Shown piece by piece: positions 1 through 34,557 of a stretch of DNA of 34,557 nt (position 1 is the stretch's first letter; every line of letters starts with the position of its first letter). The stretch covers positions 1 to 34,557 of the forward strand of contig DATLUM010000005.1 in NCBI GenBank assembly GCA_035533095.1. Direction: 5' to 3'. This DNA comes from Acidimicrobiales bacterium (GTDB taxonomy: Bacteria; Actinomycetota; Acidimicrobiia; Acidimicrobiales; Palsa-688). The notes under the pieces were generated by a model. That model was not told the DNA's origin and did no database searches. It worked only from the letters and a program-made list of their open reading frames with translations. The translations under genes were made by a program, and so were the position numbers.

Positions 1-105
1 CTGGCCGACGCCGAGCACGCCGGCGACTTCGGCCGCGGTTACCTCGGGATGGGCGGCGAGGGCGGCGGTGAGTGCCTCGTCGCTGAGCTTGGGGGGTCGT
101 GCCAT
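1..105 (-). CDS. N-terminal fragment of a small, probably DNA-binding protein (cut by window edge)
   Basis: Reading the minus strand from the ATG at 105-103 gives 35 open codons that run off the left edge, beginning MARPPKLSDEAL. A clear Shine-Dalgarno sequence (AAGGAG, about 112-117) lies 5-6 nt before the ATG, so the start is well supported. The visible part is a basic N-terminus followed by short helices (EALTAALAAHPEVTAAEVAGVLGV) of the kind seen before or within a helix-turn-helix, in which a short helix scans for a 'site' residue pattern A-x-x-A-G-x-L-G. I infer a DNA-binding protein or regulator, but the family cannot be named from 35 residues. It is divergent from the methyltransferase operon at 303, so the 197-bp gap between them probably holds promoters for both. 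Confidence 0.6.
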   Translation of the reverse strand, partial: MARPPKLSDEALTAALAAHPEVTAAEVAGVLGVGQ

Positions 106-241
106 GGTGGCTCCTTTCGGGTCGAGCTGGCTCGTCACGAAGGCCCTACCTCGACCCGGCCGGTCACCTCAAGGCCAAAGACGAACTCGCCGGTGGCGGG
201 CCCGGGGGGAAGAGCAGGGAGAGGTTCTGGCGCCGATTTTG

Positions 242-270
242 TTGAAAACGGTGTCCCTGCCCCATGTTCT
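242..270 (+). promoter_or_regulatory. Candidate promoter of the methyltransferase-integrase operon
   Basis: A -35-like TTGAAA (242-247) is followed after 17 nt by TGTTCT (265-270), a weak -10 (3 of 6 consensus positions). It lies in a locally A/T-richer stretch between the divergent gene at 1-105 and the first methyltransferase. An AGGTGA just after it (about 273-278) could serve the alternative TTG start at 282. Assigned by eye from spacing and composition only. Confidence 0.3.
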
Positions 271-302
271 TTAGGTGACGCTTGCCCGGTCGTGGGCCGC
301 CC

Positions 303-1214
303 ATGACCACCACCACACCCCCCAACACGTCTCACCCAGCCCGGCCCGAGGTGCCGCTCGCCATCTGGCCGGTCGCCCAGACCACCGCCCAGTGGCAGCG
401 CGCCGGGCGCTACCTGCCCGGCTGCGCCCGCCATCCCGGGAAGATGCTCCCCGAGCTCGCCCGGCGCATCGTCGGCGAGTACTCCGCCCCCGGCGACCTC
501 GTCTGTGACCCGTTGGCCGGGATCGGCACCACCCTCGCCGAAGCCGCGTTGCTCGGTCGGCGTGCCGTCGGCGTCGAGTTCGACGAGCGATGGGTCACCC
601 TCGCCACCGACAACCTCGACCACATGCTTGATGGCTTGAGTTGTCGCCTCGCCGGGATCCGCCAGGGCGATGCCCGCCAGCTCCACGACGTCCTCGGCGA
701 TCTTGCCGGGCGGGTCGACCTGGTCGTCACGTCCCCGCCGTATGGGAGCGACGCCGGGATGATCGACAAGCAGGCGTGGATCGCCGGCGGGCGGCTCTGC
801 CCAGCCGACACCCTCAACTACTCGACCGACAAGGCCAACCTCGGTCACGCCCGCGGCCCCGCCTACGAGCAGGCCATGGCCGACGTCTACGCCGCCTGCC
901 ATGCCGTACTTCGCCCCGGCGGCTACCTGGTGGTGGTGACCAAGAACACCCGGCGCAAGGGCCGCACCCTGGACCTCGCCGGGCTCACCGTCACCCTCGC
1001 CACCGCGGCGGGGTTCAGCTACCTCGGCCATGTGATCGCGCTGCACGCGGCGATCCGAGACGGCGACCTCGTCGCCCGGCCCTCCTACTGGCAGACCACC
1101 CAGATCCGCCACGCCCGCGCCAAGGGCGAGCCCGCCCACCTCGTCGCCCACGAGGACGTGACCGTCTTCAGCGTCCCAGCAACGACCCGAGAGGAGACCG
1201 CCGATGCCCGCTGA
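303..1214 (+). CDS. DNA methyltransferase, N4-cytosine/N6-adenine type (first of a tandem pair)
   Basis: A 303-residue SAM-dependent DNA methyltransferase of the N4-C/N6-A superfamily. The SAM-binding motif I (DPLAGIGTT, residues 69-77) is preceded by the usual HPGKML...SAPGD lead-in, and the catalytic TSPPYG motif IV is at 143-148. SAM motif comes before catalytic motif, and no long separate target-recognition insert is obvious. TSPPY is typical of N4-cytosine enzymes but does not prove the target base. The ATG at 303 is chosen because the tandem paralogue has a similarly short lead before its conserved WP...RAGRY segment; an in-frame TTG at 282 with an AGGTGA upstream is the alternative. 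It overlaps the next gene by 11 nt. No restriction enzyme is beside it, so it may protect or mark the element, or act in its transfer. Confidence 0.85.
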   Translation: MTTTTPPNTSHPARPEVPLAIWPVAQTTAQWQRAGRYLPGCARHPGKMLPELARRIVGEYSAPGDLVCDPLAGIGTTLAEAALLGRRAVGVEFDERWVTLATDNLDHMLDGLSCRLAGIRQGDARQLHDVLGDLAGRVDLVVTSPPYGSDAGMIDKQAWIAGGRLCPADTLNYSTDKANLGHARGPAYEQAMADVYAACHAVLRPGGYLVVVTKNTRRKGRTLDLAGLTVTLATAAGFSYLGHVIALHAAIRDGDLVARPSYWQTTQIRHARAKGEPAHLVAHEDVTVFSVPATTREETADAR

Positions 1215-2118
1215 CCTCCCGCTGTCGGTGTGGCCGACCGCCCAGCAAAACGCCCGGGCCCAGCGCGCCGGGCGCTACGTCGAGATCTCCGGCACCCATC
1301 CCGCCAAGATGCTCCCCGCCATCGCAGCACGCGCCATCGCCACCTACAGCGCACCAGGAGACCTGGTCCTCGATCCGATGGCCGGCATCGGCTCCACCCT
1401 CGTCGAAGCCGTCCACCTGGGGCGCGACGCCATCGGGGTCGAGTACGAGCCGCCCTCGGCCGAGCTCGCCCGGGCCAACCTCCGCCACGCCAAGAGCCAG
1501 GGTGCGACCGGTCACGGCGAGGTGGTCTGCGGAGACGCCCGGCACCTTCCCGCGGTCGTCGACCCCGCCGCCGTGGGCCTGGTGGCGCTCGTGGTCACCT
1601 CCCCTCCCTATGGGGCGTCGCTGCACGGCCGGGTCACCGCCCGGCCCGGCCAGGGGATCGCCAAGTCCCACAACCGCTACTCGACCGACCCGGCCAACCT
1701 CGCCCACGTCGGCCTCGGTGGCCTCTTGGACGCGATGGGCACGATCCTTGCCGGCTGCCAGCGGGTGCTGCGCCCCGGCGGCTACGTGGCGATGACGGTG
1801 CGGCCCTACTGGCACGCCGGCCGACTCGTCGACCTGCCCGGGGCCATGGTCCGGGTCGGCGAGGAGTCCGGCCTCGTCCTCTACGAGCGCAACGTCGCCC
1901 TCCTCGCCGCCCTCCGCGACGACCGGCTCGTGCCCCGCTGCTCGTTCTTCGCCCTCGAACAGGTCCGCAAGGCCCGAGCCAAAGGCGTCCCCCGCCAGGT
2001 CATCGCCCACGAGGACCTCCTGGTCTTCCGGGTCCCGCCGATCTCCACCAGTTGCGCTGACGTCGTCGTCCGCCTCGCCCAGCGCGCGAACGCCTCGTCG
2101 GCACGGAGGGCAGCGTGA
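1204..2118 (+). CDS. DNA methyltransferase, N4-cytosine/N6-adenine type (second of a tandem pair)
   Basis: A 304-residue paralogue of the preceding gene with the same order of motifs: SAM-binding DPMAGIGST at residues 57-65 and catalytic TSPPYG at 132-137, then an LRPGGYVAMTV strand and the shared C-terminal pattern ending in IAHEDLLVFRV. The two proteins align along nearly their whole length, including WPTAQ/WPVAQ and RAGRY near the N-terminus, so this is a tandem duplication followed by divergence. The ATG at 1204 lies inside the end of the previous gene (11-nt overlap), implying translational coupling. The pair may methylate the two strands of an asymmetric site, as twin methyltransferases of some R-M systems do, or act as a heterodimer; both are inferences. 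Confidence 0.85.
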   Translation: MPADLPLSVWPTAQQNARAQRAGRYVEISGTHPAKMLPAIAARAIATYSAPGDLVLDPMAGIGSTLVEAVHLGRDAIGVEYEPPSAELARANLRHAKSQGATGHGEVVCGDARHLPAVVDPAAVGLVALVVTSPPYGASLHGRVTARPGQGIAKSHNRYSTDPANLAHVGLGGLLDAMGTILAGCQRVLRPGGYVAMTVRPYWHAGRLVDLPGAMVRVGEESGLVLYERNVALLAALRDDRLVPRCSFFALEQVRKARAKGVPRQVIAHEDLLVFRVPPISTSCADVVVRLAQRANASSARRAA

Positions 2119-2249
2119 CCGGCACCGGGCCCCAGCGGCGCAGCGTGCCGGCGGTCGGCTGCGGCCTTGACTTGTCCGCCCCGAAGAGGCCTCCTCGAGG
2201 GCCCCAGCCCACAGCACGCCAGTCCCAGGAAGGAGCAACGCCCACGGCC

Positions 2250-2651
2250 ATGGACCGCCACACCGCCATCCCGACCGCAGACCCCAGGCAGCCGGCCGGC
2301 GGCCGCCTCGTCGACCAGCGCCAGGCCGCCTCGCTCGCCGGGTGCTCCCGAGACACCATCGTCCGGGCCAGGCGTGCCGGGCGTCTCCCGCACTCCCGCC
2401 TCTACGGGCAGCGCTGGCTCATCGCCGTCGACGACCTCGCCGCCGCAGACCTCCTGCGCCCTGAGGGCACCGGCGGCGACACAGCGCCCGAGGCGGGCGC
2501 CGACCATGGCGGCGAGGCGTCGTCGGCAGCCGTGGAACTGGCCCGGGCCGAGGCCCGCCTCGGCGCCCTCCAAGACCTCCTCGCCCGCCAGGACGACGAG
2601 CTTGCCTTCCTTCGCCAGCTCGCCGCCGACCATCTGCGGCGGGCGAGCTGA
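2250..2651 (+). CDS. Small HTH (MerR/excisionase-like) protein with C-terminal coiled coil
   Basis: A 133-residue protein. Residues about 21-65 (VDQRQAASLAGCSRDTIVRA...LYGQRWLIAVDDL) look like the short winged-helix fold of MerR/excisionase proteins. Residues about 93-128 (EARLGALQDLLARQDDELAFLRQL) form heptad-like repeats consistent with a coiled coil. Just before the integrase gene, with a 1-nt stop/start overlap, the likely role is a directionality factor or regulator of the recombinase (inference). The start is uncertain. ATG 2250 is preceded by AAGGAG but with long spacing (about 14 nt). An in-frame GTG at 2115 overlaps the previous stop codon (GTGA) and would add 45 residues, rich in Pro, Gly and Arg, with no recognisable domain. 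Confidence 0.65.
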   Translation: MDRHTAIPTADPRQPAGGRLVDQRQAASLAGCSRDTIVRARRAGRLPHSRLYGQRWLIAVDDLAAADLLRPEGTGGDTAPEAGADHGGEASSAAVELARAEARLGALQDLLARQDDELAFLRQLAADHLRRAS

Positions 2652-5023
2652 TGGGCCGGCCGATCACCGGGTCGCTGCGCCACCACCAGAACCGCTGGTG
2701 GGCGAGCGTCCCCCAACCCGGCGGGGTGGGACGCCGTCGCGAGGAGCCCTTCGCCAGCCAGGCCGACGCCCAGGCGTGGCTGACCCAGGCCGTCGCCGCC
2801 GCCCGGGCCGGCGAGAAGCTCCCCGACCCGGCCCGCTTCCGCACCACCAAGCCGCCTCGGCGAAAGACCCGCCCGACCGAGGCGCCCCGCCTGCAGCCCG
2901 ACGTCGCCTCGCTCGCCCGAGCCTGGATGGCCGCCGCCTACGAGGACCTGCGCCGCGGCGGCCCCGAACGGGCCGAACGCGTCCGGCGGATCGTCGAGGG
3001 CTTCCTCGTCCCGTGGTTCGCCCCCCGCACCGCCACCATCGCGGATGTCACCTACTTCATGGCCCACGAGTGGCTGCTCCACCTCGTCGGGCGCGACCGC
3101 GCCGAGGTGAGCGGCACCCTGCTCGGCCCACCCCCGGTCCCCGGCCCCTACCGCGACGGGGAGGAGCTGAGCTTGGCCGAGGCCGCCCGGGCCGCTGGGG
3201 TGAGCCTGCCGACCGCCCGGCGACGCTGGCGGGCCGGGCAGCTTCCCGGCGCCTACCGCGACCCGACCGGCCAGGTGCGTGTGCCCGCCGCCGCAGCCTT
3301 CGCCATCACCGCCAAGCGCCGGGCGCCCACCGGCCTGTCCCAGGGGTACGTGACCGACGCCCTGTGGGTGCTGCGCCGGATCCTCGCCTTCGCCCGGGCC
3401 AACGGCCTCTTCCCGCCCGGCTTCGACCCCACCGAAGGCCTCGACGCCCCCCTCGCCGACAAGGCCGACCGTCGCCGGCCTGACCGAGGGGGCCAGCCCC
3501 GGCCGCTCACGCTCCCCGAGTGCGCCCGGCTCGCCTCCCACCTCCACCCGGTCCATCAGCTCGCCTTCTGGCTCCAGCGGATCATGGGCCTTCGCATCTC
3601 CGAAGCCTTCGGCGTCCGGGTCGCAGACGTCGTCGACCTCGGCGGCACCGGCCTGCTCGCCGTCCAAGGCCAAGGGGGGAGGAGCTTTGCCGTTCGCGAC
3701 GACCACGGCCAGGTGGTCGCCGTGCCGTACAAGCTGACCACCAAGACCGCGGCGGGATCGCGGGTCCTCGTCATCCCCGAGCAGCTCATGGACCTCGTCC
3801 GGGTCGCCATCGACGCCTTCCACACCGACCCCGACACCGGCCAGGTCGACGCCGCCGCGCGCCTCGTCCCCGGCCTCCAGACCCCTGACCGCTCCGGCCA
3901 GCACGCCTATCGCCACGCCTTCGCCGAAGCCGCTACTGCCGAACAGCTTTCGGGTGACCACCTCGGCTTCGCCGTCTCCACCCACCTGCTGAGAAAGTCC
4001 TGCGCCACCGACCTCGCCTGGGCCGCTGGCATCGAGGACGCCGTGCGGCGCCGCTTCATGGGACACCGCGCCGGCGACGACGTCTTCGGGCGCATCTACA
4101 CCCTCGACCACCCCGACGTCGCCCCCCTCCGAAAGGTCGCCGAGATCCTCGACCACGACATCGCCATGACCATCGGCACCCTCATGGTCCCGACCATCCG
4201 ACACGCCCAGTGGGGGAGCGCCAACCCGCTCTCCGCACGCACCGACCACATCGACGCCACCCTGGCGGCCGCCGGCTGGCTCGTCGACCCCGGCAGCGAC
4301 GACGACCCGCTCTGCGACGCCCAACGCGTCGCTGCCGAGGTCGACATCTACCCGACCACCGCCCGACGGTGGATGACTGACGGCACCCTCCCCACCGTCA
4401 CCATCCCCGACGCCACCGGCGTCTCGCGCCGCTACGCCAAGCTCTCCGACGTCTGGGCCCACCGCGACCGCCTTGCCGGGCGTGTCCTGTTGCCCGACCT
4501 CGCAGAAGAGCTGGGCATCGCCTACCACGAGGCCTACCACGACCTCCGCCGGCTCGGCCTCCCCGTCGAGCAGCACCCCACCAGCCGCCAGTACCACTTG
4601 ACTGCCGAGGCCGCCGACGCACTACGCGCCGAGCACCAGCGCATCCAAGAACTGCACCGCCGCTCGATGAAGCTCGCCGCCGCCGCCCGCCAGTTGGGCG
4701 TCGCCCTTTCCACCGCCGCGCTCCTCTCCCGCACTGGCCAGCTCGAGGTCGACCCCGAGACCGACTCCTCTGGTGCTCGCTTCGTCACCCGCACCTCCGT
4801 GCAACGGTGCTGGCTCGACCGGCATGGGCGCGGTAGGAGAGAGGTCCCAGCGACCGTGCGTCTCGACGAGGTCGTCCGTCTCACTGGCGCGAGTGAGAGG
4901 ACGATCATGGACCTGGTGCGAGCCGGAGTGCTGGAGCAAATGCCGGGCCGGCGCACCTGCGAGATCACGCAGTCAAGCCTTCGGTCGTGGGTGGAGTCGA
5001 CCTGCCCGGGTCCAAGGCCATGA
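2651..5023 (+). CDS. Large tyrosine recombinase (integrase) with several HTH modules
   Basis: A 790-residue site-specific recombinase. The catalytic domain has the tyrosine recombinase residues in order: Arg315 in GLRISEAF, His445 and Arg448 in HLLRKS, His472 in MGHR and the nucleophile Tyr483 in RIYT. The N-terminal third looks like the SAM-like core-binding region, but a MerR-like HTH segment (about 171-218, LAEAARAAGVSLPTARRR) is inserted. After the catalytic tyrosine come some 300 further residues with at least four more HTH-like segments (about 556-585, 614-640, 675-700, 736-768). Typical phage-type integrases are 350-450 residues, so this is nearly double length. It ends the operon. It should catalyse integration and excision of the element; the extra HTHs may bind arm sites. 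No att core was identified. Confidence 0.9.
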   Translation: MGRPITGSLRHHQNRWWASVPQPGGVGRRREEPFASQADAQAWLTQAVAAARAGEKLPDPARFRTTKPPRRKTRPTEAPRLQPDVASLARAWMAAAYEDLRRGGPERAERVRRIVEGFLVPWFAPRTATIADVTYFMAHEWLLHLVGRDRAEVSGTLLGPPPVPGPYRDGEELSLAEAARAAGVSLPTARRRWRAGQLPGAYRDPTGQVRVPAAAAFAITAKRRAPTGLSQGYVTDALWVLRRILAFARANGLFPPGFDPTEGLDAPLADKADRRRPDRGGQPRPLTLPECARLASHLHPVHQLAFWLQRIMGLRISEAFGVRVADVVDLGGTGLLAVQGQGGRSFAVRDDHGQVVAVPYKLTTKTAAGSRVLVIPEQLMDLVRVAIDAFHTDPDTGQVDAAARLVPGLQTPDRSGQHAYRHAFAEAATAEQLSGDHLGFAVSTHLLRKSCATDLAWAAGIEDAVRRRFMGHRAGDDVFGRIYTLDHPDVAPLRKVAEILDHDIAMTIGTLMVPTIRHAQWGSANPLSARTDHIDATLAAAGWLVDPGSDDDPLCDAQRVAAEVDIYPTTARRWMTDGTLPTVTIPDATGVSRRYAKLSDVWAHRDRLAGRVLLPDLAEELGIAYHEAYHDLRRLGLPVEQHPTSRQYHLTAEAADALRAEHQRIQELHRRSMKLAAAARQLGVALSTAALLSRTGQLEVDPETDSSGARFVTRTSVQRCWLDRHGRGRREVPATVRLDEVVRLTGASERTIMDLVRAGVLEQMPGRRTCEITQSSLRSWVESTCPGPRP

Positions 5024-5192
5024 TTGCCCGCTGGCGCGCCCGTGCCCGCGTCAGTTGGCGATTGACGACGACCCGCCCCCTTCGCCCGTTGCTCAGCGCA
5101 CCCGGTGAGGTAAGGGCCTGCGAGCTGTTGTCAAAAGCTCAACGGTCGTGCGGCAGAGCGAGGCGGCGTGAGCGGCTCTCGCCCGGGACGCT

Positions 5193-6689
5193 TCACAGTC
5201 CGAACTGCCAGCGGATGCTGTGGCGGTTGATCTCCGAGAACGGTCCAGCATCCGGTCCTGCCGGCGGCAGTGACGCTTCGGGTTGCAGCGCAACGTGAGA
5301 CAGGTGCTCGACGGGCGTCTCGTGCATGATCCGGTTCAACATCTCGATCACGTGGGGGAAGAGCCGCTCAAGGAAGACACCTGGATCGAAGTGCAGTCGC
5401 CCCGGGACAAGTTCCTCGACGCCCCAGCGGGCTAGACCGCCGAGGGCAACAAGAGCGGCTCTCAGCTCGGGCTCGCGTGATGCCGGCAGGCTCACGAGCG
5501 TCCGCTCCCGTCGGCGCGGTCGACCGACGCCGACGGCCTGCATGGCCTCACCGTGGATCGAGTTTCGCAGAAGGCGAAGGATCGTGAGCGTGTGACCCTC
5601 GTCGGTTCCGGGCCGGAACAGGGCCGCGAGCGTCGGCTCTGCGGCAGCGACTTCGCTAACCCATCCGTTGCGCTGCCATCCGGCACGATGTGCCGGGCTT
5701 GTGAGACCGAGGACGGCGTGGGCGACTCGGGCGGTCGCGTCGACGGCGCCCAGCAGGAGGAGGAGGACGACGTCAAGCGCAGAGAGCGCTTCGTCGGCCG
5801 TGTCATTGTCTTGCGGCTTGTTGAGCCCGACGTGAACCGCGTCTCGCATCTGGAGCGCTCTTTGAGCTCGCTGCAGCACCGATTGGCCGAGGAGCAGAAG
5901 CCCGTCGTCACGTGCTCCGGCTGAATGCTGTGCGCAAGCCGTGAACCAGCGCCACGCCGACGGAAGAAGCTCACGGGCGCCTACCCAGAAGAACAGCCCC
6001 CGGTTCATGAGAGCGGAGTCGAGACCCTCCGGCGAGCGGTAGGTGACGTACTGACCCTGTGCCCGCAGGTACAGCCCGAGGACGGCGAGCGCCTCGTCCA
6101 CGTCGACGATCGTCACGCTGTTTGCGATCTGCCAGGTCATGGCTCGCAGATATGGGCGCTTGGTGACGAAGAGGTCAGCGCCGATCGCGTCCGCCACCAT
6201 CGCGGCGAGCGCGTCCGCACGTCGCTGGGTCGCCGCATCGCCCGGGGACCGGTCACCGTAGGCTTCGGTCGACGTGTCCGAGGCAGCGACCTCGGCGGCG
6301 TTGCCGTGCACCGCGTGGTCCGAGATGTGGTGGTCGTCTCCGGTCCGGGCAGCTCGATGTCCGGTGCCGTCGTCGGGGCTCAGGACCACCCAACCGGGGA
6401 CCACCTCCCCCATGTACCGGTTGCGTTGGCGGGCGACGTCGGGAGGCGGTCCATCGTCCGCGTACTTGAAGCACTCGATGAGATCGAGCGTGAGCAGCCC
6501 CGCCAGAAGCTGGGCCTTCCCCCAGATCGAGAGGTCGGCTTCGGGGATGACGTCGGTATCAAGCAGCACGGCGAGCTTTCGGTACCGCTGGCGTCCGAGG
6601 AACAGCGGCGTAGCGCGACCCTCCTCGTACGGCGGCCATCCAGGCCGGATCGCACGGGAGCTTGGTGCCGTGTTCAGTCGTGGGAGCAT
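5193..6689 (-). CDS. Hypothetical protein, possible HEPN-like C-terminal region
   Basis: A 498-residue protein I do not recognise. From the ATG at 6689-6687 it begins MLPRLNTAP; an in-frame TTG at 6767 would add 26 residues and lacks a better ribosome site. It is soluble-looking apart from a hydrophobic helix at about 305-329 (LDVVLLLLLGAVDATARV). Near residues 372-381 it has RLLRNSIHGE. An R-(4 to 6 residues)-H pattern in an all-helical C-terminal region recalls the active site of HEPN ribonucleases common in defence islands, but one motif is weak evidence. It converges on the integrase (169-bp gap) and diverges from the EcoRV-like gene. It could belong with either or stand alone. Confidence 0.6.
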   Translation of the reverse strand: MLPRLNTAPSSRAIRPGWPPYEEGRATPLFLGRQRYRKLAVLLDTDVIPEADLSIWGKAQLLAGLLTLDLIECFKYADDGPPPDVARQRNRYMGEVVPGWVVLSPDDGTGHRAARTGDDHHISDHAVHGNAAEVAASDTSTEAYGDRSPGDAATQRRADALAAMVADAIGADLFVTKRPYLRAMTWQIANSVTIVDVDEALAVLGLYLRAQGQYVTYRSPEGLDSALMNRGLFFWVGARELLPSAWRWFTACAQHSAGARDDGLLLLGQSVLQRAQRALQMRDAVHVGLNKPQDNDTADEALSALDVVLLLLLGAVDATARVAHAVLGLTSPAHRAGWQRNGWVSEVAAAEPTLAALFRPGTDEGHTLTILRLLRNSIHGEAMQAVGVGRPRRRERTLVSLPASREPELRAALVALGGLARWGVEELVPGRLHFDPGVFLERLFPHVIEMLNRIMHETPVEHLSHVALQPEASLPPAGPDAGPFSEINRHSIRWQFGL

Positions 6690-6859
6690 GCCGGCGCCTG
6701 ACAGAAAGGTGAGTGAGGAAAGATCATCGTAGGAACCCCGACAGCTGCGAGCATCCCGTCCAGGCAAACACGCCCGACCTGGTCAACCCCGGCGCGGATG
6801 GGCCCCACCGTCCGAGGTTCCGCTCTTCGCGGGTCATCGCCACCTATGGTGACGCTGGG

Positions 6860-7630
6860 ATGGCCGCTCGACCTGATCTGCTCGAATGGCTCCGCGCCCA
6901 GTGCGCGGAGTTCGTCTTCTTGCCTGCCGGCGTCTACGTCGAGCAGGGCGAGCACGACTGGCCGCTCGTCGCGACGGACCCGGCTGATCTCACCGCCAAG
7001 CTCGACGAGGGCGGCCACCTCGCAGCCCTGCCGAAGGAGTCGGCGGCGCTGGCCAACGTCATCGAGGTGGCCCTCGTCGACTTCCTCTTGGACCGGCTCG
7101 ACCAGACCCCCGGGGCGACCGGCCGACGCGGCGAGGAGCGCAGCTATCCCGACCTCGAGATCGGCGGGGAGGCGTTCGGCGCGACCTTCCACGCCGTCGA
7201 CATCAAGATGGCCCGCCTCGCCAAGAAAAACGGGACGAAGACCCAATCCCGCTGCACCCTCTACACCGGGAACACCTACTTCAAGTGGCCGACCATCCGC
7301 TGGCCGGGCATGTTCCGGCCCTTCGACGACTACGCCACCCACCTCGACATCATCGGCGTCTACCGCCTCGACGTCGACTTCCGTGGACGGGTACGGGACC
7401 TGGAGCTGTTCGTCCACGAGCCGTGGCGCATCGCCTCCAAGGAGCGCTCCAGCACGACGCGTGAGTACCTCGGCGCCGTCGTCGAGGTGGCCGCGCTCCG
7501 GGAGGGGAGGGGCGAGTTCGACACCGAGGACGCCTTCTACAAGTACTGGCGTGCCTACCCCTTCCGTGTGCCCAAGGCCGTCGAGCGCCAGCTCCAAAAG
7601 GCGCTGCGTGAGCAGCAAGGGCGCACGTAG
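6860..7630 (+). CDS. Type II restriction endonuclease, EcoRV family
   Basis: A 256-residue homologue of EcoRV (245 residues), recognised along its whole length. The ATG at 6860 gives MAARPDLLEWL, which lines up with the N-terminus of EcoRV; the same frame is open upstream to a GTG at 6713, but that extension has no counterpart. The active site keeps EcoRV spacing exactly: Asp98 in YPDLE, Asp114 and Lys116 in VDIK (EcoRV D74, D90, K92) and Glu69 (EcoRV E45). Later matches include PFDDYATHLDIIG, and EGRGEFDTEDAFYKYW close to the C-terminus. The segment matching the EcoRV recognition loop reads SSTTREYLG here against GNTTNIG, so the target may differ from GATATC. It should make double-strand breaks in unmodified DNA with Mg2+. 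The C5 methyltransferase starts 27 nt after its stop. Confidence 0.88.
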   Translation: MAARPDLLEWLRAQCAEFVFLPAGVYVEQGEHDWPLVATDPADLTAKLDEGGHLAALPKESAALANVIEVALVDFLLDRLDQTPGATGRRGEERSYPDLEIGGEAFGATFHAVDIKMARLAKKNGTKTQSRCTLYTGNTYFKWPTIRWPGMFRPFDDYATHLDIIGVYRLDVDFRGRVRDLELFVHEPWRIASKERSSTTREYLGAVVEVAALREGRGEFDTEDAFYKYWRAYPFRVPKAVERQLQKALREQQGRT

Positions 7631-7657
7631 TCACACCCTCGCCGTAGCGTCGAGCTC

Positions 7658-8773
7658 ATGTTCGATCTGTGGTCCACCCAGGAGGCGAACGAACCTGGCA
7701 GGATCGAGCGCGTGACGGTGCACGGGGTCGCGATCTCCCTCTTCTCCGGCGCGGGCGGCCTCGACCTCGGCGCCGAGCAGGCCGGGTTCCACACCGCGGC
7801 AGCCGTCGAGATCAACGACGACGCCGCGGACACGATGGAGAAGAACTTCCCCGGCCTCGCGAGCCCCGTCGTCCGCCAGTCGATCCTCGACGTCTCGACC
7901 AAGGAGCTGCTCCGAGCAGCCGGGCTCAAGGGCAGAGAGCGGCCCGAGCTTCTCATCGGCGGCCCGCCGTGCACGCCGTTCTCCAAGTCGGGCTTCTGGC
8001 TCGAATGGAAGCGCGCCGGCCTCGACCCCGACGCCAGCCTGCTCCAGTGCTACACCCGCGTCCTCGCCGAAGCCCGCCCCCGGGCCTTCATCCTCGAGAA
8101 CGTGTACGCCCTCACCTACCGGAACAAGGCCAGCCGCCCCGCCTTCCAGCGGCTCCTCCAAGAGGTCGACGAGGCCGACTACCACTGCCAGTGGCGGGTC
8201 CTCAACGCCGCCGACCACGGCGTCCCCCAGCTGCGCCCCCGGCTCTTCGTCGTCGGCACCCCCAAGGGCACCCCGCTCCCCGACCTGCCCGACGCGACGC
8301 ACTCGGGGCAGTGGGAGCGCCGCACGAGCGGCGGGGGAGGCCGCCCGCACGTGACCGCCGGCGAGGCCCTGGCCGGGCTGGTCACCGTCGCAGAGCCCGA
8401 GGAGACCGTGCGGGGCCGCTGGGGGCACCTCCTCGCCGACATCCCGCCCGGCGACAACTACCTCTTCTACACCGCCGAGCGGGGCCACCCAGACCCGGTC
8501 TTCGAATGGCGCAGCCGCTACTGGTCGTTCCTGCTCAAGCTGTCGCCGGACCGGCCGTCGCCCACGATCCAGGCCCAGCCCGGTCCCAACGTCGGCCCCT
8601 TCCACTGGGAGAACCGACGCCTCCGGGTCCCAGAGCTGCGACGGCTGTTCACCTTCCCCGACGACTTCACCTTCGTCGGCCGTCGGGCATCGGTCCAGGC
8701 CCAGGTCGGCAACTCCGTCCCTCCGCTGCTTGCCCGCCAGGTCGCCGACTGCGTCGCTCAGGCCATCCGGTAG
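7658..8773 (+). CDS. DNA (cytosine-5)-methyltransferase of the EcoRV-like R-M system
   Basis: A 371-residue C5 methyltransferase with the family's ordered motifs: I LFSGAGGLDLG (28-38), IV GGPPCTPFS (101-109, catalytic Cys105), VI ENV (147-149), VIII QLRPRLF, a variable region from about 220 likely to hold the target-recognition domain, and X GNSVPP near the end. It transfers a methyl group from SAM to cytosine C5. Placed 27 nt after the EcoRV-like endonuclease and 8 nt before a Vsr gene, it is the modification subunit. The pairing is notable because the classical EcoRV partner is an N6-adenine methyltransferase. The ATG at 7658 has no strong ribosome site; GTG 7712 would place motif I nearer the N-terminus and is a real alternative. 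Confidence 0.9.
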   Translation: MFDLWSTQEANEPGRIERVTVHGVAISLFSGAGGLDLGAEQAGFHTAAAVEINDDAADTMEKNFPGLASPVVRQSILDVSTKELLRAAGLKGRERPELLIGGPPCTPFSKSGFWLEWKRAGLDPDASLLQCYTRVLAEARPRAFILENVYALTYRNKASRPAFQRLLQEVDEADYHCQWRVLNAADHGVPQLRPRLFVVGTPKGTPLPDLPDATHSGQWERRTSGGGGRPHVTAGEALAGLVTVAEPEETVRGRWGHLLADIPPGDNYLFYTAERGHPDPVFEWRSRYWSFLLKLSPDRPSPTIQAQPGPNVGPFHWENRRLRVPELRRLFTFPDDFTFVGRRASVQAQVGNSVPPLLARQVADCVAQAIR

Positions 8774-8781
8774 CAGCGGAC

Positions 8782-9321
8782 ATGCCGGAGCGCTGGCGCA
8801 CGCCGTTCGCCTCCAGCGAAGCGGTCCACCAGAAGATGAGCACCCTCACCCGGCGCGACACCGGGCCCGAGCTGGCGCTCCGACGCGTCCTCCACCGGCG
8901 CGGGCTGCGCTACCGCGTCCACCGACGACCGCTGCCCGACCTCGCCCGGCAGGCCGACATCGTCTTCCCGGGTGCCCAGGTCGCCGTCTTCGTCGACGGG
9001 TGCTTCTGGCACGGCTGCCCCGAGCACGGCCGTCGGGAGCACCGCACCAACGGCTGGTACTGGCCGAAGAAGATCGCCGCCAACAAGGACCGTGATCGCG
9101 ACACCGACGAGCGGCTGATCGCCGCTGGGTGGATCCCGATCAGGATCTGGGAGCACGAGCAGCCCGACAAGGCAGCCGACCGCGTCGCTGGCGCCATCGC
9201 CGGGAACTGCTGCAGACCTTGGACGAGGACGAACGCAGGCCAGTCCCGAGAAGAAGGACGGATCGGGCCGCCGACTCGTCGAACAGCTCGCCGACGATTA
9301 GGGCTCGGAGTCGTCTCCTAG
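8782..9321 (+). CDS. Vsr-like very-short-patch repair endonuclease (paired with first C5 methyltransferase)
   Basis: A 179-residue protein of the Vsr family. Visible features are RRDTGPELALRRVLHRRG near the N-terminus, the catalytic Asp59 in ADIVF, the family core FVDGCFWHGCPEH (70-82) with its Cys/His residues, then WYWPKKI and the closing RIWEHE. Vsr nicks beside T:G mismatches that arise when 5-methylcytosine deaminates, so it travels with C5 methyltransferases; here it begins 8 nt after one. Most Vsr proteins end soon after WEHE; this one has about 55 more residues, the last part Arg-rich and overlapping the end of the convergent gene at 9298. The tail may be real or reflect loss of the original stop codon. 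Confidence 0.85.
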   Translation: MPERWRTPFASSEAVHQKMSTLTRRDTGPELALRRVLHRRGLRYRVHRRPLPDLARQADIVFPGAQVAVFVDGCFWHGCPEHGRREHRTNGWYWPKKIAANKDRDRDTDERLIAAGWIPIRIWEHEQPDKAADRVAGAIAGNCCRPWTRTNAGQSREEGRIGPPTRRTARRRLGLGVVS

Positions 9322-9837
9322 AAGCTCGTCTTGGCGATCTGCGAGCAAGTGAGCCAGAGCGTCGACGCTGCCAGCGAGACCGGCATTGGCGGCCAGGGCG
9401 CCGTCGAAATTCTCGACTCCGGCGATCGTCATCGTCTGGCTCGCGTGGTGGTCCAAGGCCTGAAAGATGGCGTCGCTCCGGATCCCGACGGCACGGATCT
9501 TGAGGCGCTCGCCCAAGGTCTGCAGCTTTGCCATGCACTCGAGCTTCTCGGCGCGATCACGGGTTTCGTCGATGATCCCGGCCTGGTAGGCGCTCAGCGT
9601 CTGGGCCATTTCGTCCAACGTGGCCCTGACGTCGGCCAGGGCCGCCAGTTCGAGGTCGGTCCGACGGTCCGCCAGCACCGCGGCCCGTGCTGCCCTCGCG
9701 TGGTCGGCCGCGGCTTGGCGGTCCTCGGCGGAGCGGCGTGAGCTGCTTCGATTCGACAGCCATTGTCCCGACACGACGCCGACATAGGCGATGGCCGCGC
9801 CGATGACCGTGTACTCGCCAGCGCTGATGCTCGTCAC
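9298..9837 (-). CDS. Small membrane-anchored protein with predicted coiled coil, unknown function
   Basis: A 179-residue protein starting at a GTG (9837-9835). Residues about 9-26 (YTVIGAAIAYVGVVSGQW) form one hydrophobic segment followed by an Arg/Ser-rich stretch, which fits a single N-terminal anchor with the rest in the cytoplasm. Residues about 35-110 are rich in Ala, Arg, Glu and Asp with heptad character, suggesting a long helix or coiled coil. No enzyme motif was seen. It lies 21 nt after the second C5 methyltransferase on the same strand, so it is probably the last gene of the Vsr-methyltransferase operon. Its last 24 nt overlap the convergent Vsr gene. A membrane-anchored effector or accessory subunit is possible but speculative. 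Confidence 0.6.
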   Translation of the reverse strand: MTSISAGEYTVIGAAIAYVGVVSGQWLSNRSSSRRSAEDRQAAADHARAARAAVLADRRTDLELAALADVRATLDEMAQTLSAYQAGIIDETRDRAEKLECMAKLQTLGERLKIRAVGIRSDAIFQALDHHASQTMTIAGVENFDGALAANAGLAGSVDALAHLLADRQDELLGDDSEP

Positions 9838-9858
9838 GATCCGGGGGTGACCGAAGGT

Positions 9859-11088
9859 TCAGCCGAGCAGGAGTTCATTGGCGAGCTGCTCTCTGATGTG
9901 CTCGGCGACGCTCTGCGCCCAGTGCTGGGGGAAGGCGTTTCCGACCAGCCGCTCTTGCCAGGAGCGGTACCCGATGAAGCGGAAGGAGTCGGGGATCCCC
10001 TGCAGCCGGGCCGCCTCGCGTACGGTCAGGGTCCGGCCAGCCGCGTAGTGGGTGAACCGTCCGCTGCCGGCGTTGTGGAAATTGGTGGTGACGGTCCGGG
10101 CCAAGCCGTCGCGGTGAAGCCTGGTGTACGCCTGCGAGTAGTAGCCGGCGGAGCGGCCGGGCCCGAAGGAGCCGCCCTCGCTGGCGCCGGACATGGCGAG
10201 CCTCGCGGCGAAGGTGTGCCGCCACGGCTGATGGTTATGGACGGCGCTGTCGGCGCCGCGTAGCTGCGCCGCATACGCGGCGACTTGGCTCGACGGCAGC
10301 GTCTCGCCGTCCTGGCACCCCTCCGCGGGGAGGTCGCCGAGGGCCTCTCCCACGGTGACCAGGTCGGCGAGGCCATCGAGGCGCTCGGGCAACCAGCGGC
10401 CAGCGGCCGCCTCCCGGCGGTGACCGATCCGCGGGTAGGGGCCGAGGATGGCGTCCGCGTTCTCCGTTGACGGCGTGAGCCGTTTGCCGCTCTTGTAGTC
10501 GAACACTGCGCGTGAACCCAGATGGCTGATCGGCGGAGCCGACGGCTCGACTTCGAGGTCCTTGCGATAGCCGATGACGATGCAGCGTTGCCGCGTTTGC
10601 GGCAGGCCGTAGAGGGCGGCGTTGAGCGGCCCGTGCCAGACGCGGTACCAGCGCCTCATCGTGGTGATCTGACGCTTGAACAGCTCCTGATCGATCACCG
10701 ACGGCACATTCTCCATGACGAAGAACTTCACGCGGAGCGCTCGCGCCAGCGTGAAGAAGTTGACGAGGAGCGCGTTCTGCGGGTCGGCAGCGTCCCGCCT
10801 GCCCGCCGCGGAAAACCCTTGGCAGGGGGGGCAGCCGAGGAGCCCGTCGACGTCGCGACCGTCAACGCCGTTGCGGATCGTGTCGGCGGTGACATCCCGC
10901 ACGTCGGTCACCAGGTACGGCGGGCCGTCTGGATAATTCTCGACGAAGGTGTCCCGGGCGACAGGGTCGATGTCGGTGAGCAGCACCGGCTGGAAAGCGC
11001 CCGTCCCGGCGAACCCCTGGGACACGCAGCCGATCCCGGCGAACAGCTCGACGGTGGTGAGGCCGCCAGCGGCTACCGGCTCAGTCAC
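9859..11088 (-). CDS. DNA (cytosine-5)-methyltransferase, second copy, divergent from the HerA operon
   Basis: A 409-residue C5 methyltransferase: motif I ELFAGIGCVSQGF (14-26), motif IV GCPPCQGFS (85-93, catalytic Cys89), motif VI ENVPS (126-130), motif VIII QTRQRC, and motif X VGNAFP close to the C-terminus. The frame is open upstream to 11466, but that part is the shadow of the Vsr gene. The GTG at 11088-11086 overlaps the Vsr stop by 8 nt and puts motif I at the expected place. Identity to the other C5 enzyme (7658-8773) is confined to the motifs, so the two probably recognise different sites. With no classical restriction enzyme beside it, I infer it marks self DNA for the divergent HerA/NurA/GHKL/helicase operon. 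Confidence 0.9.
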   Translation of the reverse strand: MTEPVAAGGLTTVELFAGIGCVSQGFAGTGAFQPVLLTDIDPVARDTFVENYPDGPPYLVTDVRDVTADTIRNGVDGRDVDGLLGCPPCQGFSAAGRRDAADPQNALLVNFFTLARALRVKFFVMENVPSVIDQELFKRQITTMRRWYRVWHGPLNAALYGLPQTRQRCIVIGYRKDLEVEPSAPPISHLGSRAVFDYKSGKRLTPSTENADAILGPYPRIGHRREAAAGRWLPERLDGLADLVTVGEALGDLPAEGCQDGETLPSSQVAAYAAQLRGADSAVHNHQPWRHTFAARLAMSGASEGGSFGPGRSAGYYSQAYTRLHRDGLARTVTTNFHNAGSGRFTHYAAGRTLTVREAARLQGIPDSFRFIGYRSWQERLVGNAFPQHWAQSVAEHIREQLANELLLG

Positions 11089-11584
11089 GGCGCCCGATCG
11101 TGGCGTGACGACGTGACTCGACGGCCTGCTCCACCCGGTCGGCCGCCTCGCGATGGTCCTCGTGCTCCCAAATTCGCAGGACGGCCCACCCGGCTGCGCC
11201 GAGCCGCTCGGAGGTGTCGAGGTCGCGGCGGACGTTGCGTTCGATCTTCGCCGGCCAGTACCAGGAATTCGCCTTCGGCAGGGTTCGGCCGTGCTCGCGG
11301 CAGCCGTGCCAGAAGCAGCCGTCGACGAACACGGCCACTTTAGGCCCGACGAAGACGACGTCCACCAGGCGCCGTCGAGTCCCAGGAACGACCGGCAGGT
11401 GGAGTCGGTAGCGCAACCCGCGGCGGTGCAGCTCCCGACGTAAGGCCAGTTCAGGGGCAGTGTCACGCCGGGCTTGGAGCTGCATGCGCTGGCGGACGCC
11501 AGGGTCCGACGCCCACGTGACCGTCCGGGGCGGTTCGCGAACTACATCGTTGAGCAGGACGACCACACGATCAGTTTCGCTCAA
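11081..11584 (-). CDS. Vsr-like very-short-patch repair endonuclease (paired with second C5 methyltransferase)
   Basis: A protein of up to 167 residues resembling the Vsr at 8782-9321: RRDTAPELALRRELHRRGLRYRL, catalytic Asp75 in VDVVF, the core FVDGCFWHGCREH, then WYWPAKIERN and RIWEHE. The length is normal for the family. The frame opens at a TTG (11584-11582), but no good ribosome site precedes it, and a GTG about six codons later or an ATG just before QLQARRDT are alternatives. It is first in a minus-strand operon: its end overlaps the C5 methyltransferase start by 8 nt. Role as for the other copy: nicking at T:G mismatches left by deaminated 5-methylcytosine. A more direct role in restriction cannot be excluded. 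Confidence 0.85.
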   Translation of the reverse strand: MSETDRVVVLLNDVVREPPRTVTWASDPGVRQRMQLQARRDTAPELALRRELHRRGLRYRLHLPVVPGTRRRLVDVVFVGPKVAVFVDGCFWHGCREHGRTLPKANSWYWPAKIERNVRRDLDTSERLGAAGWAVLRIWEHEDHREAADRVEQAVESRRHATIGRRD

Positions 11585-11627
11585 CGCGGACGCCCGAAGC
11601 GAGGAGGCCGTCGCGCCCGGAGGATGC

Positions 11628-11656
11628 TTGTGCGTCCCGCGACAGGGTACTAACCT
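11628..11656 (+). promoter_or_regulatory. Candidate promoter of the HerA-NurA-GHKL-helicase operon
   Basis: A -35-like TTGTGC (11628-11633) is separated by exactly 17 nt from TAACCT (11651-11656), which fits the TAnnnT -10 pattern of actinobacterial housekeeping sigma promoters. It would start RNA near 11663, about 30 nt before the GTG of the HerA-like gene. It lies in the only divergent gap between the Vsr-methyltransferase operon and the plus-strand operon. Assigned by eye. Confidence 0.45.
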
Positions 11657-11680
11657 TTTGTGTAACCAGGTTAGTGGTTA
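11650..11680. promoter_or_regulatory. Candidate operator: two interlocked inverted repeats over the transcription start
   Basis: Two dyads interlock here. CTAACC (11650-11655) pairs with GGTTAG (11669-11674), and TAACCA (11663-11668) pairs with TGGTTA (11675-11680). They cover the predicted -10 and the likely start point and end just before the GGAGG ribosome site at 11681-11685. That site also decides the HerA start: it lies 6 nt before the GTG at 11692. A repressor bound here would block the operon. No dedicated regulator gene sits next to it; self-regulation by the divergent C5 methyltransferase or another system protein is possible. Confidence 0.45.
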
Positions 11681-11691
11681 GGAGGCGCGTG

Positions 11692-13311
11692 GTGGCCGAG
11701 ATGTATCCAGTGCCGGCAGATGCAGAGCTCGACGACCAGGTCGTCGAGGCGGAGATCGTCGTCGGAGGGCCTCGCCGTGACCCCCGCCCCGTGCTTGGGA
11801 CGGTGGTGAGCGACGACCAGTCGCCCAGCTTCGAGACCGTCCGCTTCCGTCTCAATCCCGGCGCCGACGTCGTCCCCGGCGAGTTCGTCGTCGTAGAGGC
11901 AGGCCGCGAGGACGCGCCGGCACTCGTGGTGAGCCGAGTCCTCGACGCCCACGAGGTCAACCCGCACGAGGATCCTCTTAGCTCGACCGTCCGCTCCGTC
12001 CTCCCCTTCGGCAGCGAGTACTCCCAGGAGGGGCAGTCGACGGTCATCTACCGGCTCGTCGAGGCTGAGGCAGTCGAGGAGATCCCGCTTTCAGCCGACG
12101 GCACGCCGGGGGACCCCCACGAGGTCCGGTCGTTGCCGCGGGCTGGCGGTCTCGTCTTCTCCGCCGACGCCGCCGTGGTCGGCGCTGTCCTCGGCTTCCT
12201 CTCGGACCCTGAAGACGGCGTCCACCTCGGCCTTGTCCACGGCCAAGGGGACGTTCCAGTCGTGCTCGACCCCGCCGCCCTGCAGCGCCACGTCCTCATC
12301 GTCGGGGGAATCGGCAGCGGCAAGAGCTACACCCGGGGCGTGCTCGCGGAGGAGCTTCGCCGCCTCGGCGTGGCGCAGGTCAACATCGACGTGAACGGCG
12401 AATTGATCGACGCCGCCACCGAGCTCGGCGGCACGACGGTGCGCCCCGGCAACGGCTTCACCTTGCCGCTCAGCGCCCTCACGAGCGAAGACCTCATCGA
12501 AGCGATCGCCGGCGTCCAGCGGGGAACCAACATCGAGACCCTCATCGGGTACGCCTTCAACGTTCTCCAACGAGAGGTGCGCCAGAACCGCCGCGCCACT
12601 TTCGGGGTCGCGGATCTGGTCCAAGAGATCGCCGACCAGGCGCCGAACCTCAACATGGCCCAAGCGAACACCCTCCGGCCGGCCCAGCTGCGGACCCAGG
12701 CGCTCGACCGCCTTCCCTACATCGGGCCGCAGTTCGACTGGAGGACGACGCTCGTCAACGGTGCCTTCGTCAACATTGACTGCCGGACCCAGCTGCTGCC
12801 CGACCTCCGGGTCATCACGGCGGCGGTCGCCCGCGACATCCAGAACCTCGCTCGGCGACGGGAAATTCCCTTCACCGTCCTCTCGATCGACGAGTTCCAC
12901 CTTGTCGCGCCCAACGACGACCGCAACGTGTCCACCCAGGTGCTGCGGGAGATCGCACGCATCGGCCGGCACTACCGGCTCGGGCTCATCCTCACCACCC
13001 AAAGCCCGGCCGACGTCGACCGGAGCATCCTCAAGCGGCTGTTGACCCGCTTCCTCCACGCCATCGAGCCCGACCAGCTCGACGCCCTCCGGGGCGTGTT
13101 CGCCGACGCCCCCCAGGAAATGGTCCGAAGCCTCCCTAAGCTCCCGCAAGGCACGTGCGTGCTCAGCGGGGTGGCCGAGACCGTCCGTCACGCGACCGTC
13201 GTCGACGTCCGCCGCCGGGTGACCAGCCACGGGGGAGCGACGCCCGACGTGTGGGCCGACATCCAGGCCGCCGGTTGGGGCCCCAAGCGGAATCTGGACG
13301 ACCTCCGGTGA
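11692..13311 (+). CDS. HerA-type ATPase / DNA translocase
   Basis: A 539-residue ATPase of the HerA/FtsK superfamily. Residues about 35-90 look like the N-terminal HAS-barrel. The Walker A motif is GGIGSGKS (205-212) and Walker B is LSIDEFHL with Asp400-Glu401, followed by a REIARIGRHYRLGLILTTQSP stretch typical of HerA proteins. HerA forms hexameric rings that move DNA through a partner nuclease, classically NurA, in end resection and in several defence systems. The GTG at 11692 is chosen for its GGAGG at 6 nt; ATG 11701 is in frame too far from it. The stop overlaps the next gene by 4 nt (GTGA), implying coupled synthesis with the NurA-like protein, its expected partner. Confidence 0.85.
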   Translation: MAEMYPVPADAELDDQVVEAEIVVGGPRRDPRPVLGTVVSDDQSPSFETVRFRLNPGADVVPGEFVVVEAGREDAPALVVSRVLDAHEVNPHEDPLSSTVRSVLPFGSEYSQEGQSTVIYRLVEAEAVEEIPLSADGTPGDPHEVRSLPRAGGLVFSADAAVVGAVLGFLSDPEDGVHLGLVHGQGDVPVVLDPAALQRHVLIVGGIGSGKSYTRGVLAEELRRLGVAQVNIDVNGELIDAATELGGTTVRPGNGFTLPLSALTSEDLIEAIAGVQRGTNIETLIGYAFNVLQREVRQNRRATFGVADLVQEIADQAPNLNMAQANTLRPAQLRTQALDRLPYIGPQFDWRTTLVNGAFVNIDCRTQLLPDLRVITAAVARDIQNLARRREIPFTVLSIDEFHLVAPNDDRNVSTQVLREIARIGRHYRLGLILTTQSPADVDRSILKRLLTRFLHAIEPDQLDALRGVFADAPQEMVRSLPKLPQGTCVLSGVAETVRHATVVDVRRRVTSHGGATPDVWADIQAAGWGPKRNLDDLR

Positions 13312-15467
13312 GCCCCGAGGCGCGGCGCTTCGACGTCGCCGAACGCGAACAGGCGATCTTCCGCTACCTGCGTGAGTATGTCGCCGACGTGGCGCTCGGC
13401 GCGACCGTGCCGCAGATCCACCGCCACATGTCAGAACACGGCGCCCGTCTGGCGGGCGCTGCCGACGCGGTCCGAGACTCGGTGACGCTGCCCGTCTACT
13501 ACAAGCTCGCCCGACGACTCGTCGCCACCGGCCACCTCGTCGAACTCGAAGACGACTCGGAGGACGGGCAGCGCTACGCCCTCGCCCCCCACCTGCACGC
13601 CGACACCGCACTCACGCTCGACGACATCCGTGAGCTGGCGGACGACCCCCCTACCGAGGCGATCGCCAAGCTCGTCGACGCCCGCGAGTATGTCCGCTCC
13701 CGACGCGACACCGTGCTGCGGGAAGCCGCACGGGCGCTCCAGAAGATCGACCCGCGGGATCTCGTGGCCGAGATGATCGTCGCCAAGACCGTCGCCTACA
13801 ACGCCGACGTGGACGCCTACCACGAGGCCGGCGCGGCCGACGAGGTCCACCGACGCCGCCTGCACGCAGCGCGTGCCGAGCTGGAGCAAATCTGCTACCG
13901 CTGGTTCGGGCTGTCCCACGAGTCGGTCGTCGTCCCCCCCGCCTCCGGCGGCGTCGGCCGCCCAGTCGTCCTCGACGAAGCGACGCTCGCGGAGCAGCTC
14001 CGCTTCCGCGTCTTCGGTGAGCGGGTCGTCCGCCGCGTCAGCCCGGAAAACGGATCGACGCCCCAGGACTGGTCGACCGTCGTCGTAGCCGGGAGCGACG
14101 GCAGCACGTACGCCAGCAACATGCAGGTCGACACCGCCAGCACCTTCGCGGACGCGGCCGGCAGCGAGGTGGTGACGTTCAACAACAGCGTCGTCTTCGT
14201 CCGGCTCGAAGGCGAACTCGCCCGGCGCCATTCTTCGCCGTGGTACAGCGTCCCGCTCAACCGCAGCGCCATCGACAGCCCGAAGAACACCGGCATGGTG
14301 ATGGCGCCGTTCATGTACCGCAACGACGGCCTCAACGAGGCCGAGTACGAGCACATGGCCAAGTGCGCCACCGACGTCGTCCAGTGGCGCGCCGACGAGC
14401 AGGTCTTCCGAGGCCTCGCCCGCTCGCTGGGCGACGCCCAGCAACTCCCGGCCCCACGAGTCCACATTCGCGACGGCACCGTCACCCTCCAGGAGCGCGA
14501 GTCGCACCACTACCAGCGGACCGACCCCTACGGCGACATGGTTCGCGAAGGCGTCACTCTCTCCTACGAGATCCTGCGCCACATCCGAGATCGCCGGCAG
14601 CCCCCGCTGTTCGCCGGTGCAGTCAAGAGCAGCCAGCTGCACCTGTTCGCCACCGTCGTCAATTGGTTCATCGCGAAAGGACACCCCGGCGGCAGCGTCC
14701 CCCCGGTCGATCCCAACTGGGACATGGCCCGAGGCTCCATGCTGGCGGACAACGAGTCGATGAACCTGCTGCTCACCTCGCTTGACGGCGAGCGCGACGG
14801 CGACTACTTCGTCACCTTCGCCGCCGCCCGGCCCTTCCACGCCCTGACCGACATGTACCGCCACTACGAAGAGGAACGGGTCGACTTCTGGACCGACAAC
14901 TTCATCGCACGGCGAGACAACCACCGGACCAACCAGATGCTCGACAGCTACTGGAAGACGCTCGACGCGATCGAGGACGACCCGTACGTCCGCATGATGG
15001 AGACCGCCGACTACGCGATGTTCTACGTCGGCCACTCGCGGGGCGACCCGCCACCGCTCGCCCCCCGGTACGAGTTCCTCGAGACGCTCCGGCTCCTCGG
15101 TCCCGAGCAGGCCAACGAGCGGGTGCTTCGCAACATCGAGCTGCTCGTCGCCACCTTGCACCGCACCGGCTTCTCGCTCGACCAGGAGCACAACTACATG
15201 TCCAATAAACGCCTGGTCAAGCACGTGCCCTTCGTCGTCTACGAAGCCCACGAGAAGTGCAAGGCGCTCGGCCGAATGCTGGAGAGCGAGCTCAAGTCCC
15301 TCGTGATCGCCAACCTGCGTCGCCTCCGCCTCGCTCGTTTCGGCGCCCACGACGAAGTCCGCTTCCGGCCTGTCGCGATCCGCGCGTACATCGAGAGGTA
15401 CCGAGCCGCCGTTCAGGCCGATCGACGCGACGAGATCGAGGCGGGTGATGACGAAGCCCAACAATGA
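13308..15467 (+). CDS. NurA-like nuclease with N-terminal winged-helix-like domain
   Basis: A 719-residue protein starting at a GTG that overlaps the HerA-like stop. Residues about 1-100 (AIFRYLREYV...YYKLARRLVATGHLVEL) look like a winged helix. The remainder has features of NurA nucleases: an AGSDGST strand (Asp264-Gly265-Ser266, expected to bind metal), FNNSVVF, a long helical middle, and GAVKSSQLHLF with Lys440, comparable to the conserved Lys near the NurA C-terminal core. NurA is a Mn2+-dependent 5'-3' exonuclease and endonuclease driven by HerA. At 719 residues it is about twice the usual NurA length, so it carries additional domains I cannot name. Assignment rests on these motifs plus position next to a HerA gene. 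It overlaps the next gene by 4 nt (ATGA). Confidence 0.6.
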   Translation: MSPEARRFDVAEREQAIFRYLREYVADVALGATVPQIHRHMSEHGARLAGAADAVRDSVTLPVYYKLARRLVATGHLVELEDDSEDGQRYALAPHLHADTALTLDDIRELADDPPTEAIAKLVDAREYVRSRRDTVLREAARALQKIDPRDLVAEMIVAKTVAYNADVDAYHEAGAADEVHRRRLHAARAELEQICYRWFGLSHESVVVPPASGGVGRPVVLDEATLAEQLRFRVFGERVVRRVSPENGSTPQDWSTVVVAGSDGSTYASNMQVDTASTFADAAGSEVVTFNNSVVFVRLEGELARRHSSPWYSVPLNRSAIDSPKNTGMVMAPFMYRNDGLNEAEYEHMAKCATDVVQWRADEQVFRGLARSLGDAQQLPAPRVHIRDGTVTLQERESHHYQRTDPYGDMVREGVTLSYEILRHIRDRRQPPLFAGAVKSSQLHLFATVVNWFIAKGHPGGSVPPVDPNWDMARGSMLADNESMNLLLTSLDGERDGDYFVTFAAARPFHALTDMYRHYEEERVDFWTDNFIARRDNHRTNQMLDSYWKTLDAIEDDPYVRMMETADYAMFYVGHSRGDPPPLAPRYEFLETLRLLGPEQANERVLRNIELLVATLHRTGFSLDQEHNYMSNKRLVKHVPFVVYEAHEKCKALGRMLESELKSLVIANLRRLRLARFGAHDEVRFRPVAIRAYIERYRAAVQADRRDEIEAGDDEAQQ

Positions 15468-18400
15468 CCGACTCCAAAAGCGCCGCCGCCGGCACGGACG
15501 CGGTCGTCACGTCGCGCCCGTCGGTCGGGGGGCGAGCCATGCTTGATCAGGACGTCGACGAGCGGGCGCTGGACTTCCGCTTCCGAGTCGGCACGAGCCT
15601 TCTCGCCGAGTTCGCCATGAGTCACAATCCGGCGGACGTGCTGCGAGAGTTGGTGCAAAACGAATACGACGCCGCCGGTACGGAACTCACGATCGAGTTC
15701 GGCGTCGAGGCGCTCGTGGTACGAGGCAACGGCGCGAACATCGACAACCGCGGCTGGAAGCGACTGGGCGTCATGCTCGGCACGGGCCACGTCGCCGGAG
15801 AGGCCGCACGAATCGAAGCCAAGACCAACGGCATCGGCTCGAAGAACTTCGGCCTCCGCTCGCTCTTCCTCTTCGGGGACCGCATCCACGTCGCGTCCGG
15901 CGGGCGCAGAACGATCCTCGACTGGAGCCAAGGGACCCTCGACAAGCCGCTGCCAGACCCCCAGTCGGCCGGATCGCCTGGCGTCATCATCACCGTCCCC
16001 TACCGCCGAGTCGCCGAAGCTCCGCTCCAGGCCTTCGACGAGGCTTATGAGCGCCAGGCCCTGAAAACGATCTCCGCCGAGCTCGCTCCCACCCTCGTCA
16101 AGCTGGCGCAACCTGGCGCGGGAAAGAACCTGAGGTCAGTGACGGTGCGGTCGGAGCGACTCGGGCAAGAACTGCGCTGGCGCCAGACTGCCCGCGCCGT
16201 CCCTGGGGTTCCCGGTCTCGTGCGACGCTCCATTCGGTTGGCGGGCAGCGGGGACTCGTCTGATGAGGCATCGACCGTTATCTCGGAAGCCGAGTACCAG
16301 GTGGTGCTTGCCCCGCCGCCGACGCTTCCGAAACGAGACCTGCCTCGCTACTTCCGGGTGAGCGGTGGTCGGATCCGCCTCGGCATCTCCTTCCGAGTCA
16401 GACGTGACCGACTCGACCTCCGAGCGGCCGGGGTCCTGTACTACCCGCTCAGCGCGGGCGGGTCGCGGACCGGCTTCCCCTTCAGCGTGAGCGCGCCGTT
16501 CGAGATGACCGAAGATCGCAGCAACATCGTCGACCCGCAGAACAGCAGTTGGAACGCCTGGCTAGTCGACGAAGCGGCCCGCTTTGCGGTCAAGCTGTTA
16601 CCTGACCGCCTCTTCGAGACCTACGGGGCCGACGCCTTCGTCGCCCTCACCCCTCGATCGGCCAGCGCGTCCACCGTGCCGGCGCTGCCCGACGAGATCC
16701 GCAGGCTCCTCGGCGTCGAGCGATGCTGGCCCACCCTGAGGAGACGACGGGGCGGCCGGCCCGTGCTTGCCGCGGCGGGCGCGCTCGTCGTGCCCGCCGC
16801 GCCTGCGCTCTCTGAGTTCGTCGCTCAGACGATTCCGTCCGAAGAGGTGCTTGACCGTCGCCTGGCGGAGCGTGCCGACGTGCGGGCGCTTGCCGCCGAA
16901 TGCGGTGCCAAGACATTCACGGTCGGATCCCTCATTCGCCTCCGTTGTGCCGGGGCCGACCCGGCTGGGCTCGCCACCAGATTGGACGCCGCCGGTGAAG
17001 CGGCTCGTGCCTATCCCGACTTCCCGGCTGCGCTGGCGGATCTCTCCGTGCAGCGAAGATTCGCGGCTGCTTTTGATGCGTGCCGCACGGAGCTCAAGGA
17101 CTCGCACAAGAGCGACCTCCGTCGGTCGCCGACTACGATGACCGCAGCAGGGACGTTGGCGGCGCCCAGCGCGCCGCTCTGGACCGTCGATGAGGCGCTC
17201 GCGGGGATCGCCCCCCGGGCGCAGACGCTGCATCCCGAGCTGGCCCACTACCGGGTCTTGACCGAGATGTGCCGGCCCTTCAACACGTCGAGTTGGGCGA
17301 TCGACGTGGCGAACAAGATCTTCCAGGGGACGGCAGCGCCAGGGGAGCGCGACGCCCTGGCCGCATACCTACGCGGACGGCCGTCGCTCTCGGAGAAAGC
17401 CTGGGCAGCGGTCCGTCGATCTCCGGTGCTCGTGGACCGACACGGCGAGGCCGTCGCCCCGGCGGACATGGTCAGCAGCTCGGCCCGAGGAGCTGCCCTG
17501 CTCGCGCCGGCGCTGCATCTCCCCCTGCCCACCGACGAGGTGAACGAGTCGCTGAAGCGCCTGAAGTTCAGGGACCAGGTACGCGGCACCGACCTCGTGG
17601 CTTTGGCGGTGCTCGTCGCACAAGGCGGCGAGCCTCCGTCGTCTGTGCGACAGGCACTGACTCGGCTCCCCGAACTTCTGACTCGCTCCGTGCTGGCCCA
17701 ACTCAAGAGCATCCGCTTCCTCGAGACCGCGTCTGGAGCACTGTCCGCTCCGACGGACGCCTATATCCGGACGGAGCGAACGATCGCCGTGCTCGGCGAG
17801 GAAGCGCCCTTCGCAGTCGACGCGCCCGCGAGCCAACTCAGGAAGCTCGGCTGCCGGTCAGAACCCCTGGCCGACGACATTGTCGAAGTCATCGCCAAGC
17901 TCCGTGAATCTGGAGAGCGCCCGACCCGGCCGGAGGTGGTGAGCCGAGCTCTGGCCGATGCGCTGCGCCGTGAGCGGCGGCGGCCCGACGAGTTCCGCAG
18001 CGAGCGGATCCTCTGGACCGGCGCAGGATGGGAGGCTCCCGACGACTGCCTCGTCGGCTCGGAGCACCGCAAGACGTTCCTCGACGCCGTGACCGTCCTC
18101 CCGGACGGACAGCGCGACGTGGGGACCGCCCTCGGAGCGAACACGACGCCTACGCTGTCGCACTGGCGGCGCCTGATCATACGGATCGGCGAACGCTACG
18201 GCTCGTACGGCGCTTTGCCTTCGCGCGCGGTCGACGTCCTGCGGCGAGCGTACCGTCAACTCGACGGACCTCCGGAGGGCCTGCCCAGCGACACCAAGTG
18301 TTTGCTCGACGACCGCGGCTTCCTCCACACGCTCGCCGATGCTCTCACCCGTCGCATCGTGATCAATGACCACCCGGCACTGGCGTCGGCCGCGCGCGAC

Positions 18401-19705
18401 GCCGAAGCGCCGGTCGCGTTTGCCGACACGGCGGACAGACGAGTCGCGCCGTTCTTCCTCGCCGCAGGGGCCCACCACCTCTCGCAGGTGGTCATCGAGC
18501 TCGGGACCGAGTGCGGCCCGGAGTTCCCCGACGACGATTCCCTCGGAGGCGACAGCACCCTCAAGCGGCTGCAAGCACCGAACTTCGCGTCAGCGGTCGT
18601 GGCGCTCGTCTCGACCGTGTCGAACTCCGAGCGTGCCTTGACCGCCGCGGCGCTTGCGGCCCGCCTTGCACGGATCGACCGCATCGTCGTGGTCGACGGC
18701 ATCGCCCGCCGCTACCGGCTGGCCGGCGTCACCGTAGCCGTTCAGGCTGAGTTTCTCCTGCTCGACGAGCAGATTGTCGTGCACCGGGTGCCGGGCTCCT
18801 TCGAGTTGCACAGGGCGGTCGCCGTCGCCGTCGCCGTCCTCGCCGATCCCAGCAGCGTCGCCGGGCAGCTGCTCGGCGACCCCATCTACTTCCTGCTGCG
18901 CTGCCGATCAGTGCCCGAAATCCAACGCGAGCTCCAACGCCGAAGAATCGTCTGGCATCCCGATGTCGAATTCGTGGATGACGCCGAAGACAGCGGAGAC
19001 GACGAATCCTCCTCGCTCGTCGAGGCGATCGGGCGCTCCGTCGTGCGCAATGCGCTCCATACGTCGTCCAGCGCTCCTGTCGGCGACCCTCCTCACGCAC
19101 CGGCTCCGGACCAACACAGGATCCCCCGCCCACCTCTTCCCGACCTTGATGATGTCAGCCCGCGACCCGCCGCGCCCGAAGGGGTGCAGAGCGAGCGGAC
19201 CCCGAGACATCGCTCCGGCGGCGGATTCCCGAGCGGGTGGCCGCCTCAAGACCCAGGCGGCGACGAAGAGGATCGAGCGCTCGGTCGTCGCGGCGAGGAG
19301 ATCGTCCTCGCCCTCGAACGTGAACGGGTGGAGAAGGTGGGCTTGTCCGGGGACCAGGTGAGATGGGTTGCCGCTGACGCTCCCTTCGCGGATCACGACA
19401 TCAAGTCGGTCGATGACGACGGGCAAGATCTCTGGGTCGAAGTCAAGTCGACGACCGGACGCGACGGAAGGTTCAGCTGGCCCGGAGCCGAGTTCCGCCT
19501 CGCCGTACGCGTCCGACGCCGCTACTTGCTCTACCGGATCTACGAAGCAGACACCACCTCGCCCTCATGGATCTGCGTACGCGATCCAATCGGCTACTTC
19601 GAGAACGGTGGACTCCGCCTCGACCTCGATCGACTGGTCGGCGACATCGGACCCCTGACGACGGCCGAAGAAGACGCGGTCGAAGACTCCGGCCAAGAGG
19701 GGTAG
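15464..19705 (+). CDS. Giant GHKL (sacsin/Hsp90-like) ATPase fused to a DUF3883-like PD-(D/E)xK nuclease
   Basis: A 1413-residue protein. The N-terminus has a GHKL ATPase fold: N-box ELVQNEYDA (Glu62, Asn66, Asp69) and a glycine-rich lid NGIGSKNFG (122-130). The second motif reads VVRGNGANID (about 85-94), with Arg where most GHKL ATPases have the adenine-binding Asp of DxGxG, so ATP binding may be altered. The long middle region is unrecognised. After a Pro/Asp-rich linker (about 1165-1265) comes a DUF3883-like nuclease: Asp1312 in HDIKS, Glu1326 and Lys1328 in WVEVKST, the D-x13-ExK arrangement. GHKL ATPases open and close on nucleotide binding and are known in restriction neighbourhoods. 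I infer a sensor or clamp that gates the fused nuclease. The helicase gene follows after 52 nt. Confidence 0.8.
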   Translation: MTDSKSAAAGTDAVVTSRPSVGGRAMLDQDVDERALDFRFRVGTSLLAEFAMSHNPADVLRELVQNEYDAAGTELTIEFGVEALVVRGNGANIDNRGWKRLGVMLGTGHVAGEAARIEAKTNGIGSKNFGLRSLFLFGDRIHVASGGRRTILDWSQGTLDKPLPDPQSAGSPGVIITVPYRRVAEAPLQAFDEAYERQALKTISAELAPTLVKLAQPGAGKNLRSVTVRSERLGQELRWRQTARAVPGVPGLVRRSIRLAGSGDSSDEASTVISEAEYQVVLAPPPTLPKRDLPRYFRVSGGRIRLGISFRVRRDRLDLRAAGVLYYPLSAGGSRTGFPFSVSAPFEMTEDRSNIVDPQNSSWNAWLVDEAARFAVKLLPDRLFETYGADAFVALTPRSASASTVPALPDEIRRLLGVERCWPTLRRRRGGRPVLAAAGALVVPAAPALSEFVAQTIPSEEVLDRRLAERADVRALAAECGAKTFTVGSLIRLRCAGADPAGLATRLDAAGEAARAYPDFPAALADLSVQRRFAAAFDACRTELKDSHKSDLRRSPTTMTAAGTLAAPSAPLWTVDEALAGIAPRAQTLHPELAHYRVLTEMCRPFNTSSWAIDVANKIFQGTAAPGERDALAAYLRGRPSLSEKAWAAVRRSPVLVDRHGEAVAPADMVSSSARGAALLAPALHLPLPTDEVNESLKRLKFRDQVRGTDLVALAVLVAQGGEPPSSVRQALTRLPELLTRSVLAQLKSIRFLETASGALSAPTDAYIRTERTIAVLGEEAPFAVDAPASQLRKLGCRSEPLADDIVEVIAKLRESGERPTRPEVVSRALADALRRERRRPDEFRSERILWTGAGWEAPDDCLVGSEHRKTFLDAVTVLPDGQRDVGTALGANTTPTLSHWRRLIIRIGERYGSYGALPSRAVDVLRRAYRQLDGPPEGLPSDTKCLLDDRGFLHTLADALTRRIVINDHPALASAARDAEAPVAFADTADRRVAPFFLAAGAHHLSQVVIELGTECGPEFPDDDSLGGDSTLKRLQAPNFASAVVALVSTVSNSERALTAAALAARLARIDRIVVVDGIARRYRLAGVTVAVQAEFLLLDEQIVVHRVPGSFELHRAVAVAVAVLADPSSVAGQLLGDPIYFLLRCRSVPEIQRELQRRRIVWHPDVEFVDDAEDSGDDESSSLVEAIGRSVVRNALHTSSSAPVGDPPHAPAPDQHRIPRPPLPDLDDVSPRPAAPEGVQSERTPRHRSGGGFPSGWPPQDPGGDEEDRALGRRGEEIVLALERERVEKVGLSGDQVRWVAADAPFADHDIKSVDDDGQDLWVEVKSTTGRDGRFSWPGAEFRLAVRVRRRYLLYRIYEADTTSPSWICVRDPIGYFENGGLRLDLDRLVGDIGPLTTAEEDAVEDSGQEG

Positions 19706-19757
19706 CGGCTATGCCGTCGGTGCCGGACCGCCCTCGCCTGCCCCTTCGGTCCAAGCT

Positions 19758-21980
19758 ATGACCGACGTCCAGGCCAACCCCGGCTACTACCAGTGCCACC
19801 GCGGCGGCGTGAGACTCGATGACGACACGCTTTCGAGGCTCCGACCCGGCCAGAGAGGCGCTGTCTTCGCCATGCGGAGCTGGGCGACCGCACCAGACGA
19901 CGGCGTGGCGATCCTCGGCCTTCCGACCGGGTACGGAAAGAGCGAGCTGATCGCACTCGCTCCGTTCTTGTTCACCAGCGGCAGAGTCCTGATCATCGCT
20001 CCGTCTGTCGTCGTCAGAGGTCAGCTCGCTGCCCGCGTCCGCGCCCAGGACCACCTGCGGAGTAAAGGGGTGATCCCTGGCAGCCTCCCGCAGCCGCGTG
20101 TCCTAGAGCACGTCGGTCGGATCGAGTCACCCAGCGACTGGGAACGGTTCGAGGAATACGACGTCGTGGTGAGCCACACTCAATCGGTGAGCCCCACGGG
20201 GAAGGCAGTGATCGACCCTCCGGACCCCAATCTCTTCGACCTAGTCGTCTTCGACGAGGCGCATCACCTCGGCGCCCCAAGCTGGGTAGGGGTGCGAACG
20301 GCCTTCCCGGCAGCCGTTGCGGTCGGCTTCACCGCCACCCCTTACCGTCGGGACCGCCGCTCTCTTCCTGGCCGGACCATCTTCCAATACCCGATCGACA
20401 AGGCCGTCGACGAAGGCTTCTTCGTTCCGATCACCTACAAACGTGTCGCTGCGGACGCAACCGCCGAAGGCCGCGACCGGGCTGTCGCAGAGGCGGCGAT
20501 CCTCGAGCTGCGGCACCGCGACGCCGCCGCGGGTCGAAAGGCCGCCAGACTGCTCGTCCGGGCGGACACGGTCCAGTGCGCCGAAAGCCTCGGCGCTCTC
20601 TACCGAGACCTAGACCCTCAAATCGTCCTTGAGGTGATCACGCACCAGACGACGACGAAGCAATTGGCGGCTGCTACCGGTCGACTCCAGTCCGGGGAAA
20701 GCTCCGGAGTGGCCTTCGTCGGCGTTCTCGGCGAAGGCTTCGACCTCCCGAGCCTCAAGATCGCCGCCTACCACAACCCGCACCGCTCTCTGCCGGTCAC
20801 GATCCAATTCGCCGGTCGAGTCGCTCGAACCGAGTACAGCGCCTCCGCCTCCCCAGAGACATCCGAAGAGCACGCGGTGCTGATCGCCGCCGTCGACGAC
20901 CATCCCGAGATCCTCGTCGAGCTCCATCGCGACGGCCAGCGATGGGACCGGCTCATTCCCGAACTAGCGAAGGACCTCGGAGAAGGCTCCTCGCGGGCGT
21001 GGACCGTGTTCTCGCCCGACACGGCCGACATGGCCGACGCATTCACCATCGAGAACTTCCGTGCCTTCATGCTCGCTGACGTTTATCGGCTCTCATTGGC
21101 GCCCGACTACGAGCTGCTCGCTGCCGGCCTGGCCGAACTCCGCATGGCAACCCCGGAAGAAGGAGCGGACGAGGCGGGGAGCGCAGGCGGGACTGCGCCA
21201 CGCGACTCGGCGTACAGCGTGAAGGTGCTTCGGGAAGGCACCTGCTTCGCCGCGCTGCTCGCCCGCGAACACCAAAGGCAGTGGCTGCAGGCGACGCCGA
21301 GCGGTCAGCAGGAGTACGAGTACATAGTCCTGGCGATAGAGCCGCGCCAAGACGGGAAGGCCTGGTGGCTCTGCGTCAGGAGCACGCTCCCCCCAGACAT
21401 GACGGCGCGAGCTCTTGCCCGACTATTCGGTCCGAGTCTCCAGAGGCCGTCGCGCTCCGAGCTCGCGCAGTATCGCGGAGACTCGTGGTCCGACGCACGA
21501 TTCACCGGACTAGGGAAGCGAGCAATCCATCCCGTCGTTGCTGGAGTCCTCTCGTACGAGACCGGCGCAGGTCGCAGCGTGGACCAAGCGCTGAGCCTCG
21601 ACGACCGCGCACTCCACGAGATAGGGCACGCCATCGGGATCATCCCGGCCGGAGCAGGTGCCCATGATCGGACCCAGATCGGCATCGCCATGGACAAACG
21701 CCGCGTGTGGCAGACCGGCTACGCACGTCTCGGCGACTACGCGATGTGGGCCGCCAACCTATGCCGAGAGCTCGAAGGCGGTGTGCCAGTCGGTCAACTC
21801 GGCGGCCAATCGCTGACAGCCCTCTCGGCCCGACGGCGAGACCCATCGCCGCAATCTTCGCGCCGTTCTTCGACGTCAATTGGGACGCCGAGTATCAAAT
21901 CGACGGCATGGCGGCCGTCCCATTCGCGGACTTGGAGCTGGCTCCGCTCGCCCGTCAAGACGGCGGCGACATCGACCTGA
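19758..21980 (+). CDS. SF2 (DEAH-type) helicase, 5' part of a probable frameshifted helicase-nuclease
   Basis: The open frame encodes 740 residues, beginning MTDVQANPGYYQ. It has a full superfamily 2 motor: Walker A LPTGYGKS (55-62), DEAH box Asp166-His169 in VVFDEAHHLG, motif III FTATP (191-195) and motif VI QFAGRVAR (350-357). Through about codon 690 (SLTALSAR, nt 21833) the sequence looks coding; beyond that it turns Ser/Arg-rich while the -1 frame becomes clearly coding. The true product probably continues in the next entry to about 1045 residues. No classic slippery heptamer is visible at the switch, so an indel in the genome or the assembly is likelier than programmed frameshifting. As last gene of the HerA operon it would supply a second DNA motor. 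Confidence 0.8.
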   Translation: MTDVQANPGYYQCHRGGVRLDDDTLSRLRPGQRGAVFAMRSWATAPDDGVAILGLPTGYGKSELIALAPFLFTSGRVLIIAPSVVVRGQLAARVRAQDHLRSKGVIPGSLPQPRVLEHVGRIESPSDWERFEEYDVVVSHTQSVSPTGKAVIDPPDPNLFDLVVFDEAHHLGAPSWVGVRTAFPAAVAVGFTATPYRRDRRSLPGRTIFQYPIDKAVDEGFFVPITYKRVAADATAEGRDRAVAEAAILELRHRDAAAGRKAARLLVRADTVQCAESLGALYRDLDPQIVLEVITHQTTTKQLAAATGRLQSGESSGVAFVGVLGEGFDLPSLKIAAYHNPHRSLPVTIQFAGRVARTEYSASASPETSEEHAVLIAAVDDHPEILVELHRDGQRWDRLIPELAKDLGEGSSRAWTVFSPDTADMADAFTIENFRAFMLADVYRLSLAPDYELLAAGLAELRMATPEEGADEAGSAGGTAPRDSAYSVKVLREGTCFAALLAREHQRQWLQATPSGQQEYEYIVLAIEPRQDGKAWWLCVRSTLPPDMTARALARLFGPSLQRPSRSELAQYRGDSWSDARFTGLGKRAIHPVVAGVLSYETGAGRSVDQALSLDDRALHEIGHAIGIIPAGAGAHDRTQIGIAMDKRRVWQTGYARLGDYAMWAANLCRELEGGVPVGQLGGQSLTALSARRRDPSPQSSRRSSTSIGTPSIKSTAWRPSHSRTWSWLRSPVKTAATST

Positions 21981-22903
21981 GCCTCTTCCACGATGGGAGG
22001 ACGTTGACCACGGTCACCTACGCGACCGACGGCCAGCTGCTGAGCGCACCAGGCGAATTCCGACGACGAGGGCACAGCGAGGCTCTCGCCGATCGCCTGC
22101 AGCGACACCCGATCTCGGTGTTCTTCAGCGACGGATCCGTCATGCGCGGACCGGGAGGATGCATCGCCCCTCTCGGCGACGACGCCTACTTCGCCATCGC
22201 TGACGAGCCCCGGCCCCTTTCAACGAACCCGGCACCGCTCAGCGCGGACAACCGATTCGCCGTCCTCGATACGACGACCATCACTCTCCCCGAGAAAGAC
22301 GCCGCCAGCACGACTGCCATCCTGGCGAGCCTCAGGGGCGTGAAGGCGACGACGACGCCTGCGTCGCTGTTCCAGTTCGTCGTTCGCCAAGCACGTGTCG
22401 AGAGCGCTGACTTCGTCTTCTGCGACGACGGGACGAATGAAGTCGCCGACTTCATCCTTGGATGGCTTGCCCATCCTCAGACCGGTCGACCCCACGTCCG
22501 GCTCGTCCACTGCAAGGCTATGCAGCCAGCAGAACGAAAGCGGATCGCTGCCGGCGGACAAGGCGTGAGAGGCAGCGGGCTCAAAGAAGCCGAGGAGATC
22601 GGCCAGCAAACCATCCGCAGCGTCGCCTACTTGCTCCGGCCGGCCGACACCATGCGGGCCCTGCTTGAGAAGAGAGCCGTCAGTCGTCCCGAGCGGTACA
22701 TCGTCGGGACGGTCGGTACCTTCGACGAAATCGTCACCCGCGACCCGCTCACTCGGACCACGGAGATTTGGTCGGTCCACCCCGGACTAAGCCGTCAGCG
22801 GCTTCTCCAACCGCGAGGAAGAGCGCTGCGAACGCTGCTCGCGGCGATACGAACGAGAGCGATTGACGCACGCGCGGACCTTGCGGTCATCGGCCGAGCC
22901 TGA
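21830..22903 (+). CDS. 3' part of the helicase gene: C-terminal PD-(D/E)xK-like nuclease domain in a shifted frame
   Basis: From about 21830 the frame one base back from the helicase frame is coding (PIAAIFAPFFDVNWD onward) to a stop at 22903, roughly 357 residues. Before that point this frame is Arg-rich and looks like a shadow. The region contains a nuclease-like pattern: CDDGTNEVADF (codons at 22421-22453, acidic residues Asp, Glu and Asp) followed by LVHCKAM (Lys codon at 22514). DDGxxExxD...HCK combinations occur in the C-terminal nuclease regions of some large defence helicases. There is an in-frame ATG at 21908, but coding sequence starts before it and no ribosome site precedes it, so an independent gene is less likely than a frameshifted fusion. 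Confidence 0.6.
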   Translation, partial: PTARPIAAIFAPFFDVNWDAEYQIDGMAAVPFADLELAPLARQDGGDIDLSLFHDGRTLTTVTYATDGQLLSAPGEFRRRGHSEALADRLQRHPISVFFSDGSVMRGPGGCIAPLGDDAYFAIADEPRPLSTNPAPLSADNRFAVLDTTTITLPEKDAASTTAILASLRGVKATTTPASLFQFVVRQARVESADFVFCDDGTNEVADFILGWLAHPQTGRPHVRLVHCKAMQPAERKRIAAGGQGVRGSGLKEAEEIGQQTIRSVAYLLRPADTMRALLEKRAVSRPERYIVGTVGTFDEIVTRDPLTRTTEIWSVHPGLSRQRLLQPRGRALRTLLAAIRTRAIDARADLAVIGRA

Positions 22904-23075
22904 GTGTCCGGGGAGGTGGCCCCCTCGGGCGCCTGGAAGCGCGCCGACCATCGACTACGACGCCTACCTTCAATCCGTCCCCGGCTCCGCTGACAAAGGC
23001 GACCCGCTGCGAAGGACGGCTGCAGGAGAGTGGTCGCGACAGGGTCAGGCGTCGACGGTGGCGAGGTGAGCGGAT

Positions 23076-23942
23076 GTGGGACACGATGAGAAGGTGATCA
23101 CCGTTGCCTCCCACCCACCGGATCTCGCCTCCTGGGACCAGCAGGCGGATCCGTACTACCTGGAGGTGTTCGGGGAGACCGAGCCGGTGCTGGACATGAC
23201 CCACGCAGAGGTGCTCCCGGCCGGGGGATCCGCAGCGCAGACGACCGCGGCGACGCCGGTCTACGAGTATTGGTGGACGATCGGTCACGGGGGCACCAAG
23301 CCCGAGCATCGTCACCTGTTCGAGAGCCGTAAGAAGCTCGACCTGTGGCACCGCCTCGAGGACATCGCCGCCCGGGTGTATCTCTACTTCCCGATCGCCG
23401 GGGGGTGGCGAGTCCAGGAGCTGGCGGCGAGCGCCAAGTACCTGGCGCCGGTCGCCCATCAGTCCGACTGGACCGAGAAGGCGGCTGCGGAGTGGCAACG
23501 GATGCAGCCGATCGTGGCCGGTGCCGGCCAGGTGGCCTCGGCGCTCGGCGTGGTGCCTGGGGTGGGCACGGTGGCTGCCGGCGCGGCGCCGATCCTGTCG
23601 GCGGTGTCGAAGCTGCAGTTCGGCAGCGTTCCCCAGGACGTGAAGGGCTTCGACTGGTACGTGGAGAAGGTGACCTTTGGTGCCGCCGCGGGTCACGGCG
23701 TGATGCAGGGCGTCGTGTGGGCGATTCCCAAGGAGATGTTCGAGTACCTGGGGGGACGGCTCACGGGCAGCCTGGCCGTCAGCTTCGTCCCGACCGCCTC
23801 GGGAGATCCGAGCGAGTGGGTACCCGAGGCTCTCCCCATGTTGGCCCACGCGGTCGTCTACGCCGACGGCGAGCACTCCTGGGTGCCGGAGCAGAACAGG
23901 TTCGTCGAGCTGATCTTGTCGCCCAAGAAGCCGGCCGCGTGA
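23076..23942 (+). CDS. Hypothetical protein with a Gly/Ala-rich hydrophobic middle
   Basis: A 288-residue protein starting at a GTG with AGGTGAG 6 nt upstream. I do not recognise it. The N-terminal 150 residues are mixed alpha/beta-like with many aromatics (YEYWWTIGHGGTKPEHRHLF). Residues about 150-188 form a Gly/Ala/Val-rich run (AGAGQVASALGVVPGVGTVA) that could be one or two weak membrane helices or a pore-like hairpin, and the C-terminal part (GMQGVVWAIP-like, LAVSFVPTASG) is beta-rich. It lies 172 nt after the helicase-nuclease, so it may be a last member of that operon or an orphan. A membrane-acting effector is possible, but no motif proves it. Confidence 0.65.
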   Translation: MGHDEKVITVASHPPDLASWDQQADPYYLEVFGETEPVLDMTHAEVLPAGGSAAQTTAATPVYEYWWTIGHGGTKPEHRHLFESRKKLDLWHRLEDIAARVYLYFPIAGGWRVQELAASAKYLAPVAHQSDWTEKAAAEWQRMQPIVAGAGQVASALGVVPGVGTVAAGAAPILSAVSKLQFGSVPQDVKGFDWYVEKVTFGAAAGHGVMQGVVWAIPKEMFEYLGGRLTGSLAVSFVPTASGDPSEWVPEALPMLAHAVVYADGEHSWVPEQNRFVELILSPKKPAA

Positions 23943-24022
23943 GGTGTCTCAATCGACTTCCAGCGGCGGCCACGAGCACGCAGCGAGAAGCGAAACAGCC
24001 GACGAATCACCGGCGTGCCGCG

Positions 24023-24132
24023 CTTCGGATCGCGAACCCGAAGGTGCGTCTTCGTCATGGAGTTTCTCGGGACATCGGCATGTACGGACCAACATTGAGT
24101 AGGGCAACCGCCTAGGCGGCTGCATAGGGCAG
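24023..24132. repeat. Structured non-coding element, copy 1
   Basis: A stretch matching 34098-34205 in the same orientation. It starts with a stem-loop (CTTCGGAT 24023-24030 with ACCCGAAG 24036-24043), continues through GGAGTTTCTCGGGAC and AACATTGAGTAGGGCA, and ends in a near-perfect 20-bp palindrome (24104-24123) followed by CTGCATAGGGCAGGG. Both hairpins are also present in copy 2. It begins 80 nt after the stop codon of the gene at 23076-23942. It could be a structured RNA, a terminator region carried along by duplication, or part of a mobile element end. Confidence 0.6.
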
Positions 24133-24304
24133 GGCTCTGACCAGCGGCTTCCCCCGCCACCATCGAAACGCTGGTCGGTGCGCCTCGTGCATAGGGAACA
24201 GGCGCCTGACAAGCGATTTCGGGTCTAGCCCGAGGTCGAAGATCGGGGTTTCTCGGGGCTTTTTCTCGGGACCTGATCAACTTCGCGCACGCTGCCCTAT
24301 GCAG
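24120..24304. mobile_element. MITE-like 185-bp stretch with 13-bp perfect terminal inverted repeats
   Basis: CTGCATAGGGCAG (24120-24132) and its exact reverse complement CTGCCCTATGCAG (24292-24304) bound 185 bp without an open frame. A further perfect copy of the left end lies at 24369-24381, and 12 of 13 bases recur at 34193-34205. Non-coding DNA between perfect inverted repeats fits a MITE or a deleted IS. No target-site duplication was established, and its left end overlaps structured element copy 1. Confidence 0.4.
24227..24264 (+). terminator. Possible rho-independent terminator
   Basis: AGCCCGAG (24227-24234) can pair with CTCGGGGCT (24252-24260), with one bulged base, across a 17-nt loop, followed directly by a run of T (24260-24264). 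It lies inside the MITE-like stretch downstream of 23942. The loop is long, so this is tentative. Confidence 0.3.
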
Positions 24305-24382
24305 GTGGGCGCGGCGCGTGCGGCCCGTACGCTGCGGATTCGCGATGGGTCGGCGAATCTCCGAGAGGCTGCATAGGGCAGC

Positions 24383-24655
24383 ACGGGTGCACCCCTATGT
24401 GCCTGCACTGATCAGCTGAAACGGGTCATGGAGCTGCGATCTCGGCTGATCCCGTCAGTGAGCGGCGGAGGCTACGGCGATGTCGTAGCTCCTCCTCGTG
24501 CCGGACCGGTTGGTGAGCACCGTCGATCTCAGCCGGGGAGGGGTCCCTCTTCGTGGATCACGTTCCCAGCACCCCGGGGGACACCGACGGCCACGCGTGA
24601 AGAATTCCGATGGCTGTCCGCGGGGAGGGTCAGTGGCCGCCTATGGGGAGGATGA
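24383..24655. other. Non-coding stretch without a recognised gene
   Basis: Between the last CTGCATAGGGCAG copy and the transposase remnant there is no convincing gene. A frame starting at 24428 (75 codons) has no ribosome site and an Arg/Pro/Gly-rich shadow composition. It may be decayed IS sequence, but I cannot match it to anything. Confidence 0.4.
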
Positions 24656-25025
24656 CATGGCCGTTGTCACTCGCGCGGAGAGCCTGCGACAAGGTGATCG
24701 AGCTCTTCGGTGACCTCCTGGCAGCACTGCGTCGTTCCCTCACCTGGGACTCCAGGGCGCCGAGATGCCCGTCATCACGAGGTTACACGGGCCCTTGCCA
24801 TGCCTGACTACCTGTGCCATCCGGGTCGGCCCTGGGAGCGTCCGAGCAACGAGAACACCAACGGTCTGTTGCGCGACTACTTCCCGAAGTCGTCAGATCT
24901 CCGCGTGCACAGCGTTCACGACCCTCGTGTGCGTCGCAGACGAGCTCAACTGCCGACCGCGCAAGACCCTCGCTTGGCGGTCTCCACACCAGCTGTTCAC
25001 TACGCTTCGCTCCGGGTCCGTGTAG
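24656..25025 (+). pseudogene. Decayed IS30-family transposase, C-terminal part
   Basis: Pieces of the C-terminal catalytic region of an IS30-family DDE transposase can be read in order, but in different frames: DKVIELFGDLLAALRRSLTWD (about 24691-24751), then QGAEMPVITR, then DYLCHPGRPWERPSNENTNG and LLRDYFPKSSDLRVHS (about 24803-24910), then CVADELNCRPRKTLAWR to a TAG at 25023-25025. At least three frame changes are needed, and no intact N-terminal half is visible. The NENTNGLLRDYFP and RPRKTL motifs are characteristic of this family. It cannot make a working transposase. It marks past transposition at the junction between the HerA operon and the second GHKL module. Confidence 0.85.
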
Positions 25026-25067
25026 CGACGATCGCTGGAACCCGCCGAGCAGAAGTGGGGAAAGTCG

Positions 25068-25331
25068 GTGAGCGGCATCATGATGGGCGGAACAGCACGA
25101 GAGCAGATCTTGGCGGCGATTGAACGCATCCGACCGAGGTCGGGTGACACGTTTACCATCGCTGAGGTCCTCGACGAGCTGCGATCGCAGGGCAGCAACC
25201 TGGCGGAGAGCACGATCCGGACGCACATCACCTCGCGGATGTGCGGGGACTCGCCGGACCACCACGGCACGACGTACGACGATCTCAAGCGAGTCGACCG
25301 AGGCGTGTACCGGCTGCGCCGAAGCCGGTAG
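25068..25331 (+). CDS. Small winged-helix-like protein coupled to a GHKL-nuclease gene
   Basis: An 87-residue protein beginning at a GTG with GGGGAAAG a few bases upstream; ATG codons at 25080 and 25083 are alternatives that would remove only four or five residues. The sequence ILAAIERI...FTIAEVLDELRSQG...ESTIRTHITSRMC...YDDLKRVDRGVYRL has the helix-helix-recognition helix-wing pattern of a winged helix, and resembles small domains of unknown function found with restriction and defence genes. Its stop is 4 nt before the next start, so the two are surely co-expressed. It could act as the DNA-recognition or regulatory partner of the large ATPase-nuclease. Confidence 0.75.
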   Translation: MSGIMMGGTAREQILAAIERIRPRSGDTFTIAEVLDELRSQGSNLAESTIRTHITSRMCGDSPDHHGTTYDDLKRVDRGVYRLRRSR

Positions 25332-25335
25332 CGGG

Positions 25336-28300
25336 ATGGCAAGCGACGTCATCGATCGGATCGTCGAGCAGAACCTCGGCGTCTACCGGGCGGCGCCGTC
25401 CCGGTTGCAGGAGGACGTCAGTCAGGAGGCCCAGGTAGCGAGCGACTACCGGGGGCGTCTCGTGTATGAGCTGCTCCAGAACGCGGACGACGCGATGGAG
25501 GGGCACGCGACGCAGCGGGATCGCGTCGCGTTTCTCGTCACCGACGACGCGCTGTGGATGGCGAACTCGGGTCGTGCGCTGACTGACCCTGATGTGCAGG
25601 GCCTGTGTGGGCTCGGCGCCAGCTCGAAGGTCGATGCCGCCGGCACGAAACGCGCCTCTATCGGACACAAGGGGCTCGGCTTCAAGAGCGTGCTGGAGAT
25701 CACCGACGCGCCAGCGGTGTTGTCTCGTACCCACTCGTTCCGCCTGGGTGAGCGAGAGGCTCGGCCACACATCGACGCGCTCTGGGATGAGTTCGGGAAC
25801 GCTCGACCGAGGACCGTCCCAGCCATGCGGTTCCCGTCGGCGATCGATGATGCCGACGCTGACCCTCGGTGGCGCGACCTGCGCTCCGACGCGTTCAACA
25901 CGGCCTTCGTCTTCCCGTTCCGATCCGACCTCGAGCCGGACCAGCGGGCCTCGCTCGCGGAGCGCTTGTTGAGTCTCCCTCTGACGACGGTGCTGTTTCT
26001 GAAGCACCTGGAGTCGGTGGTCGTGGAGATCGACCAGGCGGGACGGTCCGAGCGGAGGGAGTGGACGGTCCGGCGTGAGGTCCTCGACGGTGAGCGCTGG
26101 GTTCCCGTACCAGGACTGGGTGGATCAGGTCTGTACCGGGTGACCGCTGCGAGCACGGACCAGGACCAGGCGGCCTTCTACATTGCGCACGACGGCAACG
26201 TCCCGATCGGACCCAACCGCGTCGGACTGAGTGGCCCCGCTTGGGAAGGCGTCGATCTCACCGAGGTGTCCATCGCCGTCCTCGCCGATGGCCCTCCAGA
26301 AGAGATGCCGGAGAGTTGGAGGCACTTCCACGTCTTCCTGCCAACCGAGGAGCGGTGCCCGTACCCGATGTTGGTAAACGGAGCGTTCGCGACGGACCTG
26401 TCCCGTCAGCAGGTCCGAGTCCGATCTGAGCGGGGCGATTACAACTCGCACCTCGTGCGGGAGGCGGCGCGCCTCTTCGTGGACGAGATGCTTCCGGTGC
26501 TTCGGAGCGATGGGCTCGAACGGGTGCTGGCAGTACTCGACCGAGGGGAGGACCCAAGGGACGGTCCCCCCGCCGAGCTGCTGCACAAGTGCCTGGTCGA
26601 TGCGCTCGCCGAGAAGCCGTTGCTGCCGACTGAACTGGGCGATGAGAAGCCATTGGCGGCCTGTGTGCTGCCATCTCCGCTCGTGGAGGCAGAAGGCGAG
26701 CTGTTCCGCACTGTGCTGGGGGAGGTCGCTCGCTGGGGCGAGGCGGATTTCCCCGCTGCGCAGTTCTGCCGCGGGCGCTGGGCCCGGGTCGCGGCTGACC
26801 ACGGAGCCGCACAGTTGACCCCCTCGGAGTGCCTCGCCGTTCTGGGCGCACTCGCCGATCCAGAGTGCTCGGCGATGCGGGAGCACGAGTCCGGCGGATA
26901 CGAGGTCGATCCAGTCCTGGAGCTGAGTGCCCTGCTGTGGGAACGAGCGGACGGCCACGAGCGAGCGATCCTCGAGGGTGATGCCCGCCAGCAGCCGATC
27001 TTCCCGGTCCATCGAAACGATGACGGCAGCGTCGTCCGTGTCGCGCTCGGGGAGGACACCGCCTTCTACCCCCCGCAATCTGCCCGGCAGGACTTCCCGC
27101 TGCGAGGCTTGCGGTTCCTGTGCCACTCGGTCTGCTGGGGGGCGCTGAACAGGAACGAACGCAACGCGATGCTGGGTGAGCAGATGCGGGTGTGGTCGGC
27201 GCTGTTCGACGTCAAGGAGTTCCGCTTCCAGGAGGTCATGCAGGCTTCGGTGCTGCCGGCGCTCGGCCTCAACCCGACGCCCGACGAGCTCTCGTGGCGC
27301 GCCGACCTGCAGAGCAAGGGCTCGCTCGCAGCGATCTGCCAGCTCGCAGGCGCTTTAACCAAGCCCGACCGGCCGCTGCGCTATCAGCGACTGCAGAGCG
27401 ATCGGGCCATCTTCAACTTGAGCCGCCTACCGGTGCCTTGCGTGGCGGATGACGGGACCGAGGAGTGGGTTCCCGCGTACCGCGCCTATTTCGGTCGAGC
27501 GTGGATCGAGGATCGCTCGTTCGAGCACGTGTTGGATGCCTTGTCGGACGGCGACGCGTCGCGCTCCCAGATCGATGCTCGGTTCCTCGTGTCGCCCGAG
27601 TGGTTCCTCGGTCTTCTCGAGTCGCCCGACGAGGCACCGTCCGAGAGCGCGAGCGACGGCGATGACGAGGAGGTCGACCTCGACGAAGATGTCGATCGGG
27701 CCCTCGGGACGACTGAGTTCGAGCGGTGGCTCAACTTCCTGTCGTGGATCGGCGTCAATCGCTCACTTCGGCTCGTTCACTTCCACGACGTCGAGGACCG
27801 CGACACGGGATGGCTGACCACCAAGGAGCTGGAGCAACCCAAGGGCTGGGCCTTCCGCGAGCTGGGCGATACGTGGGCCGCCTACAGGGACGGGCTCGAT
27901 GCGCTGCTCTCCGCTCGACCGGATCATGGCGAGGTCGTGCCGTACCTTTACGAGGTCCACGACCTTGACCATGGCCTCGCGCTGACCGAAGCAGCGGAGC
28001 GTGACGCGTCGTCGGTGGTCGCTGGTCGTCTCTTCGACCACCTCATCCAGCACTGGAGCGCCTTCGCCCCGTTCGCGGACGCGCAGTTGGCGCTCGTTGA
28101 AACCGGCAAATGGCCGAGTTCACGGAGCAAGCCGCAGAAGGCGTTGTCGGAGGAGCTCACCCTCCTCGGTGACAACCTGTGGCTGCACCGGCTGCGGAGG
28201 AGCGGGATCTGCCCGACGTCGCGGGGACCGCGGCGGCCCGAGGTTACGTGGCGGCGGATCCCTGAGATCGAGCGGCGGTTCTCGTCGACTCGTGGCCACC

Positions 28301-30150
28301 GAGACGCGAGTGACCTGATCCCGGTGCTGAAGCAGTCACCCGACCTGCCCGCCAACGCGCTCCGCAGCTTCTGCGAGCGGTTGGGCGTTCGGGGGGAGAT
28401 GAGCCCTTCGACGTTCACCGTCGACGATGCGGATCTCCTGTGTCGACAGCTCGAGGTGCTCTACGCCCAGAATGCCGGCGATCCGGGAGCGCTTCGCCAC
28501 GTCATCAAGCCGGCGTACCGATCGATGTTTGAGCTGTTGAGCGGCCAAGCGAGAGCCGTCGGCACTCCGGTCCTCAAGACCACGCCGTTGCTGGCCGAGA
28601 CGGCCGAGGGCTACCGGTTCCTCGCTGCGGGTGAGGTGCTGTTCGCAGGCACGCCCGGGATCAAGGAACGCAGCGGGCTCGCCGGACGAGTTCCGATCTT
28701 CGTCCTCGAAGCGGAGCCAGCGGCTGAGGCACCGCTCACGTCGATCTTCGGTTGCCGTGTGCTTGAGAATGTCCTCAACTGGCGGCCGGACCCAGGCGAG
28801 TGCTCGCTTGCCCCCGGCGAGCTCCTCGAGATGCGCACCGGGCTCCGTCAACTCGTTGCTCCACTCCTCGCTCGCATCCGGGCCGAGCGGACCAATGCCC
28901 GTGATCGCTCCGACCTCATCGACTTCGTGGAACGGGTCGAACCCGTCGACGACCTCGTGTTGGACTGCACCCTCGACGGGCAAGCACTCGAACGCCAGCC
29001 TGGACGCAACTACTTCGTGCGGCCCCGCGCAGGAACGGCGCAGTTCCAGGGCTTCGTGGTGTGGAACGGTCCAGCGTGGCCACCCGCACCGGACGCCGCA
29101 CAGAGTCTGGCAATGGCCCTCGCCGACACGCTCGGAGTCAACCTCGTAGAGACGTTCCTCGCGTTCATCACCAGCAACGAGCGACAACGTCGGCAGCTCC
29201 TCGACATCGCCGGGGCATCCGGCCACTACCAGGACGTGCTCGACGAGCTGGCGGAGGAGCCAGAGAACGAGACCGAAGGGCAGACACCGGTCGCTGGACC
29301 CACCGCCGCACCCGAGTCCAAGCAGTCACGCAACGAGGGTCGATCGACGCGACCCGATGCCACGCAGCTGGCCGCTCCGCCCGTGCCACTTCACGACTTC
29401 TCATCGCTTCTCCTCGACGGGCAGCCACTCATCGTCACCGGCGACGAGCCCACCGGCGGCGGCCAGGGCGAGGACCGACATCGTGATGGAGCGGGTTCGG
29501 GCACCGGAGCATCTCCGGGCTCCCCGAAGCGCGCCGCAGCCGGAACGGATCTCTCGGCGCTCGACAGGTTGGGCATGCAGATTGCGGTCGCGTACGAAGC
29601 CCGACGACTTGGCCGCGACGGCCGGTCCGTGGCGGTGATCGCGGGTGGGGCCATGCAGGGCGTCGGCGACACCCTCGTCGTGGAGGTCCACACGCCTGCC
29701 GCGATCGCTCGGGCCGAGGAGCTGAGTGACGCCGTCAAGAAGGTGATGAGCCACCTTGGGGCGCGTGGTGTGAGCCGGGTCCATCCGGGCTTCGACCTCC
29801 TCGCCATCCGCGACGGCGAGATTGACCGATTGATCGAGCTGAAGTCGTCCGGTGTTGACGCCCGAGTGCAGGCGATGTCGTGGAATGAGTGGAAGAGCGC
29901 GTCGCACAGCGACCTCCGCCCGATGTTCTGGCTCTACCTCGCCGGCAACCTCAGGGCGGACCTGGAGCACGCCCCGCCGTACCTGCGCGCGATCTGCGAT
30001 CCATTCGGGAGCCTCGTTGGCGAGACGGTGGAGGACCGCCAGGTGCGGCGGGCCGTCCAGTTACGGGTCCGAGAGTTCACAACGGCGGAGCACCTCGATC
30101 TGACGGTTGTCGGACCTTCAGATGGCCAGCTCGTCGGTGCCAGCGGGTGA
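25336..30150 (+). CDS. Second giant GHKL (sacsin-like) ATPase with C-terminal DUF3883-like nuclease
   Basis: A 1604-residue protein starting at the ATG at 25336 (MASDVIDRIVEQNLG). The N-terminal GHKL ATPase is clear: N-box YELLQNADDA (44-53), LWMANSGRALT (73-83) and the lid GHKGLGFKS (110-118), a pattern shared with sacsin-type ATPases. The middle has an acidic stretch (DGDDEEVDLDEDVD, near residue 780). After a low-complexity linker the C-terminus carries a DUF3883-like fold with Asp1487 in GFDLLAI and Glu1501/Lys1503 in IELKSSG, then WNEWKSA and FWLYLAGN. This D-x13-ExK spacing equals that in the protein at 15464-19705. Likely role: nucleotide-gated nuclease acting in defence, paired with the upstream winged-helix protein. 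It differs from the first copy in keeping a conventional second ATP motif region. Confidence 0.82.
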   Translation: MASDVIDRIVEQNLGVYRAAPSRLQEDVSQEAQVASDYRGRLVYELLQNADDAMEGHATQRDRVAFLVTDDALWMANSGRALTDPDVQGLCGLGASSKVDAAGTKRASIGHKGLGFKSVLEITDAPAVLSRTHSFRLGEREARPHIDALWDEFGNARPRTVPAMRFPSAIDDADADPRWRDLRSDAFNTAFVFPFRSDLEPDQRASLAERLLSLPLTTVLFLKHLESVVVEIDQAGRSERREWTVRREVLDGERWVPVPGLGGSGLYRVTAASTDQDQAAFYIAHDGNVPIGPNRVGLSGPAWEGVDLTEVSIAVLADGPPEEMPESWRHFHVFLPTEERCPYPMLVNGAFATDLSRQQVRVRSERGDYNSHLVREAARLFVDEMLPVLRSDGLERVLAVLDRGEDPRDGPPAELLHKCLVDALAEKPLLPTELGDEKPLAACVLPSPLVEAEGELFRTVLGEVARWGEADFPAAQFCRGRWARVAADHGAAQLTPSECLAVLGALADPECSAMREHESGGYEVDPVLELSALLWERADGHERAILEGDARQQPIFPVHRNDDGSVVRVALGEDTAFYPPQSARQDFPLRGLRFLCHSVCWGALNRNERNAMLGEQMRVWSALFDVKEFRFQEVMQASVLPALGLNPTPDELSWRADLQSKGSLAAICQLAGALTKPDRPLRYQRLQSDRAIFNLSRLPVPCVADDGTEEWVPAYRAYFGRAWIEDRSFEHVLDALSDGDASRSQIDARFLVSPEWFLGLLESPDEAPSESASDGDDEEVDLDEDVDRALGTTEFERWLNFLSWIGVNRSLRLVHFHDVEDRDTGWLTTKELEQPKGWAFRELGDTWAAYRDGLDALLSARPDHGEVVPYLYEVHDLDHGLALTEAAERDASSVVAGRLFDHLIQHWSAFAPFADAQLALVETGKWPSSRSKPQKALSEELTLLGDNLWLHRLRRSGICPTSRGPRRPEVTWRRIPEIERRFSSTRGHRDASDLIPVLKQSPDLPANALRSFCERLGVRGEMSPSTFTVDDADLLCRQLEVLYAQNAGDPGALRHVIKPAYRSMFELLSGQARAVGTPVLKTTPLLAETAEGYRFLAAGEVLFAGTPGIKERSGLAGRVPIFVLEAEPAAEAPLTSIFGCRVLENVLNWRPDPGECSLAPGELLEMRTGLRQLVAPLLARIRAERTNARDRSDLIDFVERVEPVDDLVLDCTLDGQALERQPGRNYFVRPRAGTAQFQGFVVWNGPAWPPAPDAAQSLAMALADTLGVNLVETFLAFITSNERQRRQLLDIAGASGHYQDVLDELAEEPENETEGQTPVAGPTAAPESKQSRNEGRSTRPDATQLAAPPVPLHDFSSLLLDGQPLIVTGDEPTGGGQGEDRHRDGAGSGTGASPGSPKRAAAGTDLSALDRLGMQIAVAYEARRLGRDGRSVAVIAGGAMQGVGDTLVVEVHTPAAIARAEELSDAVKKVMSHLGARGVSRVHPGFDLLAIRDGEIDRLIELKSSGVDARVQAMSWNEWKSASHSDLRPMFWLYLAGNLRADLEHAPPYLRAICDPFGSLVGETVEDRQVRRAVQLRVREFTTAEHLDLTVVGPSDGQLVGASG

Positions 30151-30280
30151 GCTCACATCCGAAGGCTAGCTACAGCTAGGCGCAACAGCTCGACGACCTG
30201 GCGGGGCTACCTCCCCCGGGTGAGCTTCGTTCAACCCAGGCTGGCTCGCAACCCCCCCGATGCAGGGCTCGGGTGAGAAT

Positions 30281-30859
30281 TCACTCGGTGATCTGGCGGA
30301 GCTGTCGCTTGTCGGTGTCGCTGCTGGGGACCTGGATACAGAGCGTGAGCGACGGTTGGGGATGCGACGGTGAGCTCGGTGACGTCGAAGCGGATGATCC
30401 CGACTGGCGGTCGGCGGATGGCGATCTGGCCGGTGACGGCTTTCTCGACTCGGTTGTCGGCCCGTCGGGCGGCGAATCGCTGGCTTTCGTTCGTCAGTGC
30501 CTCGACGAGTTCTGCGAATCGCTCGTCTGCGGGATGCTCGGCTGCGGCGGAGCGGAACTGGCCGAGGACGCGGCGACGAGAAACACCGCCGCGGCCACGA
30601 TGAAGCCCACCAGTGGCTTCTCCAACGTATGCTCCGCGCTCGCCAGTTGCCTGCTGACGATCGGGGGAAGGACGAGGACGAGCCCAGTGAAGACGAGCGA
30701 CAGCAACGCCGTCAGCACCCGGCTCAGCGTCTGATCGTTCACCGTAGGATCAGGACTCGGCTTGTTCTGACCTTCGGACGAATTCGGGCCGCCCTGGCTC
30801 TCTATGCTCGCAGTCTCGCGCCCAGAGGAAGCGCGAACAGCCTGTGCAGGTAGGTACAC
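30281..30859 (-). pseudogene. Broken gene for a small membrane protein (two frame changes)
   Basis: Reading leftwards from a GTG at 30859, the frame encodes two membrane segments (VLTALLSLVFTGLVLVLPPI and LVGFIVAAAVFLVA) and stops at 30494. From about 30570 the neighbouring frame carries a convincing continuation, FAELVEALTNESQRFAARRA then VGIIRFDVTELTVASPTV. Near 30330 the first frame resumes (CIQVPSSDTDKRQLRQITE) to a TGA at 30281-30283. Each piece has high-GC third positions only in the frame named. The intact ancestor would be about 190 residues: two transmembrane helices and a cytoplasmic tail. Function unknown. Either the gene is dead or the sequence holds two indel errors. Confidence 0.5.
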
Positions 30860-31116
30860 CGTCGCGCGCCGCCATGGACCTTTCCCCAGCCGTGCGCGAG
30901 CCTTCGTCGCCGCCTTCCGTCAAGCGGTGGGCGACGCTCATCGGTGTGCGCGGTACCCACCACCTGCCCGGACACACGGCGGTGCTTGGAGCCCTCGCCG
31001 ATCACGACTCCTGAAGGTGCGCTGGCGGCGGTCCGGCGTGTCAGCCTTCTCATGTGGCTCCGAAACCGGTCGAACCGGGACGTCAGAAATCGGACCTGGC
31101 GCGACAGATAGTGAGT

Positions 31117-31833
31117 ATGAGGGCCGATCCGGCTGCCGCTGGGGAGATGACGCCACCGGCAGGTGGCTCGACCGCAGCGGTCGGCGGGCTGGCCACGGCG
31201 CAGCTGGTTGACGAGGTTGTCCGGACTGGGTATGCCGGCCCGGCCTGGGGGGAGCTGGCGCGACGCCTGGTCAGCCGGGCCTTGCCGGACCTGGAGTCCG
31301 CCATCCGCACGGGAGCGATCTACCGACGGTGTGCCAGAGCCGGAGTGTCTATCCGGAGGAGGCCAGTGCTCCAGGGCGCATCTCACGCCCAAGACATCGC
31401 GGCAGAGGCCGTCGAGGACTGCCTGGACCGGTTCCGAACGCGCGTCTTACCCGAGGGTCGGTGGGATCCGGAACAGGGCACGAGCCTCGAGGACTACTTC
31501 TCTGCGTGCTGCCTTCCTGATGTGGCCAACCGCTGGCGTTGGCACCTCCGGCGTCTCCCGGAGGTCGTGATCCCGCTCGACGGCGCCGGTGAGGGAGCGG
31601 TCGTGTCCTTGCCGGTCGATCCTGGGCCTGGACCGGCGGAGATCACCGAGGAGAAGGCCGTCGTCGCTGAGGCGCTGGCGCCGATGGTCGGACGGGATCA
31701 GGCCGCCTTCGTCATGCTTGCGGCCGGCTGGACCCCACAGGAGATCGCTCGAGCGCTTGGTGTGGCCCGCAACACGCTGGACGCCCGGATCAGCCGGGCA
31801 CGCAAGGCAGCACGCGCAAGGAGGAACCCGTGA
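31117..31833 (+). CDS. RNA polymerase sigma-70-like factor coupled to a KAP NTPase
   Basis: A 238-residue protein from the ATG at 31117 (an in-frame GTG at 31054 would add 21 residues). The region around residues 90-145 (DIAAEAVEDCLDRFRTRVL...LEDYFSACCLPDVANRWRW) resembles sigma region 2. Residues about 185-232 form a region 4 helix-turn-helix (VGRDQAAFVMLAAGWTPQEI, then ARALGVARNTLDARISRARK). The linker is long and Pro/Gly-rich. Its stop overlaps the KAP NTPase start by 4 nt (GTGA), so both are made together. It may direct transcription of its own operon or be a sigma-derived DNA-binding subunit; no anti-sigma gene is visible, unless the KAP protein acts as one. Confidence 0.75.
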   Translation: MRADPAAAGEMTPPAGGSTAAVGGLATAQLVDEVVRTGYAGPAWGELARRLVSRALPDLESAIRTGAIYRRCARAGVSIRRRPVLQGASHAQDIAAEAVEDCLDRFRTRVLPEGRWDPEQGTSLEDYFSACCLPDVANRWRWHLRRLPEVVIPLDGAGEGAVVSLPVDPGPGPAEITEEKAVVAEALAPMVGRDQAAFVMLAAGWTPQEIARALGVARNTLDARISRARKAARARRNP

Positions 31834-34076
31834 GCGACAGTGAGGAGACCGTCAGCATCGAAGACGAAGTAATGGAGCAGGGGGACGCGCCGATCGGTGC
31901 CCTCGCAGGGGACCGCCTCGGCCGCCGCCCCTTCGCAGAGGCCCTGGCTGCCGAGATCCTGGCGGCTCCGGCCGCCCGTGGCTACGTGATGGGGCTGACT
32001 GGAGCGTGGGGCAGCGGCAAGACCTCCATCCTCAACATGACCGTCGACGCCCTCGGGGATCAGGCCATCGTTGTTCAGTTCAACCCGTGGATGTTCTCTG
32101 GGACCGAGGCACTCGTCAGTTCGTTCTTCGACGAGGTGGGCAAGCAACTCGACAGGCGGGACTCGGCCATCAAGGCCATCGCCGAGAAGCTGGCGAAGTA
32201 TGGACGCCTGCTCTCTCCGCTCGCCTCGTTCGTCGGAGCGGGCTCCGCGGTCAACGCTGCAGCGGACATCATCGGCGACTTCGCCAGCCAACCATCGGTG
32301 TTCCAGCAGCGCCAAGAACTCCGCGCCCTATTGGAGGCACTGGATCGACGACTGGTCGTGATCGTCGACGACGTCGACCGGCTCCGGCCCGAGGAGGTGC
32401 TGGACATGGTCCGGCTGGTACGTCTCGTGGGCGACTTCCCCAACACGCTGTACCTGCTGGCGTTCGATCGAGGTCGGGTCGAGGAGTGCCTTGGCGAGGG
32501 CAGCCCGGAGCGTGGTCGTGCCTACCTGGAGAAGATTGTTCAGGTCACCCATGACGTGCCCGCGGCGCGCCAGCCCGACGTCACGTCCATCTTCCTCGCC
32601 GGTCTGCAGCGACTGGTCGACACCGTCCCGACGGGCCCACTCGACGCCGGCGACTGGCAGAACATCTTTGCCTTCGTCGTTCGGCCACTGCTGGCGACGC
32701 CGAGGAGCGTGCGGCGGCTGCTCGGCTCGCTCTCGATGACGATGCGGCTGGTCGGCGACGAGGTGGCACTCGCCGACCTCATCGGTATCGAGGCGGTCCG
32801 AGTGCTCCAGCCGGCAATGTTCGATGCGGTGATCTCCGTAGTCGAGAACCTCTCCGCGCAGGCCACCACCGTCGGCCAGACCGGGTACCAGCACGGCCGG
32901 GACCCGTTGGAGACGCCCGTCGCGCCACTGTTCGGGGTCGATCCGTTGCTCGCGTCCGCCATCTGCCAGTGGCTGTTCCCCGGTGCTCGCCGCTACGTCG
33001 AGAACATGCACTACGGGCCGGAGTGGGAGGTGACCTGGAGGCGGCATCGAAAGATCGCCAGCTCAACCGTGTTCCGCTTCTACCTGGAGAGGCAACTCCC
33101 CGACGGCGTATTGCCCGCCAGGCTGGTGGAAGAGGCGCTGGAGCGCTTGACGGACAGAGACCGGTTGCAGGAGCTGCTCGACGCCCTCTCACCGGCTGAG
33201 CTGATGGACCTCATCGAGCGGATGAACGCGAGCCTCGAAGAGCTCCCAGTATTTGCCGACGAGCTAGATGGGGATCCAGCGCGCGTGGCGCTTCCTGTCC
33301 TGCTCGATCTCCTCCCTCGGCTGCCCGAGGAAACCGGGATGCTGACCTTCAGCGGATCCATGGTCATCATTCGGGCAGCTCTGCGGCTGCTCAAGCGGCT
33401 TCCGACCGACGAGGCGCGAGCCGAGCTCATTCGAGGGGTCTTGGGCGAGACGCGGTCGCTGAGCGCGCGCCTGATCTTGGTACTGGTGGCGGGCCACCGG
33501 AAGGACATCGGCGCCGAACTCGTCACCGCTGACATCGCCACGGCGCTGGAGGGCGAGCTGCGCCAGAGTCTCATCGAGCTATCCCCGGCCGCGTTCGCCG
33601 CCGCAACCCGGACGGTGCGCCTGGCAGATCTCCTCGCGGAGAGCGAGGAAGGACGGAGAGCGCTGCACGAGCTCGCCGAGGACAACCGAGTGATGTTGTC
33701 GCTGTTCGTCGACTCCATGGGTGAGATCCGAGCCCGGTCCATGGGAGCGGCGGCGGTCGAACGGACCAAGACGCTCGCCTGGGACCACCTGGCCACTTAC
33801 TTCGGGGAGGAGATGCTTGTCCGGCGGACTGCCGAGTTGATGCAGGCGATCATGGACGACGGAATGGAGGTCTCGGCTCAGGAGCGGGCGGCGGTGTCGC
33901 TCGCCGCCGACTACGCCACCGGCAACCGACCGGAAACCTCGTACGAGCGGATGATGCGCACCGCGTCGAACAGCCCACCAGAGAAGCCGGCCACGGCAGA
34001 CGACGGGGACGATGAGAGTATCGAGCCGGAAGACACGCAGGTGCCCGCGAAGCACCCCATCGAGGACGAGGAGTAG
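31830..34076 (+). CDS. KAP-family P-loop NTPase
   Basis: A 748-residue protein starting at the GTG overlapping the sigma-like stop. KAP signatures are clear: Walker A GAWGSGKTS (58-66), the FNPWMFSG motif (84-91) and Walker B VVIVDDVDRL with Asp180-Asp181. Many KAP NTPases carry a transmembrane hairpin between the Walker motifs; here the matching region (about 126-152, PLASFVGAGSAVNAAADIIG) is only weakly hydrophobic, so the protein may be soluble or peripheral. The C-terminal half is helical and Leu/Glu-rich, ending in an acidic tail. KAP NTPases occur in bacterial anti-phage systems, and I infer such a role here. Structured element copy 2 begins 22 nt after its stop. Confidence 0.85.
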   Translation: MSDSEETVSIEDEVMEQGDAPIGALAGDRLGRRPFAEALAAEILAAPAARGYVMGLTGAWGSGKTSILNMTVDALGDQAIVVQFNPWMFSGTEALVSSFFDEVGKQLDRRDSAIKAIAEKLAKYGRLLSPLASFVGAGSAVNAAADIIGDFASQPSVFQQRQELRALLEALDRRLVVIVDDVDRLRPEEVLDMVRLVRLVGDFPNTLYLLAFDRGRVEECLGEGSPERGRAYLEKIVQVTHDVPAARQPDVTSIFLAGLQRLVDTVPTGPLDAGDWQNIFAFVVRPLLATPRSVRRLLGSLSMTMRLVGDEVALADLIGIEAVRVLQPAMFDAVISVVENLSAQATTVGQTGYQHGRDPLETPVAPLFGVDPLLASAICQWLFPGARRYVENMHYGPEWEVTWRRHRKIASSTVFRFYLERQLPDGVLPARLVEEALERLTDRDRLQELLDALSPAELMDLIERMNASLEELPVFADELDGDPARVALPVLLDLLPRLPEETGMLTFSGSMVIIRAALRLLKRLPTDEARAELIRGVLGETRSLSARLILVLVAGHRKDIGAELVTADIATALEGELRQSLIELSPAAFAAATRTVRLADLLAESEEGRRALHELAEDNRVMLSLFVDSMGEIRARSMGAAAVERTKTLAWDHLATYFGEEMLVRRTAELMQAIMDDGMEVSAQERAAVSLAADYATGNRPETSYERMMRTASNSPPEKPATADDGDDESIEPEDTQVPAKHPIEDEE

Positions 34077-34097
34077 GTAGCTGATGTGGCGGCGGCT

Positions 34098-34205
34098 CTT
34101 CGGGTCCTGAACCCGAAGGTGCAGCCGACCGTGGAGTTTCTCGGGACCGGACCGGTCGGGACCGACATTGAGTAGGGCAGCCGCCCGGGCGGCTGCATAG
34201 GACAG
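34098..34205. repeat. Structured non-coding element, copy 2
   Basis: Direct copy of 24023-24132. The first hairpin is perfect here (CTTCGGGT 34098-34105, loop CCTGA, ACCCGAAG 34111-34118). The middle shares GTGGAGTTTCTCGGGACC and GACATTGAGTAGGGCA, and 34177-34196 is a perfect 20-bp palindrome followed by CTGCATAGGACAGGG. Differences from copy 1 keep base pairing at two positions of the palindrome. It directly follows the KAP gene, where it may also end transcription, although no T-run follows the first stem. Confidence 0.6.
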
Positions 34206-34449
34206 GGCGTTGACCAGCGGGTTCGTCGGGTTTGAGGCCCGAAGTCGCTCGATGGTCGTGAACCCCCGCCACTTCGAGGCCTTCACGTTTCCGGGCGCTG
34301 TCATCCTGCCTCGGCGTGTGACGCGCCGTCGCCGCTCGCAGATTGGGCTCGCGCAGGCGAAGGCCTCGCTTGCTCCGCCGTGCGAGCGCCAGGGGTGGAG
34401 CGGCGCCACGTTTCCGCGGAACGGGGTGGTCGGTTAGCTCCTCCTGCCC
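34206..34449. other. Non-coding stretch without a recognised gene
   Basis: After element copy 2 there is no supportable gene. A plus frame at 34210-34437 has no ribosome site and reads as Arg/Pro/Ser-rich shadow; on the minus strand a segment reading KASKWRGFTTIERLRAS looks faintly protein-like but runs into the repeat. It could be decayed mobile DNA. Confidence 0.35.
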
Positions 34450-34557
34450 CTACATCTTGTGGTCGGACCACTGGTAGCCGCGACTGACGGCGGCCTCGGT
34501 CACTGGACCGGTGGCGACGGCCTGCTCGAGGAGGCGTCGGAACACGAGCCCTCGGCT
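34450..34557 (-). CDS. C-terminal fragment of an unknown protein (cut by window edge)
   Basis: Reading the minus strand inward from the right edge gives 35 codons ending in TAG (34452-34450). The C-terminus FRRLLEQAVATGPVTEAAVSRGYQ is charged and helical with a helix-turn-helix-like cadence. No family can be assigned. It converges on the KAP NTPase gene across about 370 bp. Confidence 0.5.
   Translation of the reverse strand, partial: SRGLVFRRLLEQAVATGPVTEAAVSRGYQWSDHKM

Follow-up and report, generated by a model that had tools for sequence, protein, structure and literature searches.

Direct repeats around a 10-kb GHKL/KAP module in an Acidimicrobiales bacterium as likely junctions of mobile DNA inserting at a methionine-tRNA gene

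The window analysed here is a 34,557-nt stretch of contig DATLUM010000005.1, which carries no tRNA gene; the window features described below lie on its forward strand. Positions 24163–34273 comprise a 10-kb element delimited, in the same orientation, by matches to our Q and P models and arranged as P' arm, cargo, then P arm and core. The cargo includes a sacsin-like, TmtA-like GHKL ATPase protein (25336–30150, in a frame open from 25120; PF25794, E 1.3e-10; PADLOC TmtA, E 5.6e-60; NF047352, over its cut-off), a sigma-70 region-4-like protein (31054–31833; PF08281, E 1.3e-7) and a KAP P-loop NTPase of the PifA/QatA-like type (31830–34076; PF07693, E 1.7e-44; PADLOC PifA, E 3e-78; far under the NCBIfam QatA cut-off). 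Family profiles recognised no integrase among the five ORFs scanned. With its content judged by protein families only, the element has putative att sites at both ends (Q at 24168, P at 34136) and no integration or conjugation genes. To the left of the first repeat copy, 2651–5023 encodes a tyrosine recombinase of 790 aa that carries extra HTH domains; its match to PF00589 (E 8.7e-5) does not reach that profile's cut-off.

The initial annotation had described about 110 bp recurring on both sides of this module. Both copies are present and the recurrence is real: the sole other blastn match of copy 1 in its own genome is copy 2 (80% identity over ~135 bp, E 4.8e-26), and a repeat search paired 24086–24151 with 34159–34224 (88%) and 24017–24047 with 34092–34122 (84%). 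The length had been understated, the true extents being 24017–24162 and 34092–34273; the differences between the two palindromes are as originally described. Each copy opens with a hairpin, H (24017–24047 and 34092–34122), which in copy 1 has the form CTTCGG...CCCGAAG, falls in repeat family D2 and resembles, by eye, a tRNA anticodon stem. The P arm comprises GTTTCTCGGGA, TTGAGTAGGGCA, the palindrome CCGCCTAGGCGG and TGCATAGGGCAG in copy 1 (24062–24136), and in copy 2 (34136–34212) stands at the element's right end. In nhmmer searches, positions 1–90 of the P model match 24062–24151 (E 3.5e-21) and positions 1–140 match 34136–34273 (E 1e-34).

The copies are not equivalent. In copy 2 the P arm leads into a core (34213–34273) containing a second hairpin and ending in ACCCCCGCCACT; tRNA comparison and alignment mark it as a degenerate 3' half of tRNA-Met(CAT). 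This part is mostly gone from copy 1, where alignment leaves a remnant (24137–24162) with the tRNA-Met-like stem deleted, for which Met is the best tRNA but a weak one (11.0 vs 9.0; random 99th percentile, 15). Copy 1 continues into a P' arm of ~250 bp (24163–24414), the left end of the element, which bears two TTTCTCGGG, GATCAA and TGCATAGGGCAG repeats and matches positions 4–251 of the Q model at 24168–24414 (E 1.6e-31). Copy 2 lacks this arm and is followed by arm-like sequence of a different family (34274–34340, TTCACGTTT type), recognised by its similarity to loci L150 and L148, where the related sequence lies 3' of a tRNA-Val gene and 3' of a tRNA-Gly-like end at a contig start, respectively. 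To judge from these resemblances, it is probably the start of a next element.

Across loci, a full junction consists of a P arm, a degenerate 3' half of tRNA-Met(CAT) and a P' arm, the P arm being made up of TTTCTCGGG, TTGAGTAGGGCA, the palindrome and TGCATAGGGCA and the adjoining core stopping at the tRNA 3' end. Thirty-three cores were aligned, and a 3'-end filter dropped window copy 1, L048 and L050; for all 30 then tested, the best match among the 31 tRNA genes of genome G062 was tRNA-Met(CAT), which stayed best when the final 16 nt were left out (mean 8.3, against a mean of −3.0 over tRNAs, s.d. 2.5). Apart from its anticodon stem and 3' end, little of the tRNA survives in P-type cores, and nearly faithful copies occur in L041 and L126. 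Of ten intact tRNA-Met genes presented to the P model, eight are matched, at E values between 7e-4 and 0.03; at E ≤ 0.1, its only other matches in the 23 loci concerned are in L126, where it picks up the tRNA-like copy, and in L141, where the match is weak.

The P' side points to the same tRNA. From 53 matches (E ≤ 1e-5) we analysed 36, omitting 17 whose start had diverged or was missing. Seventeen of the 36 adjoin a P core, after which P' starts at, or a few bases from, the tRNA 3'-end point, and ARAGORN places a tRNA-Met(cat) immediately 5' of P' in 11 loci. The stretch upstream of P' matches tRNA-Met best in 33 of 36 cases, 10 of them tRNA genes proper, leaving 23 of 26 otherwise; Met is the best tRNA for 97 of 1000 random 61-mers, the 99th percentile of which is reached by 27 of the 36 stretches. 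Three toxin-antitoxin cassette sets combine the same cassette and P arm with different right sides, at a fixed switch point.

Counting the genome of origin, repeat matches at E ≤ 1e-3 occur in 22 of 198 genomes, at least four of which (G010, G080, G098 and G151) look by eye like chance matches, and P' matches in 41. Only four candidates (P) or three (P') were scored per genome, so copies are undercounted, and the loci include near-duplicates (e.g., L034 and L082, 99.7%). P' exists in several sequence types and recurs within genomes, at six places in G016 and five in G031. Plasmid and phage collections held no match to copy 2, and the exact pattern was absent from viral contigs. Ten further P'...P units, of 1.9–59 kb, carry cargo that includes toxin-antitoxin, GNAT, Arr and ABC genes. 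The 59-kb unit (G018) contains a homologue of the 790-aa recombinase; in nine other units, no site-specific recombinase was present among 26 proteins scanned, of about 53 genes called.

A structured RNA had also been proposed for the copies. We tested pairing in three helices over the 33 aligned sequences against 500 shuffles, a design in which kinship inflates the counts. Paired cells made up 87.2% (84.9% in shuffles), two-sided cells numbered 13 (2.8) and the covariation score was 0.112 (0.075), the latter two unequalled in any shuffle. Weaker measures gave five pairs with two-sided change (2.4; 20 of 500 shuffles as high), as did a slide of −3 columns, and 18 further pair types (16.1; 60 of 500). 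The palindrome holds four of the five two-sided-change pairs, and of the nine pairs in it, two frequently fail to pair (in 20 and 9 cells); a loss of pairing in more copies, named in the initial annotation as a refuting case, was not seen, pairing in the palindrome being kept for the most part though not completely. A conserved non-coding RNA or 3'-UTR terminator element lying 3' of genes would suit these two-sided changes, and also the orientation of upstream genes: as called by our own codon-score script, 26 of the 28 sites with an upstream gene at ≤400 bp have it pointing toward the site (nine more have no such gene, and a looser site list adds one opposite-facing gene, in L054). However, an Rfam scan of the window gave no match at the gathering score, the second hairpin is what remains of a tRNA-Met anticodon stem after decay, copies of one cassette exchange their right side at a fixed point, and intact tRNA genes also have a P' arm behind them. 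We regard an RNA or terminator element as very improbable and the structured-RNA proposal as unsupported.

Two further explanations concern the DNA itself. Were the right part, P', simply the native flank of tRNA-Met, then tRNA plus right part would be the empty site, and P plus core plus right part a simple right-hand att site; the 11 loci with the right part behind an intact tRNA-Met, in most of which it starts at the tRNA 3' end, are what such a flank would look like. Its recurrence within G016 and G031, its several sequence types, the different arm behind the tRNA-Met of the window's own genome and its absence at E ≤ 1e-3 from 157 of 198 genomes (few candidates being scored in each) make this very improbable. 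Transposon or insertion-sequence ends would account for dispersed, multi-copy repeats with TTGAGTAGGGCA and the inverse-like TGCCCTGATCAA on both outer sides, and IS3-type transposase genes do lie in or near some units. Yet the 50 proteins scanned, drawn from units or from neighbouring genes, had no transposase family in common, the position is fixed at the tRNA 3' end, and one copy is adjoined by an IS-like repeat having its own end. The known insertion-sequence end named in the initial annotation as a refuting case was likewise not seen beside the copies scanned, which had no common IS or transposase, and we give this origin very little weight.

Most likely, the repeats mark the ends of a block of mobile DNA that inserts at a methionine-tRNA gene, and such blocks are most likely many, interchangeable and stacked one behind another in this actinobacterial group. 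Among the origins first suggested, we favour the cassette that moved through recombination between the direct repeats: in appearance, these are att junctions on either side of a discrete element. We consider it likely that both are att junctions, belonging to integrative elements that are stacked at a tRNA-Met(CAT) gene, probably the initiator, or derive from one. Because P cores mimic tRNA-Met and P' adjoins both cores and intact tRNA-Met, the 10-kb module, as read from sequence, is a discrete integrated element adjoining a MADS-like defence element. Junction make-up, switch point and the order P' arm, cargo, P arm identify copy 1 as the apparent seam between the MADS-like and GHKL/KAP elements, and copy 2 as the apparent right end of the latter, adjoining sequence with another arm type. 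With their repeated motifs and dyads, the arms are probably protein-binding elements too. We envisage that a tyrosine recombinase would bind the tRNA-like dyad together with the repeated sites in the arms and exchange strands close to the CCGCCACCA end, so that the tRNA stays intact, and that enzyme-less elements would be mobilised in trans or jointly with a neighbour.

Several observations run against att junctions. Nine of the 36 P' upstream stretches, window copy 1 included, fall below the random 99th percentile; those of L053, L054 and L060 match another tRNA best; and in L132 the P' match begins 44 nt past the tRNA. The tRNA-Met of the window's own genome (contig C27), with its different arm type, is unlinked to the window contig, and weak or partial ends occur among the units, an example being the G018 unit with E 0.08 for its right P arm. 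On no single contig were a P' arm, cargo and a P arm found together with an intact tRNA-Met; the nearest is L041, with a 45-nt tRNA-Met-like copy 5' of a P' arm. No P arm was found within about 70 kb past the P' arm in the complete genome G062, and none completed an array behind tRNA-Met there or on other contigs. Searches with two right flanks found no empty site: that of L076 proved to be an IS-like repeat and that of the window another arm family, and both were rejected.

As the mobilising enzyme, the 790-aa recombinase is a candidate, though a rather doubtful one. R315, H445, R448, H472 and Y483 are invariant in all nine aligned recombinase proteins. By hand counts, P is carried by 8 of 12 recombinase-positive and 5 of 49 negative genomes (p 1.5e-4), with G010 removed from the P-positive set on account of a 33-bp match that looks like a chance match in coding sequence, and within the family by 7 of 10 and 5 of 22 (p 0.018). 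Taking P' in place of P gives 7 of 10 and 11 of 22 within the family (p 0.45), so the association is not robust, and the occurrence of sites in many genomes without this recombinase weakens the assignment. A home-made integrase profile matched on site contigs only in L036, L040 and L055; it misses the 790-aa protein, so this search was not exhaustive. Used as a query against the site loci covered, that protein retrieved itself, a fragment in L137 and nothing more. The ten P' neighbours scanned included no recombinase; they comprised two tRNA synthetases, a DUF5677 protein, three IS transposases, an amidohydrolase, an M78 peptidase, an SSB and one unmatched protein.

By analogy, the nearest precedents appear to be tandem tDNA/tmRNA islands and cis-mobilizable elements. 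The ssrA islands of Dehalococcoides, in the account given in PMC3146451, stand in tandem behind one small-RNA gene with direct repeats of its 3' end between them; the repeat is a 20-bp ssrA copy, the proposed integrase is Ccr-like, of the serine type, and 16 islands have an integration module and 15 do not, the latter being discussed as possible cis-mobilizable elements. On that account, stacking and separation by direct repeats of a small-RNA 3' end are shared with our junctions, whereas here long arm regions accompany a core that is a degenerate half of tRNA-Met, and the enzyme is no more than a candidate. Cis-mobilizable elements are described there as att-flanked cargo without recognised integration or transfer genes (PMC3146451). 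Going by that description, the 10-kb element beside its neighbour is similar. Accretion of cis-mobilizable elements adjoining another element is known; the units here, as read from sequence, differ in reaching down to 1.9 kb. For tDNA islands, the Islander description in PMC4383910 has the boundary at the 3' end of an intact tRNA gene and a displaced tRNA fragment that should mark the far end. As so described, the boundary and the retained tRNA are like those of the 11 loci (the window contig having no tRNA), but the far-end fragment is degenerate in P-type cores. What is new here is the combination of a degenerate tRNA mimic with small enzyme-less units. If the junctions are as proposed, entire defence systems, along with small genes of the toxin-antitoxin or resistance type, would be shuffled as units in this Actinomycetota group, and the P and P' arm models would locate island boundaries that lack a faithful tRNA fragment.

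A more far-reaching scheme, which we think unlikely but worth stating, is integron-like gene capture on the initiator tRNA, in which small enzyme-less cassettes with a tRNA-Met-mimicking site, often with a toxin-antitoxin beside the P arm, would be collected behind tRNA-Met by the 790-aa HTH-bearing tyrosine recombinase acting in trans and travelling with a methyltransferase defence module. If cassettes do move in trans, this would be a tRNA-based counterpart to integron function. Integron cassettes are small, consist of a gene followed by a structured recombination site, share one orientation, do not encode the enzyme, and carry GNAT, Arr and toxin-antitoxin genes. Unlike theirs, the site here resembles a tRNA, and the integron integrase profile TIGR02249 exceeded its cut-off in none of ten genomes; the resemblance lies in the small, enzyme-less, same-orientation units and their GNAT, Arr and toxin-antitoxin cargo.

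Two direct copies of the repeat, at 24017–24162 (copy 1) and 34092–34273 (copy 2), flank the 10-kb module, confirming the pair placed by the initial annotation at 24023–24132 and 34098–34205. They were the sole matches found in the source genome (80% identity, E 4.8e-26), in which the window makes up the entire contig C5. Among 198 genomes searched, the repeat was matched in 22, its own included, at least four of these being short and chance-like. An exact-pattern scan of named genomes returned 24 stretches, of which 22 lie in MAGs titled 'Actinomycetes bacterium'; the other two, in Leptolyngbya and Pygmaiobacter, were set aside as chance by appearance. The relatives carrying the repeat are probably Acidimicrobiales. 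We consider it highly probable that the repeats are attachment (att) junctions of stacked tRNA-Met islands, a confidence trimmed slightly because of partial unit ends and ten trivially matching tRNA loci.

In the aligned copies, the left arm (P) and the core behind it comprise, in order, an optional hairpin; GTTTCTCGGGA; TTGAGTAGGGCA, a palindrome and TGCATAGGGCAG; CTGACCAGCGG; a second hairpin; and AACCCCCGCCACCA, and 'P plus core' denotes everything through AACCCCCGCCACCA. Many copies continue into a right arm of about 250 bp (P'), which contains two further TTTCTCGGG and more TGCATAGGGCA-like repeats and ends near TGCACTGATCAAC. At L038:21–201, the junction is shorter, apparently through recombination between two TGCATAGGGCA-like repeats. 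The initial annotation had noted that substitutions between the palindromes of the two copies keep pairing, and had listed a structured RNA among its explanations. Across 33 sequences, standard pairs filled 87.2% of the cells in three helices and 13 cells showed two-sided changes, versus 2.8 in shuffled data; the proper register exceeded every slide in both paired cells and covariation score; pairs with two-sided changes numbered five, a count equalled by one slide and reached in 20 of 500 shuffles. Preserved dyads thus gain moderate support, but such pairing does not distinguish DNA from RNA, and a scan of the window against Rfam, which found no family, speaks against the RNA option.

Turning to the tRNA link behind the att reading, the second hairpin and CCGCCACCA together appear to be a degenerate copy of the 3' half of tRNA-Met(cat). 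Among 31 tRNA genes of one genome (G062; taken from 30 of its 46 tRNA places), tRNA-Met was the best match for all 30 cores tested, and remained so without the last 16 nt; these were 30 of the 33 aligned, a 3'-end filter having removed window copy 1, L048 and L050. Of 10 loci, a profile of P plus core recovers the real tRNA-Met gene in 8, as it does at L132. P' alone was detected in 41 of the 198 genomes (E <= 1e-3), downstream of a tRNA gene in many loci, that gene being tRNA-Met(cat) in 11 according to ARAGORN; no tRNA genes were found in the window. The anticodon stem of this tRNA-Met has three G-C pairs, and its first base is unpaired; both are initiator hallmarks and suggest that the initiator tRNA is concerned.

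P' starts at the same point, within a few bases, behind P cores and behind tRNA genes, the exception being L132, where the match begins 44 nt past the tRNA. Among the 36 P' hits with the start retained (17 with a diverged or missing start were excluded), 17 directly abut a P core. The best upstream tRNA match was tRNA-Met in 33 of the 36, versus 97 of 1000 random 61-mers; ten of those 33 are tRNA-Met genes themselves, leaving 23 of 26. The random 99th percentile was reached by 27 of the 36 upstream stretches, window copy 1, with its core deleted, falling below it. Some junctions hold a nearly faithful tRNA-Met 3' copy (45 nt in L041; also L126), and one and the same toxin-antitoxin cassette, P arm included, is joined to differing right sides, the changeover lying at the core end. 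Such behaviour is that of att junctions between integrated elements in a stack: P with its core goes with the left-hand element, P' with the right-hand one.

Applied to the window, copy 1 comprises P, a damaged core and P', and would form the seam between a MADS-like element on the left and the 10-kb element. The former corresponds to a large MADS-like defence island (351–23942) with partial PADLOC matches to mad1, mad2 and mad8, whose genes include two paralogous methyltransferase-like genes, a tyrosine recombinase, Vsr, a C5 methyltransferase, a HerA-like ATPase and a helicase. Copy 2, as P plus core, would be the right end of the 10-kb element; with copy 1 as seam and copy 2 as right end, 24163–34273 therefore reads as a single putative unit carrying GHKL, sigma-like and KAP genes. 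Past copy 2 lies sequence similar to an arm of a different element family, which also occurs behind tRNA-Val (L150) and a tRNA-Gly-like end (L148). The stretch 34417–34557 matches a coding-looking stretch of G039:C49 at 77%, and by eye is presumably an IS1595-like transposase end.

Further units reading P'–cargo–P, each on one contig, were found in L038 (3.4 kb), L049 (2.7 kb), L051 (1.9 kb), L059 (4.0 kb), L041 (7.2 kb), L135 (5.1 kb), L035 (4.0 kb), L076 (4.5 kb) and G039:C77 (12 kb), together with a 59-kb unit in G018:C44, bounded by junctions near 230.3 and 289.4 kb. Several unit ends are matched in part only; in the 59-kb unit, the match to the right P arm is weak (E 0.08), though legible by eye. 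The families encountered inside units, or immediately before P arms, are PIN, ParE/Phd, BrnT, HigBA-like, GNAT, Arr, cation efflux, TetR, ABC, SDR, epimerase and ECF sigma; ChrB lies upstream of P in L033, which is no bounded unit. Where a gene lies within 400 bp upstream, it points toward the site in 26 of 28 cases; nine other sites have none that near. A TrpRS/TyrRS-type synthetase gene, possibly cargo, lies 238 bp past the P' arm in L126 and L134, whose genomes belong to two different families. No site-specific recombinase family turned up in the 26 genes scanned, out of about 53 called across the nine smaller units. The nearest precedent found is a stack of ssrA islands in Dehalococcoides, 15 of them without an integration module, for which a cis-mobilizable idea is stated (PMC3146451). 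Mostly title- and abstract-level literature, with few subscription journals, on Acidimicrobiales/Acidimicrobium, attC-like non-integron cassettes, tycheposons, accretion and integrase-less arrays yielded no such system.

A tentative candidate for the mobiliser, on balance doubtful, is the 790-aa tyrosine recombinase encoded at 2651–5023 (+). Its R, HxxR, H and Y residues are invariant in all nine aligned proteins, though its Pfam score lies under the cut-off. It comes after a methyltransferase pair and a small gene, and these first four genes of the window recur together in seven other loci (L187, L188, L190, L191, L194, L198 and L203); its type is present inside the 59-kb unit of G018. A 45%-identical form begins 755 bp past a tRNA-Ala with two TTATCGGGA repeats behind it. 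The association of recombinase and P across genomes is modest and disappears when P' replaces P. In L187, L190 and L191 there is no match to the genes downstream of the block in the window, and L195 combines the recombinase with Vsr-like and C5-methyltransferase-like matches.

Other arm families were also seen. Behind the genome's own tRNA-Met, in L152 (G000:C27:1–1156), stands a different arm type, which carries two TTCTACCGG repeats; next comes a gene that by eye resembles a type I restriction subunit. In L148, L150, L055 and L201, more arm families lie behind other tRNAs or behind cores. They contain direct repeats in pairs (TTCACGTTT, TCTACCAAA, GTGTCAAACCT), and some also show a GGTCAG motif beside the tRNA end. 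Tyrosine recombinase matches cluster as neighbours in G000:C18, G000:C98 and G039:C74, an arrangement like that of recombinase-in-trio elements.
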